From Pelotomaculum schinkii (lineage in GTDB: Bacteria > Bacillota > Desulfotomaculia > Desulfotomaculales > Pelotomaculaceae), in NCBI RefSeq assembly GCF_004369205.1, contig NZ_QFGA01000001.1:496001-560000 (forward strand): a DNA stretch of 64,000 bases. The letters run 5' to 3'. Every line of letters begins with the position of its first letter. Position 1 is the first letter of the stretch. A model generated the notes under the pieces. It saw only the letters and a program-made list of their open reading frames with translations, was not told the DNA's origin and made no database searches. Below are positions 1-64,000 of this stretch, one piece after another. A program made the translations under genes and the position numbers.

Positions 1-53
1 AGGGTTTGCACGATCAATCTGCCGTCAGACGTGCCTGCCAGTACCAGGATCAT
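1..53 (-). CDS. cobK: Precorrin-6A/cobalt-precorrin-6A reductase, N-terminal fragment cut by window edge
   Basis: Only the first 17 codons are inside the window. They read MILVLAGTSDGRLIVQT, the typical opening of CobK/CbiJ reductases: a hydrophobic strand followed by the AGTSDGR nucleotide-binding turn. The ATG overlaps the TGA of cobJ in an ATGA arrangement, so the two genes are translationally coupled and cobK is the next gene of the corrin operon. The product reduces the macrocycle of (cobalt-)precorrin-6A with NAD(P)H. The assignment rests on a short peptide plus operon context. Confidence 0.8.
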   Translation of the reverse strand, partial: MILVLAGTSDGRLIVQT

Positions 54-874
54 AGCCGGTAGCCCCTTGGTGTGACTAAAAACCTGCCGACCCGGCGGGT
101 CTGGCTATTTCCAATAATGATGGTGGTAAACATGTCAATGGAGTAATTCACCATACGCTCCAGGTCGGTGATCACGCTTACCTCATCTTTCCTGGCGACG
201 TTGCGTACAATCCCCACCGGGGTTGCCGGTTTTTTATACTCAAGCATTATTTCTCTGGCCTTATGGATCTGCTCCGTCCGCTTACGACTGGACGGGTTGT
301 ACAGGACAACAACAAAGTCGCCCCGGCAGGCGTGCTCCAAGCGCTTCTCTATGATTTCCCAGGGCGTTAGCAGATCACTTAAGCTGATTACCACAAAATC
401 GTGCATCAGCGGCGCTCCGAGACAGGCGGCGGCGAAAGTTGCCGCGGTTATGCCGGGGATAATCTCCAGGTCAAGAGATTCCACTGCGCCCTTCTGTTCC
501 AGAAGCTCCAGTACCAGCCCCGCCATGCCGTAAACACCCGGGTCGCCGCTGGATACAAGAGCAACTTTTTTGCCTTCCAGCGCTCTATTAATGGCAAGGC
601 TGCAACGCTCCACCTCCTTGGTCATGCCGCTGCTCATGACTTCTTTCTCCAGCAGCAGACCAAAGATGAGCTCAATGTACGCCTTATAACCCACCACCAC
701 CTCGGCCTGTTCCAGAGCTTCAAGGGCACGGCCGCTCATCTGGCCGGTTTCGCCCGGACCAATACCAACTACGGCCAGTCTTCCTCGACAATCGCTACCG
801 TTACCCCGTTGAACGCTCTCTTGCGCAAAATCAACCTGGCCGCCGGGGCGGCCAATAGGGCCACTGGCTCGCAA
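50..874 (-). CDS. cobJ: Precorrin-3B / cobalt-factor III C17-methyltransferase (CobJ/CbiH)
   Basis: SAM-dependent methylase of the tetrapyrrole methylase fold, which methylates C17 and drives ring contraction. The core starts with RLAVVGIGPG and contains the GDPGVYGMAG and LYNPSS motifs seen in CobJ/CbiH. The start is uncertain. The longest frame opens with TTG at 874, inside the cbiG coding region (106-bp overlap), and adds about 32 residues with no family counterpart. No ATG or GTG lies between it and the conserved core, so either this TTG or a non-canonical codon near 780 is used. It sits between cbiG and cobK in the riboswitch-controlled operon. Confidence 0.92.
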   Translation of the reverse strand: MRASGPIGRPGGQVDFAQESVQRGNGSDCRGRLAVVGIGPGETGQMSGRALEALEQAEVVVGYKAYIELIFGLLLEKEVMSSGMTKEVERCSLAINRALEGKKVALVSSGDPGVYGMAGLVLELLEQKGAVESLDLEIIPGITAATFAAACLGAPLMHDFVVISLSDLLTPWEIIEKRLEHACRGDFVVVLYNPSSRKRTEQIHKAREIMLEYKKPATPVGIVRNVARKDEVSVITDLERMVNYSIDMFTTIIIGNSQTRRVGRFLVTPRGYRL

Positions 875-1839
875 ACTCCACCAACTCCTATCCTGTCCTG
901 AACAAATTGGGAATAAGAAAGGTCCCTGCCTTTTACGTCAAAAACACCTGCTATTTCTAACCTGCTGAAGGAAACAAGGGGCAATCCCATTTCATACGCA
1001 GCCTGAACCAGTCCTGCTTCTCCCGACCTCAAATCAATAGTAGCCAGCAGGCGCACCGAAGCAAGGCTGCGGTCCGCCAGGACCAGGGCTTGTTCCACAG
1101 CTTCCTTGACTGCCGCAGCGCTGATACCCGTGCGGCATCCCAGTCCCACCACCAGGTGTCGCGGTCGCAAAAACAGCGATTCAGATGGAAGACCGGCGAT
1201 TAACCTGCTGGTAATAAAAACAATAATGCCTTTCTTTGGCGCCTGCAGGTAATTATCTATGGGTTTGGGGTGAAATTTTATAATCTCTGTTATTTTTGAT
1301 GCGTCGTCAATATAAAAATGGACATCCTCCCCGTTAACCATGGCCGCACTGACAGTTTTCAGATGATGTAGAGGTTCAACAGCAAGGTTGTAGTCACGCG
1401 CCAAAAGATCCACCGCAGGTAGTCCTTGCACATCAGTAGCCGTGGTGATTACCGCCAGCGCACCCAGCTTGCTCTGGATATAACGGGCCATGTCGTTCGC
1501 TCCTCCCACGTGGCCGGAAAGAGCACTGATGGCGAACTGCCCCATTTCGTCCATTACAACAACCGCGGGGTCTGTCCTTTTGTTGCCAAGGCAAGGCGCC
1601 ATGGTTCTGAAAACGATACCCATGGCCATAACCATAACCAGGCAACTGTACTGTTGGAATATTTCACTGCACAGTTGACGCAGGGGCTGCTTGTATGGGC
1701 GTGAGCCTGGAAAACTAGCAGCGAATCTGGCCGGCGCCAGTATGTCAACCTCTGCCCCCGGCAGTTCCGAGAGCGCAGTTGAAACCCTTAAGGCAGTCGC
1801 GGCGCCTTGCCTGGTCACGGCCACTACCCCTATTTTCAC
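769..1839 (-). CDS. cbiG: Cobalt-precorrin-5A hydrolase CbiG
   Basis: CbiG opens the delta-lactone of cobalt-precorrin-5A and releases acetaldehyde, a step specific to the anaerobic (early cobalt insertion) route to B12. The 356-residue protein has the usual order: an N-terminal domain with the ALSGHVGGAN motif near residue 110, a linker, and a C-terminal domain beginning at HLVVGLGCRTGIS. The ATG at 1839 overlaps the cobM stop by 4 bp and the 3' end overlaps cobJ. Its presence, with cbiD, shows that the pathway here is the oxygen-independent one. Confidence 0.95.
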   Translation of the reverse strand: MKIGVVAVTRQGAATALRVSTALSELPGAEVDILAPARFAASFPGSRPYKQPLRQLCSEIFQQYSCLVMVMAMGIVFRTMAPCLGNKRTDPAVVVMDEMGQFAISALSGHVGGANDMARYIQSKLGALAVITTATDVQGLPAVDLLARDYNLAVEPLHHLKTVSAAMVNGEDVHFYIDDASKITEIIKFHPKPIDNYLQAPKKGIIVFITSRLIAGLPSESLFLRPRHLVVGLGCRTGISAAAVKEAVEQALVLADRSLASVRLLATIDLRSGEAGLVQAAYEMGLPLVSFSRLEIAGVFDVKGRDLSYSQFVQDRIGVGGVCEPVALLAAPAARLILRKRAFNGVTVAIVEEDWP

Positions 1840-2591
1840 TGTGCCGGCCCTCTGAAGGTATGGTCGAAGCTTGTGTCATAAAGCCTGGAAGGCTCGTAAT
1901 TCGCCCCGAAAGCCTTGCCCACCATGATTTGGGCGGTCCTGTTGACCCCTGCTTCCATCACCTTTTGCTCAATATCTTCAATGGTACCGTGAATGACCCG
2001 CTGTTCAGGCCAGGATGCCCGCTCTACCACAATAACCGGTGTGTCCGGTGTATACCCCCCTGATTTAAGCGCCTTGACCACTTCCGCCATCATATGCACG
2101 CTTAAAAAGATACACATGGTTGCGCCGTGCCCGGCCAGGGAAGACAGCGTTTCTCCAGCTGGCACAGGTGTCCGTCCTTCAGCCCTGGTCAGGATTACCG
2201 TCTGGGTTACACCCGGCAAGGTTAGCTCATGAGGGATAGCCGCTGCGGCAGCAAGGAAGGAACTAACCCCCGGTATTACGGAAAAGGGTATGCCGTCCCG
2301 GCGCAATTCGTCCATCTGCTCCTGGATCGCGCCGAACAGGGCAGGATCGCCGGTATGGACCCTGGCCACCCTTTTACCTTTGGCGTGCGCTTCAACCATA
2401 GTGTCTATAATTTCTTTCAGGGACATACCTGCGCTGTTATGTATCTCGGCCCCCTCTTTACAGTAATCGAGTAAGGCCGGGTTAACCAGGGAACCGGTAT
2501 ATATGACCACTTCGGCTTCAGCCAAGAGTCTTGCTCCTTTTACTGTAATCAGCTCCGGATCCCCTGGGCCTGCTCCGATAAAATAAATCAT
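1836..2591 (-). CDS. cobM: Cobalt-precorrin-4 C11-methyltransferase (CobM/CbiF)
   Basis: Tetrapyrrole methylase starting MIYFIGAGPGDPELIT, with the VHTGDPALFGA and VIPGVSSF loops of the CbiF/CobM group. It methylates C11 of cobalt-precorrin-4. The open frame extends upstream to 2723, but the start is placed at the ATG at 2591 because a run of A and G (AAAAAGGGGGG) lies just upstream and the family begins at this methionine. The extra upstream frame runs through a dispersed repeat and is not coding. A 247-bp gap separates it from cbiT, the only real break in the operon. Confidence 0.95.
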   Translation of the reverse strand: MIYFIGAGPGDPELITVKGARLLAEAEVVIYTGSLVNPALLDYCKEGAEIHNSAGMSLKEIIDTMVEAHAKGKRVARVHTGDPALFGAIQEQMDELRRDGIPFSVIPGVSSFLAAAAAIPHELTLPGVTQTVILTRAEGRTPVPAGETLSSLAGHGATMCIFLSVHMMAEVVKALKSGGYTPDTPVIVVERASWPEQRVIHGTIEDIEQKVMEAGVNRTAQIMVGKAFGANYEPSRLYDTSFDHTFRGPAQ

Positions 2592-2661
2592 ATCAACCCC
2601 CCCTTTTTGTACGAATAAACAACTACCTTGAAACCTTTCGGCCGCTACAATGTCGCTCAAA

Positions 2662-2750
2662 TATAGGTGCGAATTCATTCGCACAAAAGCCCCATTTAAG
2701 ATGTCCAAGTGCGGCGCCGACACGCCGTGTGCGATTAAAATGGCGCCTAC
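2662..2750. repeat. Dispersed palindromic repeat, copy A
   Basis: This copy holds the palindrome GTGCGAATTCATTCGCAC, then AAGTGCGGCGCC and a GTGTGCGATTAAAAT block, in the opposite orientation to the copies at 16994, 21346 and 60591. It fills most of the only sizeable gap in the corrin operon, between cbiT and cobM. Blocks match the other copies closely while the intervening bases are less conserved. No gene is visible in the 2592-2838 gap. Confidence 0.75.
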
Positions 2751-2838
2751 ACCGGGGTATTTTATAAGAATGTTTGGTCTTTTTCAGGTATTTAAGGCCG
2801 TGTCAGATCTTGAAAGACTACTTTATTGAGATCTATTA

Positions 2839-3438
2839 TCAGTAATTAGCCCTCTTCTCCGCTGAAAGAACCGTAACCGGATTCATACCCTTAAGGAGGT
2901 GGCTGGCGCCGGCTTTCACTACCCTGGCGACGCTGATTTGCACCGCGTCGACATCGCCATAGAACTGTTGCAGTAGTTCTAAAGCGTGAGCCGCGGTTTC
3001 CAGAGTAATCGTGTTTACAATAATCCTGCCCCCTGGTAGAAGTCTCTGGTAAACACTTTCTAATATGCCGGTCAAATGTCCCCCGCTGCCGCCTACAAAA
3101 ACACGGTCAGGGTCCGGCAGCTCGTCCAGGGCTTCCGGCGCGACACCTTCAATGATTTTCAAGTTATCCAATCCAAAAGCCTTCATATTGCTTTGAATCA
3201 AGTGAATCCCTGCCGGACTGCGCTCCACGGCGTAAACAAAACCACCGGTGGCCTGCAAGGCGGCTTCAACTGACAAAGACCCTGTTCCTGCTCCAATATC
3301 CCACACGACATGATTGGGCGCCAACCTGGCCTTGGCCAGGGTGATCACCCGTACTTCCTCTTTGGTCATGGGGACGTTGCCGCGCACAAAAAGCTCATCG
3401 CTTATTCCCGGTGTCCGGTAAATCCATCGGCTGTTCAT
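2839..3438 (-). CDS. cbiT: Cobalt-precorrin-6B C15-methyltransferase (decarboxylating) CbiT
   Basis: Class I SAM methyltransferase that methylates C15 and decarboxylates the C12 acetate of cobalt-precorrin-6B. The N-terminus carries the CbiT signature TPGISDELFVRG...PMTKEEVR, followed by the SAM-binding motif WDIGAGTGSLSVE near residue 45 and FVGGSGG. The length (199 residues) is normal for stand-alone CbiT. It overlaps cbiE by 44 bp. In many genomes CbiE and CbiT are fused as CobL; here they are separate but overlapping frames. Confidence 0.95.
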   Translation of the reverse strand: MNSRWIYRTPGISDELFVRGNVPMTKEEVRVITLAKARLAPNHVVWDIGAGTGSLSVEAALQATGGFVYAVERSPAGIHLIQSNMKAFGLDNLKIIEGVAPEALDELPDPDRVFVGGSGGHLTGILESVYQRLLPGGRIIVNTITLETAAHALELLQQFYGDVDAVQISVARVVKAGASHLLKGMNPVTVLSAEKRANY

Positions 3439-4063
3439 CCAAAATCACCATAACATAATTTCTTTTATCCCACTGGCCTTCCCATCGGGCAAGATCAAGG
3501 ATGGTAAAGGCATTAATTTCTTCGGCAGGGTACGAAAGTTCGGCGCAGACATAAGCAGTTTTGTCTTTCATGCCGGCGTTTACCAGGACACTTGCCAGAA
3601 CCGGCGGTGGTTCCTCCGGTCCGGCCAGGACAACTACCTTGCTATTGCCTGCCACGGTCTCTGCCAGTACGGTCCGGTCCCGTCCATGGGTACTGACCAC
3701 AACGGCGTCGTGCCAGGAAACTGCCAGCCGGGCGCAAGCATACTGTACCGAACTGATACCCGGGATGACCTGCAGCTGGGCAGGGGTAAAATGCCGCCTC
3801 AGGTACTGCAGGATACCGTACATGCCGGGATCACCCGAAGCTATTACCGCAATTTTTTTCTCGTCCATTCTCTCCCGGATATACTCAATCATTTCCTGCA
3901 GATTGTTTTTAATAGTGAAAATTTCGCCCGGTTGACCGCTGAAAAGGGCCAGGCTGCGCTCCCCGCCCACCAGGACATCCGCCTCAGCGACCGCCCGTAT
4001 GGCTGCCGGAGTCAGATGTTCCTTGCCACCGGGTCCAACCCCTACTACAGCAATTTTTGCCAT
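3395..4063 (-). CDS. cbiE: Cobalt-precorrin-7 C5-methyltransferase CbiE
   Basis: Tetrapyrrole methylase of 222 residues starting MAKIAVVGVGPGGKEHLTPAA, with VIASGDPGMYGI and VIPGISSVQYACARL. These are the CbiE versions of the SAM and substrate loops. It methylates C5 (with CbiT completing C15) in late corrin ring synthesis. It overlaps cbiD by 19 bp upstream and cbiT by 44 bp downstream, so the three genes form a tightly coupled block. Confidence 0.95.
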   Translation of the reverse strand: MAKIAVVGVGPGGKEHLTPAAIRAVAEADVLVGGERSLALFSGQPGEIFTIKNNLQEMIEYIRERMDEKKIAVIASGDPGMYGILQYLRRHFTPAQLQVIPGISSVQYACARLAVSWHDAVVVSTHGRDRTVLAETVAGNSKVVVLAGPEEPPPVLASVLVNAGMKDKTAYVCAELSYPAEEINAFTILDLARWEGQWDKRNYVMVILDEQPMDLPDTGNKR

Positions 4064-5160
4064 CCCATTTCCCTTCCAATTAAACGAGTTGACTCGTCCA
4101 TACCCAGTATCGTTCCATCCAACCCCAGCAGTACCGTACCAGCTTTCAACCGGGTGCGGGTATAAGCCTCGGCCCTGGTACTGGCCCTGGCCGCAATAGC
4201 ATTGAATATTCCGGCGAAGCCGCTCTCTTTAAGCAAACCCAACGCTTCTTCAGCAGAACCCGCTGCCATAATTTTGCTGATTAGACCGGCCGGCGCCCCG
4301 TAAAGACCTGCGAAGGCGGCAAGGGTCTCCATCCTCCCGTCGGCCAACCTGTTGTGGGTATGAAAGATGCCGGCTGCGACTTTTACTAATTTCCCATGGT
4401 GACCCCATAATAAAACTGCTTCAATGCCCCGGTCGACACAGACATCCAGCATGTAGCCCACAAAATTACTCATTTCAACCACAGCTTCGCGAGGCAATCC
4501 ATACCGTTCGACCGCCGTCCGGAAGCCAATCCGGCCCGGGGTGAGGACGACCTTCCGGTAGCCGGCGGCCACAGCCAGGTCAACCTGTGGAGCGAGTGAT
4601 TTTTTAAAAGCTTCTTCAGACATCGGCCTGACAATGCCGGTGGTGCCCAGGATGGAAATACCTCCAACAATCCCCAAACGCGGGTTAAGGGTCTTGAGAG
4701 CCACCTCCTCGCCCCCGGGGACTGAAATAGTAACCTCTACGCCCGAGCCTGGCCTAATAAGGTCGTCCAGGGCATCCACAATCATTTTACGCGGAACGGG
4801 ATTTATGGCGGGACTGCCTACCGGCGCCTGCAAGCCTGGCCTGGTAACAACCCCGACACCTCGTCCCCCCATGATATGAACGCCGCCAGCACAGACAGCG
4901 ACTTCAGCTACCACAGGCAGGCCGCTGGTTACATCGGGATCATCCCCCCCCTGCTTGATTACAACAGCCCTGGCACAGGAGCCGTCCAGTTCCAAACTCT
5001 CAACAGGAACCTCAAGCAGGTTTCCTTCAGGGTTCACAATGGTAATATTTTTGTTGGTTTCACCCCGCAACAGCAGCAATGCCGCCGCACGCGCCGCCGC
5101 TGCAGCTGACGCGCCGGTGGTAATTCCGGTCTTCAGCATGGATATTTCCAATTCATTCAT
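4045..5160 (-). CDS. cbiD: Cobalt-precorrin-5B C1-methyltransferase CbiD
   Basis: CbiD methylates C1 in the anaerobic pathway. The family N-terminus LKTGITTGASAAAAARAA starts at about residue 10, followed by PGGEEVALKTLNPRLGIVGGISILGTTGIV split over residues 145-180 and the C-terminal LLWGHHGKLVKVAAGIFHTH region. It is the first gene of the operon and lies directly behind the cobalamin riboswitch. The start at 5160 is the second of two ATGs made by a 14-bp tandem duplication. The consensus GGAGG is correctly spaced for the first ATG, not for this one (see 5152-5179). Confidence 0.95.
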   Translation of the reverse strand: MNELEISMLKTGITTGASAAAAARAAALLLLRGETNKNITIVNPEGNLLEVPVESLELDGSCARAVVIKQGGDDPDVTSGLPVVAEVAVCAGGVHIMGGRGVGVVTRPGLQAPVGSPAINPVPRKMIVDALDDLIRPGSGVEVTISVPGGEEVALKTLNPRLGIVGGISILGTTGIVRPMSEEAFKKSLAPQVDLAVAAGYRKVVLTPGRIGFRTAVERYGLPREAVVEMSNFVGYMLDVCVDRGIEAVLLWGHHGKLVKVAAGIFHTHNRLADGRMETLAAFAGLYGAPAGLISKIMAAGSAEEALGLLKESGFAGIFNAIAARASTRAEAYTRTRLKAGTVLLGLDGTILGMDESTRLIGREMGWQKLL

Positions 5161-5179
5161 AACAGTTCATTCATAACAG
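5152..5179 (-). repeat. 14-bp tandem duplication of the cbiD start region
   Basis: Two perfect copies of CTGTTATGAATGAA (minus strand) lie head to tail. GGAGG at 5183-5187 is 8 nt upstream of the ATG in the first copy, which begins a five-codon frame (MNELL, stop). Its TGA overlaps the cbiD ATG in the second copy (ATGA). Ribosomes loading at the strong site should therefore make a pentapeptide and reach cbiD by coupling. Confidence 0.8.
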
Positions 5180-5254
5180 CTTCCTCCATGCGGCCGAAGA
5201 ACTAAAATTCCTTGCGACAAAAGCTCCGTTGGCCGCACCAAGCCGGAGAAATGA

Positions 5255-5284
5255 TAAAAGCCCGGTCAACTAGACGGGGCTTTT
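5255..5284 (-). terminator. Intrinsic terminator of the cobalamin riboswitch
   Basis: On the minus strand GCCCCGTC, a five-base loop and GACCGGGC form an 8-bp stem with one mismatch, followed by TTTTATC. It lies between the riboswitch aptamer and cbiD, as expected for an expression platform that stops transcription when cobalamin is bound. Confidence 0.8.
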
Positions 5285-5329
5285 CATATGCGTCAAAAAA
5301 ACCCCTGGCTTTCCAGCGAAGCCTGCGGT

Positions 5330-5525
5330 GAGCAGCAGACAGGCAGGTCTCCTGGCTTCCGGTCTTTGTTGCCGCGTCTTCCCGGTTAACCCAGTGACAA
5401 AAGTGCGGCGTACTCTCCCGGTTACAGTTGCGGGACCGCGCCGGCTCCTTAGATCTGGACCTTTTTGGAACCAGTTTCCATTTCCCCGGTCTTCCCTATT
5501 CTCCCCTCGGCGGGGCACCTGTCCG
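5330..5525 (-). ncRNA. Cobalamin riboswitch
   Basis: The minus strand carries the conserved cobalamin aptamer blocks in order: GGAAATGG with flanking stem, GCCGGCGCGGTCCCGCAACTGTAACCGGG with its B12-box core (in 5405-5450), CACTGGGTTAACCGGGAAG, and the closing AGCCAGGAGACCTGCCTGTC at 5338-5357. A terminator follows before cbiD. It should repress the corrin operon when cobalamin is abundant. Confidence 0.95.
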
Positions 5526-5553
5526 CGTTGTTCTTTTTCATATTTTACAGGTT

Positions 5554-6285
5554 TTAATAACCTTTTTCTTTGCGCTGTATAGCGCGTATGTCCATATCCA
5601 CCAAAAACCGGTAGGGCTTGCACATCTCCAGCAAGCGTGAAGTAGTCCTTTCTCCCAGATAGCCTTCCAGGTCCTCGGGGCTGATATTGGTGGTTACGAT
5701 GACCGGAAGACGGTGGTTGAGGCGGTAATTGATAATTGAATAGATTTTATTTCTGGTCCACTCCGTGTAATTATGAGCCCCCAGGTCGTCCAAAATCAGG
5801 AGCGGCACCTGCCTGGCCGTATCCAACAGGTCAAACTCGGTAAGGTCCTCAGTATTTCTTCCCGTGTCATAGGTCGAACGTATTTGATCCAGCAGGTCAG
5901 GCACCACAGCAAAAAGAATTGAGTTTCCTTCTTTCAGCAGGGTATTGGCGATACAACAGGCCAGAAATGTTTTACCGCTTCCCACCTGCCCTGTAAATAG
6001 CAGTCCGTCGGCTCCGGGATCAGCCGAAAATCTTTTGACAAAACCTTGAGCCGCTTCAAAAGCATGTTTAGCCAGTTCATAGTAAGATATCCCATTGACC
6101 AGATCGAGACAGTTTTTAGCGTAATATTTGAATTTGAAGTTTTCGAATGTGCATTTTTGAAGATTAACAGGCAGTCTGGAGTCCTTTAACAGTTTTGCTG
6201 CTGCCTTTTCTTTCATGCACCGGCAGGGTATAGCCCCTTCCTCCATTATAATTACGCCACGGTCACCGCACAGCTGGCAGCCCAC
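5554..6285 (-). CDS. DnaC/DnaI-like helicase loader ATPase
   Basis: AAA+ ATPase of the DnaC/IstB group, 243 residues. The N-terminus has a CX2C...CRC zinc-binding-like cluster (CQLCGDRG, PCRCM). Walker A is TGQVGSGKTFLA near residue 98, Walker B is LLILDDLGAH, and the sensor strand is VIVTTNIS. Such proteins load the replicative helicase with DnaD/DnaB-type partners in Firmicutes. The preceding gene encodes a DnaD-like protein 44 bp upstream, which supports a primosome role. The start is GTG at 6285; a shorter start cannot be excluded. It is not IS21 IstB, since no istA or insertion-sequence ends are nearby. Confidence 0.85.
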   Translation of the reverse strand: MGCQLCGDRGVIIMEEGAIPCRCMKEKAAAKLLKDSRLPVNLQKCTFENFKFKYYAKNCLDLVNGISYYELAKHAFEAAQGFVKRFSADPGADGLLFTGQVGSGKTFLACCIANTLLKEGNSILFAVVPDLLDQIRSTYDTGRNTEDLTEFDLLDTARQVPLLILDDLGAHNYTEWTRNKIYSIINYRLNHRLPVIVTTNISPEDLEGYLGERTTSRLLEMCKPYRFLVDMDIRAIQRKEKGY

Positions 6286-6329
6286 CCAATCACCTGCATC
6301 CCTTAAATATTGTTAAGAAAAGTCATGTT

Positions 6330-7148
6330 TTAGATATAAAGAGTCCGGATGAAAGCCTTTTTCCTGGCATCGTTATTATTGTCCGCGCCACCCGGGCTTG
6401 TCCCGGTATTTGTGCTTTTTTGCCTGGAGCGCCGTTTTTGAAAATCCTGCTCGTAGCGGGATATTTCCTCCAGCGTCCTGACATTGTTCTTTTTCCATTC
6501 TATCAAGATGGTGTTAATATATTTGAAGTTGTGTTTACCCCCCAGAACCGCCCTTTTCAGCGCCTCAACAACAAGCAATGGCTCCATTTCACTTGCCCAC
6601 TGGTCGATTTGCTCAACTTCTATGGGGGAGAGAAGCCGTCCAAATTCATTCTCAAATAAGGAAATAAGGTCGACGGTATGGACATCAAACCGGCTGTCAC
6701 CTAAACCGGCCGAACTTTTAATCAGCTTTTCAGATTCCTCAATCTCCTGGGCGCGCAAGCCTGCCCAGATATCCGAGACCCTTAAGAATAGGGGTTCAAA
6801 ATCATACCCCTCCACAATAAGGTTGCGGGTGCCGTCATAGAACCGGCTGACCGAGATGATATCTTTTTCGAGCAAACCAGCCAGTTCCCTCCTAATCCTG
6901 GCTGGATCAGATTCCATGCATTCAGCCAGCTTTTCGGGGGACGGAAAAAGCTCCTTTTCCTCCACGTGCAGTCTGATCAGCTGGATTAAGAGCATCATCT
7001 GGTAATCGGAGATACCAATACTTGAGTAAATTTTTAGAAGGATGTTGGGAATTGACGTTGAGCCCTCAAGCAGGAGGTCAGCTCCAAAAGTAGCGGTGAT
7101 ATTGCCTTCCTGGTCACATTTTACTATTTTCCCGCTTCTCTGAGTCAT
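6330..7148 (-). CDS. DnaD domain protein (primosome component)
   Basis: The 272-residue protein has two DnaD-family parts. An N-terminal winged-helix-like region (about residues 30-120, with ISDYQMMLLIQLIRL and SPEKLAECMESD) is followed by a C-terminal DnaB_2/DnaD domain (about residues 170-235, with FGRLLSPIEVEQIDQW and YINTILIEWKKNNV). DnaD proteins remodel origin DNA and recruit the helicase loader. It is paired with the DnaC/DnaI-like gene directly downstream. The last 35 residues are charged and low in complexity. The start is an ATG after CAGGAGG. Confidence 0.88.
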   Translation of the reverse strand: MTQRSGKIVKCDQEGNITATFGADLLLEGSTSIPNILLKIYSSIGISDYQMMLLIQLIRLHVEEKELFPSPEKLAECMESDPARIRRELAGLLEKDIISVSRFYDGTRNLIVEGYDFEPLFLRVSDIWAGLRAQEIEESEKLIKSSAGLGDSRFDVHTVDLISLFENEFGRLLSPIEVEQIDQWASEMEPLLVVEALKRAVLGGKHNFKYINTILIEWKKNNVRTLEEISRYEQDFQKRRSRQKSTNTGTSPGGADNNNDARKKAFIRTLYI

Positions 7149-7220
7149 GGGGTTTGCCTCCTGGTTTTCCTAATTTTATTTTATGGTAAGGGGGTGGTTT
7201 TGTCCACCTTTTTCCGCCCC

Positions 7221-8057
7221 TTAAACCGGCTGCCGCAAGAGGTAGGAAACGGGTTCGATACCATAGCCGGCCAGTAATTCCAGTGCGCTATCCAAACCCA
7301 TCCCGAGTTCCGCCAGGCGATGGGCGTCGGAGCCCAACGTAAATAGCCTGACACCTGAATCCACAGCCAGTTCAAGGATATCCATGGAAGGATGGAAATC
7401 GTTGAGTCCACGGCGCAAACCGGAGGTATTAACCTCCAGGCTCATGCCCCTTGCTGCTATAGTTTTGAGGACCGGTTCCGCAAACTCCTCGTGGGCGCGC
7501 GAAATCTCCGGCCCCCAATAATGCCGGCCATGACGGCGATAAAGATCCAGGTGCCCGATACAGTCAAACAGGCCGGAGCTTACCGCCTCTGACAGGAGCC
7601 TAAAGTACTCCCCTACCCCCGTTAGCATTTGCCTGCCAGGGAAATACAGGCGGCTTTCCTTCTTTGAAGATATGGCCAGATGTTCCAGGCAGTGGACAGA
7701 GCCCATCACAAAATCAAAAGGGTAGCCCCTGACTACCCGCTCAATAGCTTTTTCCTGCCCCAGGTCGTACCCCACTTCGATTCCTGCCCTAACCTTCAGG
7801 CCGTGTGCCGACCACTTCCGCCTCGCGTCCTCGATATCTTGGAAATACACGTCAAGCCATATCAGGTCGTCCATTGGTACTATGCCTTGGGCGATGCGGA
7901 CAAACCAGTCCAGCTGCTTGCGCTGCGGGTCAACTTCCAGGTGAGTGGTGAAACAGATTTCACTAAGCCCAATATCGATAGCCTTCCTGCAGTATTCATC
8001 AATACCGGAAGGTTCCGCGTCAATTGAATAACCGGGGTGAACATGATAGTCGCGCAT
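7221..8057 (-). CDS. PHP-domain histidinol-phosphatase (HisJ/HisK family)
   Basis: Metal-dependent phosphoesterase of the polymerase and histidinol phosphatase family, 278 residues. The PHP metal ligands are visible: DYHVHPGYSID at the N-terminus, FTTHLEVDP, GSVHCLEH, GHLDLYRRHG and GSDAHR near the C-terminus. By family it dephosphorylates histidinol phosphate in histidine synthesis, but no other his gene is nearby, so another phosphate ester is possible. The ATG at 8057 follows GGGGGT. Confidence 0.85.
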   Translation of the reverse strand: MRDYHVHPGYSIDAEPSGIDEYCRKAIDIGLSEICFTTHLEVDPQRKQLDWFVRIAQGIVPMDDLIWLDVYFQDIEDARRKWSAHGLKVRAGIEVGYDLGQEKAIERVVRGYPFDFVMGSVHCLEHLAISSKKESRLYFPGRQMLTGVGEYFRLLSEAVSSGLFDCIGHLDLYRRHGRHYWGPEISRAHEEFAEPVLKTIAARGMSLEVNTSGLRRGLNDFHPSMDILELAVDSGVRLFTLGSDAHRLAELGMGLDSALELLAGYGIEPVSYLLRQPV

Positions 8058-8193
8058 CTATTTACCCCCAAGCTGAAATGCAGGCTTAAATTTGGGAATG
8101 CAGGATCCACCTGCGCCCTACTACCTACAGCTTACGACTAAAATTGCGGGTTTAAAATTATTCGAGCATGCCTCATAGAAATTTAACGCATCT

Positions 8194-8882
8194 TTAAGTT
8201 ATGAACTCAAGTATACTGGTCAGGCTGTCGACACTGATGTGACCGCCCAGAGGTTCCTCATCCTCAAAGTCCCAGGTGTGGGGATGGTGAATGAAGATAC
8301 AGTTAAAGCCTGCCTGCAGCGCCGGGTTTATGTCTGACTTCATGCTGTTGCCCACCACCCAGGACAGCGGCGGCTTGATTTTCTGCTCGAGGGCAATTGA
8401 GGTATAAGCTGCAGCGTTTTTCTCGTTCAGGACATAGACCTTGTCAAACCAGCGAGCCAGCCCGCTCTGCTCAACTCTCAGGTTTTGCACTGCAGGTTCC
8501 CCTTTGGTGGCGAGAAGAAGCGGGTACCTCCCGGACAGCTGCGTCAAAACGTCTTCAGCGCCCTGGATTGGCCGGACTGGCTGCCGGTACACCCACCAGC
8601 CCAGGTCTTCAATTTCCTGCCGCGTTTTGCTGCAGTAATTTGTGCCATAAACGCGACAGCAATACTCATAAGTCTCACCAACGCACGTGGAAAGCAGTCC
8701 TTAAAAAATCCCCCGCTCAACTGCACGTTTTTAATATCATACTCGTTTAAGGTGGACAAAGCCTTCTCAGCGGGAAAACCCATTCCAGCCATTAGCGTGG
8801 CAAACCAACTTTTTGCCTGGTTGAAATAGACCGTGGTTTCCACCAGGGTATCATCAAAGTCCATTAAAATACCACGCTTCAT
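8194..8882 (-). pseudogene. HAD-family hydrolase split by a frameshift
   Basis: Two overlapping frames make one HAD hydrolase. The first starts MKRGILMDFDDTLVETTVYFN (nucleophile motif DxDxT at 8840-8870). It runs in register to PRALV, then loses frame at about 8671-8685. The second frame carries ETYEYCCRVYG, then the rest of the protein with motif II-like LLLATKG and WVVGNSMKSDINPA (motif III/IV). One extra base in the GGTGAGACT run would restore a single frame of about 230 residues. All catalytic motifs survive, so this may be a recent mutation or a sequencing error. The start is the ATG at 8882. Confidence 0.8.
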
Positions 8883-9016
8883 AACCCTTGCCACTCCTCT
8901 TTAAAGGGATGTCTATATTATAAAACAATCCATACTCCCTGTGTTTTTTATTTTCGTGGAGGGCTCCAAATCAGTTCCGGCATAATAAAACATACAATAG
9001 ACAATATAGAAAAGCC

Positions 9017-9154
9017 TTACGGCTCCTTCTTTATATTTTCAGCTATCATCCTGATTGATTCGGCAATTGACTCATGTGCCCTCATAAACCGCCACACTGC
9101 TACCGACAAGAACACATACAAAGCTGCTATAGGGATAAACGCAATTGCATTCAT
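9017..9154 (-). CDS. Small single-span membrane protein, 45 aa
   Basis: Short frame with a good ribosome site (AAAGGAG, 7 nt before the ATG at 9154). Residues 3-21 (AIAFIPIAALYVFLSVAVW) form one hydrophobic span. An amphipathic charged tail follows, ending ENIKKEP. No family is recognised. It lies 78 bp upstream of nothing obvious on the same strand and is separated from azlD by a short AT-rich spacer. The call rests on ribosome site, composition and hydrophobic pattern only. Confidence 0.5.
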   Translation of the reverse strand: MNAIAFIPIAALYVFLSVAVWRFMRAHESIAESIRMIAENIKKEP

Positions 9155-9232
9155 AAAACAACTCCTTTCAACTACCCCTAATATTCAGCAAAAAAAATTC
9201 TATTCCTGCAGATAAACCGAGCCCCTTTTGGC

Positions 9233-9538
9233 TTAGATAATTGATAACGCAACAGCTACTACAGCTATGGCGCCGGCCAGTACAATCAATATGTTTAATC
9301 CAGCCAGCGCCAGGAGCCCTGCTGTAAATCCTCCCAACAACCCCAGCCAGGGTTGCCGGCCGTCAACAGATGCCAATACGCCAGGAAAGATTAAAGCCCC
9401 CAGTGCCGCATAAGGCACATATTGCAGCCAACGGTCCAGCCAAATAGGAAACTGCAGCCTCTCGGGAAGTACCATCGGAAGCAGCCTTGGTATATATGTG
9501 ACCAGGGCCATACCGGCTATCAACAGGTAAATTTTCAC
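9233..9538 (-). CDS. azlD: AzlD family branched-chain amino-acid export subunit
   Basis: Small hydrophobic protein of about 101 residues that pairs with AzlC. Family features are the N-terminal GMALVTYIPRLLPMVL segment, WLQYVPYAALGALIFPG, and three to four membrane spans. The start is the GTG at 9538, which overlaps the azlC stop by one base (TAGTG) and has AAGGAGGG 6 nt upstream. The longer frame to 9559 runs into azlC. AzlCD systems export branched-chain amino acids or analogues. Confidence 0.9.
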   Translation of the reverse strand: MKIYLLIAGMALVTYIPRLLPMVLPERLQFPIWLDRWLQYVPYAALGALIFPGVLASVDGRQPWLGLLGGFTAGLLALAGLNILIVLAGAIAVVAVALSII

Positions 9539-10269
9539 TATTTTCCCTCCTTGTAACACAACGCGCCGCAGGCGGATGCCAGCATGGTCGCCGCAACGAC
9601 ACTCCAGCCGGTGGATAATTTGAGCTCACTTAATAATATCCAGTTAAGGGCGCCTCCCAGCAAGGATATCATAGCAACCCTGCCCGATTTTTTCATGGAC
9701 GGGACCAGCAAGGCAATAAACATTGCATATATTGATATACCCATGCTTTTCATTGCTATCTGCGGCAGGATGTCGGCAAATACTGTCCCGAAAACAGTAC
9801 CGGTAACCCAGCCGCTGTATGCGATCACAGCCACCCCCGCAAAGCGTGCAGCTGTAATTTCTCTCACGGTTTCTTCCGACCCTGTTCCGACAGAACTGCC
9901 AATGGTGGTAAGCACAAAGGTCTCATCGGTTATCCCAAAGGAGAGAAGACCCTTTAGCGCCCTGTTTCCCTGTATTCTTTTCGATAGGACAGTGCTCATT
10001 AAAACGTGGCGCAAATTCAGGACGAATGTCGCCAGGATTATCTCAGGTACGCTCACCCCGCTTTGGAGCAGATTCAAGCCCATAAACTGGCTGGCCCCGG
10101 CGTACACCCAGGCCGACATCGCAGCAACCTGAAAATACGAAAGTCCGGTAGATGCGCCAAGTACTCCAAAAGCTACCGCGGCCGGGAGATAACCGAGAAA
10201 TATTGAGAGGCCCTGCATTAAACCCAGGCGGAATTGCGCTACCTCTTTTTGAGCCCCCCATAAAGCCAT
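9538..10269 (-). CDS. azlC: AzlC family branched-chain amino-acid permease
   Basis: The integral membrane partner of AzlD, about 243 residues. Recognisable segments are GYLPAAVAFGVLGASTGLS, the AGASQFMGLNLL motif and FVLNLRHVLMS, all typical of AzlC. It probably exports branched-chain amino acids. The start is the ATG at 10269, which has AGGAG 9 nt upstream; the TTG 9 bp earlier lacks spacing. azlD is translationally coupled at the 3' end. Confidence 0.92.
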   Translation of the reverse strand: MALWGAQKEVAQFRLGLMQGLSIFLGYLPAAVAFGVLGASTGLSYFQVAAMSAWVYAGASQFMGLNLLQSGVSVPEIILATFVLNLRHVLMSTVLSKRIQGNRALKGLLSFGITDETFVLTTIGSSVGTGSEETVREITAARFAGVAVIAYSGWVTGTVFGTVFADILPQIAMKSMGISIYAMFIALLVPSMKKSGRVAMISLLGGALNWILLSELKLSTGWSVVAATMLASACGALCYKEGK

Positions 10270-10330
10270 AAATATCAACTCCTACATGAAAGACCAAAGG
10301 TTTTTATAATATATAATATCTCTGTCCTCA

Positions 10331-10364
10331 AAAACAAAAAAGCCCTGTTTTCCCTAAACAGGGC
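10331..10364 (-). terminator. Intrinsic terminator after pckA
   Basis: On the minus strand GCCCTGTTT, a short loop and AACAGGGC form the stem, followed by TTTTTTG. It lies 32 bp beyond the pckA stop and separates it from azlC. Confidence 0.9.
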
Positions 10365-10396
10365 GATAAATCATAATTATTTCCGAGCTAAAAATC

Positions 10397-12010
10397 CTAC
10401 AGAATGGTTTTGATGATTTCGTCCCGCAGGCCGGGGTACTTATTGAGCCACTCAGTACGCTCGCTGCGCAGTTTGGCAACCCGGTCCTTTAGTTCCGCAG
10501 GGCTGAAATAGGCAGCTGGATTGTATTCACTGATCTCTATCCCCGGAACTTCAAGCGGGATCAGGTACTTCCAGTCGGGGTCGTAACCCCATTTGATATT
10601 GCCCCTGGCCAACTCCGTCATGATCGTTGTCGACACCTTGATTGTAATTTTTTTTCCATTTTTATTTCCACCAACCCCAACACTTCCGGTGTTTAGCAGG
10701 TAGCACTCGATATCCGGATTCTTCCTCAGGATATCCAAGAGCCTGTTCCCCTCTTCCGACTCTTTGCCAATCATAAAGGGGTTTGTTCCCACCTCACGCT
10801 TTGACTCGCCGGCGCGGGTGGGATCACCGGCCGAAGTTTCGATCGACTCGCCCAGCATGAAATAGGCGGCGGCCTGTTCAGCAGTTAATTTGGCCACCGG
10901 GGGGATTATATCGTCACGCCTGGTGATAAAAACTATCCTGTTTGCTTTATCCAGGTCAATTCTATCGTCAGTGCCGGCAACCTCCTCGCGCAGGATTACG
11001 CCCCTGCCGTTTGATGTCAGGTCCGCATTGTCAAAAAGAACAGTCCCGTCATCCAAAACTTTGACATTCTCCAATATGGCATTGGAGGAAGTAGCCGCAT
11101 CGTATAGAACCTTTTGAGAGGGATCCAGTCCTTCGGTTTTAATATAGAAACCATTCTCAGTTCCGTAGCAGTAGCCTGTTTCGTCCATCATCACCATGTC
11201 ATCCTGGCGAATGATAACCTTTTCCTCACCTGTAAGACCATGGTCGTGGATGGTCAGGGTGGTCTTGCCGGTTCCGCTCAGGCCGAACATAATAAAGCCG
11301 ACATCCTCAAGTTTGCCATTTGGCTTTTTAACCCTAAGCACCTTGCTGCCGGCGTGAAAACCGATTCCTCCCTTTTTTTTCCAAATGTACAACGCCATTC
11401 TTAAAAAGGATTTTTTAACCTCTCCCATGTAGTCAGTACCGAGGATAAAGGTTACACCTGCTTCCGGGTGTACAAAAACAACCCGTTCCGGCCACTCCGG
11501 AACAAAAATTGTTGTGAGATCAGGCTCCGACTTGACTGGATTGGGCTCGAACAGCATATTGCGCCACATATAAGGGATACGGGCATACCTTTTGGTAATG
11601 TAAAGACGGCAATTGAGATTGAAGTGGGGATGACGGCCCATCTGTCGCTCCAGGCTAATAACCTCTTGTGTTTTTAAGTATTCCAAAACCTTGGAAGCCA
11701 GCTCTTTTTCCCTGGCAAGCGGGATCCCGTGCTGGTCGACACCCAGGTATTTGCCATCCAAAATAAATGTGTTTTTGGCGCTACGGTTCCTAACCTTGGA
11801 GATAAAACTGGCGCTGCCGTAACAGGTTGTTTTCTCATCCCGGCTGGCCATCTCTCTTAGTTCCCACAACAACGGGTCTACGATCATCCGAGCTGCCTGG
11901 ACCTGCTGGTTAAAGGGCGCGTGCACTGTAAAAGAATCGCTCAAGCTTCTCGGGTACGAGCTTGTCATCATCCTATTCTCCTCGAACTGCTTTTTAAGGG
12001 GGTAGTGCAT
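10397..12010 (-). CDS. pckA: Phosphoenolpyruvate carboxykinase (ATP)
   Basis: ATP-type PEPCK interconverting oxaloacetate plus ATP with PEP plus CO2 plus ADP. The P-loop GLSGTGKTTLT lies about halfway along, followed by RQDDMVMMDETG (kinase-2/metal region) and a DPTRAGESKREVGTNPF segment. The length is 537 residues from the ATG at 12010, normal for the family. This ATG has AGAGGTG about 9 nt upstream. A TTG at 12058 would add 16 residues but overlaps the promoter. The role (gluconeogenic or fermentative) cannot be told from sequence. Confidence 0.95.
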   Translation of the reverse strand: MHYPLKKQFEENRMMTSSYPRSLSDSFTVHAPFNQQVQAARMIVDPLLWELREMASRDEKTTCYGSASFISKVRNRSAKNTFILDGKYLGVDQHGIPLAREKELASKVLEYLKTQEVISLERQMGRHPHFNLNCRLYITKRYARIPYMWRNMLFEPNPVKSEPDLTTIFVPEWPERVVFVHPEAGVTFILGTDYMGEVKKSFLRMALYIWKKKGGIGFHAGSKVLRVKKPNGKLEDVGFIMFGLSGTGKTTLTIHDHGLTGEEKVIIRQDDMVMMDETGYCYGTENGFYIKTEGLDPSQKVLYDAATSSNAILENVKVLDDGTVLFDNADLTSNGRGVILREEVAGTDDRIDLDKANRIVFITRRDDIIPPVAKLTAEQAAAYFMLGESIETSAGDPTRAGESKREVGTNPFMIGKESEEGNRLLDILRKNPDIECYLLNTGSVGVGGNKNGKKITIKVSTTIMTELARGNIKWGYDPDWKYLIPLEVPGIEISEYNPAAYFSPAELKDRVAKLRSERTEWLNKYPGLRDEIIKTIL

Positions 12011-12049
12011 TTGATCAATCACCTCTAGCGCTTTTTGGATATTGAATAA

Positions 12050-12077
12050 AGTATACAATGTCAGAAAAATATTTCAA
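12050..12077 (-). promoter_or_regulatory. Sigma-A type promoter of pckA
   Basis: On the minus strand TTGAAA (12072-12077), a 16-bp spacer and TATACT (12050-12055) lie about 40 bp upstream of the chosen pckA start. This supports the ATG at 12010 over the TTG at 12058. Confidence 0.6.
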
Positions 12078-12427
12078 TAGTTATCCTTATTTAGTTCATA
12101 TTTTATATAATGTATGTAATATTAAACTGAAAATTCGCGATTATCTCTCTTATCCGGAAATTGTGTTACGCTATTTTACGCAAGAGGATATACTAATAAA
12201 GCTAAAATCCCTTCATTTAGAGCAATGGTTTGGTAATTATGAGTTTAAAATTGGCAACAATTTGGCGGCAAGCTGCTCCCGATCGACAAACACAATTAAA
12301 CTTCTTGCATATGCCCACATGGCCAAATTTTGACCCGATGCTGGCGCCACCATAGCGGCATGTGGAACCACTCTGTCATTCCTGACGTACAACCAGTAGA
12401 TATTCCTGCTTGTTAAGCTTCAGAGGC
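12078..12427. other. Intergenic stretch without a supported gene
   Basis: This 350-bp region lies between pckA and the EamA gene. The first 260 bp are AT-rich and contain a 91-codon plus-strand frame from 12058 with no ribosome site, no family resemblance and overlap with the pckA promoter. The remainder carries no recognisable element. Confidence 0.5.
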
Positions 12428-13333
12428 TTATTGACCGGCCTCACCCTCTGCGGTCCGGGGAAGCCGGCCGGGCTCCCCAGGAGCGCTTTTAAGCTCTGTT
12501 ACCAGCATACCAACCAGGATTAACAAGCTTCCCGCCCACTGCCGGAGAGTAAGGATCTCACCGCCCAGAAGCCAGGCGCAGGCTGCCGCAAAAACCGGCT
12601 CCATGGTAAAGATAATGGCCGTATGGGTGGGAGAGGTAAAACGCTGCACACTGTTCTGGATCAGGAAAGCAAACGCAGTAGCAGGCAAGGCTGTAACAAG
12701 CAAGGCTACCCATACCTCCCCGGAAAATGAAGCCGGCATTTCCTCCAGGAAAGCCGCGCACCCCAAGCTGGCTGCCGCCACCACACCCACCTGGATGATG
12801 GTCAGGACAACCGGGTCATGCCTTGGAGCGTAGTGTCCCACCAGGATAATATGCAGGGCGTAGGATACAGCGCATAAAAAAACCAGCCCGTCGCCATAGT
12901 CTATATTCAAACTATTATCCAGAGACAGCCCGGCCAGCCCAATTGCGGCGCTGGCAACGCCCGCTAGGGGAATCACACCGGGCAGGCGGCGTGTTAAACC
13001 GGCGGACACCAACGGTACCAGCACTACTGCCATCCCGGTGATAAAACCAGCCTTGGAAGCGCTGGTATATTTAAGCCCCACCGTCTGAAAGGCGTAACCG
13101 GCAAAAAGAAATAATCCAATCAAAAGGCCTGCCGACAGGGTCTTACGATCGACTTTCCTGAAGCGCTTCCAGAAGCTCGCCGCCAGGAAAATAAAGGCTG
13201 CAGAAAAGCGTAATACATTAAAATAGTACGGACCAATACCAGCCAGCGCGTCTTTAATAACTGTGAAACTGACGCCCCAGACCAGGGCCACGAATAGTAG
13301 CGCCAAGTCTGCCTTAAACTGCTTCTTAATCAT
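12428..13333 (-). CDS. EamA/DMT superfamily transporter
   Basis: Ten-span drug/metabolite transporter of about 301 residues with two EamA repeats. The first repeat has ALVWGVSFTVIKDALAGI and FNVLRFSAAFIFLAA. The second has VSYALHIILVGHYAP and ends with SPTHTAIIFTMEPVFAA...GEILTLRQWAGSLLILVGM, the family signature near the C-terminus. Substrate unknown; relatives export amino acids or metabolites. The start is the ATG at 13333 with AAGGA upstream; the 17 upstream codons are not conserved-looking. It diverges from the ABC transporter remnant. Confidence 0.9.
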   Translation of the reverse strand: MIKKQFKADLALLFVALVWGVSFTVIKDALAGIGPYYFNVLRFSAAFIFLAASFWKRFRKVDRKTLSAGLLIGLFLFAGYAFQTVGLKYTSASKAGFITGMAVVLVPLVSAGLTRRLPGVIPLAGVASAAIGLAGLSLDNSLNIDYGDGLVFLCAVSYALHIILVGHYAPRHDPVVLTIIQVGVVAAASLGCAAFLEEMPASFSGEVWVALLVTALPATAFAFLIQNSVQRFTSPTHTAIIFTMEPVFAAACAWLLGGEILTLRQWAGSLLILVGMLVTELKSAPGEPGRLPRTAEGEAGQ

Positions 13334-13493
13334 TATATATTGTTCCTTTTTTATACATCCTGCTCTAAATTCATAACACCGCAATTACACTGTGTCAATA
13401 AAAGCTGGTGTCTGATTTCAATATGTTCATTTTGGTCATTCTTTTTTGTATGTAAATTTGGCGTGTTAGATTGTGTGCATAGAAGGAGTTTTA

Positions 13494-14050
13494 TGTTGAA
13501 AGGCGAAAAAATAAATCTGATTGCCGGCCTTGTTGCCAACCAGATCGATGTCGCCATCTCTTCCATGTCCATAGATGAAGAGCGTAAGAAATCCATCGAT
13601 TTTTCCGATCCCTATTACAAATCAGGACTCAGTATAGCAGTACAGTCTAAAAACGATACTGTTAAAAGCTTAGACGACTTAAAAGGTAAGACTATCGCAG
13701 TGCAAAGCGGTACCACCGGCGAAAAGGAAGCAAAGAAAGTTGCCGGGGCCACGGTACGCTCCTTTACCAACTCCGACCAGACCTTTATGGAGCTTAAAAA
13801 CGGTGGGGTTACTGCGGTAATCAACGATTACCCGGTCACGCAGTACTTCATCAAACAGGGTAACGCTGATGTTAAAATTGTGGGCGAACGCCTTACCTCC
13901 GAAGACTACGGCATTGCCTTGCCCAAGGGGAAAACAGACCTCCTCAACAAGATTAACCACGGTCTGAAAGAGCTCAAGAATAACGGCAAATACAAGGAAC
14001 TCTACATGAAGTGGTTCGGTGAGGAGCCGCCCCAGGAATTACTCCAGTAG
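13494..14050 (+). pseudogene. 5'-truncated polar amino-acid ABC transporter substrate-binding protein
   Basis: The 185-residue frame matches only the C-terminal two thirds of GlnH-type binding proteins: IDVAISSMSIDEERKKSIDFSDPYYKSG, LKGKTIAVQSGTTGE, VNDYP-like INDYPVTQYF, YGIALPKGKTDLLNKIN and YKELYMKWFGE. The signal peptide, lipobox and roughly the first 80 residues of lobe 1 are missing. The frame nevertheless begins with an ATG behind AGAAGGAG. Without export it cannot serve the permease directly downstream. It is either a remnant or an unusual cytoplasmic binding protein. Confidence 0.75.
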
Positions 14051-14075
14051 CTTCAAAATCAAATTCTGTTCGTCA

Positions 14076-14116
14076 AGGAAATGTGCGTAGCATCGATAGT
14101 GTTACGCATATTTCCT
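14076..14116 (+). other. Intergenic stem-loop between binding protein and permease genes
   Basis: AGGAAAT-G-TGCGTA pairs with TACGCA-T-ATTTCCT around a 13-nt loop, giving a 13-bp stem with one internal mismatch and no following T tract. Such hairpins commonly stabilise the upstream message in binding-protein operons. Confidence 0.6.
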
Positions 14117-14133
14117 GTCAGGCGGTTTGAAAG

Positions 14134-14856
14134 GTGGAACTACCCTTGGAATTAATCTGGAATTCCCTCCCAATCATTCTGGAAGGCGCCCTACATACCC
14201 TGGAAATAACCTTAATCGCTATATCTTTAGGCTTCATTCTCGGCCTTTTTGCCGGCCTGGCGCGCCTTTCCAAAAAGCGCGTCGTCCGCCTGCTGGCCAC
14301 TTGTTATGTCGATTTTTTTCGCGGGACCCCGCTCCTGGTGCAAATTTTCATGGTTTATTTCGGACTTCCCCAGCTTCTCGGGTCATTCCAGAACTTTATG
14401 ATGGACACATTTCATATCGCTCAGATCTGGGAGAGCACTCATATCAACCCTTTTCCCGCCGCGATTATATCTACCAGCTTAAACAGCGGCGCCTACATTG
14501 CCGAAATCTTCCGGGCCGGGGTCCAGTCCATCGAGCGCGGCCAGATGGAGGCGGCCCGCTCTCTGGGTATGACCCACATACAGGCCATGCGTTTTGTCAT
14601 TCTGCCTCAGGCTTTCAAAAGGATTATCCCGCCGCTGGGCAATGAGTTTATCGCCATGTTAAAAGACACTTCTCTCCTTTCTGTTATAGGCTTTGAAGAA
14701 ATGGCGCGCCGCGGCCAGTTAATTATTGCCCAGACCTATAAGCCCTTTCATATCTGGCTTACAGTGGCGTTTATATACCTGATCATGACTTTCGCCATCT
14801 CGCGCCTGGTTGACTACATGGAAAGGAGGCTCAAGGCTGGCGATGATCGTCGTTAA
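14134..14856 (+). CDS. Polar amino-acid ABC transporter permease (GlnP/HisM type)
   Basis: Membrane subunit of about 240 residues with the His/Glu/Gln/Arg permease signature: [22 protein letters not shown] at the N-terminus, [45 protein letters not shown] (the EAA loop) and [25 protein letters not shown]. It forms the pore with the ATPase encoded next. The start could be the GTG at 14134 or the TTG at 14146; the TTG has AAAGGTGG 8 nt upstream. It overlaps the ATPase gene by 14 bp. Confidence 0.93.
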
Positions 14857-15565
14857 CAATCTGCACAAGTATTTTGATAAGCTTGAGGTTTTAAGAGGCA
14901 TAGATTGTCATGTGGCGGAACAGGAAGTCGTTGTGGTCATAGGACCGAGCGGCTCAGGCAAAAGCACCTTCCTGCGCTGCCTGAATTTACTGGAGGAACC
15001 GACCTCAGGAGAAATTTTTATTGAAGGAATATCAATTACGGCCAAGGAAACCAATATTAATATTCTCAGACAGGAAATGGGCATGGTTTTCCAGCGCTTC
15101 AATCTGTTTCCACATAAAACAGCTCTGGAAAATATAACCCTCGCGCCTGTCCAGGTCCGGCGGATGTCCAGGAGTGAAGCCAATGAGATCGGGCACAGCT
15201 TGCTTGCCAAGGTTGGTTTGAGAGACAAGGCTGACGTTTACCCCGATCAACTATCCGGGGGACAGCTCCAGCGGGTGGCCATCGCCAGAGCGCTGGCCAT
15301 GAAGCCCAAGGTGATGTTATTTGACGAGCCCACTTCCGCGCTGGATCCCGAAATGGTCGGCGAGGTCCTGGCTGTAATGAAGAACCTCGCCCGTGAAGGT
15401 ATGACCATGGTCGTGGTAACGCACGAAATGGGTTTTGCCCGTGAAGTCGGTGATCGCGTACTCTTCATGGATGAGGGAAAGATTGTTGAGGAAGGCACAC
15501 CCGAACAAATATTTGGCAACCCCCGTAATGAACGGACCAGGGCCTTCTTGAGTAAAATACTGTAG
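14843..15565 (+). CDS. Polar amino-acid ABC transporter ATP-binding protein (GlnQ type)
   Basis: Complete ABC ATPase of about 240 residues: Walker [17 protein letters not shown]-loop [10 protein letters not shown], signature [15 protein letters not shown], Walker [17 protein letters not shown] and H-loop [12 protein letters not shown]. The LFPH and [11 protein letters not shown] motifs are those of the polar amino-acid family. The ATG at 14843 is chosen over the upstream GTG at 14810, which lies inside the permease gene; AAAGGAGG is 13 nt before it. The system lacks an intact binding protein. Confidence 0.95.
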
Positions 15566-15585
15566 AAAGACACGTTTGATAAAGA

Positions 15586-15925
15586 ATTAAGCTTGGCTCG
15601 TTGCTGGTAGCCCTATCAGCACTATGCTTCAGCACAACAGCTATTCTTGCCAAGCTTGCATACAACGGCGGGGTCTGGACCCCCCGCTATGCTGTCTATA
15701 CGCTTTATTCTGGCCAGTGCCGTGATCTGGTTGATTATTGTTTTGTTAAAGAAGCCGGCTGCTGTAAGTCCTGCTGATTTAAAACAGCTTGCGATACTGA
15801 GTTTGCTCGGTTATGGGGTTGCTACCACCTTATTTTTTCAGGCAATTAAGCTGCTTTCCGCTTCTCTTGCCTCGTTGCTTTTGTATACTTACCCACTTAT
15901 AGTATTTACAAAGGAGCCTGGCTGA
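15586..15925 (+). pseudogene. EamA/DMT transporter remnant, N-terminal half with frameshift
   Basis: Codons from about 15586 read LGSLLVALSALCFSTTAIL and LAYNGGVWT. The frame then shifts in a C6 run at 15679-15685 and continues PAMLSIRFILASAVIWLII...LLSASLASLLLYTYPLIV, the first EamA repeat. The second repeat is missing: the frame ends abruptly with KEPG and a stop. The stop TGA overlaps the ATG of the LysO N-terminal gene (TGATG), and AAGGAG for that gene lies within this remnant. Confidence 0.75.
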
Positions 15926-16242
15926 TGACCACAATCCTGCTGTCTCTGACCTTTGGAATTATAATCGGCTTTGCTTGGCGAAATTCCCCGGAAAAAATTA
16001 AAAGAGCTAATTTCATAACCCTGATTGGTCTATTTTTTTTACTTATGGTGATGGGAGCTCAGTTGGGCTCCAATAAAGAGGTACTGTCCGGGATAGGTGA
16101 AATGGGTAAGGAAGCCCTTATTATTGCAGCCTTCAGCATTATTGGGAGCGTCCTGCTGGTCCATCTGGCCAGCAAGTTTATTCAAAAAAACCTGCGTAGA
16201 GCACCCCAAGAAGGCGCTGCGGGGACAGGTGGAAAACGTTGA
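15925..16242 (+). CDS. LysO family exporter, N-terminal half (Lys_export domain)
   Basis: A 105-residue membrane protein with three spans, matching the N-terminal part of LysO/DUF340 exporters (GIIIGFAWRNS, VMGAQLGSNKEVL and FSIIGSVLLVHLASKF). LysO exports lysine and toxic analogues such as thialysine. Here the usual about 300-residue protein is divided into two genes: the TGA of this one overlaps the TTG of the next. The break falls in a hydrophilic linker, so the two halves probably assemble. The start ATG has AAGGAG 8 nt upstream. Confidence 0.82.
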   Translation: MTTILLSLTFGIIIGFAWRNSPEKIKRANFITLIGLFFLLMVMGAQLGSNKEVLSGIGEMGKEALIIAAFSIIGSVLLVHLASKFIQKNLRRAPQEGAAGTGGKR

Positions 16243-16832
16243 CCATACTAGTCCTTATATGTATAGTTTTAGGTGGCCTATTGGGTGCGGCGCTCCCCCC
16301 CAACCTGACTACACACCTGGAAGCCCTTACCACTGGCGCGCTCTGCTTCATGCTGGTAGGCATCGGCATTGAATTGGGCAGCCAGAAGGAAGCCTGGCTG
16401 CGCCTCCGTTGCATGGGGTGGCGAATTATGCTGGTGCCCGTCCTGGTGGCAGTTGGCAGCCTGGGCGGAGCCGTTGCTGCTGGTTTTTTTCTTGGTATGC
16501 CAATCAAAGAAGCCTCCGCTGTGGGGGCCGGTTTTGGCTGGTACAGCCTGTCCGGCGTTATTCTATCAAAAATATACAGCGTCGAAACCGGTGCGCTGGC
16601 TTTTATGACCAACATCATGCGGGAATTGATATCTTTTGTAATTATCCCTATCGTGGCTGCCAGAATCGGCAACCTGGCGGCTGTAGCCCCCGGCGGCGCT
16701 ACTACCATGGATACAACCCTGCCCTTGATTGCCAGGACAACCGACGCTGATACAGCTGTAATCGCCCTGGTTAACGGCACCACCCTGTCAGCCATGGTCC
16801 CGTTGCTGGTGCCGCTGCTTATTGGACTGTGA
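16239..16832 (+). CDS. LysO family exporter, C-terminal half
   Basis: The 197-residue membrane protein carries the diagnostic LysO segments: GIGIELGSQKEAWLRLR, GAGFGWYSLSGVILSKI, FMTNIMRELISFVIIPIVA and APGGATTMDTTLPLIAR. These include the acidic and polar residues placed in the membrane in this family. The TTG at 16239 overlaps the stop of the N-terminal half (TTGA), so expression is coupled. A terminator at 16909 closes the unit. The alternative that the split is a sequencing error is less likely, because both halves have clean ends and ribosome sites. Confidence 0.85.
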   Translation: MTILVLICIVLGGLLGAALPPNLTTHLEALTTGALCFMLVGIGIELGSQKEAWLRLRCMGWRIMLVPVLVAVGSLGGAVAAGFFLGMPIKEASAVGAGFGWYSLSGVILSKIYSVETGALAFMTNIMRELISFVIIPIVAARIGNLAAVAPGGATTMDTTLPLIARTTDADTAVIALVNGTTLSAMVPLLVPLLIGL

Positions 16833-16908
16833 AATGAGTCGTGGGGCGTGAGTCGTGAGTATATCCTGCATTCCTTTCGGGTCGTAAGCCTCGGGGCGTA
16901 AGCCATCG

Positions 16909-16937
16909 ACCGCTTCTGCTGAAGAAGCGGTTTTTTG
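16909..16937 (+). terminator. Intrinsic terminator after the lysO genes
   Basis: ACCGCTTCT, a 5-nt loop and AGAAGCGGT form a 9-bp stem followed by TTTTTGTTTG on the plus strand. Confidence 0.9.
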
Positions 16938-16993
16938 TTTGTTATGGGACTTCATTTGTAGGTGGTTCTTTATTCTCAAAGAATGTCCCCCCT

Positions 16994-17130
16994 GCCGCTA
17001 TCGCGGCGCAGGCATAAAATAAGGCTTGATCTATGTGGGTGTGATTTCAATCACACCCGGCGCGCCAGCGCTAAAATTGTGTGCTAATCACACATTTGTG
17101 CGAACGAAGTCACACCTACATTTTTACAGG
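16994..17130. repeat. Dispersed palindromic repeat, copy B
   Basis: CCGCTATCGCGGCGC, GGTGTGATTTCAATCACACC, GGCGCGCCAGCGC and TTGTGCGAACGAAGTCACACCTACATTTTT occur in the same order as in copies D and F, with more divergence. The copy separates lysO from gap. No gene is supported in 16938-17268. Confidence 0.7.
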
Positions 17131-17268
17131 GGAATTGCTCCATATTCTGCATAATTTTTTTCAGTGTGGCTGGGCTGCCTTATATGAGTATTACGAAATA
17201 CCTGTGGGTAATCTAAGGGTGAAAACAACACTATGTCACGAAATAGAAACCATAAGGGGGACCATAAA

Positions 17269-18282
17269 ATGGCAGTTAAAGTTGGTATTAACGGCTTCGG
17301 GCGAATTGGCAGAAATGTATTCCGCGCCGCTATGCAAAGGGATGATATTGATATTGTAGCGGTTAACGACCTGACTAATGCTTGCACACTGGCGCACTTG
17401 CTGCAGTTTGATTCCGTGCACGGCATTCTTGACGCTGATATCTATGCTAATGAGGAAAGGGAATTCAGGGTCAACGGAAAGGAGATCAAGGCCTTCGCTC
17501 TCCCGGACCCGGGTACCATCCCCTGGGGGGACTACGGGGTGGAGGTTGTTGTAGAATCAAGCGGGCGTTTTACCAACCGGGAAACTGCATCCAAACACCT
17601 GAACGGCAAGGCCAGGAAGGTAGTAATCAGCGCCCCGGCAAAAAATGAGGATATCACCATCGTAATGGGTGTCAACGAGAATATGTATGACCCCTCCAAG
17701 CACCAGGTGATCTCCAACGCCTCCTGCACCACCAATGGCCTGGCGCCGGTCGCTAAAATTTTGCACCGGGAGTTTGGCATCGTGCGAGGCCTGATGACAA
17801 CCATTCACTCTTATACCAACGACCAGCAAATCCTCGATTTGCCTCATAAAGACCTGCGCAGGGCAAGGGCGGCGGCCATGTCGATAATCCCTACCACCAC
17901 CGGCGCCGCGAAAGCGGTGGCCCTGGTTATACCGGAGCTTAAAGGCAGGCTAAACGGCCTATCGATGCGAGTACCCACACCCAACGTCTCAGTGGTAGAC
18001 CTGGTAGCCGAATTGGAGCGGGAGGCTTCAGTGGAAGCTATCAACAGCGCCCTGAAGGCAGCCGCTGAAGGGGAACTAAAAGGCATCCTGTCCTACAGCG
18101 ACCTGCCTCTGGTCTCCAAGGACTATAACGGCAATCCTTACTCCTCGATTGTAGACGGTCTATCTACTATGGTCATCGACGGCAAACTGGCCAAGGTGAT
18201 TGCCTGGTATGATAATGAGTGGGGTTACTCGTGCCGTGTAGTCGACCTGGTCGCTTACATCGGCAAACATGGTATAAGCTAA
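17269..18282 (+). CDS. gap: Glyceraldehyde-3-phosphate dehydrogenase, type I
   Basis: NAD-dependent GAPDH of 337 residues. The dinucleotide fold begins VKVGINGFGRIGRNVFRAA. The catalytic cysteine is in SNASCTTNGLAP, the conserved histidine in TTIHSYTNDQ, and the C-terminal WYDNEWGYS motif is intact. The acidic VNDLTN region suggests NAD as cofactor. The start is the ATG at 17269 after AAGGGGGA; the 12 upstream codons of the open frame are not part of the family. It is monocistronic: no pgk or tpi follows, and a bidirectional terminator separates it from the acs operon. Confidence 0.96.
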   Translation: MAVKVGINGFGRIGRNVFRAAMQRDDIDIVAVNDLTNACTLAHLLQFDSVHGILDADIYANEEREFRVNGKEIKAFALPDPGTIPWGDYGVEVVVESSGRFTNRETASKHLNGKARKVVISAPAKNEDITIVMGVNENMYDPSKHQVISNASCTTNGLAPVAKILHREFGIVRGLMTTIHSYTNDQQILDLPHKDLRRARAAAMSIIPTTTGAAKAVALVIPELKGRLNGLSMRVPTPNVSVVDLVAELEREASVEAINSALKAAAEGELKGILSYSDLPLVSKDYNGNPYSSIVDGLSTMVIDGKLAKVIAWYDNEWGYSCRVVDLVAYIGKHGIS

Positions 18283-18349
18283 TGCATTAAGCCCACTACG
18301 CATGAGGCTTTTCGAGAACCAGTTAACATGACCTTTTCCATTGCGATAA

Positions 18350-18399
18350 ATAAAAGACGGCCTGCTTCCGGCATTATTGCCACAAGATACAGGCCGTCT
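18350..18399 (-). terminator. Terminator between convergent acs operon and gap
   Basis: GACGGCCTG and CAGGCCGTC form a perfect 9-bp stem around a 25-nt loop. On the minus strand it is followed by TTTTATTTA, placing it at the end of the acs operon; on the plus strand only a weak T-rich stretch follows. Confidence 0.8.
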
Positions 18400-18478
18400 C
18401 AATGTTTTGTTACAGGCAAAATCCACCTGGCCCAACTTTAAAATGACTAACAACGGTTGTTGCTTTGCTGCAGGATCT

Positions 18479-19273
18479 CTAGCGCTGCCTGAATGTTTTT
18501 AAAAACGCGTCGCAATAAATGCTTCTGTTGAGCAGTATTTCGGTGGCGGCCGCCGCGTCAACCAGCAGGTCGTCTTCCATATCCACTATTGCCGAATCAA
18601 GGCCTGCGGTTATGCACATCACCATATAAGTCCGGTTCAAGAGGCGGCGCTCGTTGCACCGTTGGGATACATTGGATAGACCAATAACTGTCTTGGGCGA
18701 CGGGCTGGCCAGCATCTTAATTTGGCGGATGGCCTCAATTACTTCCGGGCCGTGCTCCTGAGCAACGTTAGCCGGCAGAACCAGCGGGTCAATATAGAGA
18801 TCTTCCATCGCCAACCCGTGCATATCGGCATTTACCACAAGCTCCATAGCCAGGGCGGCGCGTGCCGCCGCGTCCTTCGGTACACCCGCCTCGTTCATAG
18901 CCAGCCCGATCAGCCTGGCTCCATACTGAACTGCCATCGGGAAATAAATGTCCATCTTGCTCTGTTCAGCGCTGGTTGAGTTGATTAAGGCCTGGCCGCG
19001 GTGTACTTTTAACCCGGCTTCAATGGCTGCGGGACTGGTTGAGTCCAGGCAGCAAGGCAGTGTACTTGCCGCTTGGGCAGTCTGGACCAGCCATGTCATT
19101 ACTGCAGGCTGCTCTTCCGGGGAAACGGTGGGGCCGGTGTTAATATCCAGCCAATGGGCTCCTTTTTCTTCCTGCCGCTTTGCCCAGTATTGAATGACAG
19201 CTGCGTCTTTATTTAATATTGCTTCTTTGATGTCCTTAAACATTCCGTTAATGCGTTCACCGATTAATTCCAT
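18479..19273 (-). CDS. acsE: Methyltetrahydrofolate:corrinoid/iron-sulfur protein methyltransferase AcsE
   Basis: TIM-barrel methyltransferase (264 residues) that moves the methyl group of CH3-tetrahydrofolate to Co(I) of the corrinoid iron-sulfur protein, the last step of the methyl branch. Family features: LIGERINGMFKDIKEAI at the N-terminus, WLDINTGPT, LDSTSPAAIEAGL, LINSTSAE and the C-terminal GLSNVSQRCNERRLLNRTY. It is the last gene of the acs operon, 55 bp after acsD. The ATG at 19273 has AAGGGGGG upstream. Confidence 0.96.
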   Translation of the reverse strand: MELIGERINGMFKDIKEAILNKDAAVIQYWAKRQEEKGAHWLDINTGPTVSPEEQPAVMTWLVQTAQAASTLPCCLDSTSPAAIEAGLKVHRGQALINSTSAEQSKMDIYFPMAVQYGARLIGLAMNEAGVPKDAAARAALAMELVVNADMHGLAMEDLYIDPLVLPANVAQEHGPEVIEAIRQIKMLASPSPKTVIGLSNVSQRCNERRLLNRTYMVMCITAGLDSAIVDMEDDLLVDAAAATEILLNRSIYCDAFLKTFRQR

Positions 19274-19287
19274 AATATTTACAACCC

Positions 19288-19303
19288 CCCTTGTGCGAAT
19301 GAA
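19288..19303. repeat. Dispersed palindromic repeat, fragment G
   Basis: TTGTGCGAATGAATCCGCAA, a slightly degenerate half of the repeat, occupies most of the short acsD-acsE spacer. Confidence 0.45.
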
Positions 19304-19328
19304 TCCGCAACCACGTTTGATACGATTA

Positions 19329-20270
19329 TCATTTTGTTGCCCCGGTCATGGCGGCAATGTGAGTCTTACACTGTTTAAGCGATTCCGGGTGACGAAGGAT
19401 TAATACGGAGCCACCGGCCTGGACAAAACTGACCGCTGTAAGCGATTCCCAAAGGACGGCACGGCGCGCCTGCTCACCCCATTCCTGATTATCTTCCGTT
19501 TTGGCTTCTTTAGTCTTCCAGGTTTCAGACCCGATAAAGCAGATCACCGGCATGGACAGCATTTTATCCCCGGTCAGGGCGCCGATCCGCGCCCGCTCCA
19601 TGATCGAATAGGCATACTCAAGACCATAGCCGAGGGGACCAACCAGAGGGTCGATAGCGATGCGATTTAGGGGCAGGTTCATTTCATTAATCAAGATGTT
19701 CAACTGCTTGGCCAGGTTTATATCCAGCGGTGAAGAGGCGATGATGTTATGGCCGTGTACCATGCAGGAGGCGGTAATGGTTTTATAGTTATTGGGCGTG
19801 GCGCAACCGATTAACACATTTCTCCCGGCCAGCGCTTCAGCAACAGCCGCCAGCAAACCAGCGTCCTTTTCTTCCATGCCGCAGCCTAATACCACAAGAG
19901 GAACGTTCACAGCCTCAGCCACAGCCCGCGCAGTTGCGGCGGCTGCTTCCGGAGAGGTATCTTTTTGGTCCGGGTGAGCGCTGATAAGTCTCAGACAAAT
20001 CAGGTCGGCCCCAAAGTCAACACACTTGCGGGCCCAAGCTGCCGGATCAGTGAGCACATCGCCGTATTGAATCTTCAGCGTCTCCGGCCATTCTTCCGGC
20101 TCCATATCCAATACTTCCAAACCAACAACCGGCTTATTTGGACAACCTCCCTCAAAGGGGAGAAAGGGTAGGGTGCTTTCCCCTCCAACCTTGAGAGCGT
20201 TTGGCTCCAGACCCATGGTCATTTCGGCAACCTGCCCGGTCCAGCGTTCCTTCACAATCGCAACCGCCAT
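19329..20270 (-). CDS. acsD: Corrinoid/iron-sulfur protein small subunit AcsD (CdhD)
   Basis: Small subunit (313 residues) of the corrinoid iron-sulfur protein that carries the methyl group to acetyl-CoA synthase. Recognisable segments are VGGESTLPFLPFEGGCPNKP, LQYGDVL-like IQYGDVLTDPAAWA, VVLGCGMEEKDAGLL, RIAIDPLVGPLGYGLEYAYSIMERAR and the C-terminal GGSVLILRHPES. It heterodimerises with AcsC. The ATG at 20270 has AAAGGAG upstream. A 282-bp gap containing repeat copy C separates it from cooC. Confidence 0.95.
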   Translation of the reverse strand: MAVAIVKERWTGQVAEMTMGLEPNALKVGGESTLPFLPFEGGCPNKPVVGLEVLDMEPEEWPETLKIQYGDVLTDPAAWARKCVDFGADLICLRLISAHPDQKDTSPEAAAATARAVAEAVNVPLVVLGCGMEEKDAGLLAAVAEALAGRNVLIGCATPNNYKTITASCMVHGHNIIASSPLDINLAKQLNILINEMNLPLNRIAIDPLVGPLGYGLEYAYSIMERARIGALTGDKMLSMPVICFIGSETWKTKEAKTEDNQEWGEQARRAVLWESLTAVSFVQAGGSVLILRHPESLKQCKTHIAAMTGATK

Positions 20271-20462
20271 AATTTAATGCTCCTTTCAACCTCAGCAAAT
20301 GGGGTATTAACCAATATGTTAGATGCTTTTTGAATAGCAGGATATTTTAATGCCTCGAGCGGCGCCGGCTCATGATGATAATTCCAGCAATGCATATGGT
20401 TTCAGACGCACAAAATTTCAAGGGTTTACGCTAAACCATTTACACTGCATTCCTATGGGGTC

Positions 20463-20496
20463 ATGTGCGAATGAATTCGCACCTACATTTTTTTAA
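20463..20496. repeat. Dispersed palindromic repeat, partial copy C
   Basis: TGTGCGAATGAATTCGCACC followed by TACATTTTTTT is the same end block as in copy D. The rest of the 20271-20552 gap holds no gene. Confidence 0.65.
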
Positions 20497-20552
20497 AGCG
20501 CTCTGGGTGTATTTTCAGTGTAGGCATTTATGAATCAGGAGCTGTGCAACAG

Positions 20553-21311
20553 TTATGTTATGCCAGCCTTGCTTAATATCTGTTGGACGGCTTTCACTGC
20601 AGGCGTGTCATCCGGCAGGTCAACCAGGGGCTTACCATGCAGATCATATTCAACAATCACCGGATCAAGCGGAATTGTACCGATTAGCGCCATGCCTGTA
20701 TCCTCAATTTCTCCGCGCAAGGCTTCCAGCGAACCTTCCTGGACTTTGGTAACCACCAGGAATATTTCTTTCATTTTAAGACTTACAGAGTCAACCAGAT
20801 GTTTGACCCTCTTGGCGGAACGTATCCCCCTGGCGCTGGCGTCGCTGAGCACAAAAAGAAAATCGACATCCTGGGTGGTGCGACGGCTCAGGTGTTCCAA
20901 CCCTGCCTCGTTGTCGGCCACCACAACTGCATAATTGCGGGACAGGCTCTCCATACATTTGCGTAGAATATTATTGGCGTAGCAGTAACAGCCCGGACCT
21001 TCCGGCCCGCCCATGGAAAGCAGGTCCACGTCCTCGCCTTCGGCCAGGGACCGGTAGATTTTGTATTCCACATACTGGTCCTTGGTCATCCCGGCAGGCA
21101 TGGGTTCCGTCCCGTTTTTTAAGTCCGCCAGTATGTCGGATATGGTTTCTTCTATTTCAATGCCGAGCGCCTCGTTCAGGTTGGCGTTGGCATCCGCATC
21201 CACCGCCAGTACCGGCTTCATCCCGTTCAGAGTCAATTGCCTTATGGCCAGTGAGGCAAAAGTTGTCTTTCCGGTCCCGCCTTTCCCGGCGACAGCTATC
21301 TGCAGGGCCAT
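20553..21311 (-). CDS. cooC: CooC-type nickel-insertion ATPase (CODH/ACS accessory)
   Basis: P-loop ATPase of the SIMIBI class, about 252 residues. The deviant Walker A AGKGGTGKTTFA is at the N-terminus, and the CooC/AcsF-type motif GGPEGPGCYCYANNILR follows, with the CxC that holds metal at the dimer interface. VVVADNEAGLEHLSRRT is the switch II region. It matures the nickel centres of CODH or acetyl-CoA synthase. The ATG at 21311 begins the conserved strand; upstream in-frame codons to 21344 are ignored. Confidence 0.9.
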   Translation of the reverse strand: MALQIAVAGKGGTGKTTFASLAIRQLTLNGMKPVLAVDADANANLNEALGIEIEETISDILADLKNGTEPMPAGMTKDQYVEYKIYRSLAEGEDVDLLSMGGPEGPGCYCYANNILRKCMESLSRNYAVVVADNEAGLEHLSRRTTQDVDFLFVLSDASARGIRSAKRVKHLVDSVSLKMKEIFLVVTKVQEGSLEALRGEIEDTGMALIGTIPLDPVIVEYDLHGKPLVDLPDDTPAVKAVQQILSKAGIT

Positions 21312-21345
21312 CTCCGCCCACCTCATTTCAAAGTAGTTCCACACA

Positions 21346-21472
21346 CCGCTATCGCGGCGCCACGTATCATGAAAATACCAGGTGCGATTTTAATCGCACA
21401 CGGGGCGTCAGCGCCGAACTTGGGTATCTCAAGTAACTTTTGTGCGAATGAATTCGCACCTACATTTTTAGG
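21346..21472. repeat. Dispersed palindromic repeat, copy D (most complete)
   Basis: Order of blocks: CCGCTATCGCGGCGCCACG, TATCATGAAAATACCA, the palindrome GTGCGATTTTAATCGCAC, GGGGCGTCAGCGCCG, TTGGGTATCT, then TTGTGCGAATGAATTCGCAC and CTACATTTTTA. Copy F at 60591 matches it block for block. It lies between acsV and cooC. Confidence 0.8.
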
Positions 21473-21479
21473 ATAGTGA

Positions 21480-23420
21480 TTATCGTCGCGCTGCCGTGGG
21501 AAACAGCTCCAAATCCGTGTGCGGTATAAAAAGAGCCGAGACAAATTCCTCCATAAAAGTGTTGCCGGCGCTGAGCTCAAGGTAGGTAATCTTCCCCGCT
21601 ATCTTTTCAGCGGCATCCCTGGCTGATTTTGAGAGCAGTGAGAGCCTGGCCCCTTTTAGTGAACTATTGCCGATGTAGGCGTATTTTTGGACGGGGATAT
21701 CAGGCAGCAGCCCGATATTGATTGCTTCCCTGATATTAATATAGCGGCCGAACCCCCCCGCGATAAACACCCGTTCGATTGCTTCAAACGGCAAACCTAC
21801 CATCTGCAGCATGCTGCGTATTCCCGCGTAGACAGCAGCCTTGGAGCGAAGGATATATTTTATTTCAGCTTCGGATATGCTGATGTCGGAACCTCCTCCG
21901 GCTTCCCCGGACCAGGCCAGGACAAACTCCTTTCCCCCGCCGGCATCACGAACGCGGGGACTGGGAGTATGTGGAGCAAAGGAACCGCCACGATCGATCA
22001 CTCCTGACCGGTAAAGCCAGGCTACACAATCAATCAGACCGGTGCCACAGATACCCAGGGGAGCTCCACCACCAATAGTGCTGTACTGGACTGTTGAGCC
22101 GCCTGCCGTGATTCGTACATTTTCAATTGCGCCATCCATCGCCCGCATCCCGTACCTTAGCCCGCCGCCCTCAAAAGCCGGACCGGCCGAACAGGCGCAG
22201 GAGATCAGCCATTCGTTGTTGCCCAGCACCATCTCACCGTTGGTACCGATATCAATAAAAAGAGTCAAGGTATCGGCCTCCGACATACCGGTCGCAAGCA
22301 CTCCGGCCGTTATATCACCGCCGATGTAACTGGCTGTGCCGGGAATAAAGCGTACCCAGGCCTGGGGATGGATGTGCAGTCCCGCCTGGCCGGCCTGTAC
22401 GGCCGGGATATTATTAGCTGCCGGGGTATAGGGCTCCAACCGGATATAGGCCGGGTCGATCCCGAGAAAAAGGTGGGTCATCGCCGTGTTGCCGGCGCAC
22501 ACCGCCGCGCGTATATCGGCTTGTCCGATCCCAAGCCCCCCGGCCAGATCTTTGATTAAATCATTTACCGTCTCTAAAATGGCCTTCTGCAATTCTTCCA
22601 ATCCGCCCGGGTTCTCTTCGGCATGGATAATCCGGGAAATGACGTCGTCACCGTAAACGGACTGACGGTTAAAGCTACCCCTGGCGCCCCCGGTCCGACC
22701 GGTTTCCAAATCAACCAATTCAGCGGCAACGGTCGTGGTCCCAATATCAACGGCAAGACCATAGTATTTCCGCCCGCTGGGAAAAGGTTCAACCCCGGCG
22801 ATTTCCACACCCTGCCAGGTATCCTTTTCCGCAAGGGCAACCGACACATCCCAACCGGCGTCTCTTAAAACACGAGGTAAGTCGCGCAACACATTCAGGG
22901 AAACGCTAAGCCGTTCGATACCGGTCTCTCCCCGGGTAGCCCTGGTCAGCCTGCCCCAATCGTCCGCAGGGTCGTCCAGGGTTGGTTGAGGTATTTTAAG
23001 CCTTATTTTTCTGTAGACAGGCAGTTCAACAGCAGGATAACTGTTATCACCGTACAGGACAAAAGCTTCTGCATCTTCACCGTACCGTGCATCCCGGGCT
23101 TCCTGCTCCTCCCCAAGGAGCACCCGGTGTTCACCGAGTTTTGTACCGGCCGGAACTTCTACAACCAGGTCACTAGCCGGCCGGGACTGGCAGGCCAGGA
23201 CATATCCCAGACGTTGTTCCTCTTGGCTTATTGTTCCGGCCTCTGATGAACACACCTGTCCTTCTTTTATAATCACCCTGCACTGACCACAGGTCCCCCT
23301 GCCGCCACAGGATGCTTGAAGTGGTATACCTGCGGCAGTCATGGCCTTTAGTAAGTTTTGCTCGTCGCTTAATGTGATCAGCTTGTTATCCGGCAGGATG
23401 CGTACATGGTAATCAGCCAT
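21480..23420 (-). CDS. acsV: Reductive activator of the corrinoid protein (RACo), AcsV
   Basis: RACo uses ATP to reduce inactive Co(II) of the corrinoid iron-sulfur protein back to Co(I). The 646-residue protein has an N-terminal [2Fe-2S] ferredoxin domain with cysteines at 38, 44, 47 and 77. A linker follows, then an ASKHA-type ATPase core starting YYGLAVDIGTTTVAAELV near residue 220, with FIDIGTNGEMVLGN and the C-terminal FIAGGFGRYINI. It lies between acsC and cooC, as in acetogen clusters. The ATG at 23420 follows AAAGGGA. Confidence 0.95.
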   Translation of the reverse strand: MADYHVRILPDNKLITLSDEQNLLKAMTAAGIPLQASCGGRGTCGQCRVIIKEGQVCSSEAGTISQEEQRLGYVLACQSRPASDLVVEVPAGTKLGEHRVLLGEEQEARDARYGEDAEAFVLYGDNSYPAVELPVYRKIRLKIPQPTLDDPADDWGRLTRATRGETGIERLSVSLNVLRDLPRVLRDAGWDVSVALAEKDTWQGVEIAGVEPFPSGRKYYGLAVDIGTTTVAAELVDLETGRTGGARGSFNRQSVYGDDVISRIIHAEENPGGLEELQKAILETVNDLIKDLAGGLGIGQADIRAAVCAGNTAMTHLFLGIDPAYIRLEPYTPAANNIPAVQAGQAGLHIHPQAWVRFIPGTASYIGGDITAGVLATGMSEADTLTLFIDIGTNGEMVLGNNEWLISCACSAGPAFEGGGLRYGMRAMDGAIENVRITAGGSTVQYSTIGGGAPLGICGTGLIDCVAWLYRSGVIDRGGSFAPHTPSPRVRDAGGGKEFVLAWSGEAGGGSDISISEAEIKYILRSKAAVYAGIRSMLQMVGLPFEAIERVFIAGGFGRYINIREAINIGLLPDIPVQKYAYIGNSSLKGARLSLLSKSARDAAEKIAGKITYLELSAGNTFMEEFVSALFIPHTDLELFPTAARR

Positions 23421-23463
23421 AAATAAGATTAATCCCTTTCATGAAAAACCTTTGATAAGTAGA

Positions 23464-24801
23464 TTATGCCCCCCAGCGCTGCTTTATGAAAGCCGGTATG
23501 CCGGCTGATTCACTGGGGCCCACCATGACTTCCCAGCCTGATAATTCCTCCAGCCTGCCGCTGATTACCGCCACACCCCCGGGCAACACCAGTTTGCGGT
23601 GCGATACCCGGTCGGCTATACCGCAGCTATTCAGCATTTCGGTGATTTTTTCAGCCGTAAACTTCCCGGCGGCCCACCCGGTGAGGACCGAAACACCGTC
23701 CGTATCTACCGGCAGCAGGTAACCCGGCACCCTCGACGCTTCTATATCACCTGCCACGCAAAAATAGGTCAGGGAAAAGTTTGTCGTGATATACACCGGC
23801 GAGTCAGGACCCGGAGCTAAAATTTCGTAAACTTTTGATTCCACTGCAATTGGTTTTTGCGGGTCGGTATAAATATTCAGGCGCAGTGTGATCAATGACA
23901 GTATATCAGCGCGATTGACGCTGTCAACCACAACGATACCGGCATATTTGGAAATATAGATACCGGCGTCCAGCACGGCCTGCATGGAATCAACATTGGT
24001 GGCAAAGGCAATAGTGGGATAGCCGAAAGGTCTGAATCTCTTCAGAGCCTGACGTCTGATCTGAGTCTGGTCGGCAAGTACTTTGCCCACAGAACGAGCG
24101 CCGGAATCCAAAATAAGCTGTTTCCAGCCCAAAGCGGCAACCTTTTCCACCAAGGAGGCCAGCTCATTGAGGTCGCTTCCCCTAACTAACAAGGGTGTTT
24201 CATATAATTTGGCCAGGGCGGTCATCGCTTCGTAATTCGCCAGGTTGGCCGGGCCGACTAGTGGCTTTTTAGCTGACACTATGGCTAATGCCTTTTCAAT
24301 AGCGCTAGGATCATCGCTAAGCAGAGCCAGCGGTAATTCACTGACGGCGGCAACTGTCTGTACAACAAGCGCAAATCTATCGGCGTCCTCGGAGCTGTTG
24401 ACCACTGCCACCATGTTGACACCATGTAACTGCCCGACCCGGTCAAAAACCAGCCCGTTTATCGCAGCCACCCTGTCATAAACCTCAATCTCGCTAAGCA
24501 TGTCACTAACAGAAACGGCAATAGCGCAAGGATTTTCAAAGCGCTTATCATGCCGGAAAAGAACGGTTTCGTTGCCCAGCGCCACCTGTTTTTCACCCAC
24601 GCCGATCTTAACTAAAGCCACCGGCGGCGCCGAAGCGGAATCAAGGACTTCCCTGGCGGCATCACTCACGTGAGGACATTGTTCAAGGCTGGTTTTCCCT
24701 GTGGCCAGCGCCATGGCAAAAGCCAGACAGGTGGCCTGGCCGCAGTCCTTGCAATTGGTCTTGGGCAATTGCTTAAATATTTCTAAACCTGTTAATGCCA
24801 T
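23464..24801 (-). CDS. acsC: Corrinoid/iron-sulfur protein large subunit AcsC (CdhE)
   Basis: Large subunit (445 residues) carrying both the [4Fe-4S] cluster and, in its C-terminal domain, the cobamide. The N-terminal cluster motif has cysteines at 17, 20, 25 and 42 (NCKDCGQATC). A TIM barrel follows, and the C-terminal Rossmann-like B12 domain runs from about residue 325, with TNFSLTYFCVAGDIE and LTGWAAGKFT. It takes methyl from AcsE and delivers it to AcsB. The ATG at 24801 follows GAAAGGGG. Confidence 0.95.
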   Translation of the reverse strand: MALTGLEIFKQLPKTNCKDCGQATCLAFAMALATGKTSLEQCPHVSDAAREVLDSASAPPVALVKIGVGEKQVALGNETVLFRHDKRFENPCAIAVSVSDMLSEIEVYDRVAAINGLVFDRVGQLHGVNMVAVVNSSEDADRFALVVQTVAAVSELPLALLSDDPSAIEKALAIVSAKKPLVGPANLANYEAMTALAKLYETPLLVRGSDLNELASLVEKVAALGWKQLILDSGARSVGKVLADQTQIRRQALKRFRPFGYPTIAFATNVDSMQAVLDAGIYISKYAGIVVVDSVNRADILSLITLRLNIYTDPQKPIAVESKVYEILAPGPDSPVYITTNFSLTYFCVAGDIEASRVPGYLLPVDTDGVSVLTGWAAGKFTAEKITEMLNSCGIADRVSHRKLVLPGGVAVISGRLEELSGWEVMVGPSESAGIPAFIKQRWGA

Positions 24802-24945
24802 TCACCCTGATCCCCTTTCTATCATTAAAACCTACCCCCAAAAAACATCCCGAACACAAACAAATGGGGATGAATCATTCATCACACATGAACTTACAGT
24901 ATAAAATAAGGCTAGTACAAATTATTTAAACTTCTTGCAGCGCAA

Positions 24946-24963
24946 GTGCGATCGGAATCGCAC
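24946..24963. repeat. Dispersed palindromic repeat, partial copy E
   Basis: GTGCGATCGGAATCGCAC, the inner palindrome of the family, followed by remnants of other blocks (CGCTATG...CCAGCGCCGC) in the 225-bp acsB-acsC gap. Confidence 0.5.
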
Positions 24964-25026
24964 CAACATCGCTATGTTTTCATCTTTCTGCCAGCGCCGC
25001 ATAAAGCATAAAGGTTAAAAAAACAA

Positions 25027-27225
25027 CTAAAAGAGCGGTTCCATGGTCAGTGCCGGGTGACCTTTTTCCTCCAGGAAGGGCAGTATTCCTTCTCCGCCGG
25101 CGCCAATCGTCTCATCTGCGATACTGTCAACGAAGTCACGGCCCAGGCCTGCCGCCTCAGCTGCCTCCGCCAGCCTTTCTCTTAAGTCTTCCTTGAGGTC
25201 TTTGGGCATCCAAATCAACCTTGCCAGTCCACCGTCAGCCTGGATAAACTTAGGTGAGGACAGATACGACCTGCCGATACCCATGAAGCCAGGCATCTGG
25301 GCGCCTCCGCCAATGGCTCCGGCCAGATTTGAGAAGGTCATGCCGCTTGGGGTCATGCCGCCGTACTCCCGGCTGACCACCATAAAACCATTGCATTCAG
25401 GGACCAAGGCCAGAATACACTCAAAGCAGCCGCAGGAGGTCATCGGGTATTCCATGACGGTGTAAAAGTTGACTGCCGTCACTGTTTGCTGAGAGTTTTG
25501 AAAGATAAATTCGTTGAATGACTGCCACTGCCCTTTGACTTCGTCAATAATCCCCTCCTTGGGAACAGGCTGGTTTGGACCGTGCGGGTTTATCTCATAA
25601 GAGGCCTTGGCATCCAGCCAGCTTACCGCGCCGCACAGGCCTACACGCTGGGGAGATACCATGCAGACGTGGGTCGGCGCGAAGGACTGGCAGAGGGTGC
25701 AGGAGTAAAAAGTGTCTACCGTCTCATCCCGCAGTTGCCGCAAGCGGTCGTCCCTTTTCTGGTAGTACCCTCTCGCTTCCTCCCGCATTTTAAGCACCGC
25801 AGCCTCATCCGTAATAATCGTAACCTGAACCCGGTCAACAATGGAAGGGAACTCGGATTTAAACTTGGCATAAAGGATATTCCCCAGGTGCTTGAGACGA
25901 AAGCCCTTATTGTAAGCTTCTTTGCTAATCCGTACCCAGGTGATATCCCGCTGGGCCACGTGCCAGATACCTTCGCCGTAGTTGGCGTAATAATGGATAC
26001 GCCGTTCCAGCACCGGCTCAAAGTCCTCCTGCATCTTACGGCCGCATACTTCTACCAGGATGCCGATGGGCAGGCTTGCGCCTGTCTCTACTGTGTCGAT
26101 ATCCGGACCGATTATGTTTACCTTGCCGTCCTCAATCTTATCCGTGCCTGCCATCTTCACCAGCTCAAAACCCGGGGTCCGCTGCCCGCCAAACTCACAG
26201 TGCATATCTTTCCTGCGGATGCTCTCGCCCTCAAAAGCCGGTCCGATCGTTATGGGAGCGTCGATATCAATGGAGGTGATCTGAATACCCCTGGTTTCCA
26301 GTGCAACCTGGACTATTTTCTTGTAGTCGGGCTCTGAGATAAACCAGTCCTTTATCTGCTCGTCGTCAGCCAGTGGCTGATCGGTAATGACGGGGTAACC
26401 AGCAAATATTGCTCCGGCACAGGCGGCATCCTTGACCACGTCCCGCTCACCCAGGTAGAGGACAAAAGCCATGATGCGACGGCGCTGGTAGTCCCGCTGC
26501 GCTTCCCTCTGCCCTAGCGGGACACCGCCGAACATCATACCGGCGCGCAGGGCATAGTTGGCGGCGTGGACTACCTGCGTAAATTTACCGACGGGATAGG
26601 AGATAAACTCCGCCCCCATCTTCACGTTTTCTTCGAGTAACTGTTCAATGATCTCGTCACACAAAAACAGCATCATGCCTTTGGCCATCAGGCTGTCCAC
26701 AATCATTTTGGCGTCCTTGGAGGTTCTGGCCCGGCCGATAATAACTGCCTCACCCGGGATCGTCCAGTCAACCATCTTAAGGCCGTACTGGCGGACGACC
26801 GGATCCCCAACAAACCCGGTCCACGGCGGTACATGCAGCGGTTTTTCAGGAGTGTGCTCAAGGTAGCGCAGCGCTTCGATTATCTCGGCGGCGTACCAGG
26901 TTGACTCACCCCATAGGAGCATGTTTTGAAAGGTTCTTTCTTCCTTTACCCTCGCTCTCATCCGGTTCAGAATCGGGGGCAGTTCACCTAAAGTGGTAAC
27001 CCGCTCACCGCTTATGCAGGCAATGACCGGGAGGTAATAAGCCGTATCCGGGTACCCAACCGGATGTTCGGCGCCATACTGGCTGATGGCTTTGCCGAGC
27101 AGGTTTTCCGCATAGCTTAATGCAGTAATAGCGCCGTCATAAACACACTGGAATAATTTCTTGGGCTCTCTGCCGGGCTCAATGCAACCGTCGTAGATCT
27201 GCTCGAAATTTACCTGTTCTGTCAT
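25027..27225 (-). CDS. acsB: Acetyl-CoA synthase (CODH/ACS complex subunit beta) AcsB
   Basis: The 732-residue protein assembles acetyl-CoA from CO, methyl-CFeSP and CoA at the nickel-iron A-cluster. Cluster ligands have exactly the spacing known for the Moorella enzyme, offset by three residues: C509, C512, C521 and C531 for the [4Fe-4S] part and a CGC pair at about 598/600 for the distal nickel (TSCGCFEC). It is full length with the bacterial N-terminal CODH-interacting domain. The first gene of the operon here; no acsA/cooS follows or precedes within the window, so the CO-producing subunit must be encoded elsewhere or be missing. Confidence 0.97.
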   Translation of the reverse strand: MTEQVNFEQIYDGCIEPGREPKKLFQCVYDGAITALSYAENLLGKAISQYGAEHPVGYPDTAYYLPVIACISGERVTTLGELPPILNRMRARVKEERTFQNMLLWGESTWYAAEIIEALRYLEHTPEKPLHVPPWTGFVGDPVVRQYGLKMVDWTIPGEAVIIGRARTSKDAKMIVDSLMAKGMMLFLCDEIIEQLLEENVKMGAEFISYPVGKFTQVVHAANYALRAGMMFGGVPLGQREAQRDYQRRRIMAFVLYLGERDVVKDAACAGAIFAGYPVITDQPLADDEQIKDWFISEPDYKKIVQVALETRGIQITSIDIDAPITIGPAFEGESIRRKDMHCEFGGQRTPGFELVKMAGTDKIEDGKVNIIGPDIDTVETGASLPIGILVEVCGRKMQEDFEPVLERRIHYYANYGEGIWHVAQRDITWVRISKEAYNKGFRLKHLGNILYAKFKSEFPSIVDRVQVTIITDEAAVLKMREEARGYYQKRDDRLRQLRDETVDTFYSCTLCQSFAPTHVCMVSPQRVGLCGAVSWLDAKASYEINPHGPNQPVPKEGIIDEVKGQWQSFNEFIFQNSQQTVTAVNFYTVMEYPMTSCGCFECILALVPECNGFMVVSREYGGMTPSGMTFSNLAGAIGGGAQMPGFMGIGRSYLSSPKFIQADGGLARLIWMPKDLKEDLRERLAEAAEAAGLGRDFVDSIADETIGAGGEGILPFLEEKGHPALTMEPLF

Positions 27226-27864
27226 TTCACTTCCCCTTTCACGCTTTCGGCTAATAATTCCGGCAGAGAAATTTTTTATAAGGGAAAAAGGAAAAGGCTA
27301 ATTACGCTTGACCATACTGCAAGGATGAGAATGTCTCCGGTTACTGGATGGCATTTTTAATGTGCTTTTTTTATAGCTTTTCGATAAACCCTGGTGTTTT
27401 GGTTACTAATAAACTTTTTTCTACACAGAAATATAATATTCCTTCTACTGCAAGCGGGAGACTTAAATCTGGTAAGCAAACCCTTTATCATGCAGATTTA
27501 GACTATTATGAGTAAAATATTAACAACAATCAGGGACGCCAACCAAATCAATACCAATTGAAGAAGACATACTCGTGCATAATGGTATCATGGTTCCTCA
27601 CCAATAATCAATTAGAATCTCTTTAGCCACCACAAAAACATAATAAAACTGCTCATCACTTCATGTCCAAAAAACGCCGGCAAAACATTCTTCTTTTATA
27701 GTATTTCATTCCTAAGATGGCTATGAAGTTGGTCTTAACGGATAAACAGAGCATTGAAATTGTATTGAAACCGGTTACACTATTTTTCACAGTACTATAG
27801 TATATTTTCAAATGAGCCTGAGAATACTATCATTACTCCGCTTTGGTGAGTTCTATCTCTCCCC
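27226..27864. other. Long AT-rich intergenic region upstream of acsB
   Basis: No protein gene is supported in these 640 bp between divergent acsB (minus) and the tRNA cluster (plus). The acsB promoter must lie here, but I could not single one out with confidence. A 23-codon minus-strand frame at 27520-27591 has a weak ribosome site and is not called. A terminator hairpin at 27865 points to some plus-strand transcript ending here. Confidence 0.5.
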
Positions 27865-27890
27865 GTCCAGCGTAAGCTGGACATTTTTTT
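27865..27890 (+). terminator. Intrinsic terminator upstream of the tRNA cluster
   Basis: GTCCAGC-GTAA-GCTGGAC is a perfect 7-bp stem with a tetraloop, followed by ATTTTTTTAT. No gene precedes it on the plus strand within 600 bp, so it may end an unrecognised RNA or insulate the tRNA promoter. Confidence 0.8.
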
Positions 27891-27897
27891 ATATGTC

Positions 27898-27926
27898 TTG
27901 ACGCACACATTATTTTTGGTTATAAT
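27898..27926 (+). promoter_or_regulatory. Strong sigma-A promoter of the tRNA-Pro/Gln/Lys cluster
   Basis: TTGACG at 27898-27903, a 17-bp spacer and a consensus TATAAT at 27921-27926 lie about 20 bp before tRNA-Pro. Confidence 0.85.
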
Positions 27927-27945
27927 AATTTTTGTATCAGTTTTA

Positions 27946-28023
27946 CGGGATGTAGCGCAGTTTGGCTAGCGCGCTTGCCTTGGGAGCAAGAGGCCGGGGG
28001 TTCAAATCCCTCCATCCCGACCA
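27946..28023 (+). tRNA. tRNA-Pro (anticodon TGG)
   Basis: Acceptor CGGGATG pairs with CATCCCG. The anticodon stem CTTGC/GCAAG encloses CTTGGGA, giving anticodon TGG. The T-loop is TTCAAAT and CCA is encoded. It is the first of three tRNAs under one promoter. Confidence 0.95.
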
Positions 28024-28036
28024 TCCAAATTACGAT

Positions 28037-28112
28037 TGGGGCGTCGCCAAGCGGTAAGGCACCGGACTCTGACTCCGGCATTTCGTTGGTTCGAATCCAG
28101 CCGCCCCAGCCA
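28037..28112 (+). tRNA. tRNA-Gln (anticodon CTG)
   Basis: Acceptor TGGGGCG pairs with CGCCCCA. The stem CCGGA/TCCGG encloses CTCTGAC, giving anticodon CTG. The T-loop is TTCGAAT and CCA is encoded. Confidence 0.95.
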
Positions 28113-28135
28113 AAATAACACAAAAATAAACTTAT

Positions 28136-28211
28136 GGGCCATTAGCTCAATTGGTAGAGCAGGCGACTCTTAATCGTCAGGTTTAGGGTTCGAGTCCCTA
28201 ATGGCCCACCA
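28136..28211 (+). tRNA. tRNA-Lys (anticodon CTT), island integration site (attL side)
   Basis: Acceptor GGGCCAT pairs with ATGGCCC. The anticodon loop CTCTTAA gives CTT, the T-arm TAGGG/CCCTA is perfect and CCA is encoded. From the anticodon loop to the terminator its 3' part is repeated at 34361-34460, marking it as the attachment site of the adjacent island. Confidence 0.95.
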
Positions 28212-28222
28212 GAAAAAGTAGA

Positions 28223-28268
28223 AACGGCAAGGCTTCCGGGGATCGGAGACCTTGCCGTTCTTTATTAT
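28223..28268 (+). terminator. Terminator of the tRNA cluster
   Basis: AACGGCAAGG and CCTTGCCGTT form a 10-bp stem followed by CTTTATTATTTT. A diverged copy follows the duplicated tRNA-Lys end at 34416-34460. Confidence 0.85.
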
Positions 28269-28302
28269 TTTGAAAAACTTGAGAAAAAGTTGAGAAAATA
28301 GT

Positions 28303-28834
28303 CTATTCATTTGCCAAGAGATTGTCAATTTTTTTGGCTGTTTCCTTCTGCATACCAGGCATTACATGTGAATAGATATCCAGCGTTATCCCAATCTGTG
28401 AATGTCCCAAACGTTCACTTACTACCTTTGGATGCTCTCCCGCTTTCAATAACAGACTGGCATGAATATGTCTTAAATCATGGAAGGATATAGGATACCC
28501 AGCCTTTCGCGCCATGCTCCTAAAGTTACTGCCAATAGAAGAATTTTTAAATGGTATGCCACAATCGTTACAACATAATACTAAATCGTCATCTTGGTAG
28601 TAATCACCATATTCCTCTTTATTTTTTTCCTGTTGACTCTTATGTATTTCTAACTCATTTTTAAGCATTTCTGGCATCGTAATTTCTCTTCTACTTTTTG
28701 CGGTTTTTGGGTGCCCAAATTCCAGTATGTTTGTCCCCTTCTTTAGGACTTGTATTCTGTTGATATTTATTACTGCTCTGTTAAAATCTATGTCTCCCCA
28801 CTTTAACCCCAAAACCTCTCCCGGTTTAAACCCC
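28303..28834 (-). pseudogene. Tyrosine recombinase (phage-type integrase), catalytic-domain fragment
   Basis: The C-terminal half of a tyrosine integrase: LGLKWGDIDF, SRREITMPEML, then HDLRHIHASLLLKAGEHPKVVSERLGHSQI and TLDIYSHVMPGM, giving the HxxR, H and nucleophile Y. The frame stops just upstream of GFKPGEVL, exactly where the first catalytic arginine region would begin, so the arm-binding and core-binding domains and the first arginine are missing. It lies 91 bp from tRNA-Lys and points towards it, the usual place for the integrase of a tRNA-integrated element. Inactive as seen. Confidence 0.85.
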
Positions 28835-28911
28835 TAATTTTAGAGTCTACTCCCTTATTCGCTTTTTTACATAGAATTAATAAAAATTACTTACGTATAG
28901 CTTAGAGAAAA

Positions 28912-28953
28912 GAGGGGAGAGCGTCGGGAGCAGTTCTCGACGCTTCCCCTCTT
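28912..28953 (-). other. Long perfect-like hairpin next to the intron 3' end
   Basis: AGAGGGGAAGCGTCGAG and CTCCCGACGCTCTCCCCTCT form a stem of about 18 bp with a single bulge. On the minus strand TTTTCTC follows, so it can act as a terminator. It abuts the 3' end of the group II intron remnant. Confidence 0.6.
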
Positions 28954-28958
28954 TGGTC

Positions 28959-29060
28959 GAGTAGATTGAAGGACGTGTTACGGAGCCCTTCGCACCCTCA
29001 CAGAACCGGACTTGTGCTAGTAACACATCCAGCTCTTCATCAAACGTTCAAGTCACCCAG
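28959..29060 (-). ncRNA. Group II intron 3' end, domains V and VI
   Basis: Minus strand 29035-29001 reads as domain V: GAGCTGGATGTG, a short bulge and loop, CACAAGTCCGGTTC. It continues TGTGAGGGTGCGAAGG and ends CTACTCG, the characteristic 3' tail of bacterial introns with the YYRR maturase proteins found beside it. The intron protein C-terminus lies directly upstream. The 5' part of the ribozyme is not present as a continuous unit. Confidence 0.8.
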
Positions 29061-29062
29061 TT

Positions 29063-29284
29063 TTACGTATATACGGGGGAATGGTAGCGGATTAAATTTA
29101 AGGAGCTTTTAAACCTGTTCCAGTTCATTCGCTTCTTTTGTCCTCTCCGTGAAAGCCAGAATTTAAGGCGACATTGCACATGCCTCAGGAATCTTGCTAG
29201 AGATATATAGTCTCCAGTGACTCCGTAATAGCGATAGTGACCGACAAGCTTGATACCAAGTTGCGTAAGCGTACAAACGGGCAC
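29063..29284 (-). pseudogene. Group II intron maturase, C-terminal fragment
   Basis: Seventy-three codons matching the end of group II intron reverse transcriptases: IKLVGHYRYYGVTGDY, FLRHVQCRLKFWLSRRGQKKRMNW and the terminal proline/tyrosine-rich tail. It is the natural continuation of the fragment at 33897-34321, which stops just before LVGHYRYYG would follow. The two pieces are now 4.6 kb apart on the same strand. Confidence 0.85.
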
Positions 29285-29319
29285 ACCTGTATATCAAGAG
29301 AGATCTGGAGTATTATCAC

Positions 29320-29339
29320 TTTGGGCATGTTGGGGCATG
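29320..29339. repeat. 20-bp direct repeat, left copy
   Basis: TTTGGGCATGTTGGGGCATG occurs here and identically at 33720-33739, exactly 4400 bp away, with unrelated flanks on both sides. The pair brackets the oxidase gene. Confidence 0.9.
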
Positions 29340-29428
29340 CGGCAGTCGGTCGGCAATGCATCAGACCAGGGTAACAAAATGTCAATCTCTTAACATGCAC
29401 GTTCTGCGACGGCGTATTCAGCTTGCGT

Positions 29429-29584
29429 TTATGTTCCGGTCAGTAGCTGCCTTCTTACAGCTGGGACTGCTGGGATAGGAACAAAGGCTTTGTCACCTAT
29501 TTTCTTTACATATTCATGGAAGAAGCAGACTACCATTTTATGGCTAAGCCATGTCGCCCAGATGCAACCTTTGCATTTATTCAT
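29429..29584 (-). CDS. Small cysteine-containing protein, 51 aa
   Basis: ATG at 29584 with AAAGGTGG 7 nt upstream. The peptide starts MNKCKGCIWATW, a CxxC near the N-terminus, with a further cysteine at position 20 (VVCFFHEYVK), then a proline-rich tail. This pattern resembles small phage and island proteins of clostridia that begin with KCKGCIW, but the family has no function known to me. A terminator-like hairpin lies only 21 bp upstream, which could attenuate it. Confidence 0.55.
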   Translation of the reverse strand: MNKCKGCIWATWLSHKMVVCFFHEYVKKIGDKAFVPIPAVPAVRRQLLTGT

Positions 29585-29604
29585 AAATACACCACCTTTC
29601 CAGG

Positions 29605-29638
29605 ACAATAAAAAACTCCCGGTGCTCTACCGAGAGTT
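29605..29638 (-). terminator. Hairpin with T tract upstream of the 51-aa gene
   Basis: AACTCTCGGT-AGAGC-ACCGGGAGTT with one mismatch, followed on the minus strand by TTTTTATTG. With no minus-strand gene directly before it, it may attenuate transcription into 29584-29429. Confidence 0.65.
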
Positions 29639-29892
29639 CTAAAAAATACTCTATATTCATTAAGCCAGTCAATGTCGGTAGCTGCTTCGGCAAATATGGC
29701 TCAAATATTAATATTCTTATTTAATGGCAAAGGGCCTCGCTACATAATAAATAATAATCCACCAATAAATAGCAAACCAAGCAATAGCCCGCCAACGATA
29801 ATTCACTAATAAATGAATAATGAATATCATATTTTATGACAAAATCCAATGGGAACATCGCTGTATGAATAAATTATGAGAAGAGGTAAAAA

Positions 29893-32800
29893 ATGGAGAA
29901 GAAAAAAAATTTAGTTCGGGCGGCTCTCGTGGTCGACCCGGATACTGGATACCCGGTTCCGGACTATTTCGGTACCGCCAACTGGGCCTATAGTCCGCCG
30001 CTGAGAAAATTTGTTGATGCAATGCCAAGACTCGGACCTGCCGGTGCAAACGCTTTGGGCCAGTATATCCCGGTTGCTGTCGCCGATTCTACGACCTATC
30101 CGGGCTCTGACTACTACGAAATCGCTGTGGTTGAGTTTAAAGAGCAGATGCACTCGGATCTGCCACCCACCACGCTCCGAGGCTATGTGCAATTGTCTAC
30201 AACAGTCGTTCCCGGTGCGCAAATTGCTTTGACCTATAATGGTACGCCGATTATAAAAGGTGATGGCACCCAGGCTTACGGTGTGGATGCGCCCCATTAT
30301 ATGGGGCCTGCCATTATTGCCACCCGTGAAGTACCGGTGCGCATCAAGTTTTACAATTTGCTTCCTACCGGCGCTGGCGGGGACCTCTTCATCCCGGTGG
30401 ATACAACCGTTATGGGGGCGGGGCATGGACCGCTAGTAATGGATGCCATGCCTATGCATTACACGCAAAACCGTGCCGACATCCATCTCCATGGTAATAA
30501 CACCGTCTGGATCAGCGATGGGACGCCGCACCAGTGGATTACCCCGGCGGGAGAAGACACTCCCTATCCTGAGGGTGTAAGTGTAGTGAATGTCCCTGAT
30601 ATGGAGAATGTAGACGACCCCCGCGATGGGATGCAGACCTTGTACTACACCAACGCACAAAATGCCAGGCTGATGTTCTATCATGATCACTCATATGGTA
30701 TCACTCGCCTTAATGTCTATGTAGGAGAAGCCGCAGCTTATCTACTGACAGACCAGGTCGAACAGGATCTGATCAATGGCGCCAACGAATCCGGCGTCAA
30801 CCCGGGCCTGGAAAAGATTCTCCCTGATCTTGGGATTCCCCTGGTCATCCAGGACAAAACTTTCGTTGATACCAACACCATTCTCAATACGGACCCGACC
30901 TGGATCTGGGGGACAACACCAGGCACACCCAATACCGGCGACCTCTGGTATCCTCACGTCTATAGCCCAGCCCAGAATCCCTGGGATCCCACCGGAGCAA
31001 ACCCGTTTGGCCGCTGGATGTACGGTCCGTGGTTCTGGCCGCCCACGGCTAATGTAAAACATCAGCCGGTGCCGAACCCGTACTACGATCCCGAAAATGC
31101 ACCCGAGCAACCGCCGATGATACCCGCGATGCCTTTCCCCTCAATGCCGGGCGAGGCGTTTATGGATACACCTATTGTCAACGGCACGGCCTACCCCTAC
31201 CTGGAAGTAGAGCCCAAGGCTTACCGCTTCCGCATCCTGAATGCCGCCGATGACCGTTTCTTTAACCTGCAGATGTATGTAGCGGATCCTGCCGGCTACA
31301 TCTCACCTGAGACAGGATATGCTTCAGAAGTCAAGATGGTATCTGCTGCCGGAACAACGGGCCTTCCAGCCGACTGGCCGAGTGGTATACCCGATCCGGC
31401 CCTGAAAGGACCAGACTGGGTTCAGATCGGCACCGAAAGCGGTTTCCTGCCGGCGCCTGTGGTGATACCCAGCCAGCCGATCACCTGGAACCTGAATGCG
31501 ACAAACTTCAACTTCGGAAATGTCGACCAACACTCGCTTCTACTGGGAACCGCAGAACGGGCGGATGTCATCGTTGACTTCTCCCAGTATGCCGGGCAGA
31601 CCCTCATTCTCTACAACGATGCTCCCGCAGCTTTCCCGGCAGCCGACCCTCGCTACGATTATTACACGGGTAACCCGGACCTGACTGGCGAGGGTGGCGC
31701 CCCGTCCACACAACCTGGCTACGGTCCCAACATCCGTACGATCATGCAGATCAGAGTGGCGGCTTCTACTCCCGCTCCTGCGTACGACATAACCGCGTTA
31801 GAAGCAGTGTTTGCTAAAACAGGCACGAAAAGGGGCGTCTTTGAAGCGTCCCATGATCCGATCATCATGCCACAAGCCGCTTACAACTCCGCCTACAACG
31901 TGACGAATCTCCCTGCCGATGCTGCCAGCGCCTACGTGCTGCTTCAAGAGTTCTCCAAAACTTTTCGGCCGATAGACGCAAGCGGAGCACTTCTGCCACC
32001 TGTTACCCTGCCGATTGAACCGAAGGCTTTGCAGGACGAGATGGGTGAAGTATACGACACCGGGTATGGACGGATGAGTGGCATGCTTGGGCTCGAATTT
32101 CCGGTCACCAGTTCCAACTTCAGCCAATTTGTAGTCTACGGCTTTGCCAGCCCGCCCGTTGAGATTATCAAAGGCACCGCAAATCTTAATGCGACTCCCA
32201 TTGGCTCTTTTAATGATGGGACTCAGATCTGGAAGATTACTCACAACGGTGTGGATACCCATACCATTCATACTCACCTGTTCTCAGCACAGCTCATCAA
32301 CCGGGTTGCCTGGGACGGAGCCATGCTACCGCCTGCTCCCAACGAGCTGGGCTGGAAAGAAACTTTCAGGGTGAACCCGCTCGAGCATACGATCATTGCG
32401 CTGAGACCGAGTATTCCCAACCCTTCACAGGTACCCTTCGAGGTACCAAACAGTGTTCGCCTGATCGACCCGACCATGCCCGAGGGATCTGTACTAACAC
32501 CGCCACCACCCGCAGGATGGTTCGACCCGTTAGGTAATCCAATTAACCAGGTGACCAACCACTACGTGAACTTCGGTTGGGAGTACGTGTATCACTGCCA
32601 TATCCTCGCCCACGAAGAGATGGATATGATGCACGCGATGGTGTTTGCTGTTCCGCCGAAAGCACCATCTAATCTCGTTGCTAATCTTTTCGGTAACGGC
32701 TTAAACAGGCGTGTAGTTTTAACATGGATGGGCAGTTCCACAAACGAGACTAGCTGCACTGTCCAGAGAGCGGCCAGTAGTGCTGGCCCGTGGACTACTC

Positions 32801-33567
32801 TAGCAACGCTGCCATCCGGTTCAAATTCATACACCGATCCAATCGACATCACAAGCAACGCTTACTACTACCGGGTATTTGCCTCCAACACTGTCGGTGA
32901 CACCGCCACTCCCGGCTTCCCAACAATGACAGTAGACTCTGATTTTTCCAACGTCGTGCAGGTTGGTCAAAATCAAGATCAACCACCAGCGGCTCCAACC
33001 AACTTGACGGCAACGCTGCTAACCGGACCGAGAGTTCGTCTGACCTGGTGGGACAATGCCTTTACCGAGACCGGTTATGTGGTCGAACGCTCTGATAATG
33101 GGGAACCCTACTTTACGCTCGTCACAGTACCGATATATAATACAGGTAACGCCAACTACACTGATACAACTGTCATGCCTGGCAATGACTACACCTACCG
33201 GGTCGCGGCCGTGAATGCGGCAGGATTGTCAACTTACTCTAACACGGCAAACGTGAATCTGCTTACTGCACCCGCAGCACCATCTAATGTGATAGCCATA
33301 GCCGAAAGGGTGGGAATTGGCTCTAACGACTTGGTCACGTTAACCTGGAGCGATAATGCCAACAATGAGACCAGCTACAGAATCCAGGGAGCTACCAACG
33401 CAACCTTTACGAATAACCTGGTAACCAGCACGGTTGGCGCCAATACCATCATGTACCAAACCATCGTACCGCGCTTCACGACATATTACTTCAGAATCCG
33501 GGCGATTAGTGGTGCAGAACGGTCAGTTTGGGTGAATGCTAATCCATTCCCTATAATTACACCGTAA
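29893..33567 (+). CDS. Multicopper oxidase with three C-terminal fibronectin type III domains
   Basis: The 1224-residue protein has a large multicopper oxidase part (about residues 1-915) and three fibronectin III repeats (about 925-1030, 1035-1130 and 1135-1224, each with WxDNxxxET-like strands). All copper-ligand motifs are present: HLH at 198-200 and YHDH at 263-266 for the type 2/3 sites; HTIHTH at 790-795 and HCHILAH at 901-907 with Met912 for type 1 and the trinuclear centre. The length and large inserts resemble MofA-like metal oxidases. No signal peptide is visible, which is odd for a protein with adhesion repeats. Start ATG with AGAGG upstream; substrate unknown (metal or phenolic oxidation possible). 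Confidence 0.88.
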   Translation: MEKKKNLVRAALVVDPDTGYPVPDYFGTANWAYSPPLRKFVDAMPRLGPAGANALGQYIPVAVADSTTYPGSDYYEIAVVEFKEQMHSDLPPTTLRGYVQLSTTVVPGAQIALTYNGTPIIKGDGTQAYGVDAPHYMGPAIIATREVPVRIKFYNLLPTGAGGDLFIPVDTTVMGAGHGPLVMDAMPMHYTQNRADIHLHGNNTVWISDGTPHQWITPAGEDTPYPEGVSVVNVPDMENVDDPRDGMQTLYYTNAQNARLMFYHDHSYGITRLNVYVGEAAAYLLTDQVEQDLINGANESGVNPGLEKILPDLGIPLVIQDKTFVDTNTILNTDPTWIWGTTPGTPNTGDLWYPHVYSPAQNPWDPTGANPFGRWMYGPWFWPPTANVKHQPVPNPYYDPENAPEQPPMIPAMPFPSMPGEAFMDTPIVNGTAYPYLEVEPKAYRFRILNAADDRFFNLQMYVADPAGYISPETGYASEVKMVSAAGTTGLPADWPSGIPDPALKGPDWVQIGTESGFLPAPVVIPSQPITWNLNATNFNFGNVDQHSLLLGTAERADVIVDFSQYAGQTLILYNDAPAAFPAADPRYDYYTGNPDLTGEGGAPSTQPGYGPNIRTIMQIRVAASTPAPAYDITALEAVFAKTGTKRGVFEASHDPIIMPQAAYNSAYNVTNLPADAASAYVLLQEFSKTFRPIDASGALLPPVTLPIEPKALQDEMGEVYDTGYGRMSGMLGLEFPVTSSNFSQFVVYGFASPPVEIIKGTANLNATPIGSFNDGTQIWKITHNGVDTHTIHTHLFSAQLINRVAWDGAMLPPAPNELGWKETFRVNPLEHTIIALRPSIPNPSQVPFEVPNSVRLIDPTMPEGSVLTPPPPAGWFDPLGNPINQVTNHYVNFGWEYVYHCHILAHEEMDMMHAMVFAVPPKAPSNLVANLFGNGLNRRVVLTWMGSSTNETSCTVQRAASSAGPWTTLATLPSGSNSYTDPIDITSNAYYYRVFASNTVGDTATPGFPTMTVDSDFSNVVQVGQNQDQPPAAPTNLTATLLTGPRVRLTWWDNAFTETGYVVERSDNGEPYFTLVTVPIYNTGNANYTDTTVMPGNDYTYRVAAVNAAGLSTYSNTANVNLLTAPAAPSNVIAIAERVGIGSNDLVTLTWSDNANNETSYRIQGATNATFTNNLVTSTVGANTIMYQTIVPRFTTYYFRIRAISGAERSVWVNANPFPIITP

Positions 33568-33593
33568 GTCGTTAACAAGTGAGTTAATGAACA

Positions 33594-33616
33594 GGAGGGA
33601 GCTTATGCTCCCTCCG
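33594..33616 (+). terminator. Hairpin after the multicopper oxidase gene
   Basis: GGAGGGAGC-TTAT-GCTCCCTCC is a perfect 9-bp stem with a tetraloop 27 bp after the stop, followed by a T-rich but interrupted stretch (GCTTGATTATTT). Confidence 0.7.
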
Positions 33617-33719
33617 CTTGATTATTTAATCTTTCCTTATCCGATTTACACTAGTCTCGTACTTATTGAGGTAATCCTCCAGGGTTATCTTCCTACAAAG
33701 CTATGCTATCAGTTCTCAT

Positions 33720-33739
33720 TTTGGGCATGTTGGGGCATG
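33720..33739. repeat. 20-bp direct repeat, right copy
   Basis: Identical to 29320-29339. Here it interrupts the IS66 reading frame directly after HADET. Confidence 0.9.
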
Positions 33740-33896
33740 TCTCATCGGCATGCAGGATATCCCGCTTGACCAACTGCTCATGCATCCAGTCATAAATTAT
33801 CTTAAGCCACGGATCTGCAACAGCTAACAGCCAATTGGCCATCGTCTGGCGGGATAGATCAATGCCCAACCGGGAAAACTGCTGTTCCTGACAAAG
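33740..33896 (-). pseudogene. IS66-family transposase (TnpC) fragment
   Basis: About 50 codons read QEQQFSRLGIDLSRQTMANW and LLAVADPWLKIIYDWMHEQL then LVKRDILHADET, the core of IS66 TnpC, with its catalytic-region aspartate. Both ends are broken: upstream it joins the intron reverse transcriptase at about 33897, and downstream the 20-bp repeat begins. Confidence 0.85.
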
Positions 33897-34321
33897 TTGC
33901 GTATTGTCTCTTCCGGTTTGTCGTGCAAGTGTTCTTTCAACCATTGGTTCACGGCGGCGCATTTCTGTTTGAGTTTCTTCTTACTGGTTCTGAGTATTAC
34001 GGCGTATTTTCCGTCTTTTCTCCCTTTTCCGTTGATGAATGTGAACCCAAGAAAGTCAAAGGTGTTTTTGTCTTTGGCAAACCGTCCGAAGCGTATTATA
34101 TTGCTCTTTTCCTCGGAAAGCTCTAAGCCGAATTTTGCCAGTCTGATTTTTATGGCTTCAAAGAACGCCTTGGCTTCAAACTCGTACTGAAACATGAAGG
34201 CTACGTCATCAGCGTAGTTATAGCAGATGAATTGGCTTGAGAAAAACTTGAGAAAATATTTTCTCAAGATAGTAACTGGAATATTTTTCATGCCTCCCCA
34301 AAAGCCTTTAAAAATAATCAT
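33897..34321 (-). pseudogene. Group II intron reverse transcriptase/maturase, internal fragment
   Basis: The frame carries the catalytic YADD box (residues 36-39), then EAIKIRLAKFGLELSEEKS, IRFGRFA, TFDFLGFTF and the maturase thumb KKKLKQKCAAVNQWLK. The N-terminal RT motifs are absent and the sequence before FICYNYADD is unrelated. It ends at the IS66 junction after KPEETI. The missing C-terminus lies at 29063-29284. Confidence 0.88.
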
Positions 34322-34360
34322 TCTGTATAACGCTGTATCACGCTATATAACAAGATTTAC

Positions 34361-34460
34361 CAACTCTTAATCGTCAGGTTGAAGGTTCGAGTCCTTCATG
34401 GCCCACCAGAAAAAGGAGAAACGGCAAAGCTTCCGGAAGAAGGAGTGCTTGCCGTTGTGC
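34361..34460 (+). repeat. Duplicated tRNA-Lys 3' half (attR-like)
   Basis: ACTCTTAATCGTCAGGTT is identical to the anticodon region of the tRNA-Lys at 28136. The T-arm GAAGG/CCTTC, ATGGCCCACCA and an AGAAAAAG.AGAAACGGCAA terminator follow. The T-arm differs from the intact copy but is itself perfectly paired, as expected if the island brought its own tRNA 3' end and displaced the original. The 5' half is absent. Confidence 0.85.
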
Positions 34461-34482
34461 TTTTCTTGTGGGCAAAGAGCAA

Positions 34483-34518
34483 TTAACCCATCTTTTTAAC
34501 AGATGGGTTAATTTTTTG
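34483..34518 (+). terminator. Terminator beyond the island
   Basis: TTAACCCATCT and AGATGGGTTAA form an 11-bp stem followed by TTTTTTG on the plus strand. Confidence 0.85.
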
Positions 34519-34520
34519 AG

Positions 34521-34679
34521 TTAAGACATTTTGGGTTTGAAAGTTTCGCAACAGGTATTCTCAGACATGTTGCAAATCTTATTATCGACACTTGACCTGA
34601 CCTCAATATTATCTGCAAGACACTTACCGGTATCGTTGTGATGGCACTCTTCAATTTTACAGTTAATACCTTCCGGCAT
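34521..34679 (-). CDS. DUF1540 domain small cysteine protein, 52 aa
   Basis: ATG at 34679 behind a consensus AAAGGAGG. The peptide has the DUF1540 pattern: INCKIEECHHNDTGKCLADNIEV, then C36, C43-C44 and ETF near the end. Such short cysteine-rich proteins are common in clostridia and probably bind a metal; function unknown. It lies just outside the island boundary. Confidence 0.8.
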   Translation of the reverse strand: MPEGINCKIEECHHNDTGKCLADNIEVRSSVDNKICNMSENTCCETFKPKMS

Positions 34680-34772
34680 CAGCGCACCTCCTTTAATCCG
34701 GTTTTAATTATTTTAACCACATCTAAGGAAGTGATACTTTTAAAATTTTGTTAATCATATAAACAATATAAT

Positions 34773-35591
34773 TTATTTCTTTTGTTTCTTCTCCTGCTGC
34801 ATAGCCTGCTCCGCCAGTTCAACCAGTTCAGCAGCAGTAGAAACGTCTATGGTGGGGACTGCGCTGATCAACCCGATGTCCGGAACGCTGTGTCCGGGCT
34901 CCAGGGTCTTAACTCTGGTCCGAATTCTATCGACTACCACAGCCGCTCCTTGGGCGTCTGTTTCCGGTAAAATAGCCATAAACTTTTCGTCGCTATAAAG
35001 GGCCAGGAAGTCTCCTGGGCGGTTCAGCTCTTTGTTAATTGCGCTTCCCAGCAGCTTAAGGTATTTGTTGTCTTTCTGACTGTTGTGGCCGGCGCTGCAC
35101 ATCACCAGGGTAAGTGATCTTACGGTGCGGGCTGCCCGTCCCCATTCCCGCCTCAGGTAATCTTCAAAAAAGCGGCGGTTGGGGAGCCCGGTAAATTCAT
35201 CAAAGTAGTTATTACTAATTTTTTCCTGCGCCTGCTTTTGTTCAGTAATGTCCAGGCCCGAACAAATATAACTCTCAAATCCTCCCCCGGGTGAAGTAAC
35301 CGGCTTACCCTCTTCCAAAATCCAGCGGTACACACCGTCCGCCCGCCGCAGGCGATACTCATAGCGGTTGCTTTGGCGGTTGCCACAAGCTTCTTCAACA
35401 GCTTTCAGATAACCCTTAATGTCTTCAGGATGCAGGCCATCCGACCACCCGCTTCCAATTTCCTGCTCTAACGTGCGGCCGGTGAATTCCAACCAACCTT
35501 TATTAAAAAATGCGCCTGTTCCGTTGTGGTTTAACACTTTGACTAATAACGGGATATTATCAATTAAATTTTGGAAAAAGCTGTCACTCAT
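34773..35591 (-). CDS. PAS domain protein with degenerate GGDEF domain
   Basis: From the ATG at 35591 (AAAGGAGG 9 nt upstream) the 272-residue protein has a PAS domain (about residues 1-125, ending ICSGLDITEQKQAQEKI) and a GGDEF fold starting DEFTGLPNRRFFEDYL. The active-site loop reads YSDEKF in place of GGDEF/GGEEF and the upstream metal region is altered (VMCSAG). Diguanylate cyclase activity is therefore unlikely; it may be a sensor or a c-di-GMP/nucleotide-binding adaptor. Followed downstream (towards the island) by the DUF1540 gene. Confidence 0.85.
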   Translation of the reverse strand: MSDSFFQNLIDNIPLLVKVLNHNGTGAFFNKGWLEFTGRTLEQEIGSGWSDGLHPEDIKGYLKAVEEACGNRQSNRYEYRLRRADGVYRWILEEGKPVTSPGGGFESYICSGLDITEQKQAQEKISNNYFDEFTGLPNRRFFEDYLRREWGRAARTVRSLTLVMCSAGHNSQKDNKYLKLLGSAINKELNRPGDFLALYSDEKFMAILPETDAQGAAVVVDRIRTRVKTLEPGHSVPDIGLISAVPTIDVSTAAELVELAEQAMQQEKKQKK

Positions 35592-35818
35592 GTTGGGCGA
35601 CCTCCTTTCATTTCCTTTGGTTCGATAACTTTCACCTTCTAAAACATTGCCCATTCAATATTATTTGTTTAAAAAAGGCTTAAAATGTCGGCTTAATATT
35701 TAGACATTAACTTCATAATTCCTTCTATGAAAAATTAATTTTTATAACCCTTAAGAACTGTGATAAAAAATATCTCCCTTTTTCTCATCCATGTTATATT
35801 ATGTAAATATCACCCTTA

Positions 35819-37507
35819 TTATTGAGTTTTAAACTGCAGCGACAGCACATTGAGCCGGTCAACCATGCGGATCAACTTTTTAGTCAGGGAATCTATGTCG
35901 TGCAGGTTCTCCATCTGAACTTTGGTATCGCTCCCGGCGCCGGAGCTTTTTTTGATTGATTTCAGCAAGCCGTTAATGATACCGCTCTGGCTCCGGATGA
36001 TGTCTTCAATGTTGGCCGATTGCTGTTGGGCTGAGGAAGCCACGGCCTCGATAAAGTCCTTGCTCTGCAGAAGAGACCTCATTACTTTTTCCAGAGAATC
36101 CCCAGCTTCAGTGACCGCCTCCTGTCCTTCCGAGAGGCTTTTTATGTTTGAATCCATGGCTTTTTCCGCAGCCGACCAGGTATTATCAACATCAGCCAGT
36201 TCACTGGACATTTGGCTAACCCGCTGCGCAGATTCCTCGGAGATGGCATGCAGGGTCTCCGCAGCGCGAGCAAGTTCCTCATTTCCCGAACGGGCCGCCT
36301 CCAGCGCCACCTGAACAGTGCAGGAGTTGGTTTTTTTGAGCAGCTCAGAAAAATCGGCGATGGTTTGAGAAAACTGCCGGGCTTTCTCATCCACCTGCCT
36401 GATTAAGTTCCGGGTGCCGGCAAGAGACCGGCCTGATTGCTGAATGTTGTCACCGACCCTGGAGATGTCATTGACCCCTTTTTCGCTCACTTGAACTGTC
36501 TTTTTTACTTCACTTAATATTTGCAGGATCCCGTCCATAGCGTTTTTGGACTGTTCAGACAACTGCTCCGCCAGGGAAGAAGATTGTTTTAAAATGGCCA
36601 CCTGCTCCTCTGTTCCCTGTTTTAATAAATCGAAGGTCTGGGATAACTTGTTGTTGGTCCGGCCGGAAGTTTGGAGCTGGCCGATGATTTGCTCTGCCGA
36701 TTTATTGATGTCAATCACGCTGGATTGTACCGAATGGATCAGGTTGGCCAGGTGGAAGGTCATGGTGTTGAAAGAATTGGCCAAATCCCCCAGTTCATCC
36801 TGACTATAAATTCGAACCTTATAAGAAAAATCTCCGGTGGCCAGCCTTTCGGTCGCAACGGTCAAATCCTGAAAGGGCTTTTTAAGCATTCTTTTGGTAA
36901 TGAGCTGGGCCAGAAAGATGCCGGCAATGATTGCCGCCAGGCAGATCAGTATAATACTAACGGACGTTTGCCTGGTCTGCCCGGTGAGTCCGGCCAGGCT
37001 CACACCCATGCGGAAATAGCCTATAGTGCTGCCGCCGGTAGTCTTAACCGGAGCATAAAAGTCCATCAGGGCGGGTTTACCGGCATCGTCTAAAAGCAGA
37101 TTCACAGCATCTGATTTTATAGACATGACGTTCTTGGTGGCGTCATCATCCACCTTTTTCCCAACCTGCCTTTCATCGGTGTGGGCAACTACCCTCCCCC
37201 ATTCGTCCAGGACCATAACATAACTTACGTCCTGGTACTTGCCGATGGCTTTAATAATGCTGTTGACGTAATCTAAATTGCTGCTTTGCAGGTAGTTTGA
37301 GAAATATGGCAGGGCGGTATGGACGATGCTCCATCCTTTATCCTTGAATTCAGCTTTAAAGAGCGCCTGCTGTTTCAGAATTACAGATATGCCTACAACC
37401 GATATCAGAAATGTTATTAAAAGGCTCAAGGCTATGGCAATCTTGCTTGTAATTGATAAGCGGGATGCACGGAAGTTACTTTTGCCGGTTTTAAGCTTTT
37501 TCATCAT
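35819..37507 (-). CDS. Chemotaxis-receptor-like protein with degenerate signalling tip
   Basis: Domains in order: membrane span at about residues 20-44, extracytoplasmic sensor of about 135 residues (single Cache-like, with DEWGRVVAHTD), second span at about 185-205, HAMP (LTVATERLATGDFSYKV onwards), then a long coiled-coil MCP region. The highly conserved hairpin tip, normally LLALNAAIEAARAGE, reads CTVQVALEAARSGN and the following EVR-LAE block is not recognisable. Coupling to CheA/CheW is doubtful. It precedes the tad genes, so a role in surface or pilus control is possible. Confidence 0.8.
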   Translation of the reverse strand: MMKKLKTGKSNFRASRLSITSKIAIALSLLITFLISVVGISVILKQQALFKAEFKDKGWSIVHTALPYFSNYLQSSNLDYVNSIIKAIGKYQDVSYVMVLDEWGRVVAHTDERQVGKKVDDDATKNVMSIKSDAVNLLLDDAGKPALMDFYAPVKTTGGSTIGYFRMGVSLAGLTGQTRQTSVSIILICLAAIIAGIFLAQLITKRMLKKPFQDLTVATERLATGDFSYKVRIYSQDELGDLANSFNTMTFHLANLIHSVQSSVIDINKSAEQIIGQLQTSGRTNNKLSQTFDLLKQGTEEQVAILKQSSSLAEQLSEQSKNAMDGILQILSEVKKTVQVSEKGVNDISRVGDNIQQSGRSLAGTRNLIRQVDEKARQFSQTIADFSELLKKTNSCTVQVALEAARSGNEELARAAETLHAISEESAQRVSQMSSELADVDNTWSAAEKAMDSNIKSLSEGQEAVTEAGDSLEKVMRSLLQSKDFIEAVASSAQQQSANIEDIIRSQSGIINGLLKSIKKSSGAGSDTKVQMENLHDIDSLTKKLIRMVDRLNVLSLQFKTQ

Positions 37508-37529
37508 AATGCCTCCTTCATTGATATTT

Positions 37530-37871
37530 TCATAATAATTTGATCCGGTGTCCGACTCCTGTCAGGGTAGCGGCAAGGCGCCCGGCCGGCATCTCAATAA
37601 CCATACGGGAACCTGCCACGATGGGACTGAACCTGTAAGGCTGTATGTTCTCTATTATACGAAGAATGTATAAATCTTCATTTAAAAAAATCACATCAAT
37701 GGGAAAACGCATAAAACAAGTATGTACCGATTTGCATGGCCGAATGATTAAAGCCTCATCGCTTTTCAAGCCGCCCCTGCCAATCAGTCCCTTCAGTCTT
37801 GTCTTAAAATCATCAGCTATTTGAACCATATTGGCTAATACAGCACCGTTGGTAATATTTATTAACTTCAT
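37530..37871 (-). CDS. DUF192 family protein
   Basis: The 113-residue protein has the DUF192 core: ADDFKTRLKGLIGR, CKSVHTCFMRFPIDVIFLN and SRMVIEMPAGRLAATLTGVGHRI. Function unknown. It lies 30 bp downstream of the last tad gene on the same strand; DUF192 genes are often found beside Tad/type II secretion loci, so it may belong to the pilus unit. Confidence 0.88.
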   Translation of the reverse strand: MKLINITNGAVLANMVQIADDFKTRLKGLIGRGGLKSDEALIIRPCKSVHTCFMRFPIDVIFLNEDLYILRIIENIQPYRFSPIVAGSRMVIEMPAGRLAATLTGVGHRIKLL

Positions 37872-37900
37872 CGCTTCACCCCGCGGTATGTTTCTTAAAC

Positions 37901-38815
37901 TTAAAAAGCATTGGCAATTTTAAGGGCTGCAGGCCCCAATAGAACTACGAAAATGGCCGGGAAAATAAACAGCACCATGGGAACCAACATTTTCACCGGA
38001 GCTTTCATAGCCATTTCCTCAACCCGCTGGCGGCGCCTCTGCCGGATCTGCTCGGACTGCAGGCGCAGAATATTACCGATGCTTACCCCCAATTGATCAG
38101 CCATAATAACGGATCCTGTGAAAGTTGACAGGTCATCAACATCAACCCGGTTGGACATATCCCTCATAGCTTCAATTCTGGGTTTGCCCATCTTAATTTC
38201 CTTTAGCATTAATGTGAATTCCTGGGATAATGCGCTTTTGGTTTTTTCCACAACCTTCATCAACGCCCCGTCGAAGCCAAGTCCGGCTTCAACGCTGACA
38301 GTGAGCAGGTCCAGGACATCCGGCAAAGACTTTTCAATTTCCCGCATACGGTTTAGACCCTTACTATTAATATAGAAATCCGGCATGTACCAGCCCAGCC
38401 CCAGTCCGGCGGCACTCAAAACCATCGCTTGCATAAAGCCTTTCCCCAGCATATCGCCAAGCATCCATAACAGGGCGGCCCCCGCAATACCGGCCAGGTA
38501 TTTTATAACCAGCAGCTCTCTGGGCTCTATGGCTTCATTGAGGTTAGCTTTGACCAGTTTGCGGCCCAACTGGGTCTCTTTTTCAATTGGCAGCGCCTTG
38601 ATCATCCATAAAGACATCTTGAGCAGTATTGGCTTTACTGCCCGTCGATAAAAGGGAACCCTCAATTCCTGCTCTCTGACGGTAGTAGTCCGGCGGCTGA
38701 CCACCTCAGCAACCCTCTGTTCAATTTCCCGGCGGCCTTTGAACAGAAAGTTGTATAACAATAGGGACAAAAGCAAAGCCTCGATAAAGATTGCCGCGAG
38801 GATTAGTAAAAGCAA
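37901..38815 (-). CDS. tadC: Tad pilus inner-membrane platform protein TadC
   Basis: Type II secretion F-domain protein of 304 residues. It has an N-terminal span, a second hydrophobic segment near residues 105-150, the cytoplasmic F domain with IEKSLPDVLDLLTVSVEAGLGFDGALM, ADQLGVSIGNILRLQSEQIRQRRRQRVEE, and a C-terminal span ending GPAALKIANAF. With TadB it forms the assembly platform for the Flp pilus. Confidence 0.92.
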   Translation of the reverse strand: MLLLILAAIFIEALLLSLLLYNFLFKGRREIEQRVAEVVSRRTTTVREQELRVPFYRRAVKPILLKMSLWMIKALPIEKETQLGRKLVKANLNEAIEPRELLVIKYLAGIAGAALLWMLGDMLGKGFMQAMVLSAAGLGLGWYMPDFYINSKGLNRMREIEKSLPDVLDLLTVSVEAGLGFDGALMKVVEKTKSALSQEFTLMLKEIKMGKPRIEAMRDMSNRVDVDDLSTFTGSVIMADQLGVSIGNILRLQSEQIRQRRRQRVEEMAMKAPVKMLVPMVLFIFPAIFVVLLGPAALKIANAF

Positions 38816-38826
38816 GATAATTCCCC

Positions 38827-39813
38827 CTAAGCCGGTATATTGACTATCTTACTGATTATAGACAGCCCTATAACCTGCGATAGTACCGCAACAAAAACTA
38901 ACAATAAACCTGTTTTATTATTAAACAGAACCGCTATGTATTCCGGGCTTATCAAATATATTACTACCGTTAAGAAAACGGGGAGAAGACCGATAATCAG
39001 ACCGGAGATACGCCCTTGAGCGGTCAATGTTTTTATTTCACCCTTAATCTTCACTCTTTCCCTGATCGTGGATGCAATAGTGTCAAGCACTTCGGCGAGG
39101 TTTCCTCCCACCTGCCGCTGAATCATAACGGCAGTGATTACCAGTTCGAGGTCTTCGCTGTTTAGCCTGGCAGCCATGTTTAGTAACGCCTCATCAGTCG
39201 GGGCGCCCCAATTCATTTCCTGGAGGGCGGCTCCGAAGTCCTTGGATATCGGAGGGGGCAGTTCCTTACGAACCATATCCATGGCCTGCAGAAAGCTGAA
39301 ACCCGAGCGCATCGAATTAGCCATAATCACCAGGGCATCGCCAATCTGAGCGTTGAATTTATTAAGCCTCTTTGTCTTGGCCCGGCGAAGAAAGAATTGA
39401 GGCAGGTAAACACCGAGGGCCGCCGCAATAAGCCCGGCCACCATGTTCCTGGTGGCAAGGGTAACCAAAAAGGTTCCGGCAATGGGCAGGATCAGCATCA
39501 AGCCCATAAACTCTTCGCCCTTTAGCGGAATATCTGCTTTGGTTAATTCACTCTCAAACTTACTCGTTAACTTGCTGGTCAAAAATAAACGGCCGGTCAG
39601 TTCCAGGATCCTGTGACCTCCCCCGGCATTACTTTTTGCTTTAACCTTTTCAACCACAACTTTCATCCGGTCACCGATGATCCTGTGCAGCCGCAGGGCT
39701 ATTTGCTCCTGCTCCCCGGCCTTTAGCTGTTTAAAACCCAGGAAAAAAAGCAGAATTGAAAGAAAAACCAGGCAGAAGATGGCCATAAGGGACACTTTAA
39801 GACCTCCCGTCAA
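38827..39813 (-). CDS. tadB: Tad pilus inner-membrane platform protein TadB
   Basis: F-domain protein of 328 residues, paralogous to TadC. It contains FNAQIGDALVIMANSMRSGFSFLQAMDMV, VIQRQVGGNLAEVLDTIASTIRERVKIKGEI split across residues 220-260, and RISGLIIGLLPVFL followed by C-terminal spans. The gene lies 11 bp after cpaF and 11 bp before tadC. Confidence 0.92.
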   Translation of the reverse strand: MTGGLKVSLMAIFCLVFLSILLFFLGFKQLKAGEQEQIALRLHRIIGDRMKVVVEKVKAKSNAGGGHRILELTGRLFLTSKLTSKFESELTKADIPLKGEEFMGLMLILPIAGTFLVTLATRNMVAGLIAAALGVYLPQFFLRRAKTKRLNKFNAQIGDALVIMANSMRSGFSFLQAMDMVRKELPPPISKDFGAALQEMNWGAPTDEALLNMAARLNSEDLELVITAVMIQRQVGGNLAEVLDTIASTIRERVKIKGEIKTLTAQGRISGLIIGLLPVFLTVVIYLISPEYIAVLFNNKTGLLLVFVAVLSQVIGLSIISKIVNIPA

Positions 39814-39816
39814 TCA

Positions 39817-41175
39817 TTACAATATAGATGGATCAAAAGCTTCATAGGGTATATTTATCCCGTGCGCCTCCAGCTTGTTGATGAACTTCGGCCTGATGCC
39901 TGTGGCGATGAACCGCCCCTTTTGTCTGCCTTCAGGATCGGTTCCTTCCTGTTTGTAGACATAAATATCCTGCAAAACAACGATGTCCCCTTCCATACCC
40001 TGCACTTCGGTAAGGTGCGTGATTTTTCGTGACCCGTCCCTCAAACGGCTCTGCTGGATAATCAAATCTATAGCTGAAGAAATCTGTTCCCTGATAGCTT
40101 TAACCGGCAGGTCCATACCCGCCATCAAAACCATCGTTTCAAGCCTTGACAGCATGTCACGGGGCGCATTGGCGTGCCCGGTAGTCAACGAGCCGTCATG
40201 ACCGGTATTCATAGCTTGAAGCATATCCAGCGCTTCCCCGCTGCGGACTTCGCCGACCACAATACGATCCGGACGCATGCGGAGGGCATTGCGCACCAGA
40301 TCACGGATGGTTATGGCTCCTTTGCCTTCAATATTGGGAGGGCGGCTTTCCAGGGTAATTACGTGCTCCTGTCTTAGCTGGAGTTCGGCCGCATCCTCGA
40401 TCGTTACAATTCTTTCATCATTGGGTATAAACGAAGATAGCACATTAAGCGTGGTGGTTTTACCACTGCCCGTCCCCCCGGAAACAAGGATATTTAGCCT
40501 GGCCTTAACACATGCCTCAAGAAAACCGGCAATTTGCGGGGTAAGTGTGTCAAATTCGACCAGATTATCGATAGTCAAGGGGTCTTTGAAAAACTTACGG
40601 ATCGTGATGGCCGGCCCTTTTAAACTAAGTGGGGGGATAATGGCGTTGACCCTGGATCCATCCGGCAGGCGTGCGTCGACCATAGGCATACTTTCGTCGA
40701 TTCGCCTGCCCAGCGGAGTTACGATTTTTTCAATAATATGCATGACATGGCCGCTGTTGCGAAAAAACAGGTCGGTTAATTCTATTTTACCTTTTCTTTC
40801 CACGTATATTTTATCCGGACCGTTAACCATAATCTCTGTAATCTCAGGGTCATTTAATAGTGAGGTAATCGGTCCAAAAGCAATGGCGTCATCAGAGATT
40901 TCCTTGGCGATCCGTAGACGATCCAGGCGGGGGATACTGCTTTCTTCATTCTCCAGCAGCTCAAGTACCATCCTCTCGATTTTACCGGATAATTCTTCCT
41001 TGCTGTTTTCTCCTTCTGGCGCCGCTAAGTCCTTCAGGTCCTCGATTACCCTCTTATGGATGGATGTCTTAAGGCTTTCGTATGGGTCCTTCTTAAAGGC
41101 TGCTATTTTCTTGGAGTTGTCTTTTATTTCCGGTTGAGCGGCCTTTTGTTTTTCAATCCTGGCTAGAAGTGACAT
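39817..41175 (-). CDS. cpaF: Tad pilus assembly ATPase CpaF/TadA
   Basis: Secretion ATPase of 452 residues that powers pilus extrusion. Walker A is SGGTGSGKTTTLN at about residue 235, preceded by ITIRKFFKDPLT. The Asp/Walker B box follows (DRIVVGEVRSGEALDMLQAMNTGHDGSLTTGHAN), with HVITLESRPPNIEGKGAITIRDLVRNALRMRPD in between. The FGPITSLLNDPEITEIMVNG segment is typical of the CpaF N-terminal domain. Confidence 0.95.
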   Translation of the reverse strand: MSLLARIEKQKAAQPEIKDNSKKIAAFKKDPYESLKTSIHKRVIEDLKDLAAPEGENSKEELSGKIERMVLELLENEESSIPRLDRLRIAKEISDDAIAFGPITSLLNDPEITEIMVNGPDKIYVERKGKIELTDLFFRNSGHVMHIIEKIVTPLGRRIDESMPMVDARLPDGSRVNAIIPPLSLKGPAITIRKFFKDPLTIDNLVEFDTLTPQIAGFLEACVKARLNILVSGGTGSGKTTTLNVLSSFIPNDERIVTIEDAAELQLRQEHVITLESRPPNIEGKGAITIRDLVRNALRMRPDRIVVGEVRSGEALDMLQAMNTGHDGSLTTGHANAPRDMLSRLETMVLMAGMDLPVKAIREQISSAIDLIIQQSRLRDGSRKITHLTEVQGMEGDIVVLQDIYVYKQEGTDPEGRQKGRFIATGIRPKFINKLEAHGINIPYEAFDPSIL

Positions 41176-41205
41176 AACCTTACCTCACTTAATAAATAGC
41201 TACTT

Positions 41206-42429
41206 TTAGAAGCTGAATAATTTATTAAAAAGTGATTTTTTACCTGCAGCTGCGGAAGCTGTTTCAGCAGCCGTTTCAAATTCCGCGGCCAAAGCCTTGA
41301 TGCTCTGGGTAATCCTGCTGTTAGCGCTGGTTATGACAAACGGATGTCCCTTATTTATTGAAGACAGAACCGTTTTCTCATCGAAAGGTAATATGGCGGC
41401 CGGCGGCGCGTTCAGGTTTTTTTGCAAATCAGCAAGCTTTACCCCAAAATCCTGTGTGGATTTGTTCAGAACCAGCTTGACTTTGTGGGACTGGTTCAGT
41501 GTTTCCAGAACCTCAAGGTCTGTTTTGACATGTTTGATGGACGGCAGGTCGCGGGTAAAGATTAAAATTATGTCATCGGCCATTTCCAGAGCACTTAGAT
41601 TCAAGTCATTAAAGAGCGGTGATGTATCAACAACGACGTAATCGTGATTAGCCTTTAACATGGTGAGTATATCAACCACATGGGCAGCAGTAATCAATTC
41701 GGCCTGCTCCGGGCGAAATGGAGCGGGGAGGACCTTGACCCCTGACATGTGCGGCGCTAAATAACTATTAAGGAGGGAGTATTCCAACTGCTCCTCTTCC
41801 TGAACCATTTCAGCAATGGTACCCCTGGGGGTAAGGTTCAACATCACTGCATCGTCACCGCCCTGCAGATCCAGATCCACCAAAGCCACCTTTTTTTGGG
41901 TTTCCTGAGCCAGGCATACCGCCATATTACAGGAAACCGTACTCTTACCGACACCACCTTTGCTTGAGAAAACAACGATTATTCTCTTGTCCGGAGGTTC
42001 CGGCTCAGTTTGTACTGCCGCAGGCGGCGGCACTGTGTTACGGTTGGGTCTAATTTTATAGCTGCTGCTGGCGCGGCGTATGGTTTCAGCCAGTTCATTG
42101 CAGCTGAAAGGCTTGACCAAATAGTCCCTTGCACCCGCAGCCATGGCCTTTCTCAGGTATTCCGGCTCCCCCTGAATAGAAATAATGACAATAGCGGTCT
42201 CAGGTATCTGACTGGATATTTTTTCGGATGCCATAATCCCGTCCATACCAGGCATGTTGATATCCATGAGTACTACGTCAGGCTTTAGATTTTCTGCCAT
42301 TCTGAGGGCTTCTTCCCCGTCCCCCGCCTCTCCGACAACCGAGATGTCTTCCTCAAAGTATAGTAACCGCTTGATATCCTCCCGGACGTTGGCGATATCG
42401 TCAACAACGAGTACGCTGGTCTGGCTCAT
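41206..42429 (-). CDS. cpaE: CpaE/TadZ pilus localisation protein: receiver domain fused to MinD-like ATPase
   Basis: The N-terminal receiver domain (residues 1-125) keeps the phosphorylation residues: VVDD, DVVLMDINMPGMDG and the lysine in YLVKPF. A proline-rich linker follows, then a MinD/ParA ATPase from about residue 150 with deviant Walker A FSSKGGVGKSTVSCNMA and VVVDTSPLFNDLNLSALE. Many CpaE/TadZ receiver domains have lost the aspartate; here it is intact, so phosphorylation may control pilus placement. Confidence 0.92.
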   Translation of the reverse strand: MSQTSVLVVDDIANVREDIKRLLYFEEDISVVGEAGDGEEALRMAENLKPDVVLMDINMPGMDGIMASEKISSQIPETAIVIISIQGEPEYLRKAMAAGARDYLVKPFSCNELAETIRRASSSYKIRPNRNTVPPPAAVQTEPEPPDKRIIVVFSSKGGVGKSTVSCNMAVCLAQETQKKVALVDLDLQGGDDAVMLNLTPRGTIAEMVQEEEQLEYSLLNSYLAPHMSGVKVLPAPFRPEQAELITAAHVVDILTMLKANHDYVVVDTSPLFNDLNLSALEMADDIILIFTRDLPSIKHVKTDLEVLETLNQSHKVKLVLNKSTQDFGVKLADLQKNLNAPPAAILPFDEKTVLSSINKGHPFVITSANSRITQSIKALAAEFETAAETASAAAGKKSLFNKLFSF

Positions 42430-42442
42430 GTTATGACCTCCT

Positions 42443-43174
42443 TTAACGCACCAATTGGTTAGTTCTAATCGATGGCAGGTTAATGATATCCTGGTCGGTA
42501 GCCGAGCGCAGGCCTAACCTGATTGTACCTTTTTCCGAACAGAGGATTAGCGGTTCGGCTTGTTCCGGCGTCACCTGTAGAGTAATGGTATGATCACTTG
42601 CAGTAGCCGCATTTTTCTTGGCATCTTGACCGGCGGCCGTCTGGATAGCCGACTGGTCGACGCTGAGCACGTCCACGTTCTGGATGAGAAGGCTGTTGAC
42701 ACTTGCTTTTTCCTGATTCTGCCCTTGCAGGTCAAAGGTTCCGAAAACATCTACCCGGTCACCCGGCTTAATCAGCCCTGCGACACCGGAAACCTGGTTC
42801 ACCGCTATTGTAACGGCCCTTTTCCCGGGCTGGACGACAAAGGATAGGCCGTCGGAGTCTTCTTTGTCTTTGGCCAGCTTATCCCTTAAGACCTGTTCCC
42901 CCGGCAGGATATCAGACTTGACAATTTTACCGGTGACTTCATTGATGTCCACCGCCGCCCTATCGTTAACATACTTGGCGGGGATTTCTTTTAACTCAAT
43001 CATTTGTGATGCAACCTGGGTCCTGGCCGGTATACGTTGGCGGGCGGTTACTACTTTAACAAAATCGCCTTCTACCACGTAAGTCCTTTTTAAGCCATCT
43101 AAAAACGCATAGATGCCGCCGGCCGCGGCCAGGCCGACAACGACGGCCAGGATTAGAATTATTTTGTTTTTCAC
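42443..43174 (-). CDS. cpaB: Flp pilus assembly protein CpaB/RcpC
   Basis: The 243-residue protein has one N-terminal span (IILILAVVVGLAAAGGIYAFL), then an SAF domain (VVTARQRIPARTQV...LPGEQVLRDKLA) and the RcpC region with RAVTIAVNQVSGVAGLIKPGDRVDVFG. It links the pilus to the cell envelope. The gene lies between cpaE and the TadG-like gene. Confidence 0.93.
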   Translation of the reverse strand: MKNKIILILAVVVGLAAAGGIYAFLDGLKRTYVVEGDFVKVVTARQRIPARTQVASQMIELKEIPAKYVNDRAAVDINEVTGKIVKSDILPGEQVLRDKLAKDKEDSDGLSFVVQPGKRAVTIAVNQVSGVAGLIKPGDRVDVFGTFDLQGQNQEKASVNSLLIQNVDVLSVDQSAIQTAAGQDAKKNAATASDHTITLQVTPEQAEPLILCSEKGTIRLGLRSATDQDIINLPSIRTNQLVR

Positions 43175-43191
43175 TTTATTTACCGCCTCGT

Positions 43192-44151
43192 TTATTCAAT
43201 TAATTTGGCTCCCTGCAGGCCGTAATCGGTCTGCCCGGGAGAGGTTTCTCCATCTATAACCAGCCTGATAAATGCGCCCTCGATATAGCTCTGCGTTCCC
43301 TGGCCGGTTACCCGGTCCACCAGGAAAGCAGCAAATCCGGATATGGTAATATTTTTAATCTGCCCACCTGCTTCATAGTTCTCTCTGTAAACAGGTATAA
43401 ATAGTATCCTGGGACAACCCGGATCAAAATGAGCAGGTGTGCAGGCCGGGGTATGCGTGCAGAGGTCCATCCGGTAGTCAACGGCGCGTTTGGTCGGGTT
43501 GGACATGTTTCCAGTTTCCGTATTAACTACATCTCCCACCTTGAGTTGTCCACTATACCCGTATTTAAGATTATCTTCGTAATTTGAAGCGCCGTTCCCC
43601 CCCAGGGAAAGTGCGCCAAAAGTCCCCGGACCTAACGGTGGCGGGTCTTCGCTGTTCGCTCCTACCTTCAAAGTGTAAGATGCCCCGAATTCAAAAGGCT
43701 TGTCAGGTACGGCCAAAGGAGCCGCCCCATTTAAGGCGCGGATGCCCGAGAGGCCTGCTGTTGCCGTCGCACTCACGGTGCCCGAGTTGATACCCAGGAC
43801 TCTGGCAAAGGCAAATTCCACCTGCCTTGCGGCGGATACCGTCAGCTTTGTATTTGGGTCGCCCAGGTATTCCCCCACCTGTGGTTCCAATGGGTTGGCC
43901 CCGTTTTGCAGGGCGTAGTTCACAGCTACGGCTTTTGCCTGGTCCGGGTTTACCGGAAGTTCGTGAACCCCAGCCAGCGCAGCGGCATCCACGGCATTGA
44001 CAAGTCTTTGTTTGTTGAGGGCAAGCAGCCCGACATCGGCTACCAGGGCCATAAAGCCGGTAAAAGCCACCATACCGGCAGCTACTAAAACCAGGGCCAT
44101 GCCCCGCTGGTCACTGGTAAAGCGCCAAAAGATTTTTTTAAATCTTTTCAT
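43192..44151 (-). CDS. Tad-domain (TadG-like) pilus-associated protein
   Basis: The N-terminus has the Tad motif: DQRGMALVLVAAGMVAFTGFMALVADVGLLALNKQRLVNAVDAAALAG (within residues 14-62), a class III-like leader and hydrophobic helix. The extracytoplasmic remainder of about 250 residues has a CTHTPAC...CPR cluster that could make disulfides. It is probably a minor pilin or envelope anchor processed by the peptidase encoded at 44574. Confidence 0.88.
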   Translation of the reverse strand: MKRFKKIFWRFTSDQRGMALVLVAAGMVAFTGFMALVADVGLLALNKQRLVNAVDAAALAGVHELPVNPDQAKAVAVNYALQNGANPLEPQVGEYLGDPNTKLTVSAARQVEFAFARVLGINSGTVSATATAGLSGIRALNGAAPLAVPDKPFEFGASYTLKVGANSEDPPPLGPGTFGALSLGGNGASNYEDNLKYGYSGQLKVGDVVNTETGNMSNPTKRAVDYRMDLCTHTPACTPAHFDPGCPRILFIPVYRENYEAGGQIKNITISGFAAFLVDRVTGQGTQSYIEGAFIRLVIDGETSPGQTDYGLQGAKLIE

Positions 44152-44166
44152 TAACCCACCTCATTT

Positions 44167-44577
44167 TCACTCTACCCTCATTGTGGTTGAGGTCGTTAAG
44201 GGGAACGGGTCCGGCAGAACCGCGTCAAGGAGCGGGGTGATCAAGCCTATAGAATAATTGACCTGGACTGTCAGCGGGACACCCCTTACCCGGGAACTTT
44301 GGGCCGGTTCAATTGAAATTTGAGAGTCTGTAAGTCCCAGTGAAACAGACGCATCTTTTACCTTTGTTCTGATTGCGGTATCGTCTAAACCAACGATACC
44401 TGCCCGGGCGCCCTCCCTGGCAGCGTTTGTTATGAGCAGGTAGGAGTGAAAGATCCGTCCAAATTCGACCGTACCCATAACCAACATAATCAAAATAGGG
44501 AGTACCAGCGCCAGTTCCACCAGCGCCTGCCCCTGTTTGTTCTTAATCAATTTTTTAATAAGCCGCATTAAGATCAC
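44167..44577 (-). CDS. tadE: TadE-like minor pilin
   Basis: The 136-residue protein starts with a basic leader and then KQGQALVELALVLPILIMLVMGTVEFGRI, the TadE signature with the conserved glutamate after the cleavage glycine region, followed by NAAREGARAGIVG. It is a pseudopilin of the Flp apparatus. The ATG overlaps the tadV stop by 4 bp; a second ATG three codons in is also possible. Confidence 0.92.
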   Translation of the reverse strand: MILMRLIKKLIKNKQGQALVELALVLPILIMLVMGTVEFGRIFHSYLLITNAAREGARAGIVGLDDTAIRTKVKDASVSLGLTDSQISIEPAQSSRVRGVPLTVQVNYSIGLITPLLDAVLPDPFPLTTSTTMRVE

Positions 44578-45080
44578 CTCACGAAATATGCGGCGGCAGC
44601 GCCAAGAGCAATAGCCGCGCCGTAAGGGATGGTAACCGCTGTTTGGCCGTTGTCGTCAATAACCTTTATTCGTGGCGCCCCTATAGCCAGGTAATATATG
44701 TTATATCCAATATTTTTTAAGATAGACAGCATCTTTTTTTGTTTTATCAAATAGACTGCCGACATGACCCCACCCACGATAGCGCCTGCGAGAAAAGCGA
44801 TTACCACAAACTCAGGCCCCTTTAAAACCCCGATAATACCCAATAGTTTTACATCTCCCGCACCTATACCGCCCATCGCGAAAGGGATGACCAGCAGGGC
44901 AATCCCCAAAAGCAAGCCCTGGACCGACCACCAGCCCAGGTCCAACCCACCGGTCAGAAGGTAGTAGAGCAAGGCCGAAACACAGGCGGGCAGAAGAACA
45001 AAATTATAAATTTTTCTTGCGGTAATGTCTGTATATACGCAGACTGCCAATACAACAAATAAAACAATCTCAATAAACAT
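44574..45080 (-). CDS. tadV: Prepilin peptidase, A24 family (TadV/CpaA)
   Basis: Membrane aspartyl protease of 168 residues that cleaves Flp prepilins. Both catalytic aspartates are visible: VYTDITARKIYN near residue 18 and GGIGAGDVKLLG near residue 75. Four to six spans. It begins immediately after the 453-bp foldback element, with AAGGAA upstream of the ATG. Confidence 0.93.
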   Translation of the reverse strand: MFIEIVLFVVLAVCVYTDITARKIYNFVLLPACVSALLYYLLTGGLDLGWWSVQGLLLGIALLVIPFAMGGIGAGDVKLLGIIGVLKGPEFVVIAFLAGAIVGGVMSAVYLIKQKKMLSILKNIGYNIYYLAIGAPRIKVIDDNGQTAVTIPYGAAIALGAAAAYFVR

Positions 45081-45118
45081 GTTTAATTCCTTATGTGTAA
45101 CTTTTCAGTGAACCCGGC

Positions 45119-45571
45119 GGTGGAAGCATGGCGTTATCAACGCTCACTCCAGTGCTCCGCGCCGGCAGCACCACGGCTCGCTTCGGACCGAACAAGTGCC
45201 TGGCTGAGTGCATCTTCCAAACTTTTAATCAGGGCAAACTGTCTTTACGTTTGCGCTAAAATCCAAATTCTTTGACGGCACTTGCCCGATTTAAAGCGTG
45301 CAGCTTTGACTTAAAAGTCCTTTTCGTAACAGATAGAGGAAACCTGAAGGATAAATTTACGGACTTTTAAGTCGCTGCACTTATGGCGCTGCAAAGGCGG
45401 CGGTAGACTGGTTATAAAAGGAGCCTATTAACCTCTAAGATACTGATACTCATATACGCCACTTTGGTAGACCGCTGGTTTCGCGCCGCAAGTTCGGTTA
45501 CCCTCAGCTTCGCCGGGTGCTGCTAACGGCTAGGCTGCGTCGTTCGCTAATGATAACACCATGCTTTCACC
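45119..45571. repeat. 453-bp foldback element between pilin and pilus assembly genes
   Basis: The ends are inverted copies: GGTGGAAGCATGGCGTTATCA at 45119 matches the reverse complement of the 45551-45571 end in 19 of 21 positions. Weaker inverted matches (GCAGCACC/GGTGCTGC, ACCGAAC/GTTCGGT) continue for about 80 bp inward on each side. The centre holds a long hairpin (45298-45380). No reading frame of interest. It could be a MITE-like element or a large structured RNA between flp and tadV. Confidence 0.7.
45298..45380. other. Central long hairpin of the foldback element
   Basis: GTGCAGC...GACTTAAAAGTCC on the left pairs with GGACTTTTAAGTC...GCTGCAC on the right: 13 plus 7 bp, perfect apart from three unpaired bases on one side, around a 40-nt loop. 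Confidence 0.8.
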
Positions 45572-45607
45572 TGGTTGACTGAATATATACCCTTATGTAT
45601 TTAGAGT

Positions 45608-45640
45608 ATGGCCCTACTCAAGGAAGCTCAAGTAGGGCCG
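45608..45640. other. Hairpin downstream of the first flp gene
   Basis: GGCCCTACTC-AAGGAAGC-TCAAGTAGGGCC gives a 9-10 bp stem 42 bp after the flp stop with no T tract. It may protect the abundant pilin message from decay. Confidence 0.6.
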
Positions 45641-45681
45641 ATAATAAGACTATTAATGCTGGTACTGCGATTCGATATGAA

Positions 45682-45861
45682 TTATTCTGTTGTTTCTGGT
45701 GTTAGTTCACCATTGACCTCTGTTAATTTGTCCCTAATACCCTCGCCCAACGTCGTCAGGGCAGCGACAACAATAACGGCAACCAGGGCGAGAATCAACC
45801 CGTATTCAGCCATCCCCTGACCGCTTTCTTCAACCATCAGCTTCTTAAAAACATTGATCAC
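45682..45861 (-). CDS. Flp family type IVb pilin (first copy)
   Basis: The 59-residue pilin from GTG at 45861 (AAAGGTGG upstream) reads EESGQGMAEYGLILALVAVIVVAAL, the Flp signature with processing before the hydrophobic helix and the conserved E-Y pair. The short polar tail ends TPETTE. It is the probable major pilin subunit. The longer frame to 45921 overlaps the second flp gene and lacks a ribosome site. Confidence 0.92.
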   Translation of the reverse strand: MINVFKKLMVEESGQGMAEYGLILALVAVIVVAALTTLGEGIRDKLTEVNGELTPETTE

Positions 45862-45908
45862 TATCCTACACCACCTTTCTTTTGAGATTTTTAACTCAAT
45901 TTGCCTGG

Positions 45909-46073
45909 CTAATTGAGACAATCGGTTGTTTTGTTATACGCACCAATGATTCCCTCCGGCAGGACTTTGAGCCCCGCTATAACTACTAACGCTACCAGCA
46001 TCAGGATAAATGCGTATTCCACTAACCCCTGGCCTGTTTCTTCCCTGAAAAATTTCCCAACCAGGTTCGTCAT
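45909..46073 (-). CDS. Flp family type IVb pilin (second copy)
   Basis: A 54-residue pilin reading EETGQGLVEYAFILMLVALVVIAGL then LPEGIIGAYNKTTDCLN. The helix and glutamate are conserved as in its neighbour, but the tail differs and carries a cysteine four residues from the end. It starts with ATG at 46073 and ends 48 bp before the start of the first flp gene. Confidence 0.88.
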   Translation of the reverse strand: MTNLVGKFFREETGQGLVEYAFILMLVALVVIAGLKVLPEGIIGAYNKTTDCLN

Positions 46074-46223
46074 ATCCTTTATCCTTCCTTTCCCTGCTGG
46101 CTTGATGAGATAATCTTACCACCTGTCTGTTGTTATGACATGATTCTCCAGTCTCATTTTATAAACGTCAAAATCCAGCTTTTTTGGGGACATAGGTCCT
46201 ATACTTTGACAATAATTTCACTC

Positions 46224-46257
46224 ATAAACTACAAAAACCCACGTTTGCCGCGGGCTT
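46224..46257 (-). terminator. Terminator after the DegU-like regulator gene
   Basis: Minus strand CCCGCG-GCAAA-CGTGGG followed by TTTTTG, 40 bp beyond the stop at 46297. It separates the two-component genes from the flp-tad operon. Confidence 0.75.
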
Positions 46258-46296
46258 TAAGTTCATGTTAGGAATGAGGTTATTGACGCTTACCGA

Positions 46297-46950
46297 TTAG
46301 AGCTTGACCAGTCTGTTTTTTACTGCATGGATGGCTGCCTGGGTCCGGTCCTCTACCCCCAGTTTTTGAAATATGTTGGTCAGGTGGTTCTTTACTGTTT
46401 TCTCGCTGATAAATAATTTCTTGGCAATGGCACGGTTGTTTTCCCCGTGCGCAACCAGTCTCAACACATCGAATTCACGCCTGGTCAGTCTCTCTGACGA
46501 GGTCCCAAGTTGGTTTTGAGATGACAGCCGGGCATATTCATTAAACATTTTGGCCGTCATGGACGGAGTGATAAATGACTCTCCTCTGGCCACCCCCAGA
46601 ATGGTTTGGATTAAAACGCTGGGGCTGATATCTTTTAAAATATAGCCGGACACTCCCGCCTTGATCAATTCAAAAAGGTATTCCTCCTGGTCATGGATAG
46701 TCAAGGCAATTATACCGATCTCAGGTTTCTCATTTTTAATCGCCCGGGTAGCTTCAATTCCGTTGGTAACCGGCATATTGATATCCATCAGAATCACGTC
46801 CGGCTGCATTCGGAAAGCCTGTTCAACGGCCTGAGCGCCATTTTCGGCCTCACCCACAACTTTGATGACCTCTTCGGTCGATAAAATTTTGGTTAACCCT
46901 TCTCTAACCAGAGCATGATCGTCGACGATCAACACCTTTACTTTCTCCAT
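46297..46950 (-). CDS. NarL/DegU-type response regulator
   Basis: The 217-residue regulator has a receiver domain (VLIVDDHALVREGL, DVILMDINMPVTNG with the phospho-acceptor Asp, IIALTIHDQ and GYILKD) and a LuxR-type helix-turn-helix (LTRREFDVLRLVAHGENNRAIAKKL...EKTVKNHLTNIFQKLGV). It partners with the DegS-like kinase encoded just upstream and lies next to the flp genes, so pilus control is likely. The ATG at 46950 begins the conserved domain; the extension to 47031 overlaps the kinase. Confidence 0.93.
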   Translation of the reverse strand: MEKVKVLIVDDHALVREGLTKILSTEEVIKVVGEAENGAQAVEQAFRMQPDVILMDINMPVTNGIEATRAIKNEKPEIGIIALTIHDQEEYLFELIKAGVSGYILKDISPSVLIQTILGVARGESFITPSMTAKMFNEYARLSSQNQLGTSSERLTRREFDVLRLVAHGENNRAIAKKLFISEKTVKNHLTNIFQKLGVEDRTQAAIHAVKNRLVKL

Positions 46951-46990
46951 AGAACCGGTTTCCCCCCAAATAACGAAGTTATGACAAGCA

Positions 46991-48139
46991 TTAATAGTCT
47001 GTAGGGACCGAAACACATAATGCCGTACCATTACCGGGAGAAGAGGTGATACTCATCTCTCCTTTTAAAAGCTGCACTCTCTCCCTTATGCCAACCAGAC
47101 CGTATCCCTCAGCGGACCGCTCTACCATCACCTTATCCTGCTCAAAGCCGAGACCGTCATCCTTGATATGTATATTTATCTTGTTCTCAAGCACTTCTAC
47201 CTTAACCAGAGCATTGTTAGCCTGGGCATGCTTTCTAATGTTGGTTACCGCTTCCTGCACAATTCTGAACAAAGCTACCTCGACAGAAGTGTCCAGTCGT
47301 CTCGGCTGCCCAAAGAAAAGAAATTCTATTGGGTGTTCGTTCTGCAGCCTGCAGTCGCTGAGGTATCTTTTTATAGCGGGAACCAACCCCAGGTCGTCCA
47401 AGACCATGGGCCTTAAGTCAAAAATGATTTTTCTGACGTCCATGAGGCTCATGCGGACCAGTTCCTGTAAAGCGACCAGCTCTTCCCTGACTTTAGCCGG
47501 GTCCAGGTCCAGAAGTTTCAGGCAATACTCCGCCCTCATTACAATATTGGCCATGGATTGAGCCGGGCTGTCGTGAATTTCCCGCGCCAGCCGCTTACGT
47601 TCTTCTTCCTGGGCTTTGATGATGCTCAGGGCAAGGTGCTGCGCTTGCCGGTACTCGCCAATTTTCGAACTGAGGTCATTCAGCCCACTACCCAGAAAAC
47701 TGTAAACAACACCGACCTGAGCGATTATTTTTTCAGCCCGCGCTACAGTCTCCCGAAACTGTTGCAAGCTCTTTTCAATTTGAGCGCATTGCTGCTCTAA
47801 AGCCTTTTCTTTCTCACCCAGCTTGAATATTTCCAATTGGAGGTTATAAGTATGGTCATAAACGTTTTTAATAACCTCGTCGGTATACTTGTTAAAATTT
47901 TTCTTAATTTCCATCAAACGCAGAGTGGCTTTTTTCCCTTTATAGGATAAATCATCCACCTGCGCCCGAACTTCCAAAAGTTCCTTTTTAACCCTGGTTA
48001 ACTCTTCTGTCAGCCTGGCAAACTCCAGGCGTGAGTTTTCCAAGACATTGTATACCTGAATTTTCCTGCGATCAAGCGCATCCAGCGTATCCTTAAATAT
48101 TTGATTGAGAATCCGGTCGAGTGCATTAATGTCTAACAT
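46991..48139 (-). CDS. DegS-type cytoplasmic sensor histidine kinase
   Basis: The 382-residue kinase has no membrane span. The N-terminal 180 residues are a long coiled coil of the DegS sensor type (LEFARLTEELTRVKKELLEVRAQVDDL and similar heptads). The HisKA_3 box is REIHDSPAQSMANIVMRAE with the phospho-acceptor histidine, and the HATPase domain ends DDGLGFE...GYGLVGIRERVQLLKGEM and SSPGNGTALCVSVP. The signal is unknown. Confidence 0.93.
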   Translation of the reverse strand: MLDINALDRILNQIFKDTLDALDRRKIQVYNVLENSRLEFARLTEELTRVKKELLEVRAQVDDLSYKGKKATLRLMEIKKNFNKYTDEVIKNVYDHTYNLQLEIFKLGEKEKALEQQCAQIEKSLQQFRETVARAEKIIAQVGVVYSFLGSGLNDLSSKIGEYRQAQHLALSIIKAQEEERKRLAREIHDSPAQSMANIVMRAEYCLKLLDLDPAKVREELVALQELVRMSLMDVRKIIFDLRPMVLDDLGLVPAIKRYLSDCRLQNEHPIEFLFFGQPRRLDTSVEVALFRIVQEAVTNIRKHAQANNALVKVEVLENKINIHIKDDGLGFEQDKVMVERSAEGYGLVGIRERVQLLKGEMSITSSPGNGTALCVSVPTDY

Positions 48140-48382
48140 TAGTCGGACCTCTTTACCTTTTCGATAGATATTCGATAAACTCTGGATTAATCATTCCTTT
48201 ATACGAAAGATTTTGCAACCTTATTTATATATTTTTTAATAGTGCAAGTAAATAGTACAAAAGGCCCAAGTTATGTAGGACCTTAAAAAGGGCTCGTGGC
48301 TGCCCGATCGGGGTTAAAGGAGATGGCCATAATATTTTATAATTAATTGATTGAGTTAGAGGATGGTGCTATAATTTCACCC

Positions 48383-49258
48383 ATGAAGAGAAAAACAAGG
48401 GTAAAACTGGCCAGGCTCAGCAGAGCCGGGAAAAAAGTCTCAATAAGGCTGGCGGGCATTGCCACCGGCGCCGCCTTAATTGCAATTTCGATCAACGCCT
48501 TTATTATCCCCTACGGGCTGCTGTCGGGGGGAGTGTCGGGCCTGTCCCTGATGATCAATTATCTTACCGGCTTTCCTGTCTACCTTGGTATTTTTCTCAT
48601 AAATCTACCTATTTTTATCTGGGGTCTGAAGGAACTTGACCACAAGTTTATCATTTACAGCGCCGCAGGAACAATCGTGCTCATTCTCGTCCTGCCTCTA
48701 TCCAGACCATACATACCTGTATACGGGCTTGACCTGTTCCTGGCCTCCCTTTTCTCCGGCATTGTCACAGGTCTGGGCAGCGGCATCGTATTAAAATATG
48801 GAGCCTCCACCGGAGGAACCGATATCATATCTATGATCGCGAAAAAAAAGAAGAACATTTCCGTTGGGGCTACTTCCTTCTATTGCAACATCGCGGTGTT
48901 GCTCCCCTCACTGTATTTTTTCGACCTGAAGATTGCCATGTATACCGCCATCAGCATGTGGGTTGGGGGGAAAGTTATCGACACGGTTATAGAAGGGTTT
49001 AACCACAACAAGTCAGTCATGATCATCTCAGATAAAAGCTCTGAAATTGCTGACCGCATCATGCATGAAATGCGCCGGGGGGTAACCTACCTGGAGGGTC
49101 AGGGAGCATATTCAGGACAACCAAAGCTAGTGATTAGCTGTGTCGTCAGTCATTATGAAATCCCCAGGGTCAAAGAAATCGTGCATTCAATTGATAAAAA
49201 GGCTTTCATCTATATCACCGAAACGGTAGAGGTAAAAGGTAGAGGTTTCACCTGGTAA
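48383..49258 (+). CDS. YitT family membrane protein with DUF2179 domain
   Basis: The protein has about 291 residues: five to six spans from residue 22 on (GIATGAALIAISINAFIIPYG, SGGVSGLSLMINYLTG, GASTGGTDIISMI), then the cytoplasmic DUF2179 domain (SVMIISDKSSEIADRIMHEMRRGVTYLEG...YITETVEVKGRGF). Function is not established. The ATG at 48383 is preferred to the TTG at 48347; neither has a perfect ribosome site. The stop abuts the convergent protease gene. Confidence 0.9.
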   Translation: MKRKTRVKLARLSRAGKKVSIRLAGIATGAALIAISINAFIIPYGLLSGGVSGLSLMINYLTGFPVYLGIFLINLPIFIWGLKELDHKFIIYSAAGTIVLILVLPLSRPYIPVYGLDLFLASLFSGIVTGLGSGIVLKYGASTGGTDIISMIAKKKKNISVGATSFYCNIAVLLPSLYFFDLKIAMYTAISMWVGGKVIDTVIEGFNHNKSVMIISDKSSEIADRIMHEMRRGVTYLEGQGAYSGQPKLVISCVVSHYEIPRVKEIVHSIDKKAFIYITETVEVKGRGFTW

Positions 49259-50053
49259 CTAACCGGTTAAGCTCAACACCTCAATAATTGGAATAGCCAG
49301 GCCTATAACCTTCTCCTTACCGTTCTCGGTACGATGCATAGTGCCAAAGACCACCCCGACCACTTGACCGTTCCGGTTGTAGACCGGGCTTCCGCTGTTT
49401 CCCGCATAAATAGGGGCGTCAATGGTGAATACCTGCTCTGCTTTGCCCCTAACAATCAGGTACTCTTGCACCGTGCCTTCAACAACAATATTGTTGAGTG
49501 AAAGCGGGTTGCCAACTACCCTGATCCTGTCACCTGGCTGGGGCGCGCACCGTGCATCCAGGGCAACCACCGGCAACTCGGCGCCGTCGAGGTTTATTAC
49601 CGCCAGGTCATATTCCGACCTGCCGGACCAGTTAACGGCTTTGAAAACTCTGCCGTCAGGGAATTCCACCACCACGTTTAGCGCGTCCTCAACCACGTGG
49701 TGATTGGTGACAATTACCCCCTGCGGGTTGATATTAAACCCAGTACCGCGCTTCTGCTCCACTGTGATAGAGGAACCATTTTTACGTGCCACCACCTGGA
49801 CCTGCACCACAGCCTGCATCATTTCATTATCTATATCTTTTTTCAGGTGAAGCGATTCGGTAATTAGCTCAGCTAACGGAGCGTTCCCGAATGACTGGAG
49901 GGATGTGGCAGCAACAAGACCGATAAAAGCCAAAAGCGTTATTAGTGCAGCAAACCTAAAAAGAGCCGGCCGGCCGGCAGTATTTTCTTCACCGTCAGTA
50001 TTTTCCTCTGCATAGCCATCTTCAAGCCCATAGTAATCTTCTTCCCTGTCCAT
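49259..50053 (-). CDS. Membrane-anchored trypsin-like (HtrA-type) serine protease
   Basis: The 264-residue protein has an acidic cytoplasmic N-terminus (EEDYYGLEDGYAEEN), one span (FAALITLLAFIGLVAATSL) and an extracytoplasmic protease domain with the triad His (VTNHHVVED), Asp (EYDLAVINLD) and Ser (YAGNSGSPVYN). There is no PDZ domain, unlike full HtrA. The ATG at 50053 has GGAG about 10 nt upstream. Probable role in envelope protein quality control. Confidence 0.9.
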   Translation of the reverse strand: MDREEDYYGLEDGYAEENTDGEENTAGRPALFRFAALITLLAFIGLVAATSLQSFGNAPLAELITESLHLKKDIDNEMMQAVVQVQVVARKNGSSITVEQKRGTGFNINPQGVIVTNHHVVEDALNVVVEFPDGRVFKAVNWSGRSEYDLAVINLDGAELPVVALDARCAPQPGDRIRVVGNPLSLNNIVVEGTVQEYLIVRGKAEQVFTIDAPIYAGNSGSPVYNRNGQVVGVVFGTMHRTENGKEKVIGLAIPIIEVLSLTG

Positions 50054-50212
50054 GGTACACACGCTCCGGGAGCAAATTTGGGAGGCCAAGGTTATCATAT
50101 CCGGAAAACGTCAAATAGTCCAGTTGCTGTCGATATGTTAACAAATATTAATAGCATAAAATCAAACAGGGCTCGACCGGATAGCCAAACCCCGTTTTGA
50201 TATGCTAAATTT

Positions 50213-50359
50213 TTATACGCTGGGCCTGTCAGGGGGGGTCAACTTCCACCTTTTCTTGGAGTTGGCCGCCTTGCCCATATCCCATGTTTCCTTATAGCCC
50301 ATTGTTGCAGTCGACGGGACTTTACATCCCTTTAAAACACCTTTCACCCTTTTGCCCAT
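50213..50359 (-). CDS. Small basic protein, 48 aa
   Basis: ATG at 50359 with a strong AAAGGGAGG site 6 nt upstream. The peptide is rich in lysine and tryptophan (MGKRVKGVLKGCKVPS, YKETWDMGKAANSKKRW). No family recognised. It lies between the protease gene and tRNA-Leu, in an otherwise empty 490-bp gap. Support is the ribosome site only. Confidence 0.5.
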   Translation of the reverse strand: MGKRVKGVLKGCKVPSTATMGYKETWDMGKAANSKKRWKLTPPDRPSV

Positions 50360-50480
50360 AAGCGCCTCCCTTTCTTTAAGTTAAAGGTTGCCCCTGAACG
50401 GCAAATGAAATGCGCCGTTTTAAAGTGAATTAATGACACAGGTTAAAGTCAAATCCCTTAATTTACAGACTTCATGGCTG

Positions 50481-50510
50481 TTGACAGGTCATTAATAATT
50501 ATGCTATAGT
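50481..50510 (+). promoter_or_regulatory. Sigma-A promoter of the first tRNA-Leu
   Basis: Consensus TTGACA at 50481-50486, an 18-bp spacer and TATAGT at 50505-50510, 37 bp before the tRNA. Confidence 0.75.
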
Positions 50511-50547
50511 ATCTATGCGGTTTTCGCCGGAATAAATTTAATTGTAT

Positions 50548-50634
50548 GCGGCAGTGGCGGAATTGGCAGACGCGCAAGATTCAGGTTCTTGTGCCCGTAA
50601 GGGTGTGAAGGTTCAAGTCCTTTCTGCCGCACCA
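50548..50634 (+). tRNA. tRNA-Leu (anticodon CAG), copy 1
   Basis: Class II tRNA of 87 nt. The acceptor GCGGCAG pairs with CTGCCGC. The anticodon stem CAAGA/TCTTG encloses TTCAGGT (CAG). The variable arm is GCCC-GTAA-GGGT and CCA is encoded. Confidence 0.95.
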
Positions 50635-50767
50635 ATATTTTTTTCAGGGTTAGAACACTTACACAGGGTTCTAGCCTTTTTGTTGTCACCCTCTAATATT
50701 GCCGATATTTAAAATTTACGCCCAATCAAAATTATGGTACAATTACCTTAAAAAAGGAGAGTGAACG

Positions 50768-51016
50768 ATGAAACTCTATTGGCTTTGCGAATATGCTCAA
50801 AAAGGTGAATTTAAAGTAGCTAAAGATACCGATGATTTATTTCAAAAAAAAAGTGAAGAGATTAACAAGGAATTTTCCTGGGTTAAAGATAATTTTGAGT
50901 GCACAGAAATTTGTGAAGTCGATGGATATAAGATTGTGTTGGAAAAAATTAACAAATCAACTGACGGGTTGGAAGGCAAAGTCTGGATTGAAGAAATTCA
51001 AGAAACTTTTAAATAA
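50768..51016 (+). CDS. Small acidic protein between duplicated tRNA-Leu genes, 82 aa
   Basis: ATG with AAGGAG 8 nt upstream. The sequence starts MKLYWLCEYAQKGEFKVAKDTDDLF and is rich in K, E and W without membrane segments. No family recognised. It has its own AT-rich upstream region and lies in the 444-bp segment between two near-identical tRNA-Leu genes. Confidence 0.65.
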   Translation: MKLYWLCEYAQKGEFKVAKDTDDLFQKKSEEINKEFSWVKDNFECTEICEVDGYKIVLEKINKSTDGLEGKVWIEEIQETFK

Positions 51017-51078
51017 ATTATAAACCTCCCCAAGTAAATATTCAGAAATACTTACTTCAAAAATTCACAGCTCTACAT

Positions 51079-51165
51079 GCGGCAGTGGCGGAATTGGCAG
51101 ACGCGCAAGATTCAGGTTCTTGTGTCCGTAAGGATGTGAAGGTTCAAGTCCTTTCTGCCGCACCA
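51079..51165 (+). tRNA. tRNA-Leu (anticodon CAG), copy 2
   Basis: Differs from copy 1 at only two positions, both in the variable arm: C to T and G to A, which keep the pair (GTCC-GTAA-GGAT). The same acceptor, anticodon and CCA are present. Confidence 0.95.
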
Positions 51166-51222
51166 ATTAAAATCAAGGCTTCCGGGTTCGGGGGGCTTTT
51201 TATTTTATTGTTGCGGCAACTA

Positions 51223-51405
51223 TCACCTCATGAAAGCCCGGACCAGATGTGCGGCAAAGTAGGTCACAGCAGCCAGGCAAAGCCAGAAACCCGCCAATAT
51301 CTCCAGCTCCCCGTCCTCCCTCTCCAACCAATCCAATAACCGGTCGATCAACACGAAGTCCGTATAACACGCATACTCTTCTTTAATTCTCATAACTCTA
51401 TCCAT
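51223..51405 (-). CDS. Small membrane protein under a LexA-type promoter, 60 aa
   Basis: From the ATG at 51405 (AAGGGGGCG upstream) the peptide has an acidic, amphipathic N-terminal part (RIKEEYACYTDFVLIDRLLDWLERED) and one C-terminal hydrophobic span (ILAGFWLCLAAVTYFAAHLV) ending RAFMR. It is monocistronic. The promoter 36 bp upstream contains a perfect LexA-box match, so DNA damage induction is likely. Small SOS-induced membrane peptides in other bacteria block division or depolarise the membrane; this one is not recognisably related to any of them. Confidence 0.65.
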   Translation of the reverse strand: MDRVMRIKEEYACYTDFVLIDRLLDWLEREDGELEILAGFWLCLAAVTYFAAHLVRAFMR

Positions 51406-51440
51406 CAAGACGCCCCCTTGTCGTACATATGTTTGTTATC

Positions 51441-51469
51441 ATACTACATCAGAACACGTGTTCTGTCAA
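51441..51469 (-). promoter_or_regulatory. Promoter with embedded LexA (SOS) box
   Basis: On the minus strand, consensus TTGACA (51464-51469), a 17-bp spacer and TAGTAT (51441-51446). The palindrome GAACACGTGTTC fills 51452-51463 of the spacer and fits the Gram-positive LexA consensus GAACRNRYGTTC at every position. Confidence 0.75.
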
Positions 51470-51567
51470 CAATAAAACACAAGCATTAGCCCGATTAAAG
51501 TAAGTTAAATATAATTGTCACCTTTTTCAACACGGCTCAATAATATTTTTCGGAGGGGGTGATAATT

Positions 51568-52602
51568 TTGAAGAAAAAGGCTGATGCAATTTTTGAAGGT
51601 GGCGGCGTTAAAGCCTTCGGTATGCTAGGCGCTCTTTTTGAAGCCGAGAGGCGGGGTTACCAGTGGGTAAACGTGGCTGGCTCTTCTGCCGGCGCAATCA
51701 TCGCAGCCCTGGTTGCGGCGGGGTATTCGGCGCTTGAAATTAAAGAGCAGATCTGGAAACTTGATTTCAGATACTTAAAGGATGTTGACTGGGTGGGACG
51801 AATACCCATTATCGGTCATGCGCTTAACCTGTGGTTCAAGCACGGTCTTTACGTGGGAAATCACCTGGAAAGCCTGATCCGGGGATTATTGGCCGCAAAA
51901 GGGATTGTCACATTTAAAGACCTTGTCCAGAAAGAGTATGACAGCGATCCTATCCGCCACTACAAACTTGTTGTTACCGCCACAGATGTCACCAGGCGCA
52001 AGCTGTTAAGGCTGCCCTACGATTTCATAGACTACGGTATTGATCCTGACAGCATGGAAGTATGCAAGGCAGTAAGGATGAGTTCCTCACTTCCCTTCTT
52101 TTTTGAACCCTGCCGCATTGTTTCCAGCAGTTTGAAAAATAGACAGAAACTAAACTATTTAATTGATGGTGGAGTACTCAGCAATTTTCCAGTCTGGGTA
52201 TTCGACGACGATGATGTCCCCGCCTGGCCGACTTTTGGCTTTAAAATTGTGGAGGAAGATCAAACCGAACCCTCGCGCATCAACAACCCCTTCGACCTTT
52301 TCAAAGCCATACTTTCAACTATGCTGGAAGCTCATGACAAAATCCATGAGTCGAACCTCAAAAGCAGCCTCCGCACCATTTCAATACCCTCGCTTGGGAT
52401 TAAGACTACTGATTTTGACACCATCAACAAGGAAAAGGATGCGTTATTCGAGGCCGGAGTACAAGCGGCGGTAGGTTTCTTCGAGGGCTGGAACTTTGAA
52501 GCTTTCAAACTCCAGTGTTGCAATTATCCACGTCTTCACACACTACCCAACTTGCAGCTTTTGCATAATAAGCCTGCGTCAGGCGCCCGTAAAAAGGTTT
52601 GA
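51568..52602 (+). CDS. Patatin-like phospholipase
   Basis: Serine lipid acyl hydrolase of about 344 residues with the catalytic dyad in its usual context: oxyanion loop EGGGVKAFG, nucleophile elbow GSSAGA near residue 40, and DGGVLSNFP carrying the aspartate. SSLPFFFEP is also typical. No signal peptide; probably cytoplasmic. The start is taken as TTG at 51568, which has GGAGGGGG at good spacing; the GTG at 51559 lies inside that run. Confidence 0.9.
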   Translation: MKKKADAIFEGGGVKAFGMLGALFEAERRGYQWVNVAGSSAGAIIAALVAAGYSALEIKEQIWKLDFRYLKDVDWVGRIPIIGHALNLWFKHGLYVGNHLESLIRGLLAAKGIVTFKDLVQKEYDSDPIRHYKLVVTATDVTRRKLLRLPYDFIDYGIDPDSMEVCKAVRMSSSLPFFFEPCRIVSSSLKNRQKLNYLIDGGVLSNFPVWVFDDDDVPAWPTFGFKIVEEDQTEPSRINNPFDLFKAILSTMLEAHDKIHESNLKSSLRTISIPSLGIKTTDFDTINKEKDALFEAGVQAAVGFFEGWNFEAFKLQCCNYPRLHTLPNLQLLHNKPASGARKKV

Positions 52603-52726
52603 CTTTTAGATCAGCCAAGGTTAAGATTATTTTATATTTCCCCATATTTCGTGGGAATATCGCATACTCTATATGCGTAAGCAAAGCTGGCCGCCAGCTT
52701 TAATTTTTTTGTTAAAGGGGAGAACT

Positions 52727-53035
52727 ATGATGCTTGCGGAGCTTAAGAAGACTGAATCAAAGGGGAACCGGGTCATAGTTACCGTCGTGGGGCCGGACTG
52801 CGTGGGCATTATCGCCGGAGTGGCCCAGGTACTCGCGTCAAACGGCATTAATATTCTGGACATCAGCCAGACCATTTTGCAGGAATTTCTGGTGATGGTC
52901 ATGGTTGCGGATATGTCCGGCAGCCCTGTGGACTTGAGCACCTTAAAGGAAAGATTGGCCGCAAAGGGACTTGAACTGGGTGTGAGGATCGATGCTCAGC
53001 ACGAAGATGTCTTCAAATTCATGCACAGGATTTAG
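52727..53035 (+). CDS. ACT domain protein (UPF0237 type)
   Basis: The 102-residue protein is a single ACT-domain pair fragment: VIVTVVGPDCVGIIAGVAQVLASNGINILDISQTIL and the C-terminal DVFKFMHRI, typical of UPF0237. It probably binds an amino acid as a regulator. The ATG at 52727 follows AAGGGGAG. It is 15 bp from the UPF0210 gene, a pairing conserved widely in Firmicutes and archaea. Confidence 0.92.
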   Translation: MMLAELKKTESKGNRVIVTVVGPDCVGIIAGVAQVLASNGINILDISQTILQEFLVMVMVADMSGSPVDLSTLKERLAAKGLELGVRIDAQHEDVFKFMHRI

Positions 53036-53050
53036 CCGGGGGGGAATAAG

Positions 53051-54409
53051 ATGCTCACCTTACAGGAGATAATGGAAACTATCAAGATGGTGCAGGAGGA
53101 AAACCTTGATATCCGCACGATTACCATGGGTATCAGTCTGCGGGACTGTGCCGGACCGGACTCCCGCCAGACGAGGACCAAAATTTATGACAAAATCACG
53201 AGACTGGCCGGCCAACTGGTCAAAACCGGGGAGCAGATAGAGCGCGAATACGGCCTGCCCATTGTCAACAAGAGGATCTCGGTGACACCCATGGCCCTGG
53301 TCGCCGAAAGCAGCGTAAAGGGTGATATGGTTGACTTCGCCAGGACCATGGACGATGCTGCCGCCGCTGTCGGGGTCAATTTTATCGGCGGCTATTCCGC
53401 GCTGGTGCATAAAGGGTTTACCGGAGCCGACCACCGCCTGATCGACAGTATCCCTGAAGCGCTGGACGTCACAACCAGGGTTTGCTCCTCCGTAAATGTG
53501 GCGACAACTCATGCCGGAATAAATATGGACGCGGTATACCGCATGGGCCAGGTTATAAAAAAAACCGCAGAGCTTACGGCTGACCGGGACGGGCTGGGAT
53601 GCGCCAAGCTGGTTGTTTTTGCCAATGTGCCGGAGGACAACCCTTTTATGGCGGGGGCCTTTCACGGTATCGGCGAGCCGGAGTGCGTCATCAACGTCGG
53701 TGTAAGCGGTCCCGGTGTAGTAAAAAAGGCGGTTGAAACTGTTAAGGGAGCAGACTTTGGAGTGCTGGCCGAAACTATCAAGAAAACCGCTTTCAAGATT
53801 ACCAGGATGGGTGAGTTGGTAGGGCGAACCGCCGCAGAAAGACTTGGGGTTCCCTTTGGCATTGTCGACATATCGCTGGCTCCCACCCCGGCGATCGGGG
53901 ACAGCGTTGCCGAGATCCTGGAAGCAATGGGCATTGAAATATGCGGTACGCACGGGACCACGGCCGCGCTGGCCCTCTTGAATGACGCTGTTAAAAAAGG
54001 CGGCGCCATGGCCTCATCCTACGTTGGAGGCCTTTCAGGGGCTTTCATTCCTCTTAGCGAAGACGCCGGCATGATCCGTGCCGCCGAGGCTGGCGCTCTT
54101 ACTCTGGAAAAGCTTGAGGCTATGACTTGTGTATGCTCGGTCGGGTTGGATATGATCGCCGTACCAGGTGATACACCGGCAGAGACAATCGCCGCGATTA
54201 TTGCAGATGAAGCAGCCATAGGCATGATTAACAAAAAAACCACCGCTGTACGGATGATTCCCGCGGTGGGTAAAAAAGTGGGCGATTACGTCGAATACGG
54301 CGGCTTGCTGGGCAGTGCCCCGGTGATTCCTGTAAAGCCGTTTTCACCCGCTGATTTCGTGCGGCGTGGCGGTAGAATACCCGCCCCTATCCAAGGCTTG
54401 ACCAACTAA
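53051..54409 (+). CDS. UPF0210 (DUF711, PFL-like) family protein
   Basis: The 452-residue protein has the DUF711 pattern: [20 protein letters not shown] at the N-terminus, [28 protein letters not shown]-like [15 protein letters not shown], and [19 protein letters not shown]. Structural relatives belong to the pyruvate-formate-lyase-like barrel, but the glycyl radical motif is absent and the activity is unknown. It is coupled to the ACT gene upstream, which probably regulates it. Confidence 0.93.
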
Positions 54410-54455
54410 GCTGCCGACAATAGAAATTACGGCTTTTGATATGGATATGGTCAGG

Positions 54456-54863
54456 CTACTCCTGAACCATTTTGACCATAACCTTCCTCCGTCTGGGACC
54501 GTCGAATTCGCAAAAATACACACCCTGCCAGGTCCCCAACTGGAGCTTTCCGCCGCTGATAAACAGAACAAGGCTAACCCCCACCAGCGACGATTTGATA
54601 TGGGCGGCCGAGTTGCCTTCACTATGCCTGTAGCCGTCATCAAAGGGTACCAGCTTGTTAAGTTCCATCAGCATGTCGGCCGCCACCGTGGGGTCGGCAT
54701 TTTCATTTATAGTAAGGCCGGCCGTGGTATGCGGAACATAGAGCAGGCAGGTACCTTCCGCTACTCCGCTCTGGGCAACCAGCCGGCCGACCGCTGAGGT
54801 AATATCCAGTAATTGCGTCCGTTCACGGGTGTTGACGTCCAGTGTATAGGTTCTTGAACTCAT
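54456..54863 (-). CDS. YjbQ family secondary thiamine-phosphate synthase enzyme (UPF0047)
   Basis: The 135-residue protein has the UPF0047 motifs [44 protein letters not shown] and [20 protein letters not shown]. Some members substitute weakly for ThiE; the physiological role is unclear. It is monocistronic and convergent with the UPF0210 gene. Confidence 0.93.
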
Positions 54864-54956
54864 ACCCTCTTGCCCCTTTGCGTTAAAGCCGGTAACCCCG
54901 GTGCAACGTTTCCTAAATCCCTTTATGATTCAAATTATTCATGTTATAACCAGGGA

Positions 54957-55589
54957 CTAAGAATCTCTTATGCCCAGGTTAAAGGTTAGTATCTCCAGGT
55001 TAACGGAAAGGTCAACATTCCTATACACAATGTGCTCAGGCACATTAAGTGAAACGGGAGCAAAATTGAGGATTGCGTGCAACCTGTTTTTTACCATTAA
55101 ATCGGCAACATCCTGGGCTGATTTGGGGGGAACAGCAATTATTCCGATACGTACCTTATGCTTATTGATAATATCCGGCATCTTCTCCGGCGGGTAGACA
55201 TCCAGGTCCCCGACCTTTCTACCAATTTTATTAAGGTCATTGTCAAAAACGCCAACGACGGAAAATCCCCGGCTGTTAAACCCCCGGTAGGTTGAAAGGG
55301 CGTAGCCGAGGTTTCCCGCCCCAACCAACAGCAGTGGCCAGGGTACGTTCAGACCGAGAATTTTTAAGGTATAGCGCATGAGGTCCTGTACATTATAGCC
55401 TACACCACGGGTGCCGAACTCACCAAAGTACGCTAAATCTTTTCTAACCTGAGGTGGGCTTACCCCTACCCCTTCGGCAATTTCATTAGATGATACGGTA
55501 ATTATGCCTTTTTCGTCCAGCCGCTCCAGAAACCTGGAGTAAACCGACAACCTGTTAATAGTTGCTTCGGGCACCCTTTGGGTTTTCAT
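54957..55589 (-). CDS. rex: Redox-sensing transcriptional repressor Rex
   Basis: The 210-residue protein has the N-terminal winged helix ([20 protein letters not shown] and [27 protein letters not shown]) and an NAD(H)-binding Rossmann domain ([31 protein letters not shown]). The C-terminal domain-swap helix is also present. Rex senses NADH/NAD and derepresses fermentation and hydrogenase genes. hydEF and aspA are near, but I see no convincing full Rex palindrome in front of them. Confidence 0.95.
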
Positions 55590-55747
55590 ATTACTCCTCC
55601 ACCAGGTATGTGTTCCCCTCTCAACAAGGGTATTACTAAATTATCCCAACGTGCTGGTTTTCACAAACTTGTAGCACTGTTTTATTGTAAATGATCCGCA
55701 TGAAAAACGTCAAACCCTTTTGATAACTTCAGTGGATATGTTCATTA

Positions 55748-55796
55748 AAAAAAACAAATAAGCCACCCTATCATAGCAAAGGGTGACTTATCGAAT
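55748..55796 (-). terminator. Terminator after ybjQ
   Basis: Minus strand AAGTCACCCT, a 10-nt loop and AGGGTGGCTT, followed by ATTTGTTTTTTTT, directly beyond the stop at 55803. Confidence 0.88.
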
Positions 55797-55802
55797 AATA
55801 GC

Positions 55803-56120
55803 TTACTTGGCTACAACAACAGCGGTACCGCTTGCTGTTACCATCAGCATCCCTTCCCTGATTACCTCGTAATCCAAATCAACTCCCACCACCGCATTGG
55901 CTCCCAAGGCTTGCGCCTGCTGGGACATCTCTTCAAGCGCGAGCTGCCTTGCTTGGGCCAGTTTTTGTTCATAGGCACCGGAGCGGCCGCCCACAATATC
56001 GGTAATACTGGCAAAGAGATCCCGCACGATATTGGCGCCCATAATTGCCTCACCAGACACGATGGATAAATACTGCAGTACCGGTTTACCTTCAATGGTT
56101 TGTGTTGTGGTTAAAATCAT
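55803..56120 (-). CDS. YbjQ family putative heavy-metal-binding protein (UPF0145)
   Basis: The 105-residue protein carries the YbjQ pattern: [35 protein letters not shown] and [17 protein letters not shown]. Function uncertain despite the family name. It is a single gene between Rex and hydE. TATAAT occurs about 25 bp upstream of the ATG. Confidence 0.92.
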
Positions 56121-56283
56121 CTAAGTCCCCCCTTAGAATTATTATACCCTCTCTTCGTCAACAAATCTTCCACCCAGTAAAATAAATTCGCTGCCTTTTA
56201 CCAATCTACTCCAAGGTAGTCTCGACTATCTCATGGACTGCAGGGTTGCCGGCCATTGCTTTCTCAAGCAGACCCTAGACGGA

Positions 56284-57348
56284 CTACAGTCCAGAGCAAC
56301 TCTTTTCATGCTGCAGCGTGTGGCCATAGCCGGCCCCCACGCGGCGTCCGGATTTTTCAACATCCATGACCGCCCTGGCGTAGCTTTCCTCCGGCGTATC
56401 GTTCAGACCGATTTTGCCCGGATAAATGGCGTAATCCTCCCGGTACTTGGCCGGTGTCATGTTTGGCATAATAACGTTGGCGCCACATTGTAAAACCTTT
56501 ACCCTGCCCAGCGGATCAATCGTCGCTGCCGATGTTGTCGCGGGCAGGTGCGCGCGCGGCATAGCCAGCCGGGCAACGGCCAGCGTCTTCAAGGTCATTG
56601 CCAAGGTCCCACCGGCCTCCCCGGCTAGAGGTGTCCGGCTGCTTGGTATAAAGGGACCGATTCCGGCCATTTCTATACCCATCCTGCGAAACAGCAGGAT
56701 ATCATCCGCCAGAGTTTCTAAAGTCTGCCCGGGCAAACCCACCATGTTGCCGGAGCCGACCTGGTATCCCAGCTCCGAGAGCCACCTCTGTCTTTCCAAT
56801 CGCTCTTCCAGGAATGTGCCTGGACGTAAGCGGGCAAAAAGGCGCGGGTCGCTTGTTTCATGCTTTAATAAATAGCGGTCCGCCCCGGCCTTCCTAAATA
56901 GGGTGTAATCCTGGCGGGAACGGTCCCCGACGGAAAGCGTGATCGCAACATCATTGTCCTTCTTGATGGCCCGGATAATTCCGGCCAGCATTTCTCCCGA
57001 ATAATACCCTTCCTCGCCTGATTGCAGCACGATGGTGCGACAACCAAGTGCAGCCGCCGCGCCGGCGCTCTCGATGATTTCCCAAGGAGGCATACGGTAC
57101 CTGGCAACTTCCAGGTTATCCTTGCGCAAGCCGCAATAGGAACAGTTCCTGGCACAGTGATTGGAAAATTCAATGATACCCCGCAAATGGATTTCATCCC
57201 CTACAAACCTGGCCCGCGTCTTATCTGCCAGATGAAAGAGGGCGATACTTTCCTCATCGTCCGCGCTGAGCAGAGCCACCAGGTCCTCCCTGGTCAGTTC
57301 CAGGAACTTGGCGGCACGCTCCAACACTTCCAAGAACTTTTTTCTCAA
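56284..57348 (-). CDS. hydE: [FeFe]-hydrogenase maturase HydE (radical SAM)
   Basis: Radical SAM enzyme of 354 residues with the cluster motif C65, C69 and C72 (NHCARNCSYCGLR), then RYRMPPWEII, LQSGEE and MVGLPGQT. HydE works on the dithiolate side of H-cluster synthesis. It is the last gene of the TM1266-aspA-hydF-hydE unit, 1 bp from hydF. HydG, the third maturase, is not in this window. Confidence 0.95.
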   Translation of the reverse strand: MRKKFLEVLERAAKFLELTREDLVALLSADDEESIALFHLADKTRARFVGDEIHLRGIIEFSNHCARNCSYCGLRKDNLEVARYRMPPWEIIESAGAAAALGCRTIVLQSGEEGYYSGEMLAGIIRAIKKDNDVAITLSVGDRSRQDYTLFRKAGADRYLLKHETSDPRLFARLRPGTFLEERLERQRWLSELGYQVGSGNMVGLPGQTLETLADDILLFRRMGIEMAGIGPFIPSSRTPLAGEAGGTLAMTLKTLAVARLAMPRAHLPATTSAATIDPLGRVKVLQCGANVIMPNMTPAKYREDYAIYPGKIGLNDTPEESYARAVMDVEKSGRRVGAGYGHTLQHEKSCSGL

Positions 57349-57349
57349 C

Positions 57350-58600
57350 TTAATTCACTCCAGTCTCAATTTCGTCCAGCAGCTGAAGCGCAGAGGGGAA
57401 GGGTGATAGAGCCCTCCTCAATATGCCGTGCACGTGGGCAATCAGCACCCCGTAATTTACCACCGGCGCCCCGGCGCTGTTGGCCTGTATAATCCGGTGC
57501 AGCATTTCCTTACGGTTAATCATGCAGGCCCCACAGTGAACAATCAGGTTGTACTGCCCCAGGTCAGCCGGCAGCGTATTTCCGCTGGACCAGTCGAAAT
57601 GCAGTTCTCCTCCCGCCTTTTGGCGCAGCCAGCGGGGAATTTTTACGGTGCCGATATCGTCCGATACCCGGTGGTGGGTGCAGGCCTCGGCAACAAGAAC
57701 ACGATCCCCGGGCTTCAATCTGTCAACTGCCATCGCCCCTGCCACCAGCGCCTCCAGATTCCCCTTGTAACGGGCAAACAGTATGGAAAATGAGGTCATC
57801 ATCACGTCTCCAGGAGTATCAGCGTCCACTTTCAAAAAAGCCTGCGAGTCCGTAACTACCAGCTTGGGTTTGGAGGAAAGCCCTGCCAACGCTCTCTTAA
57901 GTTCCCTTTCCTTGACTACCAGGGTAATGGCGTCATTATCCAGGAGGTCCCTGATAGTCTGCACCTGGGGCAGGATGATCCTGCCTTTGGGGGCTGCCAG
58001 GTCTATGGGAACTACCAGCACCACGGTATCGCCCGGGTCAATCAGGTCCCCGAGGATAGTTGGCGAGGTCCACTCCTTGGGCGCAGCCTTGATGATTTCC
58101 TTTTTTAAACCCTCGATGCCCAACCTGGTCACAGCGCTTACCGGCACAACCTTAATCCCCAGGATTTCCTCCACTGCCTCCGACCCGGCCTCCTGGTTAA
58201 GATCCATCTTGTTCAAGACTCCGACTACCGGCACTCCCTGCTCTGCGGCTTTCTTGATCAAATCCTTCTCATATTCCCCGGCGCCCTGTACCGGGTCGAT
58301 TACCAGGAGCATCAAGTCAGCCTTGTGAAGTACGGCAATTGTCTTCTGAATACGCAGGTCGCCCAGTTCGCCCACGTCGTCAATACCGGCTGTGTCAATT
58401 ATCACCACGGGACCTACCGGCAGGATTTCCATCGACTTGTAAACGGGGTCGGTAGTTGTGCCCGGAATGCTGGATACGATAGCGATTTCCTGGTTGGTCA
58501 ACGCGTTGATCAGGCTGGACTTGCCGGCATTGCGGCGGCCGAAAATAGCGATATGGAGCCTATTTCCCCGCGGTGTGTCATTTAAACTCCCCACACTCAT
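57350..58600 (-). CDS. hydF: [FeFe]-hydrogenase maturation GTPase HydF
   Basis: Scaffold that delivers the di-iron subcluster to the hydrogenase. The 416 residues comprise a GTPase domain (G1 GRRNAGKSSL near residue 21, G2/G3 PGTTTDP and DTAGIDD, G4 NKMD), a dimerisation domain and a C-terminal cluster domain. Its ligands are visible in EACTHHR (CxH) and HCGACM. It overlaps aspA by 4 bp. Confidence 0.96.
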   Translation of the reverse strand: MSVGSLNDTPRGNRLHIAIFGRRNAGKSSLINALTNQEIAIVSSIPGTTTDPVYKSMEILPVGPVVIIDTAGIDDVGELGDLRIQKTIAVLHKADLMLLVIDPVQGAGEYEKDLIKKAAEQGVPVVGVLNKMDLNQEAGSEAVEEILGIKVVPVSAVTRLGIEGLKKEIIKAAPKEWTSPTILGDLIDPGDTVVLVVPIDLAAPKGRIILPQVQTIRDLLDNDAITLVVKERELKRALAGLSSKPKLVVTDSQAFLKVDADTPGDVMMTSFSILFARYKGNLEALVAGAMAVDRLKPGDRVLVAEACTHHRVSDDIGTVKIPRWLRQKAGGELHFDWSSGNTLPADLGQYNLIVHCGACMINRKEMLHRIIQANSAGAPVVNYGVLIAHVHGILRRALSPFPSALQLLDEIETGVN

Positions 58601-60024
58601 CTTTTATCCCTGCCTTTTTTCAGGTATTTGGTCCCGGCCACACCCGGCCTGGTAAGTTCACCAGGAGTAAAAATAGCTGCCAGGTCTTCTGAGGTAAATA
58701 ATCCTGATTCTATGACGACTTCCCTTAAATTCTTGCTCTCCCGCCTGGCTTGCTTAACTAGTTCCGCAGCTTGACCGTAACCCAGGTGGGGAGTTAAGGC
58801 GGTAATAAAACCGTGGCTTTCTTCCAGCCAGCGACGGCACCTGGCCTCATCCGCCATGATCCCTTTAACACATTTTTCGTTTAAGATGTTAACCGCATTG
58901 ATCAGCATTTCCAAGGACTGGAGCAGGGTATGAGCAATGACCGGCATAAAGGCGTTCAATTCTAAACTACCCGCCGCTGCGGCTGCCGCAAGGACCTGAT
59001 CGTTGCCCATCACCTGGAAGGAAACCTGGGTAATCATTTCAGGAATCACCGGGTTTACCTTGCCTGGCATGATCGATGACCCGGCCTGTATTTCCGGCAG
59101 CTTGATTTCAGCCAGACCTCCGAGGGGGCCTGAGGAAAGAAGCCTCAGGTCACCGGCCATCTTGGCCAGGTTTACCGCCGCCGCTTTTAAAAGACCGGAC
59201 ACCTCCACGAAGACATCGGTATTCTGGGTCAGGTCTATGGTATTCTCAGAACGTGCTAAACCGTACCCGGTTATAGCTCGAAGTTCTTCAATAACTGAGT
59301 AGATATAATGAGGATTGGCGTTCAAACCCGTACCCACCGCAGTACCACCCAGGTTAACCTGACGCAGCCTCTCTTCGACCTTATAAAGGCGCCAGCGGTC
59401 TCTGGCAATGGCTTCGGCATAGGCGCTGAATTCCTGCCCCAGCGTAACCGGCACTGCGTCCTGCATCTCAGTGCGGCCAATTTTTAATATCCCTGCGAAC
59501 GACGCCTCTTTTTCCTGCAGGGCGCCCTGGAGATCAGCCAGTACCTCGCTGAGGTCCAGGACCCTGCCAATGGCGGCAACCCGCAGGGCGGTCGGATAGA
59601 CATCGTTTGTCGACTGGGATAAATTTACGTGCTCCAAAGGGTCAACCAGCAGGTAGTCCCCTTTTTGCCCCCTGAGGAGTTCTATGGCACGGTTGGCAAT
59701 CACTTCATTAACGTTCATGTTGGTGGATGTCCCCGCCCCGCCCTGAAAGGCATCAACAATAAACTGGTCGGACAGTCCACCGCCAGCTACCTCGCCTGCA
59801 GCCTTGACGATGGCTTCGCCAATCCTGCGGTCCAACAGTCCCGCGCTCATATTGGCCTCTGCCGCTGCCTGCTTGACCTGGGCCACCGCTCTGATTAGGA
59901 AGGGGTTTGTTTTAAATCCGGATACCGGAAAATTGCCGGCCGCACGAACGGTATGGATGCCGTAATAGGCTGCCTGTGGAACTTTTACTTCACCAAGCAT
60001 ATCCTTTTCAATGCGAAACTCCAC
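58597..60024 (-). CDS. aspA: Aspartate ammonia-lyase
   Basis: Fumarase/aspartase superfamily enzyme of 475 residues that converts aspartate to fumarate and ammonia. The signature loop GSSIMPGKVNPVIPE is present, with GGAGTSTNMNVNEVIANRA and LSQSTNDVYPTALR. aspA is a recurrent member of hydrogenase maturation clusters, since ammonium or fumarate metabolism has been tied to H-cluster dithiolate synthesis. It sits between TM1266 and hydF. Confidence 0.95.
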   Translation of the reverse strand: MEFRIEKDMLGEVKVPQAAYYGIHTVRAAGNFPVSGFKTNPFLIRAVAQVKQAAAEANMSAGLLDRRIGEAIVKAAGEVAGGGLSDQFIVDAFQGGAGTSTNMNVNEVIANRAIELLRGQKGDYLLVDPLEHVNLSQSTNDVYPTALRVAAIGRVLDLSEVLADLQGALQEKEASFAGILKIGRTEMQDAVPVTLGQEFSAYAEAIARDRWRLYKVEERLRQVNLGGTAVGTGLNANPHYIYSVIEELRAITGYGLARSENTIDLTQNTDVFVEVSGLLKAAAVNLAKMAGDLRLLSSGPLGGLAEIKLPEIQAGSSIMPGKVNPVIPEMITQVSFQVMGNDQVLAAAAAAGSLELNAFMPVIAHTLLQSLEMLINAVNILNEKCVKGIMADEARCRRWLEESHGFITALTPHLGYGQAAELVKQARRESKNLREVVIESGLFTSEDLAAIFTPGELTRPGVAGTKYLKKGRDKR

Positions 60025-60040
60025 TTAACGGCCCTCCAGT

Positions 60041-60292
60041 CTAACCTTTTGTCAATAGCGCTGTTTTTACTTTAACTCCGGTAAGGCTGCCAAGCTTACC
60101 GGTCATAGCGCCAATCTCGTCCGTAGATCCGTCCACAATCAGGGAGATAATCGAGAGATTGCGGTCCCGGTAAGGGACCCCCATCCTCCCCACAATCATT
60201 TCTCCATACTCACTCAGGACCGTGTTAATCCGGCGGGAAGCATCCTCTCTGCTTTCCACCACGATCCCGATCACACCAATGCGCCTGTCCAT
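60041..60292 (-). CDS. Iron-only hydrogenase system regulator (TM1266 family)
   Basis: The 83-residue ACT-like (NikR C-domain-like) protein starts DRRIGVIGIVVESREDASRRIN and has IVGRMGVPYRDRNLSIISLIVDG, matching the TM1266 family found with hydEFG. It may bind a small ligand and regulate hydrogenase genes. First gene of the operon, 17 bp before aspA and about 215 bp after the probable transcription start. Confidence 0.92.
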   Translation of the reverse strand: MDRRIGVIGIVVESREDASRRINTVLSEYGEMIVGRMGVPYRDRNLSIISLIVDGSTDEIGAMTGKLGSLTGVKVKTALLTKG

Positions 60293-60368
60293 ATGAATCC
60301 CCCTATATTAAACTTGCCACGGCGACCTGCGGGCTTACAACGCAAACATAACCTTCAACAATAATAAA

Positions 60369-60395
60369 GCCCTTTTCTCTTGTGCGAAAAAGGGC
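60369..60395 (-). terminator. Leader terminator upstream of the hydrogenase maturation operon
   Basis: Minus strand GCCCTTTT, an 11-nt loop and AAAAGGGC, followed by TTTATTATTG, 77 bp before the TM1266 start and well inside the leader. It overlaps the 3' arm of the putative aptamer stem. Confidence 0.8.
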
Positions 60396-60508
60396 CTAAA
60401 AGTGCTGTCACTTCTCCTTGAGAGCAGGGGATTTCCCTTCTTCGCAGAATCTTTTTGACCCTCCGGGACGGTTTCGCCCGTACCCGTCAGGCTTATGAAT
60501 TTTTACTT
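60396..60508 (-). ncRNA. Structured leader RNA, candidate riboswitch of unknown class
   Basis: Between the promoter and the leader terminator the minus-strand RNA has a strong hairpin (GGGUACGG-GCGAAA-CCGUCCC with a UGAC/GUCA base), an A-rich linker, GAAGGGAAAUCCCCUGC, and AAGUG-ACAG-CACUU. AGGC at the 3' end can pair with GCCU at the 5' end, and this pairing would compete with the terminator stem. I could not match it to cobalamin, TPP, FMN, SAM, c-di-GMP, Moco, THF, ZTP or M-box consensus patterns. Confidence 0.6.
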
Positions 60509-60514
60509 GTAAAC

Positions 60515-60542
60515 ATTATACTCTTTATTGCCATAAAAACAA
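60515..60542 (-). promoter_or_regulatory. Promoter of the hydrogenase maturation operon
   Basis: Minus strand TTGTTT (60537-60542), a 16-bp spacer and consensus TATAAT (60515-60520). Transcription would begin near 60508 and run through the structured leader. Confidence 0.6.
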
Positions 60543-60590
60543 TCAGCCAATTCTTAAACTTTATTTTAATTTAATTCGCAGACAATCATA

Positions 60591-60723
60591 CCTATCGCGG
60601 TGCCACGTATCATGAAAATACCAGCCGATGCAGATGCGATTTTAATCGCACACGGCGCGCCAGCGCCGCACTTGGGCATCTAATGCAACTCTTGTGCGAA
60701 TGAATTCGCCCTACATTTTCAGG
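60591..60723. repeat. Dispersed palindromic repeat, copy F
   Basis: Nearly identical in block order to copy D: CTATCGCGGTGCCACGTATC, ATGAAAATACCA, TGCGATTTTAATCGCACACG, GCGCGCCAGCGCCGCACTTG and TTGTGCGAATGAATTCGC then CTACATTTT. It lies between hemL and the hydrogenase leader. Confidence 0.8.
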
Positions 60724-60790
60724 TTGGAGGATATATTCCTCATACCATCATTTATCTAAAATTGTTCCATATGCATTTACTTATAGAAGT

Positions 60791-62119
60791 CTACTTTTCC
60801 ATAGCTGTCTTGAAGGAGTGGCGCGCAGCCTCCACTGTCTCGTCGATTTCGCCGTCGCCGTGGACTAAGGACATAAATGCCGCCTCAAACTGCGAGGGAG
60901 CCAGGTAGACCCCCTGTTCCAGCATCGCCTTAAAGAAGGCCGCATATTGAGCAGTATTGGAAGTACAGGCTGAAGCATAGTCCTTAACGTCTTGCCCGGT
61001 GAAGAAACAACACAACATTGAGCCAACCCGGTTAAGACACACCTCTGCCCCGGCTTCCCCGGCAGCCTCGGCCAGACCGCTCGCAAGGGCTTGAGAACTC
61101 TGTTCTAGCTGCTCGTATACTCCCGGTTGCCGGATTATCTCCAGGGTGGCAATGCCGGCGGTAACAGCCAGGGGATTGCCTGACAGGGTCCCCGCCTGGT
61201 AGACCGGACCGGATGGGGAAACTCTCTCCATGATTTCACGTTTTCCGCCATAAGCCCCTACTGGAAGCCCACCGCCTATGATTTTACCCAGGCAGGTTAA
61301 ATCAGGAGTAATGCCGTAAAGCTGTTGGGCTCCCCCATAGGCGACACGAAATCCGGTCATGACCTCATCAAAAATGAGAAGGCTCCCGTAAGTGCTGGTA
61401 AGGTTGCGTAGACCCTCCAAAAACCCTGGGGCCGGCGGGATGACCCCCATGTTGCCGGTAACCGGCTCGACAATGACTGCCGCGATATCCTCGCCTTCCA
61501 GCTTGAAAATTTCGTTAAGACCGTCGAGGTCGTTGTAATTGGCAATAATGGTGTTAACCGCCGAGCCGGGCGGTATTCCAGGGCTGGTGGGAGTCCCCAG
61601 GGTCAAAGCGCCGGAACCTGCTTTGATCAGCAAAAAGTCGGCATGCCCGTGGTAGCACCCTTCGAATTTAACAATTTTATTGCGTCCGGTGTACCCCCGG
61701 GCCAGCCTTAGAGCGCTCATGGTGGCTTCCGTCCCGGAGTTAACCAGACGGACCATATCTATCGAGTGAACAGCTTCCACAACCATGGCAGCGAGGATAT
61801 TTTCTAATTCCGTTGGGGCTCCGAAACTGGTGCCGACCTCCCGCAGACATCTTTCCAGAGCTTCAATTACATGGGGATGCCGGTGGCCCAGGATTAAAGG
61901 GCCCCAGGAACCCACATAATCGATATATGAATTGCCATCAGCGTCATAAATATGCGCGCCTTCACCCCGGCTGATAAAGACGGGATTTAAACCAACAGAT
62001 TTAAAAGCTCTGACCGGGCTATTTACACCGCCGGGAATGATCTTAAGCGCTTCTTCGTAAAGAGCAACTGATTTGGAGAAGTCTTTTGGCACTTTTAGAA
62101 AACCCCTTTCCTTATTCAA
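60791..62119 (-). CDS. hemL: Glutamate-1-semialdehyde 2,1-aminomutase
   Basis: PLP enzyme of 442 residues making 5-aminolevulinate in the C5 pathway. Motifs: [45 protein letters not shown] and the PLP lysine in [16 protein letters not shown]. It supplies precursor for both the corrin genes at the other end of the window and the Ahb heme route. The start overlaps the ahbB stop by 8 bp. Confidence 0.96.
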
Positions 62120-62591
62120 AGTAGCGCATGCTGCTTTTTTTCAATTCAGCAGTGCTGAATAAAAGACGGTATTTTTCCAAGCCTGCGGCCCTGGAAATTC
62201 TCTCCGCCACCTGCAAACATTCCTCTCTGGTCTGTCCATGCACCATCGTATACAGATTGAAAGGCCACCTGGGGTGGCGGGGCCGCTGGTAGCAATGGGT
62301 TACCTCTTCAAAAGCGGCCATAATCCTGCCGGCCTCATGAACCTGACTGTCAGGAACATCCCATACTACCATGGCGTTGGCCACGTAACCGAGATCCTGA
62401 TGGCGCACGGTAGCCCCAAAACGCCTGATCAGGCCTTGGTCAACAAGCCTTTTTACGTCCATTATGAGGGTCTCCTCGGACATCCCCAAAACTTGTGCCA
62501 GGGCCTGGAAAGGACGGCTAACCAACGGCAAGCCCTCCTGTAGAACCCGAACTATTTGTCTGTCCTGTTCGCTCAGCTCCAAAACTAACAC
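62112..62591 (-). CDS. ahbB: Siroheme decarboxylase subunit beta (AhbB)
   Basis: Lrp/AsnC-like protein of 159 residues with an N-terminal winged helix ([23 protein letters not shown]) and a C-terminal ferredoxin-like domain with [42 protein letters not shown]. The histidines in the [14 protein letters not shown] segment are those implicated in siroheme decarboxylation. With AhbA it converts siroheme to 12,18-didecarboxysiroheme. It lies 2 bp after ahbA. Confidence 0.93.
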
Positions 62592-62592
62592 C

Positions 62593-63048
62593 TCAGTCGA
62601 GATCGAAGTTCACCCTTATTTTATAAATATTTTCAGCGGGAAAGGTCATGATTTCTTGTATACCGGTACGTTCCCTGATCCCTTTTAAAGTCTCCGCCAG
62701 CTTTTCCTCGGAAGGAGCCAGCAGTGTAAACCACATATTGATTGGGTCTTCTCTCAAGTAGTTGTGGGTCACTCCAGCAAATGAATTGACCACTTTAGCC
62801 ACCTCATCGATGCGCTCTGCAGTGACCTCCATGGCACATAGAGCCCCACTGTAACCCAGTTTCCTGGAATCAAAAACCCCGCCGAGGCGGCGGATGACCC
62901 CGTTTTCAATCAGCAGCCTTAGCCGTGCGATTACCTCAGTTTCACTGAGGCCCAGCACTTCTCCTACCTCCCGGTAGGGTTCGGGAACAATAGGCAAACT
63001 GGTCTGGATAAGCCTGAGAAGCTTCCTGTCCGTCTCGTCAAACACCAT
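62593..63048 (-). CDS. ahbA: Siroheme decarboxylase subunit alpha (AhbA)
   Basis: About 151 residues, same architecture as AhbB: FDETDRKLLRLIQTSLPIVPEPY, GVFDSRKLGYSGALCAMEV, THNYLREDPINMWFTLLA. The start is placed at the ATG at 63048, where the family begins, with GGGGATATT upstream. The frame extends to 63084 but overlaps the radical SAM gene. The partner of AhbB in the heterodimer. Confidence 0.93.
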   Translation of the reverse strand: MVFDETDRKLLRLIQTSLPIVPEPYREVGEVLGLSETEVIARLRLLIENGVIRRLGGVFDSRKLGYSGALCAMEVTAERIDEVAKVVNSFAGVTHNYLREDPINMWFTLLAPSEEKLAETLKGIRERTGIQEIMTFPAENIYKIRVNFDLD

Positions 63049-63050
63049 GT

Positions 63051-64000
63051 TCAATATCCCCTTCGCCCGTGGTAGATACACCACGGCTCTTCAGCCATAT
63101 AGTCACCGTGGTAAAAGTAGGCACGGGCCCGACAGCCGCCGCATACCTTTTGGTACCGGCAGCTTCCGCAGCCTCCCTGGTAGTCCTCGGTGCGGAGCTT
63201 TTTAAATATCTCCGCTTCCCGCCAGATTTCCCCAAAGGGTGTTTCTCGGACATTCCCGGCCGGCAAATTCAGGTAGGCGCAGGGTTGCACAATACCCTTG
63301 GGACTGATGATGCAATAAGATATCCCGGCCAGACAGCCCTTGCTGAAACGGGTCTTGACCCCCATCTGGTCAGCAACGCGCATAAACTGTGGGGCGCAGG
63401 TCGGTTTCAACTCGATTTTAACTTCAGCCTGTTTTTGCATAATCCGGCGCAAGAGCTCCTCATACTGTTCAGACCTGAGCGATTCGGCCTCAATATTAAC
63501 AGCGCGCCCGGTAGGGACCAGAAAAAAGATGTGGTGGCCAATGGCTCCCATCTTCACAGCAAAATCGGTCAGCTTTTCCACTTCCGGCATATTCCAGTCC
63601 ATCACTGTGGTATGGAGCTGAAAAGGCAGTCCGGCCTCGCGGCAGGCCAGCATGCCGTCGACCGCGCCCTGCCAGGCGCCTGGTGTGGCGCGAAAATCAT
63701 CGTGACGCACGGAGTCGACACTGTCGAGACTGATGCCCATGGCCATCGCCCCGGCTTTCTTCAGCTTCTGAGCTGTTCCCCCCGTAATCAGGGTACCGTT
63801 GGTCCCGAATACAGGCCGCAGACCCATCTCGCGAGCGTGGCTCACCAGATCAAAAATATCATCTCGCATCAACGGCTCGCCACCGCTGAATATCATTATT
63901 TTAAAACCTGCCCCGGCAATCTGGTCAATCAGGGCCAGGCCTTCCTCAGTGCCGAGCTCCTCTTCGGCCTTGGCCCCGGCATCCCGGTAGCAGTGCTTGC
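63051..64000 (-). CDS. Radical SAM/SPASM enzyme of siroheme-to-heme conversion (AhbC or AhbD), partial
   Basis: The frame runs through the window edge, so the true start and first cluster cysteine are missing; visible from 64000 is KHCYRDAG, the end of the CX3CX2C motif. MIFSGGEPLMRDD and GISLDS follow. The C-terminal auxiliary cluster region has cysteines in CLAGISYC, IVQPCAYL and GGCGSCRYQKVCGGCRARAY. It belongs to the NirJ/AhbC/AhbD group; I cannot tell deacetylase (AhbC) from heme synthase (AhbD) from this part. It lies directly upstream of ahbA. Confidence 0.85.
   Translation of the reverse strand, partial: KHCYRDAGAKAEEELGTEEGLALIDQIAGAGFKIMIFSGGEPLMRDDIFDLVSHAREMGLRPVFGTNGTLITGGTAQKLKKAGAMAMGISLDSVDSVRHDDFRATPGAWQGAVDGMLACREAGLPFQLHTTVMDWNMPEVEKLTDFAVKMGAIGHHIFFLVPTGRAVNIEAESLRSEQYEELLRRIMQKQAEVKIELKPTCAPQFMRVADQMGVKTRFSKGCLAGISYCIISPKGIVQPCAYLNLPAGNVRETPFGEIWREAEIFKKLRTEDYQGGCGSCRYQKVCGGCRARAYFYHGDYMAEEPWCIYHGRRGY

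What the first reader, a model, noticed from the sequence alone, without database searches (positions are those of the whole stretch)
60369..60542. Candidate riboswitch controlling the [FeFe]-hydrogenase maturation operon
A promoter (TTGTTT-16-TATAAT) is followed by about 110 nt of structured leader and then an intrinsic terminator well before the first gene (TM1266, then aspA, hydF, hydE). A GCCU at the 5' side of the leader can pair with an AGGC just before the terminator, and that pairing overlaps the terminator stem. This is the layout of a transcriptional riboswitch or attenuator. The core does not fit the aptamer consensus patterns I know. A ligand tied to H-cluster assembly (iron, an H-cluster intermediate, ammonium, aspartate or SAM) would make biological sense.
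Basis: partly seen in the sequence, partly recalled or inferred. Interest (0 to 1): 0.75.

Follow-up and report, generated by a model that had tools for sequence, protein, structure and literature searches.

The report
RNA switch before hydrogenase-assembly genes
A previously undescribed folded RNA, conserved across many anaerobic bacteria, sits just before the genes that build the iron cofactor of hydrogen-making enzymes and appears to turn those genes off by stopping transcription early; what triggers it is unknown, with the operon's own small protein TM1266 the leading suspect.

Summary
The leader is real and conserved, and no Rfam 15 family matches it. Three covariance models, a gene-blind scan of 84,980 genomes and the upstream regions of about 110 TM1266 genes reveal a recurrent RNA. 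It lies almost always before TM1266, aspA or hydF/hydG, and in two genomes before an NMT1-type ABC transporter.

The conserved structure is a repeated CUGA/RAGG module: a 5' hairpin, CCUGA-stem-RAGGG, then a pseudo-two-fold 3' hairpin, YYCU-GM-NNNN-ARGG-loop-CCU-GA-N'N'N'N'-AA-GGRG. Both variable stems covary (119 of 172 pairs against 81±5 shuffled; 102 of 120 against 60±5).

The 3' hairpin's 5' strand is complementary to the terminator's 5' arm. Antiterminator and hairpin-plus-terminator states are nearly isoenergetic (-48.4 and -47.9 kcal/mol). Stabilising the modules should therefore switch expression off (inferred).

A cis-regulatory attenuator is about 95% certain; a metabolite riboswitch is not shown. 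Repeated symmetric sites, position before TM1266, and TM1266 in every carrier checked make TM1266 autoregulation my preferred mechanism (about 50%), ahead of a riboswitch (about 30%).

The parts
60537..60542 (-). -35 box TTGTTT
   Evidence: sequence; not listed by the consensus scan
60515..60520 (-). -10 box TATAAT; transcript start expected near 60508 (inferred)
   Evidence: sequence; TATAAT-like box at the same place in relatives
60459..60491 (-). 5' hairpin module CCUGA-stem-GAGGG
   Evidence: found in 34 of 68 leaders, 0 antisense, 0 shuffled; stem covaries, 102 of 120 pairs against 60.5 shuffled
60414..60449 (-). 3' hairpin module UUCU-GC-GAAG-AAGGG-loop-CCU-GC-UCUC-AA-GGAG, pseudo-two-fold symmetric
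   Evidence: model R3 50.4 bits in the window; covariation
60435..60446 (-). switch strand A, UGCGAAGAAGGG
   Evidence: complementary to strand B; cognate duplex -18.7 kcal/mol, alternative folds
60383..60394 (-). switch strand B, CCCUUUUUCGCA, 5' arm and loop of the terminator
60365..60399 (-). intrinsic terminator
60041..60292 (-). TM1266-family protein, putative [FeFe]-hydrogenase system regulator (NikR_C-like)
   Evidence: TIGR03959 117.9 bits; PF21699 and PF08753; 2nzc
58597..60024 (-). aspartate ammonia-lyase family (aspA)
   Evidence: NF008909 672.6 bits
57350..58600 (-). hydF, H-cluster maturation GTPase
   Evidence: TIGR03918 585.4 bits
56284..57348 (-). hydE, H-cluster radical SAM maturase
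   Evidence: TIGR03956 321.5 bits

Best explanation
This is a new family of cis-regulatory leader RNA that controls [FeFe]-hydrogenase maturation genes by transcription attenuation, and probably by blocking translation in a few genomes. Shown by comparison: two RNA hairpins carry repeated CUGA/RAGG modules, and strand A of the 3' hairpin can instead pair with the 5' arm of the terminator. Inferred: with no effector bound, strand A pairs with strand B, the terminator cannot form, and TM1266-aspA-hydF-hydE is transcribed; when the effector holds the modules folded, the terminator forms and the operon is off. Inferred and least certain: the effector is the TM1266 protein made from the first gene, acting as a feedback regulator, perhaps with a small molecule bound in its NikR_C-like fold. 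The confidence given is for the whole statement including TM1266; the attenuator alone I rate at about 0.95.
For: Leader RNA: no Rfam family; gene-blind searches land before hyd maturation genes (and 16 of 21 hits); covariation; sense-only enrichment in TM1266 leaders (33 of 110 against 0 antisense; 24 of 108 against 0). Switch: terminators after most copies, strand A:B complementarity better for cognate than non-cognate pairs, p = 0.004, near-equal energies of the two states. Off direction: in L107 and L128 the hairpin covers the likely ribosome-binding site. TM1266: first gene in most of these operons, present in every carrier checked, two to four repeated symmetric sites per leader, module before hydG with TM1266 encoded elsewhere (G151; G348 and G381), no module in 21 hydG loci of TM1266-negative genomes.
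Against: No RNA binding by TM1266, NikR_C or ACT-like domains is known to me. Most HydG-positive genomes have TM1266 anyway, so co-occurrence is weak evidence: 0 of 21 against 2 of 19 is not a significant contrast. Many TM1266 genes have no recognisable module. A few copies show no clear A:B pairing. Direction and effector are inferred from sequence only.
Confidence: 0.5

Rival explanations
1. A true riboswitch: the modules bind a small molecule or ion tied to H-cluster assembly (for example iron, ammonium, aspartate, an Fe-CO-CN intermediate, or a compound imported by the NMT1-type transporter), which stabilises the hairpins and causes termination with no protein needed.
For: Aptamer-plus-expression-platform layout; regulon is one biosynthetic pathway plus an importer in G133 and G111; aspA supplies ammonium for the bridging ligand (PMC11736057).
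Against: Conserved bases are few, repeated and split around freely varying helices with pseudo-two-fold symmetry, unlike most metabolite pockets; module number varies from copy to copy; no carrier without TM1266 found.
Confidence: 0.3
2. Another protein, or a physical cue such as temperature or RNA polymerase pausing, acts on the modules; TM1266 is only a bystander in the operon.
For: TM1266 as effector rests on association only; the two RNA states are nearly isoenergetic, so many cues could tip them.
Against: Modules are tied to hyd genes, with TM1266 first in most operons; a generic cue would not predict that restriction.
Confidence: 0.15
3. An ordinary promoter leader and terminator with no regulatory fold; the similarity reflects shared ancestry only.
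For: blastn conservation is strong only within the family.
Against: Covarying helices across many families and sense-only enrichment.
Confidence: 0.03

Closest known systems
Protein-dependent autoregulatory attenuators (TRAP on the trp leader, L10(L12)4 on rplJL; PMC3913778 and PMC4538822, listed; PyrR from general knowledge)
   Same: Competing antiterminator and terminator folds in a leader; for L10 the regulator is encoded in the same operon.
   Different: Different RNA modules, target pathway and candidate protein; TM1266 has no shown RNA binding.
Transcriptional off riboswitches such as the Moco RNA (PMC2408646, listed)
   Same: RNA leader before metal-cofactor biosynthesis and transporter genes.
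   Different: No match in Rfam; different cofactor; repeated pseudo-symmetric modules; no ligand shown.
PyrG_leader, RF02371
   Same: Best Rfam score, 26.8 bits, over the terminator and a short stretch before it.
   Different: Far below its gathering score of 65; the conserved modules are not part of that model.
Tandem-module RNAs such as glycine or guanidine-II riboswitches (general knowledge)
   Same: Repeated recognition units in one leader.
   Different: No sequence or structure match in Rfam; gene context unrelated.

Membership tests
Any RNA family in Rfam 15 | Covariance-model score above the family's gathering score | tested here: not met
   Best 26.8 against 65; no regulatory family in six distant homologues
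Transcriptional attenuator | Mutually exclusive terminator and antiterminator | tested here: met
   By prediction:
Transcriptional attenuator | Change of read-through with the effector | not testable with these tools
   Needs transcription assays
Riboswitch | Conserved structured domain supported by covariation | tested here: met
Riboswitch | Direct, selective binding of a small ligand by RNA alone | not testable with these tools
   No probing data; no ligand known
Protein-autoregulated leader (TM1266) | Regulator gene in the controlled operon or present in all carriers | tested here: met
Protein-autoregulated leader (TM1266) | Modules absent where the protein is absent | tested here: inconclusive
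   0 of 21 TM1266-negative hydG loci, but only 2 of 19 in the comparison group
Protein-autoregulated leader (TM1266) | Specific protein-RNA binding | not testable with these tools
   Needs binding assays
Kink-turn | Three-nucleotide bulge 5' of tandem G-A pairs | tested here: not met
   CCU-GA/RA-GGG shows no bulge in the segmented modules

The most novel reading that the evidence does not exclude
The leader is a riboswitch whose repeated, pseudo-symmetric CUGA/RAGG pockets directly sense an H-cluster assembly precursor or a compound imported for it, which would be the first RNA sensor known to me for synthesis of an organometallic hydrogenase cofactor.
Probability: 0.2. Interest if true: 0.9.

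Novelty: new variant of a known kind. Interest (0 to 1): 0.72.

Why it matters
How cells match H-cluster assembly to need is largely unknown, and TM1266 has been called a putative hydrogenase regulator without a tested function that I could find. This RNA gives a defined target. The modules, switch strands and terminator are mapped, so whether TM1266 or a small molecule controls [FeFe]-hydrogenase maturation can be tested directly with short RNAs and a reporter. It would also add a new cis-regulatory RNA family spread through Desulfotomaculum-type and related anaerobes.

Tried and rejected
GCCU/AGGC switch pairing: not conserved in relatives.

Leader peptide: AAGGAG looks like a Shine-Dalgarno, but no start codon follows at a conserved place (alignment).

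Pattern hits L114, L116, L120, L122, L125 and model hits L106, L108, L109, L111: judged chance, because no hyd maturation genes lie next to them.

Second, low-scoring TM1266 paralogue of this genome (L146): no module seen upstream.

Hydrogenase structural gene as the target: hydA lies upstream of the module in several loci, and I saw no module preceding hydA.

Literature: no mention of hydrogenase or hyd genes in four RNA-discovery papers and one riboswitch review that are held; Weinberg et al. 2017 is not held, although its motifs should be in Rfam (general knowledge).

TM1266 residue conservation: invariant R4, N23, R36, D58 and a TGKLG loop are compatible with RNA or ligand binding but not decisive.

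Full report
What is there. On the minus strand, TTGTTT-16-TATAAT (60542-60515) is followed by a leader that ends in an intrinsic terminator (about 60399-60365), then TM1266 (60292-60041), aspA, hydF and hydE. The leader folds better than all 200 shuffles. Against all 4227 Rfam families at a permissive threshold only two sub-threshold matches appear, the better one covering the terminator and a short stretch before it. Six distant homologues also match no regulatory family.

Conservation. blastn over 60 relatives finds the leader in congeners and much of the family, usually beside TM1266. A covariance model from 14 of them (R1) finds matches in 40 of 113 class genomes, reaching other families at E 1e-6 to 1e-2. 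The distant copies inspected lie before TM1266, aspA or hydF, although the search used no gene information. One further copy, L093, precedes an NMT1-type ABC transporter. A core model (R2) over 398 phylum genomes adds copies before TM1266, aspA, hydG and another ABC transporter. A degenerate pattern run over 84,980 species genomes gives 21 hits. Sixteen sit just upstream of TM1266 or aspA, in Desulfotomaculum copahuensis, Desulfofundulus, Desulfovirgula, Ammonifex, several MAGs and a Caldiserica MAG; the other five look like chance. In this genome there is one convincing copy.

Structure. Searching the upstream regions of about 110 TM1266 genes shows a more general form. The 3' hairpin is YYCU-G(C/A)-NNNN-A-RGG-loop-CCU-GA-N'N'N'N'-AA-GGRG, so the loop element CUGA/RAGG occurs twice, facing each other across a variable helix of four pairs. 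The 5' hairpin is a third copy, CCUGA-stem-RAGGG, found in 34 of 68 leaders, 0 antisense and 0 in shuffles. Pairs covary: 33 double-change cells against 13.9 +/- 2.9 for the core; 119 of 172 pairs in the N4 helix against 81.2 +/- 4.7, with positions 3 and 4 never part of a search model; 102 of 120 in the 5' stem against 60.5 +/- 4.8. Examples are GACG/CGUC, GCAC/GUGC, UAAU/AUUA, CUUA/UAAG and CCAA/UUGG. Limits: segmentation was partly done by hand, rows are related sequences, model E-values are rough, and R-scape was not available. A stringent generalised pattern is in 24 of 108 TM1266 leaders against none antisense and none in shuffles.

Switch. Most copies are followed, usually within 8-32 nt, by a terminator stem. 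In this leader UGCGAAGAAGGG (60446-60435) can pair with CCCUUUUUCGCA (60394-60383), the terminator's 5' arm. Across loci, cognate duplexes are stronger than non-cognate ones (p = 0.004), and L091, L105 and L099 keep the pairing with changed sequence on both sides. Several loci use the 3' strand of the hairpin instead, and a few show no clear pairing. The module-plus-terminator and antiterminator states differ by only 0.5 kcal/mol, and both hairpins form in the predicted fold of the transcript before the terminator is made. In L107 and L128 no terminator fits, and the GGGG of the hairpin lies at the expected Shine-Dalgarno position of hydG or TM1266. Both forms point the same way: modules folded means off. 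This direction is inferred.

Effector. The gene set is the H-cluster maturation pathway. AspA can supply the ammonium for the bridging ligand, and aspA is often found in hyd operons (PMC11736057). In G133 the operon is module, ABC permease, ATPase, NMT1-type binding protein, TM1266, hydE, hydF; G111 has a module before a similar transporter. A small set of repeated invariant bases around free helices, with approximate two-fold symmetry, is what one would expect for an oligomeric protein. TM1266 is the first gene in most of these operons, has a solved relative (2nzc, four chains) and a NikR_C-like domain, and is present in every carrier checked. In G151, where the TM1266 gene lies elsewhere, a module with a terminator precedes hydG, as expected for action in trans. 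TM1266-negative hydG loci show none (0 of 21), but the comparison group (2 of 19) is too small to prove dependence. I therefore rate TM1266 as effector at about 50%, a small-molecule riboswitch at about 30%, another protein or cue at about 15%.

Verdict. The riboswitch label is not established, and the proposed GCCU/AGGC pairing is not conserved. The RNA family appears undescribed in Rfam 15 and in the RNA-discovery papers held.

Noticed in passing
L136 (G133:C1:956000-974000) and L138 (G111:C32:1-4022): An NMT1/SsuA-type ABC transporter lies between the module and TM1266-hydE-hydF in G133, and directly after a module in G111; its substrate is unknown and could hint at an imported H-cluster precursor.
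   Followed up: partly
L180, L182, L183, L190, L191, L197, L198, L204, L210, L224: In several phylum genomes the TM1266 gene follows a coding region for a coiled-coil, DivIVA-like protein, with no adjacent module.
   Followed up: partly
L158, L159, L163, L164 (genomes G107, G057, G065, G048): Two modules per locus: one before TM1266 and one between TM1266 and aspA. L199 and L203 carry tandem copies before TM1266.
   Followed up: partly
G000:C1:1396497-1397906; G000:C3:461184-461405: In this genome hydG lies far from hydE/hydF with no module found near it, and a second, weaker TM1266 paralogue also lacks a module.
   Followed up: partly
window 60791-63084: hemL and the siroheme decarboxylase genes ahbB and ahbA lie upstream on the same strand, indicating the alternative heme route.
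   Followed up: no
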